48,474 nucleotides of DNA from Chloroflexota bacterium (lineage in GTDB: Bacteria > Chloroflexota > Anaerolineae > Anaerolineales > VGOW01). The stretch covers positions 1 to 48,474 of the forward strand of contig JACPWC010000122.1 of the NCBI GenBank assembly GCA_016197225.1. The letters are read 5' to 3'. Numbering within the stretch: position 1 is the first letter of the stretch; every line of letters begins with the position of its first letter. The translations under genes were made by a program, and so were the position numbers. Below, in pieces: positions 1-48,474 of the stretch. A model generated the notes under the pieces. It saw only the letters and a list, made by a program, of their open reading frames with translations, ran no database searches and was not told the origin of the DNA.

Positions 1-1
1 C

Positions 2-715
2 AAGAGCGACCCTGCCCCGGTCATCGTCAGCCAGTCCCCATACTCAGGTAGCTTGACGGGCAAAGGAGGGGTCAGGTATTCTGAACTCGAGGAACTTCTC
101 CGAAGGGGGTATATCGTCGCCTCCTCCGATCGACGCGACGTCCCCAAATACAAGTTTCCGGCGCCGATCGAGGACGCGAAGTGCGCCGTTCGCTATTTGC
201 GCGCCAACGCAGCTGCGTACCACCTCGACCCCAACCGGATTGGCGCGTGGGGCTGCAGCACCGGAGGCTGGCTCGCGGAAATGCTTGCGTTGACCGATGT
301 CAGTGCGGGGCTGGAGGGCACGGGCGGGTTCGCCGAACAGTCCAGTCGCGTGCAGGCAGCGGTGTCGATGGATGGCGCCGGGGTTGATTTCTCCGACCTC
401 CCCTCTGGCTTGAAGTTTTATTTTGGCGATATCTCGCCCCAAGACCCACTAATCGCCAACGTCAGTTCTCTAACCCATATCTCGAAGGACGATCCGCCCT
501 TCTTGCTTTTCGTGTCCGAGGCCGACAATTATGTGCCGGCGGGCCAAACGAAGAGCGACATCCAGCGGTTGTACGATGGGTTGACCGCCGCGGGAGTGCC
601 CGCCACGCTGGTGGTGGTGAAAGGCGCCGGCCACTGCTTCGCAGGGGCCCCGGACCCGTCGCTCCCGGAAATTGCGACAATGGTCGGCGATTTCTTTGAC
701 CAGAATCTAAAGTAA
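2..715 (+). CDS. alpha/beta hydrolase, acetyl-esterase/BD-FAE-like, 5' end outside the window
   Basis: The reading frame is open from base 2, so the gene begins upstream of the window; the TTG at 53 is not taken as the start because the in-frame residues before it ([11 protein letters not shown]) fit a hydrolase core strand. Seen: the nucleophile elbow GCSTGG, which carries the catalytic Ser; a late acid loop [11 protein letters not shown], which carries the likely Asp; and GAGHCF, which carries the likely His. These form the Ser-Asp-His triad of the alpha/beta hydrolase fold. The product resembles small carboxylesterases/acetylxylan-esterase-like enzymes; the substrate cannot be deduced. It lies 29 bases before the E1 dehydrogenase on the same strand, but nothing ties the two functionally. 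Confidence 0.8.
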
Positions 716-744
716 AACCGGCGGCCCCAACCAAGAAGAATCAA

Positions 745-3207
<2,463 letters not shown>

Positions 3208-3302
3208 GCGGCTTGCCGTCAGGAGGCGGAAGGTGTTGTTCCAGACTTCAGTAATCAGGTTGGTGAAATAGTTGGCTTCTTTGTAACTACTCAGGCCTTT
3301 CA

Positions 3303-3397
3303 GAACGCAGATGAACGCTGATACAACGCAGATTTTCGCTGATCTCTTTTTGTTTGTATCCGCGTCCATCAGCGTTTTTTCTGCGAAATCTGCGTTC
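3303..3397. repeat. palindromic cluster of degenerate ~10-nt units (ACGCAGAT/ACGCTGAT)
   Basis: In the gap after the E1 gene. GAACGCAGAT (3303-3312) pairs exactly with ATCTGCGTTC (3388-3397), and AACGCTGAT (3314-3322) pairs with ATCAGCGTT (3368-3376). Between the arms further copies of the same words occur (AACGCAGAT, TCGCTGAT). It is both tandem and inverted. The stem could act as an mRNA 3' structure between the convergent E1 and nnrE genes. The rest of the 3208-3430 gap shows nothing recognisable. Confidence 0.75.
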
Positions 3398-3430
3398 CGG
3401 TTTTTGGCCCTGAGCAGTTACCATTTTCCT

Positions 3431-4138
3431 TCAGTTGACGCGAATGACTATGTCTTCCGCAAACAGTGGGCCAACTTCAACGCCGATCCGCCGGTAAAGT
3501 TCTGGCGGTACACTGATGTCAGCCAAATACAGGCCGCCGACGAAGTGCCGGGCGTTCACCTGCAATAGTCCGGCTTTGGGCAAAGCCAATGTCAGAGTCG
3601 CATTGGCGCGGATGCACGGGGAGCCGGGAACTCCCGTCGTCGCGTCGAGACCCGACGGTGTGTCCAGGGCCAGGATCGGGCGGCCCGACAGATTGGCTTG
3701 AACAATCCACTCCGCCGTTGCCCGGCGCGGGTCGCCGCTGAGACCATAGCCAATGAGAGCGTCAATAATTAAGTCGGCCTGGGCAAGGTCAGGGTCGTCG
3801 TTCTTCGCCAAGTCCATGGCTTGCAAAATTCGCCATTGATGCGCCGGAACGTCCTTCAGCCGCGCCGGATCGCCGACGAATTTCACCCGCACGCTTGCGC
3901 CGCGATTGTGGAGGTGACGGGCGGCCACCATGCCGCCGCCGCCGTTGTTGCCCGCGCCGCACAACACGACGATATGGCGGCCAGCCAGTTGCCCGTCTAA
4001 CATCCGCCGCGCCTGCTCAGCCAGATTGCGCCCGGCGTTTTCCATCATTTGGATCAGTAAGATACTATACTCTTCAATCATCAGCCGATCCACATCGGCC
4101 ATTTGGGCGGTGGTGAGGGACGGCAAGCTTTGCATCAT
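3431..4138 (-). CDS. nnrE: NAD(P)H-hydrate epimerase (YjeF N-terminal domain only)
   Basis: Interconverts the R and S forms of damaged hydrated NAD(P)H so that the ATP/ADP-dependent dehydratase can repair it. Seen: NAGRNLAEQ near the N-terminus, the Rossmann-like VLCGAGNNGGGG, DLIIDALIGYGLSG and LALDTPSGLDATTG, all hallmarks of the YjeF-N fold. About 235 residues, the size of a stand-alone epimerase domain; the C-terminal dehydratase (NnrD) domain found fused in many bacteria is absent. Start is placed at the first of two adjacent ATG codons (4138). The open frame extends further upstream, but those residues are low-complexity Ser/Arg/Pro-rich and unlike the family. Confidence 0.87.
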   Translation of the reverse strand: MMQSLPSLTTAQMADVDRLMIEEYSILLIQMMENAGRNLAEQARRMLDGQLAGRHIVVLCGAGNNGGGGMVAARHLHNRGASVRVKFVGDPARLKDVPAHQWRILQAMDLAKNDDPDLAQADLIIDALIGYGLSGDPRRATAEWIVQANLSGRPILALDTPSGLDATTGVPGSPCIRANATLTLALPKAGLLQVNARHFVGGLYLADISVPPELYRRIGVEVGPLFAEDIVIRVN

Positions 4139-4217
4139 GGCCCGGGTTTCGACGAAGATGAGGGGCCAGGCCGGGTGGGCAGCCGGCCTGGCAAGACAGG
4201 CGGGTCGTAGGCGCGGA

Positions 4218-4673
4218 CTAGCGGATGAAGAATCCGTAGACCAGCGCGACAACCAACCCGTAGATGACGTGGCCAATCAGCCCGCCCATGAAGCCCATCA
4301 TCCCACCCATGTTCAGCATCAGCACTCCGGGAGCCTTGACGGTTCCGGCTTTGATGCCGGCGTGCATCATGGGCACACCGCCCATCATCAGCCCGGCGAT
4401 GAGCCAGTGCGCCGCGCCGAAGACCAGACCGCCGGCCCAGGTTGCCGAGCCAAGTCCGGCGGCCCACAGGGCGGCATAGATGACGGCGAAGATCACGCCC
4501 ATCATAAAGTGCATGACCCAGCCGAGAGCGTTGTTGCCGTCTTTGCTGAACATGGAACCGAGCATTTCCCAAATCGCCATTTTGGGCATGCCCATCATAG
4601 GAGCCATCAACATGATCATGCTCATAACGATAGTTCCAACTACCCCTGCTACGATTGCGCCGATGATATTCAT
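4218..4673 (-). CDS. methionine-rich small integral membrane protein (DUF6789-like)
   Basis: 151 residues, four probable transmembrane segments, no large soluble part. Start ATG at 4673 is chosen because GGAG lies just upstream; a longer frame to 4721 lacks this. About 23 residues are Met (about 15%), clustered as PMMGMPK, HFMMGV, GLMMGGVPMMH and NMGGMMGFMGG. The layout and the HFMMG segment recall the DUF6789 membrane family, but this is recognition by eye. Function unknown. Clusters of Met in membrane segments occur in copper-handling proteins, but no Cys or His metal motif accompanies them here, so that is only a possibility. It runs towards nnrE on the same strand, ending about 80 bases before it, and diverges from the sigma factor gene. 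Confidence 0.7.
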   Translation of the reverse strand: MNIIGAIVAGVVGTIVMSMIMLMAPMMGMPKMAIWEMLGSMFSKDGNNALGWVMHFMMGVIFAVIYAALWAAGLGSATWAGGLVFGAAHWLIAGLMMGGVPMMHAGIKAGTVKAPGVLMLNMGGMMGFMGGLIGHVIYGLVVALVYGFFIR

Positions 4674-4810
4674 TGTAAATCTCCATTGAGTGAGTGTGTT
4701 GAGAGCGGATTGCTCTTTCACCCGTTTAGACGCGGGGCAGATGAAGATTCTTACTTAGAGTCGCCGATTTCTTACTTGCGGATCGCGTCAGTTGCCTTCG
4801 CCGGAGCATG

Positions 4811-4816
4811 TATAAT
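4811..4816 (+). promoter_or_regulatory. possible -10 box (TATAAT) for a leaderless sigma-factor transcript
   Basis: Perfect TATAAT eight bases before the chosen ATG at 4824. No good -35 hexamer at 16-18 bases was found (TTGCCT at 4792-4797 is only 13 away), so the call is weak. Confidence 0.3.
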
Positions 4817-4823
4817 GCCGCCA

Positions 4824-5462
4824 ATGACCAAGCGGACGAATGAGCAATGGCTCTCAGACTTGCACGCGAGCGGGTTACGGCGCGAAACGGCGCTGGTTGA
4901 CCTCCGCGCAGAAATCTTATACGGCCTGCCGTACGCCCTGCGCGATTGGCTCACACCGGATGATCCACACTTCGCGGCCCTGGTCGAGGAAGTGGCGCAG
5001 GAAACGCTGATGCGTGCCCTGGAGCATCTGGACTCGTTTGAGGGCCGCAGCCAGTTCACCACCTGGGTTCACAAAATCGCCGTGCGGGTGGCCCTCACCG
5101 AATTGCGCCGCCGCCGTTGGAAAGATGTCTCGTTGGATGGCTTGCTGGAAAACACAGACGGCGAGCCCGCCTCGCCCGTGCCAGCAGACCGCGCGCCCAG
5201 CCCGGAAGTAGCAACCGAACAAGCCGATCTGCTGGCCCAACTGCAACGCCTGATGATGGAAGAATTAACCGCCAAGCAGTTGCGGGCGATGCTGGCGGTG
5301 GGAATCGGAGAAATGCCATTGGAGGAAGTCGCGCGCCAGATGGGGATGGAGCGCAACGCGCTGTATAAGTTGTTGCACGATGCCCGGCGGCGGCTCAAGC
5401 GCCGCCTGGCCCGCGAGGGATTCACCCCGGCAGAGCTGTTGGCTGTGTTCGAGCGCAGGTAA
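4824..5462 (+). CDS. ECF-like RNA polymerase sigma factor
   Basis: 212 residues with a sigma region 2 (FAALVEEVAQETLMRAL, then SQFTTWVHKIAVRVA and LRRRRW) and, after a short acidic/proline linker, a region 4 helix-turn-helix (MPLEEVARQMGMERNALYKLL, followed by the basic ARRRLKRRL). No region 1 or 3 is present, so it is group-4 like. The frame is open far upstream, but the sigma homology begins at MTKRTNEQ, so ATG 4824 is chosen; ATG 4815 (MPPMTK) is the alternative. There is no clear Shine-Dalgarno. TATAAT at 4811-4816 sits where a -10 box would place transcription start at the ATG itself, which would suggest a leaderless message. The next gene, 46 bases on, encodes a probable zinc anti-sigma factor, the usual pairing. 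Confidence 0.85.
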   Translation: MTKRTNEQWLSDLHASGLRRETALVDLRAEILYGLPYALRDWLTPDDPHFAALVEEVAQETLMRALEHLDSFEGRSQFTTWVHKIAVRVALTELRRRRWKDVSLDGLLENTDGEPASPVPADRAPSPEVATEQADLLAQLQRLMMEELTAKQLRAMLAVGIGEMPLEEVARQMGMERNALYKLLHDARRRLKRRLAREGFTPAELLAVFERR

Positions 5463-5508
5463 GAACCACACTTCCAAAGGCGTCTATGGAAGGTAAGCGA
5501 GGGCGACT

Positions 5509-5820
5509 ATGAAACATTGGCTAGAGACAATTAAACGTGGGATGCGGCCCGGCAACCGTGCTCGTTTGGCCCCGTTGCCGCCGACAATCATGCGCAAAGT
5601 GGCCCGGCAGGTTGAGATGACGGACGAGGTGGAATACACCTGCGATGACGTTCTGCGTCTGCTCGACCAATTTGCCGAAGCCGTTCTGCGCGGCGAGGAT
5701 GCCGCCAAACTGATGCCGCTCGTCCAGAAACATCTCGACATGTGCCCGGACTGCCGCGAAGAGTTCGAGGCGCTGCTCCGAATTTTGCGCGCTTCCCCTT
5801 CCGACGCGTCGCCTGCTTAA
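5509..5820 (+). CDS. putative soluble zinc-binding anti-sigma factor (zf-HC2/ZAS-like)
   Basis: 103 residues with no transmembrane segment. It carries C45 and then H75-x3-C79-x2-C82 (HLDMCPDC), the His/Cys arrangement of the zinc-binding anti-sigma (ZAS) fold, within two predicted helices. A purine-rich GAGGG lies just upstream of the ATG. Position directly behind the sigma-factor gene on the same strand supports a role in binding and silencing that sigma factor. A soluble ZAS protein often senses a cytoplasmic or redox signal rather than an envelope signal; that is family knowledge, not seen here. Confidence 0.72.
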   Translation: MKHWLETIKRGMRPGNRARLAPLPPTIMRKVARQVEMTDEVEYTCDDVLRLLDQFAEAVLRGEDAAKLMPLVQKHLDMCPDCREEFEALLRILRASPSDASPA

Positions 5821-5858
5821 GTTCTTGGCCGCACCCGGTGTCCAGAAAGTAGCGTCGT

Positions 5859-6725
5859 CTAATTGTTTAACGACCAATCATAAAGCTGGAATCGAACTAT
5901 AGGCTTGCCCTGCAGCAAGTATTCGCGTTCAGCCTCGTTGTTCAGATAGCTGGCAACGAACTCCAGTAACGAACGTTTGTCGCCTAGCGCCAGGGGATGG
6001 CCGCCAAAGTCCGGGGCATACCACTGAAAAATCTGCGATAGCCGGACTTCGCCAGCGGCGCGATCTATTTCCACACCGCCATGGTTGATGAACGTTCGCG
6101 CCGCCATGTTCAATTGCTCATCAATGCATGTTGCATCATAAACGGCAATAGGTGGGCAGGAACGCGCGGCACACACCAGCGCAAAGTGAATGCGCGGGTC
6201 GAGGCGGTCGAGACTGTGCTTGCGGCGCAGATCGCTTGCGCCGAAGTGCGCGCCGGGGATGGCAGGATGCGGAGCGTTCGCGCGAAGAATGCCGTATTCA
6301 ATGTCAAACGAGCCATAGCGTTGCCCGCCGATGTCGTACGCCGCCCGCCAGAAGAATCCTGGCGTTTCGTTAACCGAGTGCTTCACCTCAAACTGAATTA
6401 CCGCATCCACGATGAGTGCGTTGTACAGATTGATCCAAAAGGCGAGGCGCTCTTCACGGCTGCCAAGCATTCCTGGATCGAAGGATTGCAAGCGGCGGGC
6501 GCACTGGCAATACTCGGCGTAAGTCGGGCTGGCGCACAGGTGGGCATAATCTACCCGGCCTTGTTGGCTGTCGTAAGCCTCGGCCTTCAGCGCATTGACG
6601 ATGCGCCGCAGGTCGGCGGCCACTGGCTCCGAAGCCATCGTCGCATCCGGCTCTGGGCCGGAATTCAAAACGAGGCGTGGAGAAATGCCGTAACGAAACA
6701 GAAGCAGGCGGTGAATGAGTCGCAC
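5859..6725 (-). CDS. DUF547 domain-containing protein
   Basis: 288 residues from a GTG at 6725. Seen: the DUF547 signatures EERLAFWINLYNALIVDAV and HFALVCAARSCPPI, plus the typical C-terminal YLNNEAEREYLL. The biochemical role of DUF547 is not established; the conserved Cys and His have suggested a papain-like fold. The first about 29 residues have no clear family match and contain no signal peptide, so a later start at the ATG around 6638 is possible. It is convergent with the anti-sigma gene (39-base gap) and divergent from the DUF3179 lipoprotein gene. Confidence 0.75.
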   Translation of the reverse strand: MRLIHRLLLFRYGISPRLVLNSGPEPDATMASEPVAADLRRIVNALKAEAYDSQQGRVDYAHLCASPTYAEYCQCARRLQSFDPGMLGSREERLAFWINLYNALIVDAVIQFEVKHSVNETPGFFWRAAYDIGGQRYGSFDIEYGILRANAPHPAIPGAHFGASDLRRKHSLDRLDPRIHFALVCAARSCPPIAVYDATCIDEQLNMAARTFINHGGVEIDRAAGEVRLSQIFQWYAPDFGGHPLALGDKRSLLEFVASYLNNEAEREYLLQGKPIVRFQLYDWSLNN

Positions 6726-6905
6726 ATGTCTATGGACGCGCCGGGCGGCGAGAATCTTACCGGGGCAGGGTAAGAATCTGGCAGGTTGCCGCGTCTATCA
6801 ACTGACAGGCCAAAATGATGACAAGTAGGATGGCGGTGGGCGTTTGCGTTTTTGGCTCTCGGCCCGGCGGTCGGCATTTGGGCGATGAGCACATTGCGTC
6901 GCTCG

Positions 6906-6937
6906 CCTTTTGCCGTTCGCCTGGCAGGCGGCAAAGG
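6906..6937. repeat. stem-loop upstream of the DUF3179 gene
   Basis: CCTTTTGCCG (6906-6915) faces CGGCAAAGG (6929-6937) with GCC/GGC pairing inside the loop. It lies 27 bases before the lipoprotein ATG. It is followed by GAAAAAG rather than a T-run, so it is not a terminator for either strand. The rest of the 6726-6963 gap holds a small repeat around AGAATCTTACC and no convincing promoter. Confidence 0.4.
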
Positions 6938-6963
6938 TTGAAAAAGTTTCTGGAGAGGTCACC

Positions 6964-8193
6964 ATGAACACTGCAACACGCTCGACGGTCGGTTCGATCA
7001 TCATCACCCTTCTGCTCTCGGCCTGCGCCGGAGCCACTGCTCCGCCGACAGCGGTCGTAGCCATCCAATCACCTCAACCAACTTCGATTTCCGCTCAGGA
7101 GCCTCTGCCGAAAGCAACGCCGACCCTTTTACCCGCCGAGCCGCCACCGTCGGGCGCAACCTTTGAGTTCAAGACCGACTTCAGCAAACATTCGGTTCCC
7201 TACAGCGACATCCTGTCCGGCGGGCCGCCCAAAGACGGCATCCCCGCGATAGACAGCCCGACGTTTGTGGCCGTGTCCGAGGCCGACGCCTGGCTGAAAT
7301 CCGTCGAGCCGGTCATCTTCTTCCAAATCGGCGATGATGCCCGAGCCTATCCCATTCAGATTTTCATGTGGCACGAGATTGTCAATGACACCGTCGGCGA
7401 TGTGCCGGTAGTGATCTCCTTCTGTCCGCTGTGCAACACCGCCATCGCCTTCGAGCGCACGGCCGCAGGCGGGCAAGTCTTCGACTTTGGCACGACGGGC
7501 CGCCTGCGCTACAGCAACCTCATCATGTACGACCGCCAGACCGAGACCTGGTGGCAACAGGCCACGGGCCAGGCCATCGCCGGCGAACTGACCGGCGCCC
7601 AACTGGTCTTCCGCCCGGCTTCCATCATTTCCTGGGCGGACTTCAAGGCAAATTATCCAGACGGCAAAGTCCTGTCTCGCGACACCGGGTTCAGCCGCCC
7701 CTATGGCGACAACCCTTACGTCGGTTACGACGACGTGAACAACCCACCCTTTCTCTATCGTGGCCCGAAGACGCCCGGCGAACTGCCGCCAGTGGCGCGC
7801 GTGCTGACGATTAACCTCAACGGAGAGGCCGTCGCCTATCCATATGACATTTTGCAACAAATGAGCGTCGTCAACGACACGGTGGGTGGAACCGAGGTGG
7901 TGGTGTTATGGGCCGCTGGCACAGCGTCGGCACTGGACGGCGACACCGTCGCCGGAGGCCGCGACGTGGGGGCGGCGAATGCCTATGAGCGTGAACTCGA
8001 CGGCCAGGCTCTCACCTTTGCGCTCGACAGTTCAAAGATTGTAGACGACGAGACGGGGAGTGAGTGGGATGTGTTGGGTCAGGCGGTAAACGGGCCGCTG
8101 ACTGGGAAACAACTGACTCCGGTGGTGGCCGTCAACCATTTCTGGTTTTCGTGGGCGGCCTTCAAACCGGAGACGCGCATTTATCAACCGTGA
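6964..8193 (+). CDS. DUF3179 domain-containing lipoprotein
   Basis: 409 residues. Start ATG 6964 follows GGAGAGG. A short basic N-terminus, a hydrophobic stretch and the lipobox LLSAC (Cys21) predict export and lipid anchoring. A Thr/Pro/Ser-rich linker follows (about 25-55). The rest is a DUF3179 domain, with paired similar blocks (ARAYPIQIFMWHEIVND and AVAYPYDILQQMSVVND), the CPLCNTA motif and a TFALDSSKIVDDETGSEWD segment. Function of DUF3179 is unknown. It is followed after 15 bases by the DsbA-like gene on the same strand, suggesting co-transcription; the CPLC pair could be a client or partner of that thiol protein, which is inference. Confidence 0.86.
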   Translation: MNTATRSTVGSIIITLLLSACAGATAPPTAVVAIQSPQPTSISAQEPLPKATPTLLPAEPPPSGATFEFKTDFSKHSVPYSDILSGGPPKDGIPAIDSPTFVAVSEADAWLKSVEPVIFFQIGDDARAYPIQIFMWHEIVNDTVGDVPVVISFCPLCNTAIAFERTAAGGQVFDFGTTGRLRYSNLIMYDRQTETWWQQATGQAIAGELTGAQLVFRPASIISWADFKANYPDGKVLSRDTGFSRPYGDNPYVGYDDVNNPPFLYRGPKTPGELPPVARVLTINLNGEAVAYPYDILQQMSVVNDTVGGTEVVVLWAAGTASALDGDTVAGGRDVGAANAYERELDGQALTFALDSSKIVDDETGSEWDVLGQAVNGPLTGKQLTPVVAVNHFWFSWAAFKPETRIYQP

Positions 8194-8208
8194 GGTGAAC
8201 TCATCACG

Positions 8209-8901
8209 ATGACGAAAGAACAACGAAGCCACGCCCGACAGGCCAGACAAAAACTGCGAGGCCGCCGTGAGGTTGCGCTTCAACGCAATCGCTGGTTGAT
8301 GATCGGCGGCGGTGTTCTTGCCGTAGTGCTCCTCGGCGCATTTATTTTGTGGCCTCGTCCAAAAGCCGAGCCGGTTTCGGAGGCGCGGCTGGCGGATGAC
8401 CCGGCGCTCGGTTCGGCGGGGGCCGAAGTGACAATTGTCGAATACGGCGACTTTGGTTGCCCGTCCTGCCGCGCCTGGCACCAGGCCGGCATCTTGAATC
8501 AGATTCTTGAGAAGTACGGGGATAAAGTGCGGTTCGTCTGGCGCGACTTTCCGGTCATCACGGCGCAGTCGCCTAAAGCCGCCGAAGCCGCACAATGCGC
8601 TTACGATCAGCACAAGTTCTGGGAGTACCATGACTTGCTTTACGACCGCGCCCCGGCGCTGAGTGTGAATGACCTCAAAGCCTACGCCGCCGAGCTTGGA
8701 TTGGATACGGCGCGCTTCGACAGTTGCCTGGACTCAGGCCAGCATCAGGCAACGGTTGCCCGTGACGAGCAGGATGCTTTCCGGCGCGGCTTTCGTGGCA
8801 CGCCATCATTTTTGGTGAACGAACAGCCGCTCGCCGGCCCGCCATCTTTGGAGACTCTCCAAAACCTGATTGACCCGCTTCTGGCTACTGATGGCCAGTA
8901 G
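8209..8901 (+). CDS. membrane-anchored DsbA-family thiol-disulfide oxidoreductase
   Basis: 230 residues: basic N-terminus, one transmembrane anchor (about 29-48), then a thioredoxin-like domain of the Thioredoxin_4/DsbA type facing the outside. Active site is C84-P-S-C87 within YGDFGCPSCRAWH; the cis-Pro loop is GTPSFLVN. C152-region DSCLDSG adds one more Cys. Family role is oxidising or isomerising disulfides in exported proteins. It lies directly downstream of the DUF3179 lipoprotein and probably shares its transcript. No DsbB or VKOR partner is seen in the window. Confidence 0.87.
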   Translation: MTKEQRSHARQARQKLRGRREVALQRNRWLMIGGGVLAVVLLGAFILWPRPKAEPVSEARLADDPALGSAGAEVTIVEYGDFGCPSCRAWHQAGILNQILEKYGDKVRFVWRDFPVITAQSPKAAEAAQCAYDQHKFWEYHDLLYDRAPALSVNDLKAYAAELGLDTARFDSCLDSGQHQATVARDEQDAFRRGFRGTPSFLVNEQPLAGPPSLETLQNLIDPLLATDGQ

Positions 8902-8966
8902 CACTTCCTTGCAAGGTTGTGGCATATTTGAGGGCGATTCACAAACAGTGGCGCTGTGATCGCGCT

Positions 8967-9560
8967 CTAGGAAGGGCCGTGCTCAAAATTCAATGCCTCG
9001 TCCTCCAGCGCCGGCCATTCCTCGCTCTGCTCGGCCTGCCCGGCCCAGTTGCGTTTGCCGCTCCAACTTTCAATCGCAATGGCATAAACGCTGGTGCGCT
9101 TTAGCTCCTGGTCGGTAATCGGGCGGTATTCTTTGCCCGCCGTCATTGTCGGGAAGCATTTGGCGATCAGGCTGGAAAGTGCCTGCCGCTTTTCATCGAA
9201 ATCTTCCAGCACCCGAATCGTTCCAAAGGCAACCACACTTTCATATTGCACGCTGAACTCCAGCGCGATGTTGGACGGCAGAAAGCGGCCAAACTCGCTG
9301 GCTTCAAAGCAGACGCGTTCGTGCCGCTCGCTGTTGGCCCGCATCCGGCCCACGATGTTGGAGTGAAAGATGATCTGATGGCGCTCGGCGTCGTACCAGA
9401 AGGTGGTGGGGTTGATGAAGGGCTGGTCGTCCCAGCGGGTGGCAATGTGGCCGATGCGGGCGCGGCGTAGAAACCGGCGTATCCACTCGTCGTCCTGCGC
9501 ATTTTCAGGCCGCCGCTGGGCGTTGGCCGGGGTGACGTTGAGACTATAGTCTTTGGGCAT
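8967..9560 (-). CDS. pyridoxamine 5'-phosphate oxidase-like flavoprotein (NimA-related)
   Basis: 197 residues of the split-barrel FMN-binding fold: RIGHIATRWDDQPFINPTTFWYD opens the barrel, IIFHSNIVGRM and RVCFEASEFGRF follow, and SVVAFGTIRVLEDFDEKRQALSSLIAK closes it. This matches the nitroimidazole-resistance-like PNPOx group rather than true PdxH. These bind FMN, F420 or heme and the substrate is not predictable. A start at 9560 is supported by AGAGGAAG just upstream. The stop codon of a tiny upstream frame (9561-9725) abuts this ATG. Confidence 0.8.
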   Translation of the reverse strand: MPKDYSLNVTPANAQRRPENAQDDEWIRRFLRRARIGHIATRWDDQPFINPTTFWYDAERHQIIFHSNIVGRMRANSERHERVCFEASEFGRFLPSNIALEFSVQYESVVAFGTIRVLEDFDEKRQALSSLIAKCFPTMTAGKEYRPITDQELKRTSVYAIAIESWSGKRNWAGQAEQSEEWPALEDEALNFEHGPS

Positions 9561-9725
9561 TCACTTCCTCTTTTTTGGCAACGGGCGCTTCGCGCGAATT
9601 GAACGGATTATATCTTTATCCGTTGCATTCGCTAAATCCATTGTCTCAGCTCGCAGGCCGGTTGACAAGCCACACGCGAAGAGGATGATGGCCCCGCCGA
9701 GCAGGGAGATCGTCGAGGGCTTCAT
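9561..9725 (-). CDS. small possible membrane peptide, 54 residues, doubtful
   Basis: ATG at 9725 to TGA at 9561-9563, directly abutting the ATG of the PNPOx-like gene. The first half is hydrophobic (STISLLGGAIILFACG), the second half charged and ending in a Lys/Arg tail. However, the second half overlaps a palindromic repeat (9594-9632), so it may be a gene remnant read through a repeat. No family is recognised. Confidence 0.2.
   Translation of the reverse strand: MKPSTISLLGGAIILFACGLSTGLRAETMDLANATDKDIIRSIRAKRPLPKKRK
9594..9632. repeat. imperfect palindromic repeat (GCGAATTGAACGGAT type)
   Basis: GCGAATTGAACGGAT at 9594-9608 faces ATCCGTTGCATTCGC at 9618-9632; 13 of 15 positions pair, with a 9-base AT-rich loop. 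The same style of short degenerate units as at 3303 and 36981. Confidence 0.65.
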
Positions 9726-9744
9726 GGTGAAGCAACGCGACTGC

Positions 9745-10683
9745 TTATGAGTTCAACGGGGCAACAGGTATCGGCAGTCGTAGCTGCCTGAGGGGAAAGG
9801 CTGGTTGCGGGTCAGACACGGCGAACGACCAGAGGGCAATTAACCCAAGAAATACTTGGGCGCTGAGTTGCGGCGTATAACCTCCAGCGATCAATAATAA
9901 CATTGCCCATCCCGTTGGATTTCCCTGGCGCAGAGCGGCGATCACGGTTACACCCGCCAACCACAGACTCACGGCGTACAGCGGCCACGGCAGATAAAGA
10001 GTCAAGCCGGTTGACCAGATGGCGATGATGGCTGTCATGGCCGGGTTGGCGAGGTAGGCTACAACAAACGCCAGCACCGGAATCGCCGCCCACTTGTAGG
10101 GCGAGATGACACGCGAAGCGCGCCCTACAGCCCACCACAACACAATCGGAGTCAAGACGACGAACAGTTCGCCAAGATTGAAAAGCGTTTCGGTGAGCGG
10201 CGGCGGGCCGGGCCAGCGCAGGGCGGTGTACAAGGCGGGCAGAAGTTGATACAGCCCGCCGAGCATCAACGCCAGCGCCGGTGCCGACCAGGCGATTTTA
10301 TTTTTGAGGCCGCCGGTTTCTTGCCACATGTGTTTGCCAACTATTCCCACCGCAACCATCACCAGCAATTGGTAGCCGACGGCCAGCCAGCCGCCCGGCG
10401 CGACGAAAACAGAGGCGATGCTGAAGACCGCGAGACTCAACAACACAAACGGCAACACGACTGAGCGCCGCGACTGCCACGCAATCCAGAACACGGCGGC
10501 CAGCGCCAGCAGGCCAGTGAGGGTGAAAGCCAGTTGGCCGATCAGGGTGAGGGCCTGGTAGGCGGCCACCACCTGCGGCGGCTTGGGCATGAAGATCGCC
10601 GTGCGAGTGATCGTCCGCGTAATCAGCCAGTCAGCAAGGGCGGCAATCGTCAGCCAACGGAAGAAAAGCGGGAAGCGGCTCAT
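9745..10683 (-). CDS. polytopic membrane protein of the NXR-like cluster, unknown family
   Basis: 312 residues with about nine hydrophobic helices (for example WLTIAALADWLITRT, LTGLLALAAVFWIAW, GWLAVGYQLLVMVAVGIVG). The ATG at 10683 overlaps the stop of the EB_dh-type heme gene (ATGA), which points to translational coupling, so it belongs to the same operon. His and other heme-ligand pairs in a conserved spacing are not obvious (one His in GKHMWQE). It could be the membrane partner that exchanges electrons with the periplasmic enzyme, or an unrelated permease. No family was recognised by eye. Confidence 0.65.
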   Translation of the reverse strand: MSRFPLFFRWLTIAALADWLITRTITRTAIFMPKPPQVVAAYQALTLIGQLAFTLTGLLALAAVFWIAWQSRRSVVLPFVLLSLAVFSIASVFVAPGGWLAVGYQLLVMVAVGIVGKHMWQETGGLKNKIAWSAPALALMLGGLYQLLPALYTALRWPGPPPLTETLFNLGELFVVLTPIVLWWAVGRASRVISPYKWAAIPVLAFVVAYLANPAMTAIIAIWSTGLTLYLPWPLYAVSLWLAGVTVIAALRQGNPTGWAMLLLIAGGYTPQLSAQVFLGLIALWSFAVSDPQPAFPLRQLRLPIPVAPLNS

Positions 10684-11723
10684 TTCTTGCCCGGCAGTTT
10701 CGAGAACAGGAAGACAACAGCCACTAGGCCGAGGATGAGTCCGGCCATCATGATCATCGGGATAACCGCCCACCAGAAGCCTTCGATATTGGCCGGTGTG
10801 GCCGTCGGTTTGGCTGGTGAAGCTTGAGCGGGCGCGGCGCCTTCCACTTGCAGTGACACCCACTGCGAGGTGGACTTCTGCCCGTTGCGCTCGTTGTTCG
10901 CGCCGTCCCAGGCGGCAAAGGCCATTGAATACACTTTGCCCGATGTAAAGGCCACGTCGTCGGTTTCTTTTGAAGTGAGGTCGCGGCTGAAGATGACCCG
11001 CCACTTGCCCTCGGCCCAGGCGCCAACCCCTTGCACGTTTTGGCCGTCGGCGGGTTGGGCGGTGAGTGAGCCGAAGCCGCCGGCGATGAGGTCTTCAACC
11101 GGCGACTGGTGGGCGGCGGCGAAGAGATTGCCCGAGGGGAGAGCCGGAAGATAGTTCGGGTCGGTGTAATCGGCGGGAGCGGCGAGAACCGGCTCGGCGG
11201 CGCTGGTGAACGGATATTGATCCACGTACATGTTGGGATACAGCGTATTCGTGTCGTTTCGGGCCGTGATGTCGGCCTGCCAGTCGGCCTTCCAGTGCCA
11301 GATGTTGACGTTGCCGCCCTGTTGCCCCATGCAGAAGAACGGCTGGCCCTCGGCCAGCGGGAACTGCACGGCCACCGCGTCGCGGAAATCCTGAACCCGC
11401 ACCATCGAATCGTTTTTCGTCTCGTCAGCCCACTCAACCAGAATTGCAATTTGCGATCCGTTGTGCAGAGCGCGGGCAGTGACGGATTTGACTCTGGCCT
11501 CGAGGAGCATAGGCCGGGTGACGTTCTGGGCGCTCAACGGCACTTCGACCGCTGTGGCCTGTTGCCAGAGAGCGGAACTCGGGTCGGTCGTTGGCAGATC
11601 GCCCGACACTTGAGCGGCGAGGAGGGTGAGGCCCTGCGAACCGGCGATGGGCACTTTGAAGAAGGTGAGCGCGGCGGCAACGGCCAGTAGCAGACCAAAT
11701 GAAACAAGAGAACGTTTATTCAT
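10680..11723 (-). CDS. ethylbenzene-dehydrogenase-type heme-binding (gamma) subunit, NxrC-like
   Basis: 347 residues: N-terminal signal peptide (SFGLLLAVAAALTFF), an EB_dh-like periplasmic domain (DPSSALWQQATAVEVPL, IAILVEWADETKND, DAVAVQFPL, GNVNIWHWKADW, WRVIFSRDL), a Pro/Ala/Thr linker and one C-terminal transmembrane helix (about 316-340). In the type II DMSO-reductase family this subunit holds a single heme b and passes electrons between the iron-sulfur subunit and a carrier. The C-terminal anchor would fix the complex to the membrane. It lies downstream of the chaperone gene and is coupled by ATGA overlap to the membrane protein gene. Confidence 0.82.
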   Translation of the reverse strand: MNKRSLVSFGLLLAVAAALTFFKVPIAGSQGLTLLAAQVSGDLPTTDPSSALWQQATAVEVPLSAQNVTRPMLLEARVKSVTARALHNGSQIAILVEWADETKNDSMVRVQDFRDAVAVQFPLAEGQPFFCMGQQGGNVNIWHWKADWQADITARNDTNTLYPNMYVDQYPFTSAAEPVLAAPADYTDPNYLPALPSGNLFAAAHQSPVEDLIAGGFGSLTAQPADGQNVQGVGAWAEGKWRVIFSRDLTSKETDDVAFTSGKVYSMAFAAWDGANNERNGQKSTSQWVSLQVEGAAPAQASPAKPTATPANIEGFWWAVIPMIMMAGLILGLVAVVFLFSKLPGKK

Positions 11724-11734
11724 GGGATTGCTCC

Positions 11735-11805
11735 AGGGTTAGTGAACAGTAATCACGATTCGCTGATCACTGTTTACTGCTCACTGTTTACTGTCCACTG
11801 CTCCG
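11735..11805. repeat. degenerate tandem repeat ACTGTTTACTG/AGTGAACAGTAA, running into the chaperone gene
   Basis: Units ACTGTTTACTG (twice) separated by CTC and followed by TCCACTG, preceded by inverse units AGTGAACAGTAA. It fills the gap between the chaperone and heme-subunit genes and supplies the last residues of the chaperone (TVNSEQ) and its stop. Confidence 0.7.
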
Positions 11806-12508
11806 TAACCGGGCACGCCTCGCACGAAATCTCCGGCACGAGAGGCGTGGGCTTGATTCCGGCCAGTGGCCGTTGCTCCACCGTCACGCCCAGCCGTTTG
11901 GCGTCGGCCAACACAAAAGTGGAGGCGAAACGGGCGAGGGCCACAAACGGCCCGCCGGTGGCCGACTGCTTGAGAGAGTCGGCGAACAAGCCGATCCATT
12001 GTCCGAGATGCTCTTGCAGGAATTTGCTCTGAGCGTCAATGCAGATTTCGACGTGCTCCAGCACATCCCGCTCGGCGGCGTAGGCTTCTTTGAGCGCCAG
12101 AATGTGCATGAACTCAAGTTCGGCAGAGAGGTGATCGGGCCGCTCGCGCACTTTGCCGCCAAGGTTGAAGCCAAAGGCGCGATAGAACCCGGCGATGTCG
12201 GCCATCTCCTGGCTCTGGCGGAACTCGTGCGGCAGGCCGACTTCGGTCTCGTAACACAGTGAGCCGGTGAGGCCGAAAGCGCGGCGGTGCTCGGCCTGCA
12301 AGGCAGGAAAATCCCAAATCCCAAAATCCAAAATCCCAAAATCCCCGCCGCAGTCCAGGCGTCCAACTTCCAAAGCTGGCGCATTCAAATCACGCACAAT
12401 GTCGGCCAGGAGAGGCAGATCCTCTAACCAGTTCTCAGTCGGGTAGAGAAACACGTCGGCAAGAAAACGGTAAACCTGTGCGCGGCGGATGGCAATCTCA
12501 GTGTTCAT
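11774..12508 (-). CDS. TorD/NarJ-family molecular chaperone for the molybdoenzyme
   Basis: 244 residues, all-helical TorD/DmsD type. Seen: RRAQVYRFLADVFLYPTENW at the N-terminus, LQAEHRRAFGLTG, CYETEVGL, and EFMHILALKEAYA with FLQEHLGQW near the C-terminus. Role by family: binds the Tat signal and apo-form of the molybdopterin subunit until the cofactor is inserted. ATG 12508 is used because GGAG repeats lie 8 bases upstream; an in-frame TTG at 12514 is the alternative. Two oddities: a GGDFGILDFGIWDF stretch encoded by a tandem DNA repeat, and a C-terminal tail encoded by the repeat at 11735. Confidence 0.83.
   Translation of the reverse strand: MNTEIAIRRAQVYRFLADVFLYPTENWLEDLPLLADIVRDLNAPALEVGRLDCGGDFGILDFGIWDFPALQAEHRRAFGLTGSLCYETEVGLPHEFRQSQEMADIAGFYRAFGFNLGGKVRERPDHLSAELEFMHILALKEAYAAERDVLEHVEICIDAQSKFLQEHLGQWIGLFADSLKQSATGGPFVALARFASTFVLADAKRLGVTVEQRPLAGIKPTPLVPEISCEACPVTEQWTVNSEQ
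12309..12346. repeat. in-frame tandem heptamer-like repeat (AATCCCA/AAATCC) inside the chaperone gene
   Basis: Five degenerate copies of AAATCCC/AAAATCC in a row, read in frame as DFGILDFGIWDF on the minus strand. It resembles the short tandemly repeated sequences described from filamentous cyanobacteria. It falls in a loop before the conserved LQAEHRRAFG segment, so the fold may tolerate it. Confidence 0.75.
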
Positions 12509-12509
12509 C

Positions 12510-12545
12510 TCCAATTCTCCAATTCTCTAATCCTCGAATCTCCAC
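12510..12545. repeat. degenerate tandem repeat (TCTCCAAT/TCTCTAAT) in the chaperone 5' region
   Basis: Units TCTCCAAT, TCTCCAAT, TCTCTAAT, CCTCGAAT and CTCCACT fill the 34-base gap between the iron-sulfur gene and the chaperone gene. Read on the minus strand they supply GGAG ribosome-binding motifs to the chaperone ATG. Confidence 0.65.
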
Positions 12546-12548
12546 TCG

Positions 12549-13808
12549 CTAAATAGAGTTCAACCTTTCGACCGGCCTCTCATGAATCGGCTCCACCACT
12601 GTCAGCCGGCTCACTTCGCGGTCTTTGGCGTCGAAGCCGATCACGGTGTCGTTGTACATCTTCCACGGCTTTCCGTTGACTTCGGTCTCCAGTACCAGCG
12701 GGCCTTCTTCGATCTCATAGCGGAAGATCATCTTCTGGGTGGTGCGGAAGAGTTGTAGGACGGCCAGCAGTTCGCGCGAGGGCGCGGTGTAACGGGCAAT
12801 CGCTTCCTCCACGCCGGGGCCGAACATTTGTCGCAGGTAGGCGCGTGGGGCCCAGCGCGGCGGGATGTAGTAGATGTTCGGCTCGGTGCCAAACTGCGGG
12901 TAGAGCGGCAGGGCCACCTTCTCCATCTTGATCATGAAATACAGCGGGTGCTTCGGGTTCTCGGCCCACGATCCGTCCTCGGCGATGTCCACCAGCCCGT
13001 TCATGCGAATCTTGCCGGGGCACACCGCCATGCACCGCGTTTCCATCGGCACGCCGTCGCTGAGCGGGTCGTTGCCCTCCACGCGCGGGTAGCAGGCCAC
13101 GCATTTCTCGCTGGTGCGCGTCGTGCCGCGATACATCGTCTTCTTGTACGGGCACTGCTCTACACACTTGCGGTAGCCGCGACAGCGCGCCTGATCAATC
13201 AGCACGATGCCGTCTTCCTGCCGTTTGTAGATCGCTTTGCGCGGGCAGGCGGCGGCGCAGGCCGGGTAGGTGCAATGGTTGCACAATCGTTGAAGATAGA
13301 AGAACCACGTTTGATGCTCCGGCAAAGACGCGCCCTGAGTGCTAATGCCGAGCTTGTCGCCTTTGTAACCGGTGGACGTGTCTTCGTAGAAGTTGGGGGC
13401 GCGCCACTCGGTGTCGGGCGGAATGTAGCCGAGGGCCTGTTGCTCCGGGCTGGCCGCCTCGGTGATGGTCATCCCGTTGTACACGCCATACGGGGCAGAG
13501 TCGCTTGCCCCGTTCGCGTCCCACTCCGCTTTCTTGCCGGCGGCCTGGTGCGCCTCGTCCAACTTTTGGAGAATCTTGATATCCCAGTGCTGGGGGAAGC
13601 CGCCGTAAGGCTTGGACTCGACGTTGTTCCACCACATGGCTTCCTGGCCTTTGGAGAATGTCCAGGTGGCCTTGCAGGCGCCGGTGCAGGTCTGGCAGCC
13701 GATGCAACGGTTGATGTTGAACACGGCGGCGAACTGCTTTTGGGGATGGGCCTCGTCGAAGACATAAGCCATCTTGCGGCCAATTTGCCAGTTGTAAACT
13801 TCAGCCAT
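12549..13808 (-). CDS. iron-sulfur (beta) subunit, nitrite oxidoreductase NxrB/NarH type
   Basis: 419 residues without a signal peptide, so probably co-exported with the Tat subunit. Four cluster motifs are visible: C35-x2-C38-x2-C41-x3-C45; C176-x2-C179-x4-C184-x3-C188; C209-x2-Y212-x2-C215-x3-C219; and C236-x2-C239-x19-C259-x3-C263. The aromatic residue in the third motif is where NarH-type proteins hold a 3Fe-4S cluster. The N-terminus (VYNWQIGRKMAY) and the block WTFSKGQEAMWWNNVESKPY match, from memory, NxrB of Nitrospira and anammox bacteria closely, more than EbdB or NarH. Role: electron transfer between the molybdenum site and the heme subunit. AAGGAG precedes the ATG. The gene is separated from its alpha subunit by a toxin-antitoxin pair on the other strand. 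Confidence 0.88.
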   Translation of the reverse strand: MAEVYNWQIGRKMAYVFDEAHPQKQFAAVFNINRCIGCQTCTGACKATWTFSKGQEAMWWNNVESKPYGGFPQHWDIKILQKLDEAHQAAGKKAEWDANGASDSAPYGVYNGMTITEAASPEQQALGYIPPDTEWRAPNFYEDTSTGYKGDKLGISTQGASLPEHQTWFFYLQRLCNHCTYPACAAACPRKAIYKRQEDGIVLIDQARCRGYRKCVEQCPYKKTMYRGTTRTSEKCVACYPRVEGNDPLSDGVPMETRCMAVCPGKIRMNGLVDIAEDGSWAENPKHPLYFMIKMEKVALPLYPQFGTEPNIYYIPPRWAPRAYLRQMFGPGVEEAIARYTAPSRELLAVLQLFRTTQKMIFRYEIEEGPLVLETEVNGKPWKMYNDTVIGFDAKDREVSRLTVVEPIHERPVERLNSI

Positions 13809-13854
13809 AAAGAACTCCTTGAGTGCTAAATGATTTTCATTGTCTAATTGTTGG

Positions 13855-13883
13855 TTGACAGGCTCTCCCTCGCTCGCTATACT
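13855..13883 (+). promoter_or_regulatory. sigma-70-type promoter of the AbrB/PIN pair
   Basis: TTGACA at 13855-13860, 17-base spacer, TATACT at 13878-13883. Transcription would start near 13890, about 30 bases before the antitoxin ATG. Near-consensus, on the strand opposite to the surrounding operon. Confidence 0.75.
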
Positions 13884-13919
13884 CCGCCTGGCTGGTGTAT
13901 AACAGAAAGAGAGATTTGT

Positions 13920-14156
13920 ATGACTATTGCAACCGTCTCCTCAAAAGGCTGGGTTGTAATCCCTGCCGAACTTCGCAAAAAGTATGACCTCCGTCCGGGA
14001 GCGCGTGTCGTGTTCGTAGACTACGGCGGTGTGGTCGCACTTGTGCCGGCGATGGACAATCCGGTTGAGGAGTCGGCTGGAAGACTGAAGAGCTCCCGCT
14101 CACTGGTGAAAGCCCTGCTGGAAGAGCGAGCCCGGGAGCGTCAGCGTGAACGGTAA
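13920..14156 (+). CDS. AbrB/MazE-type antitoxin of a PIN toxin-antitoxin pair
   Basis: 78 residues with the swapped-hairpin AbrB DNA-binding signature TVSSKGWVVIPAELRKKYDL followed by RPGARVVFVDYGGVVALVP, and a basic, Glu/Arg-rich C-terminal tail that would bind the toxin. ATG 13920 is preceded by AGAGAG. Its end overlaps the GTG start of the PIN gene by 11 bases, as usual for such pairs. It would neutralise the toxin and repress its own promoter (13855-13883). It appears intact even though the toxin gene is interrupted. Confidence 0.83.
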   Translation: MTIATVSSKGWVVIPAELRKKYDLRPGARVVFVDYGGVVALVPAMDNPVEESAGRLKSSRSLVKALLEERARERQRER

Positions 14157-14562
14157 CCGGACTTTCGTTCTGGATAGTTACGCGCTGTTGGCGCATTATC
14201 AAAGCGAGCCTGGCGGGCCGCGCGTCAAAGTCGTGCTGGCGCAGGCCGAAAAACAGCAAGCAGACGTTTATTTGTCCATCATCAACTATGGCGAGGCGCT
14301 CTACATTCTTGAGCGCGAAGAAGGGTTGATGACAGCCCAAGACCTGATTGCCACAGTGGACCAGTTGCCCGTCATGGTCGTCGAGGCCGATAGAAAACTC
14401 ACCTTCGCCGCCGCGCATCTCAAAGCCCATCATCCCATCTCCTACGCCGACGCATTCGCCGTCGCGCTGGCTCAATAGAAACAAGCCGTTCTCCTCACGG
14501 GTGATCCGGAATTCCGCAGGGTCGAGTCGTTGGTGACGGTAGAATGGCTTCTACAGGCCTGA
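14146..14562 (+). pseudogene. VapC-like PIN-domain toxin interrupted by an in-frame TAG
   Basis: GTG at 14146. The frame reads FVLDSYALLAHY (first Asp), NYGEALYIL (Glu) and ISYADAFAVALAQ (second Asp), then a TAG at 14476-14478. Directly after it, in the same frame, comes KQAVLLTGDPEFRRVESLV up to a TGA at 14560-14562. LLTGDPEF is the expected last strand of a PIN domain and carries the fourth acidic residue of the metal site. As it stands the product is 110 residues and lacks this strand, so it is probably an inactive ribonuclease. TAG is an ordinary stop elsewhere in this window, which argues against recoding. A sequencing error is the main alternative. Confidence 0.8.
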
Positions 14563-14818
14563 CCGCTACCCCCCACTTCACGCAAGTCTGCCGAATTAGA
14601 TCGCGCACATAGCCCTCGCCCTTCAACCGATAAATGCGGTGGGTGGCGAGAAACATCGGGTTGACGAACAGCGTCATCAGTCTCTGCTCGCTCCAACCCA
14701 GCCTGATGTATTCTTCGACCACACACTCGGCCATCGCCTCCAGTTGCCCCGGCTCGCCGGGCAGAACCATTCCAATCAGACCCATCGGGTCTTCGTCAAC
14801 AAATTCATCGTGTGGCAT
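14495..14818 (-). CDS. small protein of unknown function between the alpha and beta subunit genes
   Basis: 107 residues, acidic N-terminus (PHDEFVDEDPMG), no signal peptide, no metal-binding motif. ATG 14818 has GGGAG upstream. The central part (ECVVEEYIRLGWSEQRLMTLF and THRIYRLKGEGYVRDLI) looks like an ordinary folded helical protein. The last about 22 residues (from VEAILPSP) are read antisense to the end of the PIN gene, so the natural C-terminus may have been replaced when the toxin-antitoxin pair arrived. Placement in the operon suggests an assembly or accessory factor for the molybdoenzyme; no family recognised. Confidence 0.68.
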   Translation of the reverse strand: MPHDEFVDEDPMGLIGMVLPGEPGQLEAMAECVVEEYIRLGWSEQRLMTLFVNPMFLATHRIYRLKGEGYVRDLIRQTCVKWGVAVRPVEAILPSPTTRPCGIPDHP

Positions 14819-14830
14819 GTTGTGCTCCCG

Positions 14831-14897
14831 TGGAGGGTGGGGCGTGGAGCGTGAAGCGTAACCGTCACTTCACTCTCCACTCTCCACGCTTCACCCT
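14831..14897. repeat. degenerate repeat (CTCTCCA / GTGAAGCG units) between the small gene and the alpha gene
   Basis: Units GTGGAG, GTGAAGCG, CACTTCACTCTCCACTCTCCACGCTTCAC; GTGAAGCG (14851-14858) pairs with CGCTTCAC (14887-14894). It abuts the alpha-subunit stop codon at 14891. Confidence 0.6.
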
Positions 14898-17800
14898 TTC
14901 ACTTCCACCGTTCCACCGCCGATATACTTCTGCATGAAATCGCCCTCGTGCCCCGGCGTGAAGCCGGTCTCCACCGGCTCCCACTTGCCCACCCCGTTCA
15001 AGCCGCCATCTTCGGCCTTGGTGATCTTCACCACCGTTTCCTTCGGCACGGTGTTGAGGGCGTGGTTGTCGGCCTCGCCGCCGAAGATGAATTGCATCCC
15101 CGTCTTCTGTTTGTGGAAGAGGGTGTCAGTCTGGTGCATCGGCATAGACCAGTCGCGGGTGACGGACTGCTGTGAGCCGTAGCGCAGATTCGCCATGTAA
15201 CCCGTGCCTTCGGACTTTGCCAGCCCGTCGGGCCGCGTCTCGTGCGCTAGCACCGATTTCTCTGTCGCCATAAACGGCGAGTGTTTGATCATCACCGCGT
15301 GATACGGGTAGGCCGGGTTGTACTTTACCCGCAACATCAGCCGCGCCACTTTGTAGAACGGGTCGTCGGGCTTCCAGCCAATGTACGGGCGGTCGGCAGG
15401 GTTGGCGTCCACGTACACGTAGTCGCCGTCCTCGATGCCGAGGTCTTTGGCCGCCTGCGGGTTCACGTGAACCTGGTGGTCGCCGGGGCCGGGCAGGCGT
15501 TTGTCCATGCGATACGGGTCGCCAAAATTGGAGTCGAGGATAATCGTCCAGTCCACCGTGCTCCACGACGAGTGGACGCGATGCCGGCTCTTGGGCGTGA
15601 GGCAGTAGAACTGGAAGCCCTTTTCCCAGAGCGGGTTCTTGCTGGCTTTGACCTGCTCCCAACTCAGCGCCACGTTTCGCACCGTGCGCTCGTCCCAGCC
15701 TTCGTGATCGAGCGGGATGCCGTAATCGTCGGGCCGGACGAAGCGGCTGGTGGTGACGATGGCGTTCGGCAGATACGGTGTGGCCTCCGGGCTTTCGCGG
15801 TGGCTGATGACGTTCTCGCCGTACTCAATCGCTTCGGGGATGTCGCAGTAGGCGTCCAGCCGCCCGCTGGCGGTGTAGAACGGCACCGAGTCGTTCACCT
15901 GTTCCCAGAAGGGGATGCGCGGGTAAGTGCGAAAGAGCATCAGGGCCGCGCCCGGTTCGCCATATTTCCCGTTCATGATGTCGGTATATTTGTAGCCGGA
16001 GGTCGTGAGCGACGAGTCGAGCAGGCGTTGAATGTAGACTTCGGGCCGCCCCTCCAGCGCGAACTTCCAGTAATCTCTAAATCTCTGATCTCCAATCTTG
16101 TCTCCAATCGCGGCGGCGAGTTCTGCAAGTATTCTGACGTCGTCGCGGGTGTCATAGAGCGGCGGGATGCCGCCCTTCCAGATTTGCAGGAAGGGATTGG
16201 AGCAAGAGGCCGTGATTTCGGGCGTTTGAAATTCGGCCCACGAGTTGGCCGCCAACGCGAAGTCGGCGTACTCGATGCTGGCCGTCATCTCGATGTCCTG
16301 CGAGATGATCAACTCGATCTTCGGGTTGACGTTCTTGATCATCTCGTAGTGGTGCTTGGCGTTGTTGATCAGGTTGACGTTGGTGAAGTACAGCACCTTG
16401 CTGGGCGTGGGCATGTGTGTCTGCCCGGTGAAGACTTTGCGCCCGTACTTGGGCGTGTCCACGATCAGCGGGCGCTCGGAGTGATTCCAGTAGGCCGGCT
16501 CTTCGTCTTTGCTGTACGAGTGGGCCACAATGTCTTTGCCGGGCGCGTTCTCGTCCAGGTTCGGCTCGAAGGGGTCTTCGCCTACCCAGCCTTTGAAGCC
16601 GGGGCCGACCGACGGCGCGCCTTGAAAGAGCGCCGCCTTGTAGTTGCCCGCCCAGGTGTAACACCCGGCCCCCGGCCGGCCGATGTTGCCGGTGAGCATG
16701 AGCGGCAGGAACTGCGCCCGGTTGGCGAGCGTGGCGTGGAACCAGTGATTGATGCCCTCGCCGATGTGAATGGCGACCGGACTCATCGTGGCAATGTCGT
16801 TCGCCAACTGCTCAATCATCGCCTTCGGCGCGTGGGTGATGTCGGCCACAGTGTCGAGGTCGTAATCCTTCAGATGTTCCCGGTACATCGCCCAGATGGT
16901 GATGGCTTCAACTTCGGTTCCGTCGGCCAGCTTGATCTTGCCCGACCAGTCGAGGGCGGGGTCAACGCCTTTCGCGTCCATCGCCGCCCCGACATCGTCC
17001 CGGGTGATCGCCACCGGCGCATTCGTCTTTGCATCGAACACCACGTAATCGCCGAGTTTTTCGTACTGCTCCTGTTTCAAGCCATGCAACTTGAAACTCG
17101 CGCTGTCGGGCGTAAGTTGCAACTGGTAATTGGGAAACACGTCGGCGGCGCTCACCCGCTGGAGCGTATCCACGCGGACGAGGAGCGGGAGATCGGTGAA
17201 GCGTTTGACGAAGGCCGCGTCGTGCTTCTCATTGTCCATCAGCCAGCGCGTGATGCCGAGAAACAGTGCGGTGTCGGTGGCCGGGCGGATCGGAATCCAA
17301 TAGTCGGACTTGGTGGCCGGCGGCGAGTATTCGGGGGTGATGGTGACAATCTTCGCGCCGCGTTCCATGGCCTCGATGAAGAAATGCGACTCGGGCATTT
17401 TGTTTTCGACCAGATTTTTGCCGCACTGAATGTGCAGGCGCGAATTACGCAGGTCGTTGAAGTCCTCGTCGGAGGCTTGCAGGCCGGTGGTGAAGGGGTG
17501 GCCGGGGGCCTGGTCGCCGTGCCAGGTGTAGTTCGACCACAACCGCCCGCCCTTTGCATTCTCGTGATTTTCCAGCTTGCGCACCTGCTCGTCGAGCAGG
17601 GCCAGCGTGTTCGAGAAGCGGTACATGCCGTATTTGCCGATCACGCCCAGCAGGCCCATGCCGCCCCGGCATTTGATCGTGCGCGTGCCGGCGCCGCCCA
17701 TCGCGGCAATCATTTCTTCGGGGTAACCTTGATTGCGCAGCAGGGCCGCGCCTTCCTCGCCGGAGTAGCGCGTGGTGATGGCAACCATGCCGCGCGCAAT

Positions 17801-18337
17801 GTAGTCGTAGGCTTCTTCCCACTTCACCGGCAGAAGTTCGTCGAGGCCGCGCGAATCAAATTTATATTTGGAGCGGTTGCCGTCCTCATCAAGGCTGGGG
17901 AAGCCGTCGTCGGCCCACGCTTTCCAGCCTTTTCGCATCAGCGGCCCCTTGAGACGGTGCGGCCCGTACATCCGGCGGTGAAACGTCTGCCCTTTCTTGC
18001 ACCCGCGCGGGTGCCAGTGGGCGGTGGCTTTGTTGCCGTACAAGTCGCCGTAGTTCGCCACGTCGTAGTTCGTCTCCGAGCGCAGAATGACTCCGTTGCG
18101 GACGAAGGCCCGCAGGCGGCAGGCGTGCGTGTCATTGGGCGAGCAGACGTAGGTGAAGGTCGAGTCGTAGGCGTATTGATTACGATAGACCTTTTCCCAG
18201 TCGCGATCGGGGTAACCGGCGAGCGGGTTGTCCACATTCACCGGATCGAGCAATTGCAGACCCAGGCGTGTGGCCGCCACCCCGAGGGCGGCGGCTCCAG
18301 AAAGTTTGAGAAAATCACGGCGAGTAAGTTTGGTCAT
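14891..18337 (-). CDS. Tat-exported molybdopterin (alpha) subunit, Nitrospira/anammox NxrA-type nitrite oxidoreductase or nitrate reductase
   Basis: 1148 residues, the size of Nitrospira and anammox NxrA and longer than EbdA, PcrA or SerA. N-terminal Tat signal TRRDFLKLSG with a hydrophobic Ala/Gly/Leu stretch predicts folded export. FS0 site: C65-x3-D69-x3-C73 and C113 (VCSPNDTHAC, RGCKKG), where an Asp replaces the second Cys of NarG. Molybdenum ligand is likely D275 in YTWHGDQ. The CRGGMGLLGVIGKYGMYR block and the C-terminal molybdopterin-dinucleotide-binding region (VHVNPQAAKDLGIEDGDYV) are clear. Catalyses nitrite oxidation or nitrate reduction in the periplasm; direction not decidable. 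ATG 18337 has GGAG upstream inside the end of the preceding receiver-like gene, so the two are coupled. A degenerate repeat (16071-16109) lies in frame near residue 750. Confidence 0.88.
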   Translation of the reverse strand: MTKLTRRDFLKLSGAAALGVAATRLGLQLLDPVNVDNPLAGYPDRDWEKVYRNQYAYDSTFTYVCSPNDTHACRLRAFVRNGVILRSETNYDVANYGDLYGNKATAHWHPRGCKKGQTFHRRMYGPHRLKGPLMRKGWKAWADDGFPSLDEDGNRSKYKFDSRGLDELLPVKWEEAYDYIARGMVAITTRYSGEEGAALLRNQGYPEEMIAAMGGAGTRTIKCRGGMGLLGVIGKYGMYRFSNTLALLDEQVRKLENHENAKGGRLWSNYTWHGDQAPGHPFTTGLQASDEDFNDLRNSRLHIQCGKNLVENKMPESHFFIEAMERGAKIVTITPEYSPPATKSDYWIPIRPATDTALFLGITRWLMDNEKHDAAFVKRFTDLPLLVRVDTLQRVSAADVFPNYQLQLTPDSASFKLHGLKQEQYEKLGDYVVFDAKTNAPVAITRDDVGAAMDAKGVDPALDWSGKIKLADGTEVEAITIWAMYREHLKDYDLDTVADITHAPKAMIEQLANDIATMSPVAIHIGEGINHWFHATLANRAQFLPLMLTGNIGRPGAGCYTWAGNYKAALFQGAPSVGPGFKGWVGEDPFEPNLDENAPGKDIVAHSYSKDEEPAYWNHSERPLIVDTPKYGRKVFTGQTHMPTPSKVLYFTNVNLINNAKHHYEMIKNVNPKIELIISQDIEMTASIEYADFALAANSWAEFQTPEITASCSNPFLQIWKGGIPPLYDTRDDVRILAELAAAIGDKIGDQRFRDYWKFALEGRPEVYIQRLLDSSLTTSGYKYTDIMNGKYGEPGAALMLFRTYPRIPFWEQVNDSVPFYTASGRLDAYCDIPEAIEYGENVISHRESPEATPYLPNAIVTTSRFVRPDDYGIPLDHEGWDERTVRNVALSWEQVKASKNPLWEKGFQFYCLTPKSRHRVHSSWSTVDWTIILDSNFGDPYRMDKRLPGPGDHQVHVNPQAAKDLGIEDGDYVYVDANPADRPYIGWKPDDPFYKVARLMLRVKYNPAYPYHAVMIKHSPFMATEKSVLAHETRPDGLAKSEGTGYMANLRYGSQQSVTRDWSMPMHQTDTLFHKQKTGMQFIFGGEADNHALNTVPKETVVKITKAEDGGLNGVGKWEPVETGFTPGHEGDFMQKYIGGGTVEVKG
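16071..16109. repeat. in-frame degenerate tandem repeat inside the NxrA-like gene
   Basis: Units TAATCTCTAA, ATCTCTGA, TCTCCAATC, TTGTCTCCAATC, the same word set as at 12510-12545. Read in frame as IGDKIGDQRFRDY. The gene continues normally on both sides. Confidence 0.55.
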
Positions 18338-18340
18338 TGG

Positions 18341-18685
18341 CTAACTCCGTTTAGGTAAGGCCGCAATCGCGGCCAGCAGATCAGAACTGCCCGTGCCAGC
18401 TCGTTGGCTGGTGATCACCTGGATATCGTTAGCGCCGAGGTTGGCGCAGATAATGGGGAGGTTGGGATAGGCGGCGAGGAACTGGCCGAAAACCGCCGGC
18501 AGCGTGGGTTCGGCGCTGGCATTGGCAATGATCACTGCGTCCGGGCATTTGGTTTTGAGCCGGGGCAGGGCGGCCTCGGGCGTCGGCGCAGAGCCGACGA
18601 TTTCCACTGCGGTCTTTGCCAGTATCTGGGTCAGGGCTTCGGCAAAGAGAGAATCGCCAACTACGAAAACTTTGCGCGTTTCCAT
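18341..18685 (-). CDS. receiver-like domain protein lacking the phosphoacceptor Asp
   Basis: 114 residues resembling a CheY-type fold: KVFVVGDSLFAEALTQIL (strand 1/helix 1), AVEIVGSAPTPEAAL, CPDAVIIANASAEPTLP in place of the usual PDVVLLDI segment, and LPIICANLGANDIQVITS. The strand-3 position that should hold the phosphorylated Asp reads IIANA, and the acidic pocket at the N-terminus is reduced to one Asp (GDS). So it is a pseudo-receiver, probably not phosphorylated. It ends 3 bases before the alpha subunit ATG, and its promoter should lie in the 18686-18745 gap. It may act as an adaptor or be a decaying regulator. Confidence 0.65.
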   Translation of the reverse strand: METRKVFVVGDSLFAEALTQILAKTAVEIVGSAPTPEAALPRLKTKCPDAVIIANASAEPTLPAVFGQFLAAYPNLPIICANLGANDIQVITSQRAGTGSSDLLAAIAALPKRS

Positions 18686-18749
18686 GTCGCCAGCATACGG
18701 CAGAGAAGGGCAGTCAGTCTATCCGTCACAGTTGGCACAAAGAATGAAA

Positions 18750-18775
18750 AAAGAGCGATCTGCGGATCGCTCTTT
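18750..18775 (-). terminator. Rho-independent terminator after the NarL-like gene
   Basis: AAAGAGCGATC (18750-18760), loop TGCG, GATCGCTCTTT (18765-18775): 11 perfect pairs. On the minus strand the stem is followed by a T-rich run (CTTTTTTCATTC). It would end the sensor/regulator transcript and separate it from the receiver-enzyme operon. Confidence 0.8.
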
Positions 18776-18836
18776 GAGGCGGAGCATTAGGTCGTTGACG
18801 GGCGGCTTAGTGCTTGTTTGAAAATTGCTCTTCGCC

Positions 18837-18887
18837 CGCGTCCTCGCAGGCCCCTTCGGGCCAACCGCGAGGACGCGGTTGGGGAGC
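18837..18887. repeat. palindromic element copy A (CGCGTCCTCG...CGAGGACGCGGTTGGGGAGC)
   Basis: CGCGTCCTCG (18837-18846) pairs exactly with CGAGGACGCG (18868-18877). GGCCAACCGCG lies between and GGTTGGGGAGC follows. A second copy is at 39012-39080. Confidence 0.7.
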
Positions 18888-18912
18888 ATTTATGAAACAG
18901 GTTCTTAGAACC

Positions 18913-19575
18913 TCAGCGCTTCGCCCACCCCTCTCGCGCCACAAGCTTCGCCGCCTGCCGCCGGTTGACGGCGTGCAGTTTGCTCAAAATGCTTCGGACG
19001 TGAGTTTTGACGGTGTGCAGACTCAGTGAGAGTTGCCGGGCAATTTCTTTGTCGGTCGCGTCAGTGGCAATGAGGTTGAGCACTTCTCGCTCGCGGGGGG
19101 TGAGATCAGGGACAGAGGTAGACGGAGCGTCCGCCGCCGGTCGGTTAGCCAGGTAGGCAAACTCGTCGAGGAGGCGCGTGGCCAGTTTTGGCGGCAGGGC
19201 GGCTTCGCCCTTGAGGGCGCTATGTAAGCCGCGCAAGAAATCGGGCGAGTGTGTGTCTTTGAGCAAGTAACTGCTCGCGCCCGACTTGATCGCTTCAAAC
19301 AATTTTTCATCCTCGTCGTGCACGGTAAGGATGAGAACGCGCGCTTCCGGCCATGCGGCCCGAATCAGGCGTGTGGCTTCCAGGCCGTCGCACACCGGCA
19401 TTTTGATGTCCATGACGATCAGATCGGGGCGCAGGTTGCGGGCCAGAGTCAGGGCTTCAAGTCCATCGGCGGCTTGACCTACTACTTCCAAATCCGGTTG
19501 AGCATTGATTAGACTGGCCAGCCCTTCACGGAGAAGGTCGTTGTCGTCGGCAAGAAGAATGCGAGCCCGGGTCAT
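18913..19575 (-). CDS. NarL/LuxR-type response regulator
   Basis: 220 residues. Receiver domain with the acidic pair DDND, phosphoacceptor D56 in VMDIKMP, switch Thr in ILTVHD and the Lys in YLLKD. The C-terminal LuxR-type helix-turn-helix starts at LTPREREVLNLIA and contains EIARQLSLSLHTVKTHV. Its ATG overlaps the sensor-kinase stop by ATGA, so the pair is translated together. Role: phosphorylated by the NarX-like kinase, it probably activates the downstream enzyme operon; no NarL heptamer sites were identified with confidence. A terminator follows at 18750-18775, so it is transcribed apart from the enzyme genes. Confidence 0.9.
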   Translation of the reverse strand: MTRARILLADDNDLLREGLASLINAQPDLEVVGQAADGLEALTLARNLRPDLIVMDIKMPVCDGLEATRLIRAAWPEARVLILTVHDEDEKLFEAIKSGASSYLLKDTHSPDFLRGLHSALKGEAALPPKLATRLLDEFAYLANRPAADAPSTSVPDLTPREREVLNLIATDATDKEIARQLSLSLHTVKTHVRSILSKLHAVNRRQAAKLVAREGWAKR

Positions 19576-21521
19576 AGAATCACCTCTGAATGGGGCGAGT
19601 TGGCAGTTTGCCGGGCCAGCGGAAAAATAGCGACGACTTTGGTTCCAGCTCCGCAGACAGAATTGACGGCCAGCCGCCCGCCATTACGTTCGGCTCGCGC
19701 CCGCATGATCGCCAGCCCCAAATGTTGATCGGTCTCGACTGCTCCCTGATCAAACCCGCAGCCATCGTCTTCCACAGTGAAGCACGCCTCGCCATTCACT
19801 CGTTCGACTCGCACCCAGACGTGCCTGGCTGAGGCGTGCCGGCGGACATTGGTAAGCGCCTCGCGCACAATATGCGCGACTTGGGATTGGGTGATCGGCG
19901 GCAACGCCAGTGCCGCCGAGTCGGCCATGATCAATTCGATGGGGAGGCCTGAGGTCTCACGGAAATCGGCGATGCAGGTATCGAGGTTTTGAGAAAGCGC
20001 CGGCCCGGTGCTCGTCAACGGCTTTTCTCCGTGGCGCAGTGGTTCGCGAAGGTTGACTAGAGCGGCGCGCACTTGCCCGTAAGCCGTCGCAATGGCCGAC
20101 TTCATCAAATTGAGTTCACCTTCGGCGACGGCAGCGTGCCCGATTGTAAAAACTTCCCTGACTCGATCGGCCTTGAGATTGAGAAAGCCGAGTGTTTGCG
20201 CAAGGTGATCGTGGAGTTCGGCGGCGAGGCGCTCGCGTTCGGCCAGTATGGCCGTCTGTTCGGCCTGCCGCCGCTCCATCTCGGCCAACCGCGCGTTGGC
20301 AATGGCAATGGCCGCCGAGTTCGCCAGCAAAGTGAGGGCGCGTGTTTCATCCTCATCGAAAGGGATGTCGTTTGGATGAATGGCGCACAACGCGCCGAGG
20401 GTATGTTCACCCACCCGGAGCGGCGCGGCGACACACTGGCCGGGCGCATGGGTACTCAGGAAACTGCAACCGGAACAAACGGCCTCGACGACGGTTGTTT
20501 CTCCTGCGCCTACCACCCGCCTTGCCAGCCCGCGCTGGACAGATTGCCGTAGCCCGGCGCGGCCAACGGCTTCATCGTTGCTGGCTACCAGTTCCAGGTA
20601 CTCGCCGTCGGTTGACAGCAGGCAAAGCGAAACGGCCCGAGCGTGCATCAGCGAACTGACGCGGTCGGCTACAGATTGCAAGAGGCGCCCCAGATCAAGT
20701 TGGGCAACGATTTCCTGGCTAAGTTCAAAGGCTGAGGCCAGTTCACTCGTGCGCTGGGCCACGCGCAACTCTAACTGATCGCGCGCAATAGCGATCTCGG
20801 CGCGCATGGTTTCAAGGGCCTGACCCAATTCTCCCAGTTCACCGCCGTCTGTCAACGGAACTGGGTCGGCGAGTTGCCCGCTGGCCATGCGCCGGGCGGT
20901 CACGCCGAGCAGGGCCAGCGGGCTGATGATGCGTTGCCAGGTGAGAAGGTAGCTCCACGCCAGCAACAGCAGAGCGGCGACAAAGAAGAAAAGTTGAATG
21001 AATTGCAGGCGGGTCACTTTGGCTTGGGCGCGAGTTTCGAACACGCTCACTGCCGAATCGAGCTGGGCAAGGATCAGGGGCGATTCTGTTTGCAGGGCTA
21101 CAGCATCCACCGGCTGAAGATGCGCGCGAAATGTTGACCATGTTTGCGCCACCTCGTCGAGTTGCGCGCGGACGGCCATGTCGGGGGCAGGGGAAAGGGT
21201 AACAACACGGCCACCCGGATCGAGAGTCGGCCCGCCATCGCGGAGCGCGAGCAGGGTCCGATCAAAGAGTTGAATAGCGGCGTCGAGTTCGGGGCTGTCG
21301 GGCTGGGCGAGGGCCAGCCAGATCATTTTTTGAGTCAACATGCGCTGGCGGCCCGCCAGGTTGATGACTGTGGCGTCGCTGACCTGCGCCCGTATGGCGA
21401 CGAAGGTGGCGGCAACCGAGCCGCCGACGAGCAACAGAAAGCTGAGAAAGACCGCGCCGAGTTGGGCTTTAATGGATCGAAACATCCGCTGGTGACTGGT
21501 CGGGACTCGCCTGGAGGCCAT
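19572..21521 (-). CDS. NarX-like membrane sensor histidine kinase with a GAF domain
   Basis: 649 residues. Domains in order: transmembrane helix 1 (near 18-40); a periplasmic nitrate/nitrite-type sensor domain with the P-box-like INLAGRQRMLTQKM; transmembrane helix 2 (near 175-195); HAMP (PLALLGVTARRMASGQL, then GELGELGQALETMRAEI); a GAF-like central module with three closely spaced Cys (AVCSGCSF ... PGQC, about 345-360); HisKA_3 with the phosphorylated His in AAELHDHLAQTLG (near 436); and a HATPase domain (HIVREALTNVRRHA, DDGCGFD). Senses probably nitrate or nitrite outside the membrane and phosphorylates the NarL-like partner. An internal ATG at residue 13 is an alternative start; no good ribosome site is seen for either. 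Confidence 0.88.
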   Translation of the reverse strand: MASRRVPTSHQRMFRSIKAQLGAVFLSFLLLVGGSVAATFVAIRAQVSDATVINLAGRQRMLTQKMIWLALAQPDSPELDAAIQLFDRTLLALRDGGPTLDPGGRVVTLSPAPDMAVRAQLDEVAQTWSTFRAHLQPVDAVALQTESPLILAQLDSAVSVFETRAQAKVTRLQFIQLFFFVAALLLLAWSYLLTWQRIISPLALLGVTARRMASGQLADPVPLTDGGELGELGQALETMRAEIAIARDQLELRVAQRTSELASAFELSQEIVAQLDLGRLLQSVADRVSSLMHARAVSLCLLSTDGEYLELVASNDEAVGRAGLRQSVQRGLARRVVGAGETTVVEAVCSGCSFLSTHAPGQCVAAPLRVGEHTLGALCAIHPNDIPFDEDETRALTLLANSAAIAIANARLAEMERRQAEQTAILAERERLAAELHDHLAQTLGFLNLKADRVREVFTIGHAAVAEGELNLMKSAIATAYGQVRAALVNLREPLRHGEKPLTSTGPALSQNLDTCIADFRETSGLPIELIMADSAALALPPITQSQVAHIVREALTNVRRHASARHVWVRVERVNGEACFTVEDDGCGFDQGAVETDQHLGLAIMRARAERNGGRLAVNSVCGAGTKVVAIFPLARQTANSPHSEVIL

Positions 21522-21575
21522 CCAATAATTACTTGACTACTTATGCCCGGTTTCCCCAGGGCCAAACAGACACGG

Positions 21576-21598
21576 AAGTCACTTCTTGTTGGTGACTT
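21576..21598. repeat. short inverted repeat upstream of the NarX-like gene
   Basis: AAGTCAC (21576-21582) and GTGACTT (21592-21598), 9-base spacer, about 55 bases before the kinase ATG on the minus strand. Possible operator; no clear promoter could be fixed. The remainder of the 21522-21746 gap holds only the PadR promoter. Confidence 0.35.
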
Positions 21599-21689
21599 TT
21601 GTCATGTTGCGACACGTTGTGAGAACGGCGCTCAAACACAGATAAACAATTCGCCCGTCTCCCCGACCCTCTGCCCCAGGTTTCGCCTC

Positions 21690-21718
21690 TTGACAAAGCC
21701 TGCGTTTTTCTCTATTAT
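21690..21718 (+). promoter_or_regulatory. sigma-70-type promoter of the PadR operon
   Basis: TTGACA at 21690-21695, 17-base spacer, TATTAT at 21713-21718. Predicted start of transcription near 21725, inside the palindrome that follows. Confidence 0.85.
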
Positions 21719-21733
21719 ATCAATCGTTGATAT
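21717..21733. promoter_or_regulatory. palindromic operator candidate for PadR autoregulation
   Basis: ATATCAA-TCG-TTGATAT: two 7-base arms pairing perfectly, overlapping the -10 box and the predicted start site. Position and symmetry fit binding of a dimeric winged-helix repressor that shuts off its own operon. Confidence 0.72.
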
Positions 21734-21746
21734 ATCGGAGACTGAT

Positions 21747-22112
21747 ATGGCTCAGACTGCTGACCCTGAATCGTTGTTGCCGCTCACGCCCGCCGCGTTC
21801 CACATTCTGCTGGCCCTCGCCGACGGCGAGAAGCACGGCTACGGCCTGATGCAGGAAGTGGCCGCCATTAGCGACGGACAGATCAAGCTTGGCCCCGGCA
21901 CGCTCTATGGCACCCTCAAACGGATGCTGGCCGATGGCTGGATCGAAGAGAGCGACGAGCGCCCCGACCCCGAACTCGACGACGAGCGGCGGCGCTACTA
22001 CCGGCTGACCGACTTCGGCGGCAAAGTCGTGCGCGCCGAAGCGGCCCGTCTCGCCCGGCTGGTGGACGCCGCGCGATCCAAAAGGCTTGTTCCGAAACCA
22101 CGCGGAACATGA
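21747..22112 (+). CDS. PadR-family transcriptional regulator
   Basis: 121 residues. The winged helix is clear: LTPAAFHILLALADGEKHGYGLMQEV, then IKLGPGTLYGTLKRMLADGWIEE as the recognition helix and turn, and the wing RRRYYRLTDFGGKVV. It is the short PadR type with little C-terminal dimerisation extension. ATG 21747 follows CGGAG. It leads an apparent operon with two membrane proteins: its TGA at 22110 is 8 bases before the next ATG. The promoter and palindrome upstream suggest autorepression lifted by an unknown ligand. Confidence 0.9.
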   Translation: MAQTADPESLLPLTPAAFHILLALADGEKHGYGLMQEVAAISDGQIKLGPGTLYGTLKRMLADGWIEESDERPDPELDDERRRYYRLTDFGGKVVRAEAARLARLVDAARSKRLVPKPRGT

Positions 22113-22119
22113 AACGCCC

Positions 22120-22899
22120 ATGAAGGACTCGGTGTCGCTATCCCATCGCCTGTATCGCTTCCTGTTGCGGGCCTATCCGCCGTCGTTCTATGCCGAATAC
22201 GGCGACGAGATGGCGCTCACCTTCCGCGATTCGTGCCGCGCGGAATACCGGCGGCATGGCGCGGCCGGTGTCATCGGCCGGTGGGTTGAGACCGTTCCTG
22301 ATTTCATCGTCAGCGTCCTTGACGAACACTCACAGGAGAACTTTCAAATGGCAAAGACGAATCTGGTTCGCATCTTGGCAGTCGCCGGTATCGTGGGCGG
22401 GGCGCTGTGGGTTGCCTTCAGTGTCATTCTGTTCATGCGTCCGCCCGGCATTCCCGGCGGCGCTTCTCAGGAAGCCAGTGACTTTACGCCGTTGCTCTTG
22501 TTTGGGGTGGGGCTGGGCACGGCTGGTTTGCTCGGCGCGTATCTGCGGCCTGGCCGTCAATGGCCTATCTTGTCACGATTGATGTTGCTGCTGGGAGTAG
22601 CAGGAGGTTTGTGGGCCGTAATCAGTCCGGCATTCACTAACAGCTTCTATATCATGCTGGCCGGCTTTCTGGTGCAGGTTGGCGGCCTGGCCCTTGCCGG
22701 CCTGCTATTGCTGGCGCAATCGGCATCGCGGCAGTGGGCGGTCTTGTTCATCGGCCTTGCCGCCGCCATGTTTATGTTCAACACTGAAGACTGGCGCGCA
22801 TTGTTCGGCGTGGTGGCAGGCGCTTTGGTCATTGCGATCTCTGCCCAGGTGCTGGACGGATCACTCAACGGCCAGAACGAACCGCCGGTGGCGGCCTGA
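22120..22899 (+). CDS. PadR-associated membrane protein with N-terminal prefix module
   Basis: 259 residues. N-terminal soluble module (about 1-65) with LYRFLLRAYPPSFYAEYGDEM and LTFRDSCRAEYRR, then six hydrophobic helices. The same prefix recurs at the start of the next gene (YPRHFRDEYAHEM, VFRDTLRE), so both share an ancestral module that is commonly found on membrane proteins and permeases encoded beside PadR regulators. Function unknown; no ABC ATPase gene accompanies it. Start ATG 22120 is preferred because the prefix module begins there; no strong ribosome site, so translation may be coupled to padR. Confidence 0.72.
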   Translation: MKDSVSLSHRLYRFLLRAYPPSFYAEYGDEMALTFRDSCRAEYRRHGAAGVIGRWVETVPDFIVSVLDEHSQENFQMAKTNLVRILAVAGIVGGALWVAFSVILFMRPPGIPGGASQEASDFTPLLLFGVGLGTAGLLGAYLRPGRQWPILSRLMLLLGVAGGLWAVISPAFTNSFYIMLAGFLVQVGGLALAGLLLLAQSASRQWAVLFIGLAAAMFMFNTEDWRALFGVVAGALVIAISAQVLDGSLNGQNEPPVAA

Positions 22900-22939
22900 C
22901 TCGCGCCTCGACCCACCTCAAGAGTTCGGCCCGACTCCT

Positions 22940-24460
22940 ATGAACCAGATCAGCGCAACTTCTCCCGACCGGATCGTCGCCTTCTCCAGCCAGTTCTATT
23001 GCCTGCTCCTCGCCGCTTATCCGCGCCACTTCCGCGACGAGTACGCGCATGAAATGGCGATCGTGTTTCGCGACACGCTGCGCGAGACCTGTCGCAAAGG
23101 CACTGCCGCCCGGCTGATTAGCTTCTGGCTATCCACGCTGATCGATCTCATCGTGACTGCGATCGGAGAACGCCTGGCTGACGGCTCTGGCCCGCGTCGT
23201 TACCTGCGCGGCGTCATCACCGGCCTCATCGCCGGAGTCGTGGGCGGCCTCGTCGCCGGGCTTGGTGCGCGGCTGGCCATGCGCGGGGTGGTGGTTGCCA
23301 GCGGCCTCAGGCCGGCCTTCACCCTCGAAGGCACATTCGTCATCCTCGTCATCTGTGTGATACTTGGCATCCCTGGCGGTCTGGCCTTTGTTGCCCTGCG
23401 GCGCTTCATCCCCGGCGCCGGCCTCTGGCAGGGCTTGAGTTACGGGGTCTTGCTGTTCGTCATCTTCCTGGCGCCGCCTTTTCTCTTTTATCGCGAAGGC
23501 GAAGCGACCCTCGCCTCACCGCTGGTCACGGTCCTGCTCTTCGGCCCGATCACGCTTACCTACGGCCTGGCGGTGCAGTTCACGGTGATGCGCCTTGAAC
23601 GGCGCGATGATTCTGCCCAGCCGCTGTCGGCCACTGAGTTGCCCTCAGCCCTATCGCAAGGGTTGTGGTTCGTCGTGTTCGCCGTCCTGCTCGAACTCGC
23701 GGTGTTGGGCACGGTCTCAATTCTGAATCACTCGCCGCGCATCCCGCCCGGGATTGTCCGCGTCCTGCGCGACGCGCACATTCCGTTCGCCTTCGCCCGT
23801 GACGGAAATGTGTGGCTGGTCAGCCTTACCGCCCTCGGTTACTTTGGCCTGTCCGGCCTCATCTTCTGGCAGCGCACCCGCTCGCCCATGGCCCGCTTCA
23901 CCGCCATCACGCTCCTTCTCTTCGGCGGCGCGCTGTTCAACACCGGCGCAACCTACTATGCCCGCCTCGTGCACGATGTCACCTTCCTACAAATAGTTTT
24001 CAACATTCTGCAAGTGGCCGGCGCAACCTGTCTATTGATTCTGCTATACGTTTTCCCGAATGGCCGTTTCACGATCGCCTGGACTCGCCCCCTGGCCGTC
24101 CTCTGGTTATTGTGGGCGATGGCCTGGGCCGCCGCCACTGCCCTTTGGCCGGAGTCGGTCACCCTGACGATCCTGGCTCTGTTTCTCATAACCGGGGTGG
24201 CGGCGCAGGTGCAACGCTATCGCCAACTCATTTCCGCCGAAGAACGACGACAAACACGTTGGACAGTAGCCGGGTTCGCCGGAGCTGTGGCTGGGTTCGC
24301 CCTAATTGCCGTCGCCCTGGCGCTCATTCCCGACCTGCGCCTGCCAAAAGTGGCCGGCCTTTCTATGACAGCCACGTTTTCGCTCTACATGCTGCCCTGG
24401 CTCTGCATTCCATTGAGCATCGGCTGGGCCATGCGGCGGCATCAACTATGGGCTACATAA
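22940..24460 (+). CDS. large polytopic membrane protein with the same PadR-associated prefix module
   Basis: 506 residues, about 12-13 hydrophobic segments. Residues about 17-75 form the prefix module (FYCLLLAAYPRHFRDEYAHEM, FRDTLRETCRKG, FWLSTLIDLIVTAIGERL) shared with the preceding protein. Afterwards come Gly-rich helices (LIAGVVGGLVAGLGARLAM) and, in the second half, a block ending in a charged loop (QLISAEERRQTRWTVAG). That loop resembles the region before the kinase in membrane sensor proteins, but no kinase domain follows. Possible roles: membrane sensor or permease-like partner. ATG 22940 lies 40 bases after the previous stop. Confidence 0.7.
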   Translation: MNQISATSPDRIVAFSSQFYCLLLAAYPRHFRDEYAHEMAIVFRDTLRETCRKGTAARLISFWLSTLIDLIVTAIGERLADGSGPRRYLRGVITGLIAGVVGGLVAGLGARLAMRGVVVASGLRPAFTLEGTFVILVICVILGIPGGLAFVALRRFIPGAGLWQGLSYGVLLFVIFLAPPFLFYREGEATLASPLVTVLLFGPITLTYGLAVQFTVMRLERRDDSAQPLSATELPSALSQGLWFVVFAVLLELAVLGTVSILNHSPRIPPGIVRVLRDAHIPFAFARDGNVWLVSLTALGYFGLSGLIFWQRTRSPMARFTAITLLLFGGALFNTGATYYARLVHDVTFLQIVFNILQVAGATCLLILLYVFPNGRFTIAWTRPLAVLWLLWAMAWAAATALWPESVTLTILALFLITGVAAQVQRYRQLISAEERRQTRWTVAGFAGAVAGFALIAVALALIPDLRLPKVAGLSMTATFSLYMLPWLCIPLSIGWAMRRHQLWAT

Positions 24461-24510
24461 GCAAAGAAGACAATCTGTTCGACCTGGTTTTGGCCCAAAT
24501 GCGTCAAAAC

Positions 24511-24545
24511 AAAGGAGCGCAGAAACTCTGCGCTCCTTTGTTTTT
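24511..24545. terminator. bidirectional Rho-independent terminator between the PadR operon and clpC
   Basis: AAAGGAGCGCAGA (24511-24523), loop AAC, TCTGCGCTCCTTT (24527-24539), then G and TTTTT on the plus strand; on the minus strand the stem is followed by GTTTTG. It serves the two convergent units. Confidence 0.88.
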
Positions 24546-24569
24546 CGGAATTGAAAACCGAATTTTAGA

Positions 24570-27116
24570 CTAAAGGGGTGAAAGAATATCCGCGATCTCT
24601 CTCTCAGCGTTTCCTTCTTCGCCGCCGTCGGTCGCCCCTTCAGCCCGGATCGAGATCTCACCATCCTTGAAGTCAACGTAAATTGTGCTCCCCGACGTGG
24701 CGTGGGTGCGAAGCAGGGCGTCCGACACGCCGTCTTCCACCTTGTTCTGAATCACCCGGCGCAGAGGGCGAGCGCCGTAATCGGGGTTGTAACCGGCGTC
24801 GGCCAAATGCTGTTTGGCCTCGTCCGACACTTCCAACTTAAGTTCGCGCTCGGCCAATCGCTCGCGCACCTTGTCAAGTTCCAGGTCAACGATTTGAACG
24901 ATCTCGGCCTTGTTGAGCGAGCGGAAGACCACCACCCCGTCCACCCGGTTGAGAAACTCGGGGCGGAAACTCTTCTTAAGTTCCTCAGTCAGTTTCTTGT
25001 GCATGTCGGTGTACGACTCTTGCTCGGCCCTGGCCTCGTCGCGCTTCATCGAAAAACCCAGCGCCGCCTGGCGCTTGATCATGTCGGCGCCGACGTTGGA
25101 GGTCATGACGATCATCGCGTTGCGGAAGCTCACCTTCTTGCCGCGCGCGTCCGAAAGCTGGCCTTCTTCCATGATTTGCAGAAGCATGTTGTGGGCTTCG
25201 GGATGGGCCTTTTCGATCTCGTCAAAGACGACGATCGAATACGGGCGGCGGCGCAGGCCTTCGGTCAACTGGCCGGCGTCTTCGTAGCCCACGTAGCCGG
25301 GGGGAGCGCCGACGAGGCGGGAGACGCTGTGCCGCTCCATGAATTCCGACATGTCTAATTGAATAATAGCATCTTCACTGCCGAACATGAAGGCGGCCAG
25401 GGCTTTGGTCAGCTCGGTTTTGCCGACTCCGGTGGGGCCGAGGAAAATAAACGAGCCGATGGGGCGCTTGGGGTCTTTGAGGCCGGCGCGGGCGCGGCGG
25501 ACGGCGCGAGAAATGGCGCTGATGGCTTCATCCTGGCCGATGATGCGTTTATGCAGATCCTCTTCCATATGAAGCAGGCGCTCGGACTCTTCGGTGGCAA
25601 TTTGAACTACCGGAATGCCCGTCCACATGCCCAACACTTCGGCGATGTCGGCGGCGCTGACGACCGGCATGGAGGCTTGATCCCAGCCGGCGCGCAGTTG
25701 GCTGAGTTTTTCTTCAAGTGAGGTTTCGCGAGCCAGCAGTTCCTGAGCGTCGTCATAACGCGCTTCTTCGACGGCAATGGCCCGCTCTTCACGCACCAGG
25801 CGCAGGTCGGACATGGTGTCTTTGAAACTCTTGGCTTCGGGACTCTTGTACATTCGCACCCGCGACCCGGCTTCGTCAATCAGGTCAATGGCCTTGTCGG
25901 GCAGGAAGCGGTCGGGCACGTAGCGGGCCGAAAGGTGAGCGGCGGCGTCAATGGCGTCGTCGGTGATGGTGAGCTTGTGGTGATCTTCGTAGCGCGATTT
26001 GATGCCGTGCAAAATGCTGATCGTCTCTTCGATGGTCGGCTCGTCCACGGTGACTGGCTGGAAGCGGCGCTCAAGGGCGGCGTCGCTTTCAATGTGCTTA
26101 CGGTATTCGTTGAGGGTGGTCGCGCCGATGACTTGAATATGCCCCCGTGAGAGGGCGGGCTTGAGGATGTTGGCGGCGTCCACGGAAGAGCCGGCTGAAC
26201 CGGCGCCGACCAGCATGTGAACTTCGTCAATAAACAAGATCGAGTTCGAGATCTTGACTTCTTCGATCACGCGCTTGAGTCGCTCTTCAAACTGGCCGCG
26301 ATACATGGTTCCGGCCACGAGCGAGCCGACGTCGAGTTGCAGGACGCGGCGGCCAAGCAGGGGTTCGGGGGTGTCGCCGGCAATGATGCGCTGGGCCAAA
26401 CCTTCGACGATGGCCGTCTTGCCCACGCCTGGCTCGCCGATGAGGGCCGGGTTGTTCTTGGTGCGGCGGGCGAGGATTTGAATGACGCGCTCGATCTCGC
26501 TCTGGCGGCCAATGACCGGGTCAAGCTTGTTGTCCTCAGCCAGGGCGGTGAGGTCGGTAGCAAGCTGATCGACAAGCGGCGTTTTGCTCTTGGTGTCTTT
26601 CTTCTTCTCAGGCGCGCCGCCGGCGGTTTGCTTTTGCGGGGTGGTTGAACTGGGCGTGGCAGGTTGCTGGGGATTCTCTTGCAGAACGCGCCGGGTCTGG
26701 CGGCGAATCTGTTCGGGCGAGATGCCAAGTTTATTGAGGACATCAATGGCCACGCCTTCATTGTGGCGCACCAGGCCAAGCAGGATGTGCTCGGTGCTGA
26801 TGTAATGCTGGCCCATGCGTTTGGCTTCGTCAATGGCCAATTCCAGGGTGCGGCGGGTTCCGGGGGCCAGATCGATCCTGGCCGGCTTGTTGCGTTGGCC
26901 GGGGCCGCTGAGGCGTTCGACCATCTCCTGCACACGCCGTTGTTCAAGTCCTAGCTCACGCAAAACGCGCCCGGCCACGCCGCCTTCTTCGCGGATCAGG
27001 CCGAGTAGTAAATGCTCGGTGCCAATGTAGTTATGTCGCAGGCGTTCGGCTTCTTCCTGAGCCAGGCTCAACACCCGGCGCGCTCGTTGGGTGAACCGCT
27101 GCATTTTATCGGTCAC
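24570..27116 (-). CDS. clpC: ATP-dependent Clp protease ATP-binding subunit ClpC
   Basis: 848 residues. Two Clp N repeats ([17 protein letters not shown] near 33-48 and [17 protein letters not shown] near 108-124), a Lys/Pro-rich linker, first AAA+ domain with Walker A GEPGVGKT near 227 and a [10 protein letters not shown] Walker B, a UVR-like coiled middle region ([15 protein letters not shown]), and second AAA+ domain with GPTGVGKTE and [10 protein letters not shown], then the ClpB-D2 small domain. Unfolds substrates for ClpP. A GTG start at 27116 is chosen because GGGAGG lies 8 bases upstream; ATG at residue 5 is the alternative. An inverted repeat upstream (27208-27235) may be a stress operator; clpP is not in the window. 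Confidence 0.93.
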
Positions 27117-27207
27117 GGATTTATCCTCCCGTTACTTTCAAAAACAAAACTGCTTCAATGGTAATCTTCGCCCCTCATCCTTTCAATGTCATTCGGTTAG
27201 ATGAGAG

Positions 27208-27235
27208 GCGGCGAGTATTGATGCAAACTCGCCGC
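27208..27235. promoter_or_regulatory. inverted repeat upstream of clpC, operator candidate
   Basis: GCGGCGAGT (27208-27216) and ACTCGCCGC (27227-27235), perfect 9-base arms with a 10-base spacer, about 90 bases before the clpC start. It is similar in layout to heat-shock operators but not the CIRCE sequence. It lacks a T-run, so it is not a terminator. The rest of the 27117-27416 gap shows AT-rich stretches, a weak -10-like TACAAT on the minus strand and the terminator at 27370. Confidence 0.4.
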
Positions 27236-27369
27236 GCAAGCAAACTTATGGGGTGATTTCAAGGTGCGTATATTGTACCGCCAATCAACCCGGATTAATC
27301 TAGCCAATTGTACTGCGATGGGGATTTGGATGATTCTTTTACGAAATTCTAATATTGTGTATAAAGAAG

Positions 27370-27399
27370 CCGCGCGCGGGTGAAATTGCCCGCGCGCGG
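27370..27399 (-). terminator. GC-rich terminator after the S1-domain gene
   Basis: CCGCGCGCGGG (27370-27380) and CCCGCGCGCGG (27389-27399), 11 pairs, 8-base loop; on the minus strand followed by CTTCTTTATAC. It lies 17 bases past the stop of the S1-domain gene. Confidence 0.75.
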
Positions 27400-27416
27400 T
27401 TTGCATCTTATTTGGC

Positions 27417-28607
27417 TTACTCTTGCTCGTCGTCTGGGATGTCATCTGCGGCGCTTTCCCAGTCGCTCTCAAGGTATCGTGAGGAGCCAACTTCTTTCAG
27501 GCTCAGTCCGATCCGCCGTTTGTCCGGCTCGATTTTGACGATACGCAAGGCGTAAGTTTGGCCTTCCTGCACCACGTCTTTGGGGTGGGCAATCCGGCCA
27601 TCCGAGAGTTCGGAAATGTGGATCAGGCCTTCGATTTCGTCATTGCCCTTGATCCGGGCGAACGCCCCGAACTTGGTGAGCTTGGTGATCGTGCCCTCGA
27701 CCAATTGTCCGATCTTATATTGCTGGGTGATGCGCGACCACGGGTCACCTTCCAGTCGCTTCATTGAAAGGGCAATGCGTTTGCGATCCTTCTCCACGCT
27801 CAAAACTTGCACTTTGACTTCCTGGCCGACTTTGAGGATTTCTTTAGGGTGCTCAATGCGCTTCCAGGTCAGTTCAGACAGATGCACCAGGCCGTCCGCC
27901 CCGCCCACATCCACAAATACGCCGAATGGGGCAATGGAGATTACACGCCCGGTGCAAATGTCGCCCTCTTTGAGGTCAGAGAGCAACTGCTCCCGTTGCG
28001 CCTCGCGGCTTTCTTTGGCGGCGGCGCGTTCCGAGAGAATGAGACGGTTGCGCTCACGGTCAACTTCCACTACCTTGACCATGATCGGCTCGCTTACCAT
28101 CTTGGCCCATTTCTGCTCTGGGGTGTCGCCTTCGATGCGGCGGCGGCGGGCTGGCCCCATTTGCGACGCCGGCACAAAACCGCGCACATTGCCCACTTTG
28201 ACGATCAGGCCGCCTTTGTTATACCCGGCAATCAGGCCCTTGTATACCGTCTGGCTGTCCAGCAGGTCTTCAGCGTCCCGCCAGTCACGCTCTTGCTGGG
28301 CGCGGCTGAACGACAGGATAATATTGCCGTTATCATCTTCTGGATCAACGATATAAACCAGCAAATCTTGGCCGACCTGGAGGCTCTCGCGGATGCGAGC
28401 GTCCATCTGCTCCAGTTCTTTGCCGCTGATCACACCCTCACTTTTGGCGCCAACATCCACCAAAATTTCAGAGTGAGTGATGTGTGTGATCTTGCCTTCG
28501 CGAACTTCTCCTTTTGTCAGTTGGCTCATGCCAAACCCTGACTCGAGGAGACTAGTCATCGGGTGCGCCTCGCCCTCGCTCCCGACGTTTTGTGGGCTTT
28601 GCTCCAT
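27417..28607 (-). CDS. rpsA: ribosomal protein S1-like protein with four S1 domains
   Basis: 396 residues. Four S1 RNA-binding OB folds: VREGKITHITHSEILVDVG near the N-terminus, YKGLIAGYNKGGLIVKVG, ICTGRVISIAPFGVFVDVGG and VEGTITKLTKFGAFARI. The first two are the more divergent ribosome-binding type. The acidic C-terminal tail ends DDIPDDEQE. Four-domain S1 is typical of several Gram-positive and related phyla, in contrast to six in E. coli. Binds mRNA leader regions at the 30S subunit. ATG 28607 (MEQSPQ) is used; an in-frame TTG at 28628 would add 7 residues. Divergent from recD2. Confidence 0.86.
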   Translation of the reverse strand: MEQSPQNVGSEGEAHPMTSLLESGFGMSQLTKGEVREGKITHITHSEILVDVGAKSEGVISGKELEQMDARIRESLQVGQDLLVYIVDPEDDNGNIILSFSRAQQERDWRDAEDLLDSQTVYKGLIAGYNKGGLIVKVGNVRGFVPASQMGPARRRRIEGDTPEQKWAKMVSEPIMVKVVEVDRERNRLILSERAAAKESREAQREQLLSDLKEGDICTGRVISIAPFGVFVDVGGADGLVHLSELTWKRIEHPKEILKVGQEVKVQVLSVEKDRKRIALSMKRLEGDPWSRITQQYKIGQLVEGTITKLTKFGAFARIKGNDEIEGLIHISELSDGRIAHPKDVVQEGQTYALRIVKIEPDKRRIGLSLKEVGSSRYLESDWESAADDIPDDEQE

Positions 28608-28753
28608 TAACTCATTTTCTCCATCCAATAGGTGTTGATCGGCATTATAAGGCGGAATCTATGGAATCGCAACCTACAGCCCATTTTTACTCATCTGACC
28701 CTGTCAAGCAGGTCAGCGCGGCCTTGCAGACGGTATACAATTGAGGCCGGCTT

Positions 28754-30967
28754 ATGGACTCTCTGGAAGGCATTGTCGAACGTATCACTTATTACAGCGA
28801 AGAAACCGGGTACACCGTCTTGCGGCTCCGACCGTCCGGTGCCCGGTCGGCCTTTTCTGATCCTGAAGACAACCTGCTGACGGTGGTGGGCAACCTGCCC
28901 GAAGTGAACGCCGGCGAGAGCCTGCGGCTGGAGGGCGTTTGGGCCGCTCACCCTCAATATGGCAAGCAGTTCAAAGCCGAAAAGTGCGAGCAGATTCTCC
29001 CGGCCTCGGTCGAGGGCATCAAGCGCTACCTCGGGTCGGGCCTCATCAAAGGCATCGGGCCAAAAACGGCGGCGCGCATCGTCAAAAAATTCGGGGCCGA
29101 GACGCTCAAGGTTATTGATGAAAAACCGCGCGACCTGCGCGACGTGCTGGGAATCGGCCCCAAAAAGGCGGTCCTGATCGAAGTCGCCTGGGGCCAGCAG
29201 AAGGCCATCAAAAACGTGATGATCTTCCTGCAAGGGCACGGCGTGTCCACCGGGCTGGCGGTGAAAATTTACAAGCAGTACGGCAACATGTCCGAGCAGA
29301 TTGTGAAGAATGACCCGTACCGGTTGGCGCGGGACATTTACGGCATCGGCTTCAAGACCGCCGACAAGATCGCCCGCCAGCTTGGCCTGCCGCCCGACGC
29401 GCCCTCGCGCGTGGACGCTGGCGTGGCTTACGCCCTCGGCGAACTTTCGGACGAAGGCCACGTTTACAGCCCGCTGGAAAAGCTGACGACGACCGCCGCC
29501 GAACTGCTCGAAGTGTCAGCCGACTCGGTCGGGGCGGCCATTGATCGTTTGTTGACCGAGGGCCGGATCAAAAAAGAAGCGTTGCGAATCGAAGAGTTGA
29601 GGGGTGGGAACACGAAAACGGTCCGGGAGGAGCAGGCGGTTTACCTGGCTCCCTTTTACTTCGGCGAGATCGGCGTCACCAATCGCCTGACGAAGATGAT
29701 GCAGTCGTCCGCATCTTATCTCAACGATTTGCGCGACGCAGACTTGAGCGCGCTGATCGCCAAAGTCAGCGGCCAGCTTTCAGAAGAACAGCAGTCGGCG
29801 ATCAAACGGGCGCTGGAGAACAAAGTGTCGGTCATCACCGGCGGCCCGGGGACTGGCAAGACGACGGCGCTCAAGACTCTCATCCAGGTGTTGGACGCGA
29901 CGAAACATGCGTATGCTCTGGCCTCGCCCACCGGCCGCGCCGCCAAACGGCTGAGCGAGGCCACCGGCCGCCCGGCCAAGACCATTCACCGCCTGCTTGG
30001 CTTTCAGCCCGGCATCGGCTTCAACCACAACGAAGAGAAGCCCCTGCCCGTCCACATGCTGATCGTGGACGAGGCCAGCATGATTGACCTGCTGTTGATG
30101 AACAACCTGCTCAAGGCCCTCGACCCGCTGACACATTTGTTGCTTGTGGGCGACGTGGATCAACTGCCGAGCGTGGGCGCGGGCGACGTTTTGCGCGACG
30201 TGATCGACTCGAACACGGCGGCGGTTACCCGGCTCTCGGTCATCTTCCGCCAGGCGCAAGATAGTTTGATCATCACCAACGCCCACCGCATCAACAAGGG
30301 CGAGATGCCGATCATTCAGAACGACGCCAAAGACTTTTTCCTGTTCACCGTCGAAGACCCGGAAGAAGCCGCCAACTGGGTGGTGGACGTTGTTCAAAAC
30401 CGGATCCCGGCCAAGTTTGGATTGGATGCCGTGAACGATGTGCAGGTGTTGTCGCCGATGTATCGCGGCGCGGTGGGCGTGGCGAATTTGAACACGCGTC
30501 TGCAAGAGGCCCTCAACCCGCCTACGGCCAAAAAGTTGGAGCGCAAGCTGGCGAGCCGCATCTTCCGCGTGGGCGACAAGCTGATGGTGACGCGCAACAA
30601 CTACGACAAGGACACCTTCAACGGCGACATCGGGCGGCTGACGGCAATTGACCTGGAAGACCAAACGCTGATGCTCAACTTCGACGGGCGGCAGGTGGAA
30701 TATGACTGGCTGGAGGCCGACGAGTTGGTTCACGCCTTCGCCGTTTCGGTTCACAAGTCGCAGGGCGCAGAATATCCCGCCGTCGTCATCCCCCTCCTCA
30801 CCCAGCACTACCTGATGCTCCAGCGCAACCTGCTCTACACGGCGGTGACGCGGGCCAAAAAGCTGTGCGTGCTTGTCGGCACGCGCAAGGCGATGGCGAT
30901 GGCGGTGAGGAATGCGACGGTGGCGGAGAGGTTTAGCGGGTTGGAGGTTCGCCTCCGCGAGAAATAA
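28754..30967 (+). CDS. recD2: RecD2-type ATP-dependent DNA helicase
   Basis: 737 residues, the usual length for RecD2/YrrC. N-terminal OB-like domain (SLEGIVERITYYSEETGYTV), tandem helix-hairpin-helix region (LIKGIGPKTAARIVKKFG, then LGIGPKKAVLIEVAW, IYGIGFKTADKIARQLG), Walker A GGPGTGKTTALK, Walker B VDEASMIDL, and late superfamily-1 motifs (GDVDQLPSVGAGDVL, VHKSQGAEYPAVV, LLYTAVTRAKK). 5'-3' helicase active in replication-fork and repair processes without RecBC. ATG 28754 follows GAGG at 7 bases; TACAAT at 28736 is a possible -10 box. No RecB or RecC nearby. Confidence 0.93.
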   Translation: MDSLEGIVERITYYSEETGYTVLRLRPSGARSAFSDPEDNLLTVVGNLPEVNAGESLRLEGVWAAHPQYGKQFKAEKCEQILPASVEGIKRYLGSGLIKGIGPKTAARIVKKFGAETLKVIDEKPRDLRDVLGIGPKKAVLIEVAWGQQKAIKNVMIFLQGHGVSTGLAVKIYKQYGNMSEQIVKNDPYRLARDIYGIGFKTADKIARQLGLPPDAPSRVDAGVAYALGELSDEGHVYSPLEKLTTTAAELLEVSADSVGAAIDRLLTEGRIKKEALRIEELRGGNTKTVREEQAVYLAPFYFGEIGVTNRLTKMMQSSASYLNDLRDADLSALIAKVSGQLSEEQQSAIKRALENKVSVITGGPGTGKTTALKTLIQVLDATKHAYALASPTGRAAKRLSEATGRPAKTIHRLLGFQPGIGFNHNEEKPLPVHMLIVDEASMIDLLLMNNLLKALDPLTHLLLVGDVDQLPSVGAGDVLRDVIDSNTAAVTRLSVIFRQAQDSLIITNAHRINKGEMPIIQNDAKDFFLFTVEDPEEAANWVVDVVQNRIPAKFGLDAVNDVQVLSPMYRGAVGVANLNTRLQEALNPPTAKKLERKLASRIFRVGDKLMVTRNNYDKDTFNGDIGRLTAIDLEDQTLMLNFDGRQVEYDWLEADELVHAFAVSVHKSQGAEYPAVVIPLLTQHYLMLQRNLLYTAVTRAKKLCVLVGTRKAMAMAVRNATVAERFSGLEVRLREK

Positions 30968-31047
30968 AAATCGCGCAAGATTTGATTTTTGTTGTATGCT
31001 AGCAAACTGTTATTCAATTTCTGCCTCTCGTTGCAAGGCATTCAAAT

Positions 31048-34000
31048 ATGGCTAAAAGAAACAGCGCCGCGCCCGCGAAAATTTTTCTCCCCGATTCGGT
31101 CAACAACCAAAATCTATTTGCCAGCCACTACCTCGCCGAGCGTTTGCCTTTGTTTCCAGAATGGCAATCAGATTTGACAGCGACAATCGCCAAAATCAAA
31201 AAGCTCTATTCAAGAGCAAAGGCTGTAGCAGACAACTGGAATGAAGCGCAGACAGAAAGCGACTTCATCCGACCAGTCCTTGATGAGCTTGGCTGGGAAT
31301 ACATCACGCAAGCGTCGTATGCAAAAAGCGGCAAGCGCAACATCCCTGATTATGCCCTGTTCGCCGATGCTGAAACCAAAAAACAGGCCTATCTCCGAAA
31401 AGGCAAGCCCGACTTTTATTCGCTGGCATTGGCGATTTGCGACGCAAAATATTGGGGGCGCTCGCTCGATGCCGAGTCGCCTGACGATTCCCGCGACGCA
31501 CTCAGCAACGCCAATCCCGGCTTTCAAATCATCAACTATCTGGTCAGCACCGATCGGCCCTGGGGAATTCTCACCAATGGCAAATCGTGGCGGTTGTATG
31601 CCCAACGGGTGCGTTCGCGCACCACGACGTTTTTGGAGATCGATCTATCTGCCGCTCTGGAAGCAGATGACGAAATTGCGCTTCGCCTGTTTGTGTTGTT
31701 CTTTCGCGAAGAGTCATATCGGATCGATCCAGCTTTGGACAAGAGTTTTCTCGATCGCGTGTTCAACGAAAGTGTGGAATACGCAGTTAAGGTTCAAGAC
31801 GAATTGAAGGCTCTTGTCTTTGAGCAGGTTGCGCCGCTCATTGTCACCGGGTTTGTGGCATGGCGGCAAAACGAAAAAGGCCTCCAGTCTGACACAAGAG
31901 AAGCTCTGGCCATGCTGTACAAGGCGACGCTGGTTGTGCTGTATCGCCTGTTATTCCTGTTTTATGCGGAGTCGAGAAACTTGCTGCCGATGCAAGATAC
32001 AAGCGGCTATGGGCAGTTGTCACTGGCACGGTTGTGCCGCAACATCGCCCAGAAAAAGGCAGATGGGTTGCCGTTCGGCGAAACCAGCACGCTGATCTGG
32101 GACAACCTGGCAAGTTTGTTCCGAGTGGTGGCAAAGGGCGACCCGGCTTTGCGCGTGCCTGTTTACAATGGCGGGTTGTTTGCAGACAAGCCGCTTAATG
32201 GCGCTGTGACCTTGCAAGACCTGAAAGTTGCTGATCGTTTTCTGGCTGACGCAATTGACTTGCTCGCCCGGCGTTACGACAAGCTGACTGACCAGGAAAG
32301 CTTTATTGACTACAAAGATTTAGACGTGCGACACCTGGGTAGCATCTATGAAGGTTTGCTTGAATTTCAACCCCGCCTCGATCGGGACAAAGCGGTTCTG
32401 GTGAATGATAAAGGCCAGCGCAAATCAACCGGCTCGTACTATACCCCCGATTACATTGTCAAACATATTGTCGCTAACACGCTCGGCCCGGTTGTGACCG
32501 CCCGCGAAGAACGGTTTCGGGATATTCTGGCTAAACTCGAAAGCACGCGCAAGAAACTAAAACGCGAATCCAACCCGGCGCGAAACCGTGATTTACAACA
32601 CCGGCGCAACGAACTAAGCGAATTGGCTATCTCCGCCTTGTTGGATATCCGGGTGTGCGACCCGGCAATGGGTTCGGGGCATTTTCTTGTTGAAGCGGTT
32701 GGCTACCTCACCGACCGGTTTGCCATGTTGCTCTCCGAGTATCCGGCCAACCCGATCATAAAATTGATAGAGCAAATGCGGCAACAAATTTGCGACAACT
32801 TGCGCGCTCAGGGAATCGAACCTGATCTTTCTCAACTGGACGACAAACACTTGCTCAAGCGCATGGTGATCAAGCGGTGCATTTATGGCGTTGATCTCAA
32901 CTTGATGGCGGTTGAACTGGCAAAACTGGCGTTATGGCTGGACTCGTTCACCATTGGAGCGCCGCTGTCTTTTTTGAATCACCATCTGCGGCACGGCAAT
33001 TCGCTCATTGGCACGCGAGCGGAAATTGTTCAGAGAGAATTAGAAGTCGAACCGGCAAAGGCGCGCAATGGCAAAAGGGTTTCCGAAGGGCTGTCGCAGG
33101 GGCATTTGTTTGGCAGCGCATTCTCAGGCATGTTGAACGCCACCTCATTCATGCGCGATATCGCGACACTTACTGATGCAACGCTGGAGGAGGTTGAGCA
33201 GAGTGCCGAGAGGTATGCTTTGTTCGAAAAGGAGATTTTGCCCTACAAGCGCGTATTGGACATCTGGCTCAGCCATCAATTCGGGGTCAAAGATGCCAAA
33301 GACTTTTTGCGGTTATATGGCCAGGACGCTCTAAGTGCAGTAATGGGGGATGAGTCAAAAATATCGCCGCAGTATCGCGAGGCTATTCATCAATCGCGCA
33401 ACTTCCACGCTGAACAACGTTTTTTTCATTGGGACTTGGAATTTCCCGAAGTCTTCGTGGATTTGGCTAATTCGCAGTGGGGCGCTAATCCGGGCTTCGA
33501 CGCCATCCTCTCTAACCCGCCCTATGTGGACGTATCCCCCAAAGGCTACTATGAGAAAGCGTTTGCCTGCGGGTCGTCTGGCAACCTTTATGCCTACATG
33601 CTGGAGATCAGCGGCAAATTAATGGCGTATGGTGGAAGGCTGGGAGTCATTGTGCCGCTGTCGCTCGTGTGCTCTGAGCGGATGGGCAAACTCCGCAAAT
33701 GGGTCGAGGACAACTTCTCGGACGTTATAGCCGCCAACTTTGGAATCCGCCCCGCCAAGATTTTCCCGAACGTGGATCAAAGAGTGACGATATTGTTTGC
33801 CCGGAGAAAGGCGGATTCTGAACAACCCTCAACAAGCCTAAAATCCACCCGTTTCAACCGCTGGCATGAGGGCCAGGAACTGCGCCTGATCGCCAATCTC
33901 GCTTACGCCGATATTGGGGATTTGCCGCGCGATCTCGGCTGGCCAAAATTGGGCGACGAGGCAGGGCGGGTGATCCTGCAAAAATTGTCGGCAAAGAAGA

Positions 34001-34539
34001 ATCGCATCGGCGATTATCTCGAAGGCGGCTCGCCTTTCTTTTATCACGGCATTGGCCGCTACTGGCTAAAGGCTTACGACTTTGCGCCTGTGTATCTCAA
34101 AGGTGGCGAGGCAGGGCGTTCTACAACCCTGTTCGAGCTTTCGACCCAATCCAATCAACTGAAGTATGCGATCATCGCCATTCTCAATTCGTCGCTCTTC
34201 TTCTGGTTTTGGAGCTTGTACTCAGACGACTTTCACTTGATGCGCGAAGAGATTGCGTCATTCCCGTTTGCCCACAACGCCGGCCACAAACCTGTTTACG
34301 AAAAACTTCAAAAACTGGCGAAGGCATTGATGCGCGACTACAAGAAGCATTCGACCCTCAGGCGCGGTCGCTATCCAACCGGAGAAATAACCCTGCAAGA
34401 GTTTTACCCGCGCAAGAGCAAAGCCATCATTGACCAGATTGACGACTTGTTGGGGATGATTTACGGGTTGAGCAAAAAGGAAGTGGAATACGTCAAGTCG
34501 TATGACGTTGAGTTTCGGACTGATGAAGCCGATGAATAG
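31048..34539 (+). CDS. type IIG restriction-modification enzyme, Eco57I-type methylase
   Basis: 1163 residues. N-terminal nuclease-like region with a PD-(D/E)xK-type pair: PDYALF near 99 and CDAKYWG near 131. Middle helical connector follows. The methylase core has FxGxG-type motif I DPAMGSGHFLVEA near 538 and catalytic motif IV NPPYV near 822, fitting N6-adenine methylation; the C-terminal part is probably target recognition (SPFFYHGIGRYWL, LNSSLFFWFWSL). Single-chain enzymes of this kind both cut and methylate. Base composition is visibly lower in G+C than in recD2 and its downstream neighbours, consistent with horizontal gain. BREX PglX is a distant alternative, but no BREX genes are near. 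Stop TAG overlaps a 21-codon frame. Confidence 0.85.
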   Translation: MAKRNSAAPAKIFLPDSVNNQNLFASHYLAERLPLFPEWQSDLTATIAKIKKLYSRAKAVADNWNEAQTESDFIRPVLDELGWEYITQASYAKSGKRNIPDYALFADAETKKQAYLRKGKPDFYSLALAICDAKYWGRSLDAESPDDSRDALSNANPGFQIINYLVSTDRPWGILTNGKSWRLYAQRVRSRTTTFLEIDLSAALEADDEIALRLFVLFFREESYRIDPALDKSFLDRVFNESVEYAVKVQDELKALVFEQVAPLIVTGFVAWRQNEKGLQSDTREALAMLYKATLVVLYRLLFLFYAESRNLLPMQDTSGYGQLSLARLCRNIAQKKADGLPFGETSTLIWDNLASLFRVVAKGDPALRVPVYNGGLFADKPLNGAVTLQDLKVADRFLADAIDLLARRYDKLTDQESFIDYKDLDVRHLGSIYEGLLEFQPRLDRDKAVLVNDKGQRKSTGSYYTPDYIVKHIVANTLGPVVTAREERFRDILAKLESTRKKLKRESNPARNRDLQHRRNELSELAISALLDIRVCDPAMGSGHFLVEAVGYLTDRFAMLLSEYPANPIIKLIEQMRQQICDNLRAQGIEPDLSQLDDKHLLKRMVIKRCIYGVDLNLMAVELAKLALWLDSFTIGAPLSFLNHHLRHGNSLIGTRAEIVQRELEVEPAKARNGKRVSEGLSQGHLFGSAFSGMLNATSFMRDIATLTDATLEEVEQSAERYALFEKEILPYKRVLDIWLSHQFGVKDAKDFLRLYGQDALSAVMGDESKISPQYREAIHQSRNFHAEQRFFHWDLEFPEVFVDLANSQWGANPGFDAILSNPPYVDVSPKGYYEKAFACGSSGNLYAYMLEISGKLMAYGGRLGVIVPLSLVCSERMGKLRKWVEDNFSDVIAANFGIRPAKIFPNVDQRVTILFARRKADSEQPSTSLKSTRFNRWHEGQELRLIANLAYADIGDLPRDLGWPKLGDEAGRVILQKLSAKKNRIGDYLEGGSPFFYHGIGRYWLKAYDFAPVYLKGGEAGRSTTLFELSTQSNQLKYAIIAILNSSLFFWFWSLYSDDFHLMREEIASFPFAHNAGHKPVYEKLQKLAKALMRDYKKHSTLRRGRYPTGEITLQEFYPRKSKAIIDQIDDLLGMIYGLSKKEVEYVKSYDVEFRTDEADE

Positions 34540-34588
34540 TCTGGCCGAAGCCAAAGCGAAAGTGGAGCGGATGATTGAGGGAGAATGA
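34523..34588 (+). CDS. 21-residue frame overlapping the end of the RM gene, doubtful
   Basis: ATG 34523 to TGA 34586-34588, reading NSLAEAKAKVERMIEGE. Overlaps the RM stop codon, as a coupled downstream gene would, but is cut short at a repeat hairpin (34591). It could be the stub of a lost partner gene or chance. Confidence 0.2.
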   Translation: MKPMNSLAEAKAKVERMIEGE

Positions 34589-34590
34589 AA

Positions 34591-34623
34591 AGACCTCGCG
34601 GGTTTTGGAAACCCGCGAGGTCT
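34591..34623. repeat. 15-base-pair perfect hairpin repeat (AGACCTCGCGGGTTT)
   Basis: AGACCTCGCGGGTTT (34591-34605), loop TGG, AAACCCGCGAGGTCT (34609-34623). No T-run follows on either strand, so it is closer to a REP-type element than a classic terminator, though it may end both converging transcripts. Confidence 0.75.
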
Positions 34624-34677
34624 GCTACTCGTGCAAGAAAAGCTTACTCCTTTGACAGCCAAGCCCAAACCACATAA

Positions 34678-35649
34678 CTACCCTGGTACCAACACCACCT
34701 TCCCCGTTGTCAATCGCGCCTCAAGATCGCGATGGGCCTGCGCCGCTTCGGCCAGCGGGTACGCCCGCTCGACGCGAATCTTGAGTTCGCCGGAAGCAAT
34801 CCAGTTGAAGACTTCGTTCGCCCGCTTGAGGAGTGAGGCGCGGTCGGGGTTGTAGTGGCCGATGGTGGGCCGGGTGAGGAAGAGCGAGCCTTTGTTCATC
34901 AGCGTGATCGGGTCGAGCGGCGGCACTGGCCCGCTCGACGCGCCGTACAGAACCATATAACCGCGCGGGCGCAAACAATTCAAACTTTTCTCGAACGTCG
35001 TCTTGCCTACCGAGTCGTACACGCAGGCCACGCCCTTGCCGCCGGTCAGGCGCTTCACTTCGGCCTCAAAGTCGGCTTGCGAATACAGAATCACCTCGTC
35101 GGCCCCGGCCTCGCCGGCCAACTGCGCTTTGGCCTCAGTGGAAACGGTGGCGATCACCCGCGCCCCGAGCCGCTTGGTAACTTGGGTGAGCAGGAGTCCC
35201 ACGCCACCCGCCGCCGCGTGAACCAGCACCGTGTCCCCTTTTTGCACCGGATAGGTGTCGAAGGCGAGATAGTGCGCTGTCATCCCTTGCACCATCGCCG
35301 CCACCGCCTTCCGGTCATCCACAGAATCCGGCACCGGGACCAGGCTGGCGGCTTTCACGACGGCGTACTCGGCGTATGCGCCCAGGACCGGGCTGTAAAC
35401 GACTCGGTCACCCACTTTGACTTCGGTCACATCCGGGGCAACCGCCTCCACCACACCTGAGGCCTCTACGCCGGGCGTGAACGGCAGTGCGCCGGGGTAG
35501 CGGCCAGTGCGGTGGTACACGTCAATGAAATTCAACCCGATGGCCGTTATCTTGACCAGCGCTTCGCCCGCGCCCGGTTGCGGCGTTGGAATCTCTTCGT
35601 GGCTCAACACTTCCGGGCCGCCGTATTGATGAACTCGTATTGCGCGCAT
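34678..35649 (-). CDS. qor: NADPH:quinone oxidoreductase, zeta-crystallin type (MDR family)
   Basis: 323 residues. GroES-like N-terminal domain ([26 protein letters not shown]) and a Rossmann domain with [16 protein letters not shown]. Catalytic Zn ligands of alcohol dehydrogenases are absent, and the [10 protein letters not shown] signature fits quinone reductase QOR. One-electron reduction of quinones with NADPH in the cytoplasm. Its start lies 13 bases beyond the SRAP gene stop on the same strand, so they may share a transcript. Confidence 0.88.
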
Positions 35650-35662
35650 AGCAACTCCAAAT

Positions 35663-36358
35663 TCACTGCGAAGGCGCGAAGAGCGGAAAGTTTTTATCCG
35701 GCCTCACACACTCCGGCGAGTCGAAGGCCGGGTTGTTGACCAGCGTCGAAACCGCCGCCGCCTTCATCTGCGAAGCGGCGAACGGCTTGAGAAGCGGCAG
35801 TGTTTTCTCGGCGGGCAGTTCGCCGGGCGTCAGCAACAGGTCGTAAGCTTTGGGCGGCAGGATGACTGGCATCCGGTCGTGAATCTTTTCCATGAGCGAA
35901 TTGGGTTCGGTGGTGATGATGGTGCAGGATTTGATCCACGTGTCATCCGGCGACTTCCACGCTTCCCACAATCCGGCGAAGGCAAAGGGGCGGCCGTCTT
36001 TGAGTTGGATGAACATCGGCGTTTTCGTTTTGCCCTCTTTCTTCCACTCGTAGAACCCGTCGGCCACGATCAGACACCGCCGCTTCTTGAACGCCGACCG
36101 AAACGACGGCTTCTCGGCCAGCGTCTCGCCGCGGGCGTTGATCATTCTATTGCCAATTTTGGGATCCTTGGCCCACGAGGGAATCAGGCCCCACTTGAGC
36201 AGTTCCAACTTTCGCCCGCCGTCGCCAGCTAACACGGCGGCCACCGGCTGAGTCGGGGCAATGTTGTAGCGCGGGACAAGCTCGGCTGGCACACTGTCCA
36301 ATTCAAACACTTCGCGCAACACGTCAGGATTCAGGGTGAGAGTAAATCGGCCACACAT
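35663..36358 (-). CDS. SRAP-domain DNA abasic-site protein (YedK/HMCES family)
   Basis: 231 residues starting MCGRFTLT: after removal of Met the Cys2 would form the thiazolidine link to abasic DNA. Also visible: [11 protein letters not shown], the Glu in DGFYEWKK, and the His in [10 protein letters not shown], all conserved in the family. Start is ATG 36358, because the catalytic Cys must be second; an open extension to 36427 is merely repeat sequence read through ([16 protein letters not shown]). Protects single-stranded abasic sites at replication forks. Confidence 0.9.
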
Positions 36359-36361
36359 GGA

Positions 36362-36425
36362 AATGACGATGGACGATGGTCGGCGGACGAAAGCGCCGTC
36401 GTCTTTCGTCCGTCGTCTTTCGTCC
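36362..36425. repeat. GACGATGG-type palindromic repeat, copy 1
   Basis: Units GACGATGGACGATGG and GTCGTCTTTCGTCCGTCGTC; CGGACGAAAG (36384-36393) pairs with CTTTCGTCCG (36403-36412). Lies between the Nudix and SRAP genes. Confidence 0.8.
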
Positions 36426-36430
36426 AACGA

Positions 36431-36970
36431 CTACAGACGCATCAATCCTTTTTGCACTGCCATCAACACCCCCAACTGCACCGAGCCGTCAATGAACTCG
36501 CCGCGCCCGATCATTTGCAAAACTTCGGCGGCAGGCAGAAGCACGACTTCCAACTCTTCGCCGTGATCCAGATTCTGCTTTGTCGGCGTGAGGTCAGCGG
36601 CAAAGAAGATGTTCATTGTGGCTTGTAGCGAGCCGGGGAAGGGATTGTAGCGGCAAAGCAGTTCAATGCGCCCGGGGCGAAAGCCGGTTTCTTCTTCCAA
36701 CTCGCGAGCGGCGGCGGCCTCAATCGGCTCGCCATCATCCACCCCGCCACCGGGCAGATCAAGAATCACGGCTCGAATTGGGTGGCGGTATTGCTTGGTG
36801 AGAACGATTTGGCCGTCGTTTGTCAGGGCCACGCACGTCACCGCTTCCACCGGGCTGGCGAGGTAAAAGTACGGCCAGCGGCGGCCATTCCGCTCCAGCG
36901 TGTCCATCACGACGCAAACATGGGGAGACTCGAAGAGTGTTTTGGATTCGACGATTTGGTAGTCGGTCAT
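36431..36970 (-). CDS. Nudix hydrolase, ADP-ribose pyrophosphatase-like
   Basis: 179 residues with a full Nudix box: G(x5)E(x7)REL(x)EE(x)G in GGVDDGEPIEAAAARELEEE, followed by TGFRPG. The flanks (VCVVMDTLERNGRRWPYFY, IVLTKQYRHPIRAVILDLPG, NPFPGSLQATMNIFFA) match the ADP-ribose/sugar-nucleotide pyrophosphatase group. Hydrolyses ADP-ribose or related nucleotides to AMP. No ribosome-binding site is seen in front of ATG 36968-36970. A repeat separates it from the downstream SRAP gene and another lies upstream. Confidence 0.87.
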   Translation of the reverse strand: MTDYQIVESKTLFESPHVCVVMDTLERNGRRWPYFYLASPVEAVTCVALTNDGQIVLTKQYRHPIRAVILDLPGGGVDDGEPIEAAAARELEEETGFRPGRIELLCRYNPFPGSLQATMNIFFAADLTPTKQNLDHGEELEVVLLPAAEVLQMIGRGEFIDGSVQLGVLMAVQKGLMRL

Positions 36971-36980
36971 GGAAAAGGAG

Positions 36981-37042
36981 CCACAGATTTCACGGATTAC
37001 ACTGATTTGATTCTTAATCCGTGAAATCCGTGTAATCTGTGG
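36981..37042. repeat. palindromic cluster of 9-nt units (CCACAGATT/TCACGGATT/ACACTGATT)
   Basis: Left arm CCACAGATT-TCACGGATT-ACACTGATT from 36981; right arm AATCCGTGA-AATCCGTGT-AATCTGTGG ending 37042. The arms pair with few mismatches, and each arm is itself a tandem of 9-base units. Sits between the divergent Nudix and FAH-family genes. Confidence 0.8.
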
Positions 37043-37098
37043 TTACAGTCTTATAATAGCCTTACCAAGCAGATTGTAGCACCAATCAAGGAGTCGCT

Positions 37099-37962
37099 AT
37101 GCGCCTCGTCACCTTTCTCCATCATAACCAGCCCGCTCTGGGCCTCGTCCGCGATGAAACGGTCACTGCCGTGCACGGCCTCTCGATGCTCGACCTGATC
37201 GCCGCCGGGCCAGGCATCCATGCCAACCTGAGCGCCCTGCCACAGGCCGCCGGGGCGTTGGTGGCCGGGCCGCTGGCCGGGGCGCAATTGCTGGCTCCGA
37301 TTCCAAACCCGAGGCGCAACATCATCTGTGTCGGCCTGAACTACGTCGAGCACGCCAAAGAGTCAGCGGAGGCGCGCGGGCGCGAGGCAAAGATTCCGGC
37401 AGTGCCGGTGTTCTTCACCAAAGCCACCCACGCCGTCAACGGCCCGTACAGCGACATTCCGTTCGATCCGGCAGTTTCGACTCAGATTGACTGGGAGGCC
37501 GAGCTGGGAGTGATCATCGGGCGGCGTGGCAAAAACATCTCGCAGGCCGAAGCGATGCATTACGTTTTCGGTTACACTGTCATCAACGATGTGAGCGCCC
37601 GCGACCTGCAATCGGCGCACAGCCAGTTTTTCAAAGGGAAGAGTTTGGACGGGGCTTGTCCGATGGGGCCGTGGATCGTGACTGCCGACGAAGTGGCCGA
37701 CCCTCACGCTCTGGGCATTCGTTGCCGGGTGAACGGTGTCATCAAGCAGGAGGCGAACACCTCGCAAATGATCTTCAAGATACCGGCGCTGATCGAGAGT
37801 CTGTCGCGTGGCATGACGCTGGAGCCGGGCGACGTAATCGCCACCGGCACCCCCAGCGGAGTCGGCTTTGCCCGGACGCCGCCGGAGTTCCTCAAACCGG
37901 GCGACTTGGTGGAGTGTGAGGTGGATGGAGTGGGGACGATTCGAAATCGGATTGCTGGATAA
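37099..37962 (+). CDS. fumarylacetoacetate hydrolase-family protein
   Basis: 287 residues. FAH-fold signatures: NIICVGLNYVEHAKES, FFTKATHAVNGP, the metal ligands in IDWEAELGVIIGR (D-x-E-x-E type), NDVSARDLQ, DGACPMGPWIV and GDVIATGTPSGVG. The family cleaves C-C bonds in 2-oxo acids (acylpyruvate, 2-hydroxyhepta-2,4-diene-1,7-dioate isomerase, oxaloacetate decarboxylase); the exact substrate is not readable. ATG 37099 has AAGGAG five bases upstream. Converges on the broken EamA gene. Confidence 0.88.
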   Translation: MRLVTFLHHNQPALGLVRDETVTAVHGLSMLDLIAAGPGIHANLSALPQAAGALVAGPLAGAQLLAPIPNPRRNIICVGLNYVEHAKESAEARGREAKIPAVPVFFTKATHAVNGPYSDIPFDPAVSTQIDWEAELGVIIGRRGKNISQAEAMHYVFGYTVINDVSARDLQSAHSQFFKGKSLDGACPMGPWIVTADEVADPHALGIRCRVNGVIKQEANTSQMIFKIPALIESLSRGMTLEPGDVIATGTPSGVGFARTPPEFLKPGDLVECEVDGVGTIRNRIAG

Positions 37963-38017
37963 GACGACAGACAACGGACGACGGACTATGGACGACGGTC
38001 GTCTGTCGTCCATAGTC
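37963..38017. repeat. GACGATGG-type palindromic repeat, copy 2
   Basis: GACTATGGACGAC (37984-37996) pairs perfectly with GTCGTCCATAGTC (38005-38017); flanking GACGACAGACAACGGACGACG units. The right arm abuts the stop codon of the EamA gene (38017-38019) on the minus strand. Confidence 0.85.
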
Positions 38018-38952
38018 TATCGTCGCTTTAGCACCACCAACCCCACCCCGCTCAAAATTACAAACATCGCCAGCAGGCCGATGCCGCTGATACTTTCTTT
38101 GGCAAAGACCACGCCCAGTCCTACAGCTACGATTGGATTCACATAAGCGTAACTTGTCGCCAGCGAGGGCCGCACCCGGCGCAACAAGTAGGCATACGAA
38201 CTGAAGCCGATGAGCGAGCCAAAGCCCACGAGATACAGGAGCGCGGACGCAGATCGAATCGTCGGCGGGCTGGCGAGGCGTTCGCCGCCGATCAGGCTCA
38301 GAGCAAACAAGACGAGGCTACCGGCCAGCATTTGGGCCGCGCTGGCCATCATGCCTTTGGGCAATAAGAGTCGCTGGCTCCACACCGAGCCGAGCGCCCA
38401 GCAAATGGTCGCCACAGTGAGAGAGATCGCGCCGATCGGGTTGGCGCGCAAGTTGCCTTCAAAGTTCAGCAGGCCAACGCCGACAAAGCCCAGCGTCAAC
38501 CCAACCCATTCCCAGCGCGTAGGCCAGCGCCCCAGCAGGCCGGAGAACAGGGCCGCCCAGAGCGGCATGGTGGCAATCCACACGGCGGCCAAACCGGATG
38601 ACACCCACTGTTCGGCAAAGGTCACGCCGCCGTTGCCGCCGCCCAACAGTAACGCGCCCACAATCGCCGAGCCAAGCCATTGCTGGCGAGTGGGCATCGG
38701 CTCGCCGCGCCAGCGCAGGAAGAAGAACAAACTTCCACCTGCGATCAAAAATCGAATCGCCGCCATGAGAAATGGCGGAAAACTCTCAAGCGCAAAACGA
38801 ATGCCAAGATAAGTTGATCCCCAGATGATCTAGAGCGACAGCAGAGCCAGGAGGACGCCGCCGTTGTTGCGGATGGGCGCTAATAGCGCCGCCAGTCCCT
38901 CAGCCAAGTTTCCCCCTGCCGACTTTCGCCGGCCCAAATTCATTGAATTCAT
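38017..38952 (-). pseudogene. EamA/DMT-family transporter gene interrupted by an in-frame TAG
   Basis: The frame from ATG 38952 reads RNNGGVLLALLSL, then TAG at 38830-38832, then in the same frame IIWGSTYLGIRFALESFPPF and on through ten-helix EamA sequence (PLWAALFSGLLGR, FEGNLRANPIGA, SYAYVNPIVAVGLG). Relatives read LLSLYIIWGSTYLAIR, so a Tyr codon has probably become TAG. What remains after the stop (from the ATG at 38766, 249 residues) lacks the first membrane helix. Ribosome-like AAAGGAAA precedes 38952. Nonsense mutation or sequencing error; TAG recoding is unlikely because TAG ends several intact genes here. Confidence 0.82.
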
Positions 38953-39011
38953 TGCGTTTCCTTTCAAGGTGACCATCACAAAACAAAAGACCTTATTGGA
39001 AATAAGCTCAT

Positions 39012-39080
39012 AGCCCGCGTCCTCGCGGGCGGCCAACCGCGTCTCACTGGGATGCTTCGCGAAGGGCGCGGTTGGGGAGC
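39012..39080. repeat. palindromic element copy B (GCCCGCGTCCTCGC...GCGCGGTTGGGGAGC)
   Basis: Shares GCCCGCGTCCTCGC, GGCCAACCGCG and CGCGGTTGGGGAGC with copy A at 18837. In the gap upstream of the EamA gene. Confidence 0.7.
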
Positions 39081-39141
39081 GTCACAATGTTATTCCCGAT
39101 AAGGTTTAAAGAAGCTAATCCGTCACGTCAACCTAAACCAA

Positions 39142-39187
39142 CGGGCAGACACCAAGTGTTTTGCGAAGCACGCTTGGTGTCTGCCCG
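39142..39187. repeat. 15-base-pair inverted repeat (CGGGCAGACACCAAG)
   Basis: CGGGCAGACACCAAG (39142-39156) pairs exactly with CTTGGTGTCTGCCCG (39173-39187); 16-base loop. Between the EamA and ada genes, just past the ada stop; no T-run on the minus strand. Confidence 0.75.
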
Positions 39188-39211
39188 CCATAAATTTTAT
39201 CAACGAGGCGT

Positions 39212-40249
39212 TTATTTTTTTGCCAGCCCGGCCTCTTTAGCCAGCAGTTTCTTCTTTCGCTCCACGCCCCAGTAATAACCGGTCAAGTCGCCATTTGAGC
39301 CGACCGCCCGGTGACACGGGATCACAATCGAGGCCGGGTTGGTGGCGCAGGCCCGGCCCACCGCCCGCGCCGCGTTTGGCCTGCCGAGCGACTTTGCGAT
39401 TTCGCCATACGTGCGAGTGCGGCCGTAGGGAATTGCCCGCAACGCATCCCACACCTGCCGTTGAAAGGCCGTGCCCTGCACGTCAAGCGGCAGATCAAGG
39501 TGAGGCCGCCGCCCGTTGAGATTCTCCACAATGGCGTTCACCCACTTGCTGAAACCGGTCTTATTGCGTTGAACTTCCGCCGTCGGATAGTCCTTCCTCA
39601 ACTCCGACATCAACGACTCATCCGAGTCGCCGAAGCCCACAAAACACACGCCGCGCTCGGTGGCAGCCACCATCATTCGCCCCAGCGGCGAGCCGACAAT
39701 TGTGTAACCGATCTTCATTCCCATTCCTCCTCGCCGGAAATCGCCCGGCGTCATGCCCAAATGGTTATTGGCGTATAGCTGACTGCTCGAACGATAGCCC
39801 GCCTCATAAAGTGAAGCCGCCACTGTTTCCCCGGCTTTCAACTGTTGTTTCAGCCGTTTCATCCTTTGGGCTTCGGCATATTTTCGGGGCGAGACGCCGA
39901 CCAGCTTCTTGAACGTGCGCTGAAGGTGAAAGGGACTCAGGTTAGCCTGCCGGCTCAACTCGTCGAGAGTCAACTGCTCGTCAAGATGCGACTCGATATA
40001 GCGGCACACCCGCTGAACCTGTTCGGCCTGTGAGTCCGGCTCGTCCGGGCGGCAACGGCGGCACGGCCTGAACCCGGCCCGCTCGGCCTCGGCGGGCGAA
40101 AGATAGAAGGCGACGTTCTTTCGCAGTGGATGCCTGGCCGGGCACGACGGGCGGCAGTAGATTTTGGTGGTCAGCACTGCCGTAAAAAATTTGCCGTCGG
40201 CGCGAGAGTCGCGGTTTAGCACGGCTTGCCAGCGTTGATTGTCGTTCAT
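39212..40249 (-). CDS. ada: bifunctional Ada DNA-repair methyltransferase and AraC-type regulator
   Basis: 345 residues. N-terminal zinc domain with IYCRPSCPARHPLRKNV and GFRPCRRCRPDE, which takes methyl groups from phosphotriesters. AraC-type double helix-turn-helix (LTLDELSRQANLSPFHLQRTF). C-terminal O6-methylguanine methyltransferase with the acceptor Cys in IVIPCHRAV and the Arg finger in RAVGRACATNP. Repairs alkylated DNA and, when methylated, activates its own response. ATG 40249 preceded by AAGGTGA. The order and length are as in E. coli Ada. Confidence 0.92.
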   Translation of the reverse strand: MNDNQRWQAVLNRDSRADGKFFTAVLTTKIYCRPSCPARHPLRKNVAFYLSPAEAERAGFRPCRRCRPDEPDSQAEQVQRVCRYIESHLDEQLTLDELSRQANLSPFHLQRTFKKLVGVSPRKYAEAQRMKRLKQQLKAGETVAASLYEAGYRSSSQLYANNHLGMTPGDFRRGGMGMKIGYTIVGSPLGRMMVAATERGVCFVGFGDSDESLMSELRKDYPTAEVQRNKTGFSKWVNAIVENLNGRRPHLDLPLDVQGTAFQRQVWDALRAIPYGRTRTYGEIAKSLGRPNAARAVGRACATNPASIVIPCHRAVGSNGDLTGYYWGVERKKKLLAKEAGLAKK

Positions 40250-40263
40250 CGTTCACCTTTGCT

Positions 40264-40320
40264 CGACGACAGACGAAAAAACGGTTGACGATGGAGTCGT
40301 CGTTCGTCCATCGTCAACCG
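40264..40320. repeat. GACGATGG-type palindromic repeat, copy 3
   Basis: CGGTTGACGATGGA (40282-40295) pairs perfectly over 14 bases with TCCATCGTCAACCG (40307-40320); upstream GACGACAGACGA units. Lies between rho and ada. Confidence 0.85.
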
Positions 40321-40403
40321 TCATCATAAAACAAAGGCGCTTCGTCGTCTATCCGATTCTTGCGCTCAAAGCAGGGCCGGAGACCTCTCAAGTTATCCGG
40401 GTA

Positions 40404-41705
40404 TCAGAAGCCGTTCTTGCCAATGCCTTCCAGGAAGTCTACGTTGTTCGAGGTCTGGGCCATGTTCTGGATGATGGCTTCGGTGGCGTTGGTGATGTCC
40501 ATGCCGGCGCCGTTGGGCGGCGTGCCAATCATCTGGCCGAACATGCGGCGGATGAGCCAGACACGGGGCGTGATGTCGGGGCCAAGCAGTAGCTCTTCGC
40601 GGCGGGTGGACGAGCGCTCAATATCGAAGGCCGGGAAGATGCGGCGCTCTTGCAGTTTGCGCGAGAGGTGCAGTTCCATGTTGCCCGTGCCTTTGAATTC
40701 TTCGTAGACCACGTCGTCCATGCGCGAGCCGGTGTCCACCAGGCAGGTGGCAACGATGGTGAGCGAGCCGCCTTCTTCGATGTTGCGGGCCGCGCCGAAG
40801 AATTTCTTGGGCGGGTAAAGGGCGGCCGGGTCGAGGCCGCCGGAGAGGGTGCGGCCCGACGGGTTGACGACGAGGTTGTAGGCGCGGGCCAGGCGGGTAA
40901 GCGAGTCGAGCAAAATGACGACGTGTCGGCCAGCCTCCACCAGCCGTTTGGCGCGTTCGAGGGCCATCTCGGCCACGCGCACGTGCGACTGCACCGGGTC
41001 GTCAAACGTGCTGGCCACTACTTCGGCGTCCACCGAACGATCCATGTCGGTCACTTCTTCGGGCCGCTCACCGATGAGGGCGACCATGAGATGCACTTCG
41101 GGGTAGTTATGCGAGATGGCATTGGCCACCTGCTTGAGCACCGTGGTCTTGCCGGCTTTGGGCGGTGAAACGATCAGGCCGCGCTGGCCTTTGCCAATGG
41201 GGGCGATGAGGTTGAGCAAGCGGGTGGCGAGGGTGTGGCGGTCGGTTTCGAGATCAAAACGTTCCAGCGGAAAGATCGGGGTGAGGCTTTCAAAGGAGGG
41301 GCGGCGTTTGGCAATCTCGGGGTCAACGCCGTTGACGGCCTCCACCCGGATGAGGCCGTAATACTTTTCGGACTCTTTGGGGGCGCGCACCTGGCCGATC
41401 ACCATGTCGCCCGTTCGCAAGCCAAAGCGCCTGATCTGCGACTGGCTGACGTAAATGTCGTCGTCGCCGGGCAGGAAGTGATCGGAGCGCAGAAAGCCAA
41501 TGCCGTCGTCAAGAATCTCCAGCACGCCGCCGCGCAGTTCCAGGTTTTGCTTTTCGGCGTTGGCTCTCAGCAGGCGGATGATGAGGTCATCCTTCTTGAG
41601 GCGACTGTAGTTGGTAATCTCCCAGTCGCGGGCAACGCCGCGTAGTTGGTCAAGCGTCTTCTTCTCAAGATTGGCAATATCAATTGTGTCTTCTTTGGCT
41701 GGCAT
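40404..41705 (-). CDS. rho: transcription termination factor Rho
   Basis: 433 residues. N-terminal Rho_N helical part ([24 protein letters not shown]), the cold-shock-like RNA-binding domain ([33 protein letters not shown]), P-loop [10 protein letters not shown] near 180, [13 protein letters not shown] and [14 protein letters not shown]. Hexameric RNA helicase that ends untranslated transcripts. ATG 41705 marks the family N-terminus; the frame is open to 41771. The leader holds a hairpin repeat (41769-41792). In many bacteria rho regulates its own leader. Confidence 0.95.
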
Positions 41706-41768
41706 AAATTGTTCTCGGGGTGTGTTTGAAGAATGGGCAAAGCCCTGAACAGGAATCAACAAGTAGGG

Positions 41769-41792
41769 CACCAGCCAGGTATCAGGCTGGTG
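41769..41792. repeat. hairpin in the rho leader (CACCAGCC/GGCTGGTG)
   Basis: CACCAGCC (41769-41776), 8-base loop, GGCTGGTG (41785-41792). About 65 bases before the rho ATG. No clear promoter in the rest of 41706-41940. Confidence 0.5.
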
Positions 41793-41940
41793 TCCTCAAC
41801 TCTCAATTGAGTAGTAACGCGCAATTCACAAAAACAGAACCTGCTTGAAATTTTGAGGGGCGAACAGCGAATGGGGGTGAACGCTGTAGCAATTTACCTA
41901 GATTGGCGGCGATTGTAGCATTAGGGCGGGTCTGTGTCAA

Positions 41941-42933
41941 TTAGTCAAATGCTACTGCCGAGAACTGCATCAGCTTGTCCAGACGGTGGCGGGCCGTCAC
42001 CTCGCGCACCGTGCCAGACTTGGAGCGCATGACCAGCGAGTGCGTGCGCGCGCCCGAGCCGTAATATTTCACCCCGTCGAAGAGTTCGCCATCGGTGATG
42101 CCGGTGGCGGCAAAGAAAACATTGTCGCCGGCCACCAGGTCGTCCATCGTGAACACCTTGTCCAGGTCGTAGCCCTGCGCCTCGCCCCGGTCAATCTCGT
42201 CCTGATTGCGCGGGTAAATCTTGCCCTGGATCTCGCCGCCCATGCACTTGAGGGCGCAAGCCGAAATGACACCTTCGGGCGTGCCGCCCACACCCATGAG
42301 CAGGTCAATGCCTGAGTCCGGCCAGGCGGTCATCAGCGCCCCGGCCACGTCGCCGTCGGTGATCAGCCGGATGCGCGCCCCGGCTTTACGCACTTCGGCG
42401 ATCAGGCCGGCGTGGCGTTCACGGTCGAGGATCATCACCGTCAGGTCGTTCACGTCGCAACCTTTGGCCCGGGCGACTGAGCGCAGGTTCACCGTCGGCG
42501 TCGCCTCAATATCAATCATGCCCTTGCCCGCCGGGCCGACAGCGATCTTGTTCATATAGACAAACGGGCCGGGGTTCCACATGGTGTGCCGGTCGGAGAT
42601 GGCGACAGTAGAGAGCGAGTTGGCCCGGCCCAGAGCCAGCAGGCGCGTGCCGTCAATCGGGTCTACGGCGATATCCAATTCCGGGGCGCGGCCCGTGCCC
42701 AGCCGTTCGCCGTTGAACAGCATCGGGGCTTCATCCTTCTCACCTTCGCCAATGACGACAATGCCGTCCATGTCAACCGAGTTGAGGACGAGACGCATGG
42801 CATTGACCGCGGCGCGGTCGCCGCCGATTTTGTCGTTGCGGCCCATGAACCGCCCGGCGGCCATGGCCGCCGCTTCGGTCACGCGCACCAGTTCAAGCGC
42901 CAGATTGCGTTGGGGTTCTTCGTTCGGGGACAT
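41941..42933 (-). CDS. glpX: class II fructose-1,6-bisphosphatase
   Basis: 330 residues. Seen: [37 protein letters not shown] (metal-binding Glu/Asp), [13 protein letters not shown], the lithium-sensitive phosphatase DPIDGT signature, and VMILDRERH. Hydrolyses fructose 1,6-bisphosphate in gluconeogenesis. ATG 42933 is chosen for GGAG 5 bases upstream and family length; the frame continues to 43062 through a repeat read as protein. Between cdsA and rho, on the same strand as the ribosomal block. Confidence 0.93.
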
Positions 42934-42961
42934 AGAGGCTCCGCTGATGACGGCGGGCGGC

Positions 42962-43011
42962 AAGACGACCGACGACAAGCTATCGTCCATCGTCTTTCGT
43001 CCGTCGTCTAT
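42962..43011. repeat. GACGATGG-type palindromic repeat, copy 4
   Basis: GACGACCGACGACAAGC, then ATCGTCCATCGTCTTTCGTCCGTCGTC. Between glpX and cdsA; its end overlaps the cdsA stop codon (43008-43010). Confidence 0.8.
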
Positions 43012-43853
43012 TGGAAAAATAGAAGTATTAGAAAATACGAAAGCGGCACGGCGACGATCCACGAATCGATCCGGTCGAGCAGGCCGCCGTGCGCGCCGAG
43101 CAGGTTGCTACTGTCTTTGACTCCGACCTGGCGCTTGAGCATAGAAATGCCCAGGTCGCCCAACGTGCCGACGAGCGATACGAACAAACCGATCACCGCG
43201 CCGGAGCGAAACCCTACCGCCGAGTCTGGCCCAGCCCGGAAACTGCCGAGCGCTCCGAAGAGGGCGCCGAAGAACACGCCCCACAGGATGCCGCCGATGA
43301 ATCCTTCCCACGTTTTCTTGGGGCTGAGGCGCGGCGACATGTGATGCTTGCCGAGGCGGCTGCCGACGGTATACGCGCCCGAGTCCGAGAACCAGATGGC
43401 GGGCAGGATGGTCATCGTCCACGAGAGGCCGGCGGGCAGAGCGCGCACCAGCATAAAGTAGCCGCCCATCCAGCCCAGGTAGATCATACCGGCCACGGTG
43501 ATGGCCCAGTCGGCGCCGGAGGCCTGAGCGCCGCGCTCGAAATCAACCAGGTGCCAGGCCGTGGCCGCCACCAGTAAAATTGCCAGCGCCCCGCCGCTCA
43601 ACACCGCCGCTTCGGGTTCCAGAGCCGGCCACAACGTGGGGGCCGATTGAGCCAGGAGCAACAGAAACGTCCCGCCTACGATCAGCCATTGAGCCGGGCG
43701 ATAGCCGCCGCGTCTCATGATCTGGGCGTACTCGTGAGCGGCTGGCAGAAAGAAACAAAGCAGGAGGCCAAAGTACAGAAAGCCTCCCTGAAAAATAAAA
43801 AAGATGCCTGGCGGGATGAGGAGAAGGGTGACAATCAGGCGTTGTCGAAGCAT
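43008..43853 (-). CDS. cdsA: phosphatidate cytidylyltransferase
   Basis: 281 residues with about eight membrane helices. CDP-diglyceride synthetase signature near the C-terminus: [20 protein letters not shown] followed by GLLDRIDS; also [21 protein letters not shown] and SPKKTWEG. Makes CDP-diacylglycerol from phosphatidate and CTP at the membrane, the entry to phospholipids. ATG 43853 lies 22 bases after the uppS stop; an in-frame TTG at 43910 would overlap uppS. dxr and rseP, which often follow cdsA, are replaced here by glpX and rho. Confidence 0.92.
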
Positions 43854-43875
43854 GAAGAAGGAAACGGGCCGTTCG

Positions 43876-44591
<716 letters not shown>

Positions 44592-44592
<1 letters not shown>

Positions 44593-45149
44593 TAAATCTG
44601 TTTGATCTCTTCTTCTTTCTTTTTCCCCGTCGCTTCGATCAGCTCGACATACTTGTCGGTGAGCTTCTGCAGGTCTTCCTCGCCGCGCTTCAGTTCATCT
44701 TCGGAGATGATCTTTTCCTTCTCAAAGTCGCGCAAGTCGTTGTGCACATCGCGGCGCACATTGCGCACGGCTACTCGCGCTTCCTCAAGCCGGTGATGCA
44801 CGACTTTGATCAGGTCACGGCGGCGCTCTTCGGTGAGCGGCGGGATGGCCAGCCGGATGAGCTTGCCATCGTTGGAAGGGTTGAGGCCCAGGTCGGAGGC
44901 CAGAATGGCTTTCTCGATGGTCTTGATGGAGGTGGCGTCGAATGGTTTGATGGTGAGCAGGCGCGGCTCGGGGGCCGAGATGGTGGCAAGTTGCATCAGA
45001 GGCGTGGGCGTGCCGTAATATTCCACCGGCAGTTTTTCCACCAGCGCCGGCGAGGCCCGCCCGGTGCGAACCGTGGCCAGCGATTCTTCCAGCGACTTCA
45101 ATGCGCCTTTCATGCGATCTTCAGTTTCACGCAGGGCATCTTTGACCAT
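44592..45149 (-). CDS. frr: ribosome recycling factor
   Basis: 185 residues, the standard length. MKGALKSLEESLATVRTGRA at the start, EYYGTPTPLMQLATISAPE in the middle, LIRLAIPPLTEERRRDLIKV and a helical, charged C-terminus. Splits the post-termination ribosome with EF-G. ATG 45149 has GGAGAG just upstream; the frame is open to 45230 but lacks family similarity there. Confidence 0.95.
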
Positions 45150-45272
45150 AGTCTCTCCAAATTGTGAATAAAAGAGTGGGATTTCGTGCAGGCCATAGCA
45201 TAACGCAAAAGGGGCATTTTTGCGAGACAAGCCGTGCCAGCTTCAAACCCGGCGATAGTGTATCACAAACAG

Positions 45273-45300
45273 AGAGGCGGCCTGGTGGCCGCCTCTTTTC
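45273..45300. terminator. hairpin with T-run between mscL and frr
   Basis: AGAGGCGGCC (45273-45282), loop TGGT, GGCCGCCTCT (45287-45296), followed by TTTTC on the plus strand. On the minus strand it is followed by CTGTTTG. It probably ends the mscL transcript, so frr would need its own promoter or read-through. Confidence 0.65.
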
Positions 45301-45342
45301 TAATTTGTGTTGGAGCGAGTTGACAACTCGCTCTACAATTTT

Positions 45343-45762
45343 CTAGCGTCGATCTTTGAGCAGGTCGCGAATCTCGGTGAGCAGTTGCTCTTCCTTCGTC
45401 GGCCCGGCCGGCGGGGCCGGTTTGACCTCTTCCTGCTTCTTGAGGCTGTTGGCAACGCGCACAACCATGAAGATCACAAAGGCGATGATCAGAAAGTCAA
45501 TAATGTTGTTGATAAACAAGCCGTAGTTGAGGGTGGGCGCGCCAACGGCCTGCGCCTCGGCCAGGCTTGCAAACGGCCCGCCCTTGAGCGTGAGAAACAG
45601 ATCGCTAAAATTCGCGCCGCCGAGCAAAAGGCCGATAGGCGGCATGACAATGTCGTTGACAAAAGACGACACAATCTTGCCGAATGCGCCGCCGATGACG
45701 ACGCCGACGGCCAGGTCAAGCACATTACCCCTCATGACAAATTGCTTGAATTCGTTGAACAT
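45343..45762 (-). CDS. mscL: large-conductance mechanosensitive channel
   Basis: 139 residues: [20 protein letters not shown], first membrane helix [24 protein letters not shown], second helix near [16 protein letters not shown], and a charged C-terminal bundle. Releases solutes under hypo-osmotic shock. GGAGGAGGAAGC precedes the ATG. It lies between pyrH and frr, splitting a block that is normally contiguous. Confidence 0.95.
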
Positions 45763-45840
45763 GCTTCCTCCTCCTGGAAGTGAATAAGCGCCTATCCGAA
45801 TAACCGGAAAGACCCTTCAAATTCGACGCCTGTGCCGGCG

Positions 45841-46557
45841 CTACCGGGAAATGATCGTGCCCACTTGCTCGCCGAACATGGCCCGCCGCAAACTGTCGGG
45901 GTGCCAAAGGTTGAGGACGAGGATGGGCATGTCGTTTTCCATGCACAGCGAAATGGCGGTGCTATCCAGCGCCTTCAACCGTTTGTTGAGGGCGTCAATG
46001 TAAGTGAGGTGGTCAAACTTGACGGCGTCGGGGTTGGTCTTGGGATCGGAGTCATAAACGCCATCCACTTTAGTGGCCTTCACCATCACGTTGGCGTCAA
46101 TCTCCATTGACCGCAACGCCCCGGCAGTGTCGGTGGTGAAGTAGGGGTTGCCGGTTCCCCCGGCAAAGATCACCACCCGCCCCTTTTCCAAATGACGGAT
46201 GGCCCGGCGGCGGATGTAAGGCTCGGCGATGGCCCGCATCTCAATTGCGCTTTGCACCCGCGTCATCACCCCGATCCGCTCCAGCGCGTCTTGCAGGGCC
46301 AGGGCGTTCATCACGGTGGCGATCATGCCCATGTGATCAGCGGTGGCTTGTTCCATGCCGCGCTCGATGCCGTCGCGCCCGCGCCACAGGTTGCCGCCGC
46401 CAATGACGACGGCCACTTCGATGCCGTCGGCCTTCACGGCCTTGATGCGTTCGGCCAGGAAGGCGGCCTCGTCCGGGTCAATGCCCTGGCCGCCGGGTTT
46501 GGAGAGGGCCTCGCCGCCAAGTTTCAACAACACCCGTTTATATTTGGGAAGTGCCAT
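45841..46557 (-). CDS. pyrH: UMP kinase
   Basis: 238 residues. [64 protein letters not shown] and [17 protein letters not shown] are the amino-acid-kinase-fold signatures of bacterial PyrH. Phosphorylates UMP to UDP. ATG 46557 follows GGAG. A terminator-like hairpin lies between tsf and this gene, so expression may be partly uncoupled from rpsB-tsf. Confidence 0.95.
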
Positions 46558-46590
46558 TCCGGTCTCCAGAGCCAGCGCAGATAATAAAGA

Positions 46591-46613
46591 ACGGGTAACT
46601 TGTGGTTACCCGT
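46591..46613 (-). terminator. terminator or attenuator between tsf and pyrH
   Basis: ACGGGTAAC (46591-46599), loop TTGTG, GTTACCCGT (46605-46613); on the minus strand followed by TCTTTATTATC. Confidence 0.6.
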
Positions 46614-46620
46614 CCCTGTT

Positions 46621-47157
46621 TTAATTCCCCAACTCATACCGGGCAAAGCGCCGGATGTTCATGTTTTCGCCGATGGCGGCGATGGCCTCGGTGAGCATCT
46701 GGCCGATGGCAATCGACTCGTTTTTGACGAACGGTTGCTTGAGCAGGCAGACCTCTTCGTAATATTTTTCCGCCGGGCGGCCTTCGGCTTTCACCGCTTC
46801 CAGTTCAGCTTGCGGCACGTCGGCGACATCCAGGTACTTCGGGTTGGCCATGGCAATGTGCAGAGCCAGTTCGTGGGTGAAGTTCTGGAAGGCTTCGGTC
46901 TTGGCCACAAAGTCGGTTTCACAATTGACTTCCACCATCACCGCCACCCGGTTGCCGGGATGAACGTAGACTTCCACCCGCCCGTCTTTGGTGAGGCGGT
47001 CGGCCTTCTTGGCGGCTTTGGCCAGGCCTTTTTCTTTGAGCCATTCCATCGCCTTGCCAAAGTCGCCGTTGTTCTGTTCCAGCGCATTTTTGCAGTCGAG
47101 CATGGCCGCGCCGGTGGCCTCGCGCAGTTTCTTGACATCAGCCGCAGAGATCGCCAT
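46621..47157 (-). CDS. tsf: elongation factor Ts, short form
   Basis: 178 residues. VKKLREATGAAMLDCKNALE at the N-terminus, VMVEVNCETDFVAKTEAF in the core, then a single C-terminal lobe ending MNIRRFARYELGN. E. coli EF-Ts is about 280 residues; this is the short form with one core subdomain, as known from Thermus and some other phyla. Exchanges nucleotide on EF-Tu. Starts 3 bases after the rpsB stop, GAGG upstream. Confidence 0.95.
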   Translation of the reverse strand: MAISAADVKKLREATGAAMLDCKNALEQNNGDFGKAMEWLKEKGLAKAAKKADRLTKDGRVEVYVHPGNRVAVMVEVNCETDFVAKTEAFQNFTHELALHIAMANPKYLDVADVPQAELEAVKAEGRPAEKYYEEVCLLKQPFVKNESIAIGQMLTEAIAAIGENMNIRRFARYELGN

Positions 47158-47160
47158 AAG

Positions 47161-48051
47161 TTAAGCCTCGCCCTCGCTCGTTTCAACATTGTCGTTGGCT
47201 TCATTCTCAACGGCCGCCTCGGCGACAGCCGCCTCGCCCTCAAACGCCAGTTCGCCGCTAGCCAGCTTGGCCAGAGTAGCCGCGCCGAGAAGTGATTCAT
47301 CTTTCTCTTCAATCTCGGCATACTGGCCGCCTTCGCCTTTGTCGGTTTCTTCGCCGTGAGTTTCTTTGTAGGCCGCCCGGCCTTCAATGACGGCATCAGC
47401 CATTTTGGCGACGATGAGTTTGATGGCGCGAATGGCGTCGTCGTTGGCCGGGATGACGTAGTCCACGTTCGACGGGTCACAGTTCGTGTCCACCAGGGCG
47501 ATGACCGGCACGCTCATGATGTTGGCTTCGCGCACGGCGGTGTGCTCGTGGCGCACGTCCACCACAAACAACAGGTCGGGCACGTTTTTCATGATGCTGA
47601 TGCCGCCCAACCGCTCCTGAAGCTTGGCGATCTCGCGGGTGATCATCAGGCCTTCTTTTTTGGTGATCAACTCAAAGTCGCCCTTGTCGCGGCTGTTCTC
47701 GAGCCGCTTCATTTCGTCGAGACGCTCTTTCATGGTGCGCCAGTTGGTGATCATGCCGCCCAGCCAGCGGTTGGTGACGTGAGGCGTGTTGCACCGTTCG
47801 GCTTCTTTGGCAACCGCCTCTTGCGCCTGGCGCTTGGTGCCCACGAAGAGAATGGTTCCCCCGCGCGCGGCGGTGTCTCGCACCAGGTTGTAGCACTGGT
47901 CGAGTGAAGCGAGAGTCTGTTGCAAATCAATAATGTGGATGCCGTTGCGTTCGGTGAAGATGTAGGGCTTCATCCGAGGGTGCCACTTCTTGGTGCGGTG
48001 GCCGAAGTGGACGCCCGTTTCGAGCAGGGCTTTCATAGAAATGACGGCCAT
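47161..48051 (-). CDS. rpsB: 30S ribosomal protein S2
   Basis: 296 residues. MKALLETGVHFGHRTKKWHP, IIDLQQTLASLD, TNRWLGGMITNWRTM, VVDVRHEHTAVREA and PVIALVDTNCDP are S2 signatures. Beyond residue about 230 is an acidic, Glu/Ala-rich tail of about 60 residues that most S2 proteins lack or have shorter. AGGAG precedes the ATG. First gene of the core block, with its own promoter and a structured leader. Confidence 0.95.
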   Translation of the reverse strand: MAVISMKALLETGVHFGHRTKKWHPRMKPYIFTERNGIHIIDLQQTLASLDQCYNLVRDTAARGGTILFVGTKRQAQEAVAKEAERCNTPHVTNRWLGGMITNWRTMKERLDEMKRLENSRDKGDFELITKKEGLMITREIAKLQERLGGISIMKNVPDLLFVVDVRHEHTAVREANIMSVPVIALVDTNCDPSNVDYVIPANDDAIRAIKLIVAKMADAVIEGRAAYKETHGEETDKGEGGQYAEIEEKDESLLGAATLAKLASGELAFEGEAAVAEAAVENEANDNVETSEGEA

Positions 48052-48105
48052 TGAGGAATCTCCTTTTTCGTTTTAGTCGGCCGCCTCTCTTCTTTCTCGG
48101 CCAGA

Positions 48106-48124
48106 GCCGCGTGGCCTACGCGGC
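48106..48124 (-). promoter_or_regulatory. hairpin in the rpsB leader
   Basis: GCCGCGT (48106-48112) pairs with ACGCGGC (48118-48124) in the leader, about 55 bases before the rpsB ATG. S2 autoregulation through its leader is known in other bacteria; whether this element does so is inference. Confidence 0.4.
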
Positions 48125-48178
48125 ACGACTGGCAAAGTCTAAGAGGCGTGAAAATTTCCCGCAGAACGGGATGGGCAA

Positions 48179-48207
48179 ATGATACCATACGAACCAGAGG
48201 GCGGCAA
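48179..48207 (-). promoter_or_regulatory. promoter of the rpsB operon
   Basis: On the minus strand TTGCCG (48207-48202), 17-base spacer, TATCAT (48184-48179), with TG one base before the -10 (extended -10). Predicted start near 48172, giving a leader of about 120 bases. Confidence 0.75.
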
Positions 48208-48269
48208 GGGATGGGCTATAATCGCGGTTGGAAGTTGGACGCCTCACGCAGAGAATTGGAGATTGGATA

Positions 48270-48464
48270 ATGTCATCACGAGGAACGACGATTGCGATTG
48301 CGGTTGGGTTGGCCGCCTTTTTGTGTGTGTGCATGTTGGCCTTAATCGTCCTGGGCGGGCTGTTGTTCGTTGCCTTTTCGCGAACGGCGATCGGCCCGGG
48401 GCCGATTGCCACTGCCCTGCCTCTCTTCAGCGCCACGCCCGCCGTCACTCAATCCGCCGCGTAG
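48270..48464 (+). CDS. small single-span membrane protein
   Basis: 64 residues: short N-terminus, one long hydrophobic segment (IAIAVGLAAFLCVCMLALIV), then a Pro/Thr/Ala-rich outer part. ATG 48270 lies 8 bases after a GGAG in a degenerate repeat (AGAATTGGAGATTGGATAATG), the same word family as at 12510. TATAAT at 48217-48222 may be its -10 box, but no -35 was found. No family recognised. Confidence 0.55.
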   Translation: MSSRGTTIAIAVGLAAFLCVCMLALIVLGGLLFVAFSRTAIGPGPIATALPLFSATPAVTQSAA

Positions 48465-48474
48465 GGCGGTCAGC

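Follow-up and report, generated by a model that had tools for sequence, protein, structure and literature searches.

The padR-P1-P2 locus

The window analysed here is a 48,474-nucleotide stretch of a Chloroflexota genome. Three consecutive genes, padR, P1 and P2, lie behind a promoter region and are followed by a clpC-like gene (named by eye) on the opposite strand. The features of the locus are:

21690..21718, + strand: sigma-70-type promoter, TTGACA-17-TATTAT, 11 of 12 consensus matches
21717..21733: palindrome 1, ATATCAATCGTTGATAT (ATATC-N7-GATAT), exact; the site is kept in relatives
21732..21748: palindrome 2, ATATCGGAGACTGATAT, overlapping palindrome 1 and entering the padR start codon
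21747..22112, + strand: padR, small PadR-family regulator and presumed repressor, 121 aa; PF03551 at 58 bits (cut-off 27)
22120..22899, + strand: P1, 259 aa; module (residues about 1-73), then six predicted long helices
22120..22353, + strand: P1 module, three helices (H2-16, H21-46, H48-79); model pLDDT 89.4
22940..24460, + strand: P2, 506 aa; module, further membrane segments and C-terminal membrane domain
22940..23194, + strand: P2 module, 43% identical to the P1 module over 65 aa, E 5e-17
23645..24454, + strand: P2 C-terminal membrane domain (residues about 236-505), homologous to N-terminal parts of kinases and phosphatases
24506..24544: probable terminator separating P2 from the convergent clpC-like gene; perfect inverted repeat of 18 bp, 3-nt loop

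The first-pass annotation of this DNA had described a consensus promoter and two consecutive membrane proteins that share an N-terminal module, and both descriptions agree with our results. A TTGACA plus TA-rich layout, judged by eye, also lies upstream of many relatives' padR genes. The inverted repeat downstream of P2 is probably a terminator; its T-run falls inside the stem and the repeat is missing from the output of a terminator scan. The six predicted long helices of P1 are taken as membrane helices. A PADLOC search of the locus for defence systems gave no match.

PadR-s2 regulators are characterised by about 110 aa and one C-terminal helix, and at 121 residues the PadR fits that length. 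It scores 60.2 bits against TIGR03433 (padR_acidobact), below the cut-off of 101.8, and its matches in the PDB are PadR-like chains (best E 2.6e-9), among them 3f8b, which we take to be LmrR.

An uncatalogued module that travels with PadR

The module of approximately 80 residues that heads both P1 and P2 belongs to a larger family, and we compared 80 such modules with the existing catalogues. The module matched no Pfam family, and HAAS was not among the 24 families listed at E <= 10, a listing from which the search filter removes most matches above E 0.1. NCBIfam likewise gave no match, with NF038403 (permease prefix domain 1, perm_prefix_1) not among the nine families listed (E <= 10). Against 19 HAAS sequences a profile comparison of the module reached P 0.02 at best (probability 2.4%), short of significance, and the 80-module consensus reads GxxGxxxLWxxxLxDL at the place where HAAS has GxP, a motif that it lacks. 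Assignment of the module to HAAS or perm_prefix_1 was rejected, as neither model matched and the comparison with HAAS profiles was not significant. Foldseek of the module model against the PDB reached a best E of 4.6, the nearest PDB sequence lay at E 0.5 and a 16-row profile found none, while VIA-align, which covered nine chains only, gave Z of at most 5.7 to unrelated helical bundles, with the DUF1048 entry 2O3L not among the matches listed.

A tally of gene neighbours, as the first-pass annotation had suggested, leaves out the operon of the window and places PadR directly upstream of the module at 64 of 69 loci; these loci share descent, many coming from few families, so that the counts are not independent. 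Within this genome there are only three PadR genes, and module genes lie behind two of them. The pairing also occurs in records from Gemmatimonadota and Cyanobacteriota, including a cyanobacterial plasmid on which padR and a module gene are accompanied by an exact ATATC-N7-GATAT. An ADOP permease of Gemmatirosa, encoded immediately behind a PadR gene, carries the module as its prefix; two PadR-ADOP pairs are adjacent there, and the same position holds the module in one and perm_prefix_1 in the other. Given how regularly PadR stands upstream, the shared module appears to behave as an adaptor would.

What follows the module varies greatly. The 80 module proteins fall into 31 tail groups (blastp, 1e-6), in which PP2C (12 proteins), Clp_N (4) and others, including diverse membrane domains, are found. 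A predicted membrane segment is absent from 11 of the 12 PP2C-type proteins, and therefore a membrane signal is not universal in the family. MacB_PCD and FtsX occur in none of the 80, being present in one Gemmatirosa locus (L194) only.

The tails of P1 and P2 are unrelated (best E 0.19), and a whole-gene duplication was rejected on this ground. The annotation had spoken of a duplicated adaptor domain; the adaptor-like character is borne out by the company of PadR, but a local duplication is not, since the module is widespread and the tails differ. The P2 C-terminal membrane domain shows 27-37% identity to relatives (E down to 2.5e-17) and is also found in histidine kinases, Ser/Thr kinases and one SpoIIE phosphatase; six of ten scanned proteins that share it carry Pkinase, SpoIIE, HisKA_3/HATPase or GAF domains. 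From these homologies the P2 tail resembles a signalling input domain rather than a transporter. A known transporter or permease was considered for both proteins and rejected, as neither whole protein has a Pfam or NCBIfam match, and hence no transporter family, and Foldseek of the P1 model against solved structures returned no match at E <= 0.001.

A double operator at the padR promoter

Palindrome 1 is exact and overlaps the -10 element and the expected transcription start point, just where the annotation had placed a perfect palindrome. That annotation counted only one, and here it needs amending: the second palindrome starts 15 bp after the first (21717 and 21732), giving a 15-bp period. 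In the form ATATCAANNNTTGATAT palindrome 1 has a single exact copy in the 4.8-Mb genome (126 contigs, 97.95% complete), and exact ATATC-N7-GATAT occurs only at these two positions, with no copy of the reversed pattern, leaving the window PadR with no further exact target beyond its own promoter. Relaxing the search to TATATC-N7-GATATA with at most two mismatches gives 33 sites genome-wide against 26 for the reversed control and is not informative. Two candidate targets were rejected: a near-double operator on contig C31 falls within a reading frame, and a two-mismatch site over the clpC start (27105-27123) belongs to a class of match expected by chance. A paralogous operon on contig C66 carries TATGTC-N7-GACATA, identical in geometry to the window operator. 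A pure sensor role for P1 and P2 would, given these sole exact operators, regulate only their own operon.

Across the 64 padR upstream regions the exact N7 spacing is present in 26, while spacers of 3-6 and 8-12 are found 0-1 times and the N7 pattern is absent inside padR. A spacer of 9 with one mismatch likewise scores in 28 of the 64, which may reflect a shift of register on the GATATATC core that the sites share. The ATATC site is missing, even with one mismatch, from 23 of the 64 promoters, so the palindrome is kept at many but not all related loci. The annotation had named a lack of such conservation, or a known-transporter identity of both proteins, as refuting it, and neither result was obtained. 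Operator type covaries with the PadR recognition helix: residue G is seen in 36 regulators that have the ATATC site and in 6 that lack it, T in 1 and 12, respectively. Double operators are found in 21 of 301 genomes (reversed control 0 among the matches listed). Five of the 69 module loci are without an adjacent PadR, and two of these carry the operator, L077 as an exact double operator and L097 as a double operator with two mismatches; L071, L074 and L110 have none by the test applied. In larger Ktedonobacteria-type genomes the operator also precedes further genes, and in two other genomes it precedes ABC transporter genes with ATPase domains.

Autoregulation of padR, also proposed in the annotation, is likely on this pattern, because the sole exact sites in the genome lie in its own promoter and the site is kept at other padR-module loci.

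Comparison with known PadR systems

Literature listings from a collection with few subscription papers showed no paper on the module, and papers on HAAS (HTH-associated alpha-helical signalling domain, Pfam PF22564; PMC11237479) alone came close. The HAAS-PadR dyad has been proposed as an alternative to two-component systems (mSystems 2024, PMC11237479), in a model in which a change in the sensor releases or reconfigures the transcription factor. As in the window, a stand-alone PadR is described beside a three-helix domain on varied membrane parts, with partners that include VanZ and FtsX/MacB (PMC11237479). Both domains consist of three consecutive helices (those of the module by model), and the relatives' HAAS loci, like the module loci, carry PadR (24 of 25). 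In contrast to HAAS, the module has no PF22564 match and no GxP motif kinking the third helix. The operators also differ, as upstream regions of HAAS-paired padR genes have exact ATATC-N7-GATAT in 0 of 21 cases and with one mismatch in 2 of 21, while an ACTGT/ACAGT pair is found in 8 of 21.

Further parallels are found in Listeria, where the LftR-LftS, LltR-Lmo0600 and LstR operons are described as autorepressed by PadR, as presumed here, with a DUF1048 or DUF1700 protein or another membrane protein as partner (PMC4517056, PMC6624303). DUF1048 and DUF1700 are placed in the HAAS superfamily (PMC11237479); the window partner, unlike these, is an uncatalogued module that occurs twice, once on each of two membrane proteins with no relation between their tails. 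LmrR and bcPadR1 (PadR subfamily 2) are small PadR proteins like that of the window, but their operators are reported as inverted ATGT/ACAT motifs whose spacer measures roughly 8 or more (PMC3506622), unlike the doubled ATATC-N7-GATAT. A membrane-active peptide is reported to induce bcPadR1 and its adjoining membrane-protein gene while leaving bcPadR1 binding unaltered (PMC3506622).

LmrR-type systems control an ABC exporter gene, whereas the gene listing and a Pfam scan find no ABC ATPase in the padR-P1-P2 operon and there is no other exact operator in the genome. The annotation was therefore correct about the operon itself, but its contrast with PadR-controlled exporters does not extend to the family: ABC genes stand behind the operator elsewhere, and in Gemmatirosa the module takes the place of the prefix (NF038403) of an ADOP permease (TIGR03434), a class that accompanies PadR_acidobact (TIGR03433). 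P1 and P2 differ from such permeases in lacking MacB_PCD and FtsX.

Interpretation and alternative explanations

The anatomy of the operon and its operator are well supported; repression by PadR and contact between PadR and the module are what we infer from them. On balance, sequence comparison makes it probable that padR-P1-P2 is a self-controlled membrane-signalling operon, similar to HAAS-PadR but with a different, uncatalogued partner module. PadR dimers would occupy the two overlapping sites over the -10 and start point, whose conservation is observed, and keep the operon off. P1 and P2 would be anchored in the membrane, their three-helix modules lying in the cytoplasm, and alterations of membrane or envelope would be sensed either through the six helices of P1 or through the C-terminal domain of P2, for which homology to membrane parts of kinases and phosphatases is observed. 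The module would then capture or reshape PadR, which would let go of the operator and thereby induce the operon. Because the sole exact operators are the operon's own, P1 and P2 are probably also effectors or an amplifier. Several observations weigh against this reading: most PP2C-type proteins have no predicted membrane segment, a pure sensor would act on its own operon alone, five module loci have no PadR beside them, 23 promoters are without the ATATC site, and in Listeria LftR repression of lieAB is reported to be unchanged when lftS is deleted (PMC4517056).

The same confinement of exact operators to the operon, which means that the P1 and P2 products must matter themselves, could also suit a detoxification operon, in which an LmrR-like PadR is opened by a ligand, P1 and P2 are exporter-like or membrane-protecting effectors and the module is a targeting or assembly segment with no PadR contact. 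The solved relatives of the PadR, 3f8b included, and the presence of the operator ahead of ABC transporter genes in two further genomes are consistent with this. We nevertheless consider it unlikely: neither P1 nor P2 has a match to a transporter family, the P1 model matches no solved structure at the threshold used, and the module follows PadR even when its tail is PP2C or Clp_N, which membrane targeting does not explain.

Less likely again, and in our view improbable, is that the module acts as a corepressor or tether, binding PadR to hold it at the membrane or stabilise it until stress breaks the complex. The pairing and operator data would look the same under either sign of the circuit, the sign here being opposite to that of the signalling operon. 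The HAAS dyad proposal of release or reconfiguration (PMC11237479) argues against such a role, as does the report that deletion of lftS, encoding the DUF1048 partner, left LftR repression of lieAB unchanged (PMC4517056). PadR and module genes might also simply have been inherited together, in one operon or mobile unit and free of any common mechanism. This would fit the kinship of the loci, but is very improbable since the pair has stayed together through many exchanges of tail and in other phyla, and L077 has kept the operator without PadR.

Returning to the signalling operon, the combination of PadR and module is met in many bacteria, joined to widely differing parts, and looks like an overlooked variant of HAAS-type signalling. 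A bolder reading, which we hold only tentatively, is that the module stands for a distinct, as yet unnamed class of adaptors that couple to repressors, with members in Chloroflexota, Gemmatimonadota and Cyanobacteriota at least, through which membrane receptor domains known elsewhere from histidine kinases, Ser/Thr kinases and SpoIIE phosphatases may act directly on a DNA-bound repressor without phosphorylation, the PP2C and Clp_N versions tying PadR to phosphatase signalling and proteostasis. The family bears on the response of small PadR repressors to membrane damage where no ligand is known, and it offers sharp test material in one conserved module, one conserved and often doubled operator and swappable partner parts, one of them in common with kinases. 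If PadR and the module do interact, membrane signalling of a phosphorylation-free class could be recognised from sequence, and a likely function would be at hand for many of the hypothetical membrane proteins of Chloroflexota.

A minor observation concerns the fold. PF13233 (Complex1_LYR) weakly matches 3 of the 80 modules (best E 0.077; one shown score of 13.7 bits, below the cut-off of 22.3), and the module aligns with the complex I chains 6zr2_V, 7a23_R and 7a24_R, presumably LYR subunits, at Z 4.0-4.4. That the module is a bacterial LYR-like bundle reading acyl chains is much less likely than the adaptor-class reading.

Organization of the operon

The operon is compact, running from a promoter through padR and the genes for two membrane proteins, P1 and P2, to a 3′ inverted repeat (21690–24544). 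Its layout is established by these features:

21747–22112: padR, encoding a small PadR-family protein (family profile matches)
22120–22899: P1, the gene behind padR
22940–24460: P2, the gene behind P1
24506–24544: perfect 18-bp inverted repeat 3′ of P2, absent from the terminator-scan list

The inverted repeat is probably the operon terminator. A response regulator and a histidine kinase, named by eye, lie divergent to the operon at 18913–21521 on the − strand.

The first 70–80 residues of P1 and P2 are clearly homologous (43% identity over 65 amino acids, E 5e-17), and outside this module the two proteins show no homology (E 0.19). The shared module is real, as are the operon and the palindrome reported in the first-pass annotation; in regulation and breadth the system goes beyond what was described there. 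Searches of P1 and P2 against Pfam and NCBIfam gave nothing convincing, the best match (E 0.024) being to an enzyme model and far below its cut-off.

P2 residues ~236–505 match membrane domains at 27–37% identity (best E 2.5e-17). Six of the ten scanned proteins sharing this tail end in signalling domains according to Pfam: Ser/Thr kinase (L010, L028), histidine kinase (L033), GAF plus SpoIIE phosphatase (L012) and GAF (L009, and L026 below its cut-off); the other four (L011, L013, L019, L029) gave no Pfam match. Judged by sequence, the P2 tail is kin to the membrane parts of kinases and phosphatases, and it resembles a signalling input domain. Four matches to this domain also lie within ~10 kb of another contig of the same genome (C71, ~42.8–53.2 kb).

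A doubled and conserved operator

The first operator palindrome, ATATCAATCGTTGATAT, is exact at 21717–21733. It had been described as one palindrome over the start site; the position holds, but a second ATATC-N7-GATAT starts at 21732, 15 bp after the first. The pair overlaps the end of the −10 element, takes in the expected start point and runs into the first padR bases. No further exact copy occurs in the genome (4.8 Mb, 126 contigs), and the reversed pattern occurs 0 times. A paralogous operon in the same genome (L081 on contig C66, with two module genes) keeps this geometry but with a different letter (TATGTC-N7-GACATA).

The palindrome is conserved upstream of relatives. In the DNA upstream of 64 padR genes at module loci, including that of the window, ATATC-N7-GATAT is exact in 26 and has at most one mismatch in 41, counts that are not independent as the loci share descent. 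Shuffles gave 0.05, no match fell in the initial part of padR, and other spacers from 3 to 12 gave 0 or 1 exact matches. Spacer 9 with one mismatch scored 28 of 64; we interpret this as a register effect arising from the GATATATC core. The doubling is likewise established beyond the window, the double operator being present exactly in 7 of these regions, with one mismatch in 19 and with up to three in 33.

A blind search of 301 genomes of the phylum for the double operator, allowing one mismatch, gave 30 hits at 29 places in 21 genomes, and the reversed control had 0 among the matches listed. We sorted the 29 places by neighbouring gene. Fourteen lie directly upstream of padR and a module gene, including the window and G098 (weak module match, 2e-4). 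One has the PadR-less module-PP2C gene L077 downstream, one (L186) precedes a PadR of a different type, in which PF03551 is combined with PF10400, one (G091) has letters identical to the L186 site, one adjoins a small protein that by eye appears membrane-bound, and two fall inside genes. The remaining nine precede other genes, which start 9 to 309 nt away, in six genomes also holding module loci: four HAD hydrolases (L179, L181, L182, L184), two ABC transporters with ATPase, a histidine phosphatase, a GNAT acetyltransferase and a flavin-reductase-like protein. The HAD hydrolases are a possible recurrent trans target of the PadR family.

Distribution of the module and its tails

The module had been read as a duplicated adaptor domain shared by P1 and P2. 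Their homology stands, but a profile built from 16 modules has matches in at least 55 of 301 genomes, a lower bound with 18 candidates scored in most genomes. The module frame was found in 69 of the 70 loci fetched, and the neighbour tally proposed at first pass establishes the pairing with PadR, which is encoded within 400 nt upstream on the same strand in 64 of 69 (the window's genome has three PadR genes). Of the five PadR-less loci, two keep the operator before the module gene (L077 exactly, L097 with 2 mismatches); the same test did not find it at the other three. In other phyla, padR is followed by a module protein on plasmids of Gemmatirosa kalamazoonensis and Allocoleopsis franciscana, the latter locus with an exact ATATC-N7-GATAT.

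One padR may precede two module genes in a row (L014, L015, L016, L081) or three (L069, L126), and L111 has one module gene before padR and one after. The three at L069 (2550–4206) encode short proteins, one of which seems to bear a zinc ribbon. Within the 1.0–1.5 kb of downstream DNA covered, a P1-like protein (L018, L020) or a P2-like protein (L008, 53% identical) stands behind padR without a second module gene, so P1 and P2 can probably each be the sole partner.

The diversity of tails is established: blastp at 1e-6 sorts them into 31 groups, across which the membrane tails may be distantly related. Among 80 module proteins (Pfam E ≤ 0.001), PP2C occurs in 12 and Clp_N in 4; signal peptidase S26, DUF1835, zinc ribbon and glyoxalase occur once each, with a few weak membrane-family matches and FtsX or ABC domains in 0 of 80. 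The PP2C fusions are L070, L076, L077, L082, L083, L087, L089, L090, L094, L095, L097 and L100, of which L077 and L097 have no adjoining padR. The Clp_N fusions (L072, L079, L096, L109) apparently lack the AAA+ part. In the window, the operon converges with a complete clpC-like gene (24570–27116), which may be coincidence.

Comparison with known systems

The HAAS-PadR dyad, a PadR beside a three-helix domain on varied membrane parts, is put forward as an alternative to two-component systems (PMC11237479). Our module is likewise predicted as three helices (pLDDT 89.4), and PadR is present at 24 of 25 HAAS loci of relatives. However, the module has no HAAS (PF22564) match, GxP motif or significant profile similarity, and padR promoters at relatives' HAAS loci show another pattern (ATATC-N7-GATAT exact in 0 of 21 upstream regions, with one mismatch in 2 of 21). 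On the Gemmatirosa plasmid we found:

L194, 2448–8682: two divergent PadR-ADOP permease pairs

In these adjacent pairs one prefix is the module and the other is perm_prefix_1 (NF038403). We keep the module outside both families; as it occupies their position, by analogy it probably works like those prefixes. Similarity to LYR-motif three-helix adaptors (PF13233) is weak and subthreshold, in 3 of 80 modules (e.g., window 22120–22362; best E 0.077), and the predicted fold resembles complex I chains weakly (Z about 4).

The operon had been set apart from PadR-controlled exporters. Its own proteins indeed lack a transporter match, but it is less exceptional than claimed, and for the wider family the distinction fails, given the operator before two ABC transporters and the module on an ADOP permease.

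Proposed mechanism

In the mechanism we infer, which takes in the direction of the response and the nature of the stimulus, PadR would bind operator DNA and repress the operon, and the module would be cytoplasmic and touch PadR. Because the genome's only exact operators are the operon's own, P1 and P2 are probably effectors or amplifiers besides any sensing. Listeria LftR-LftS is an analogue that advises caution, since deletion of lftS left lieAB repression unchanged (PMC4517056); by analogy, this would fit an anti-repressor acting only on signal.

PadR residue and operator type covary. In PadRs with an ATATC site, the residue preceding TLY is G in 36, S in 2, T in 1, A in 1 and unread in 1; in those without the site, it is T in 12 (largely related proteins), G in 6, A in 2, S in 1 and unread in 2. 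The tally leaves out one locus at which the upstream DNA was too short. From PadR structures, we take this region to be the recognition helix.
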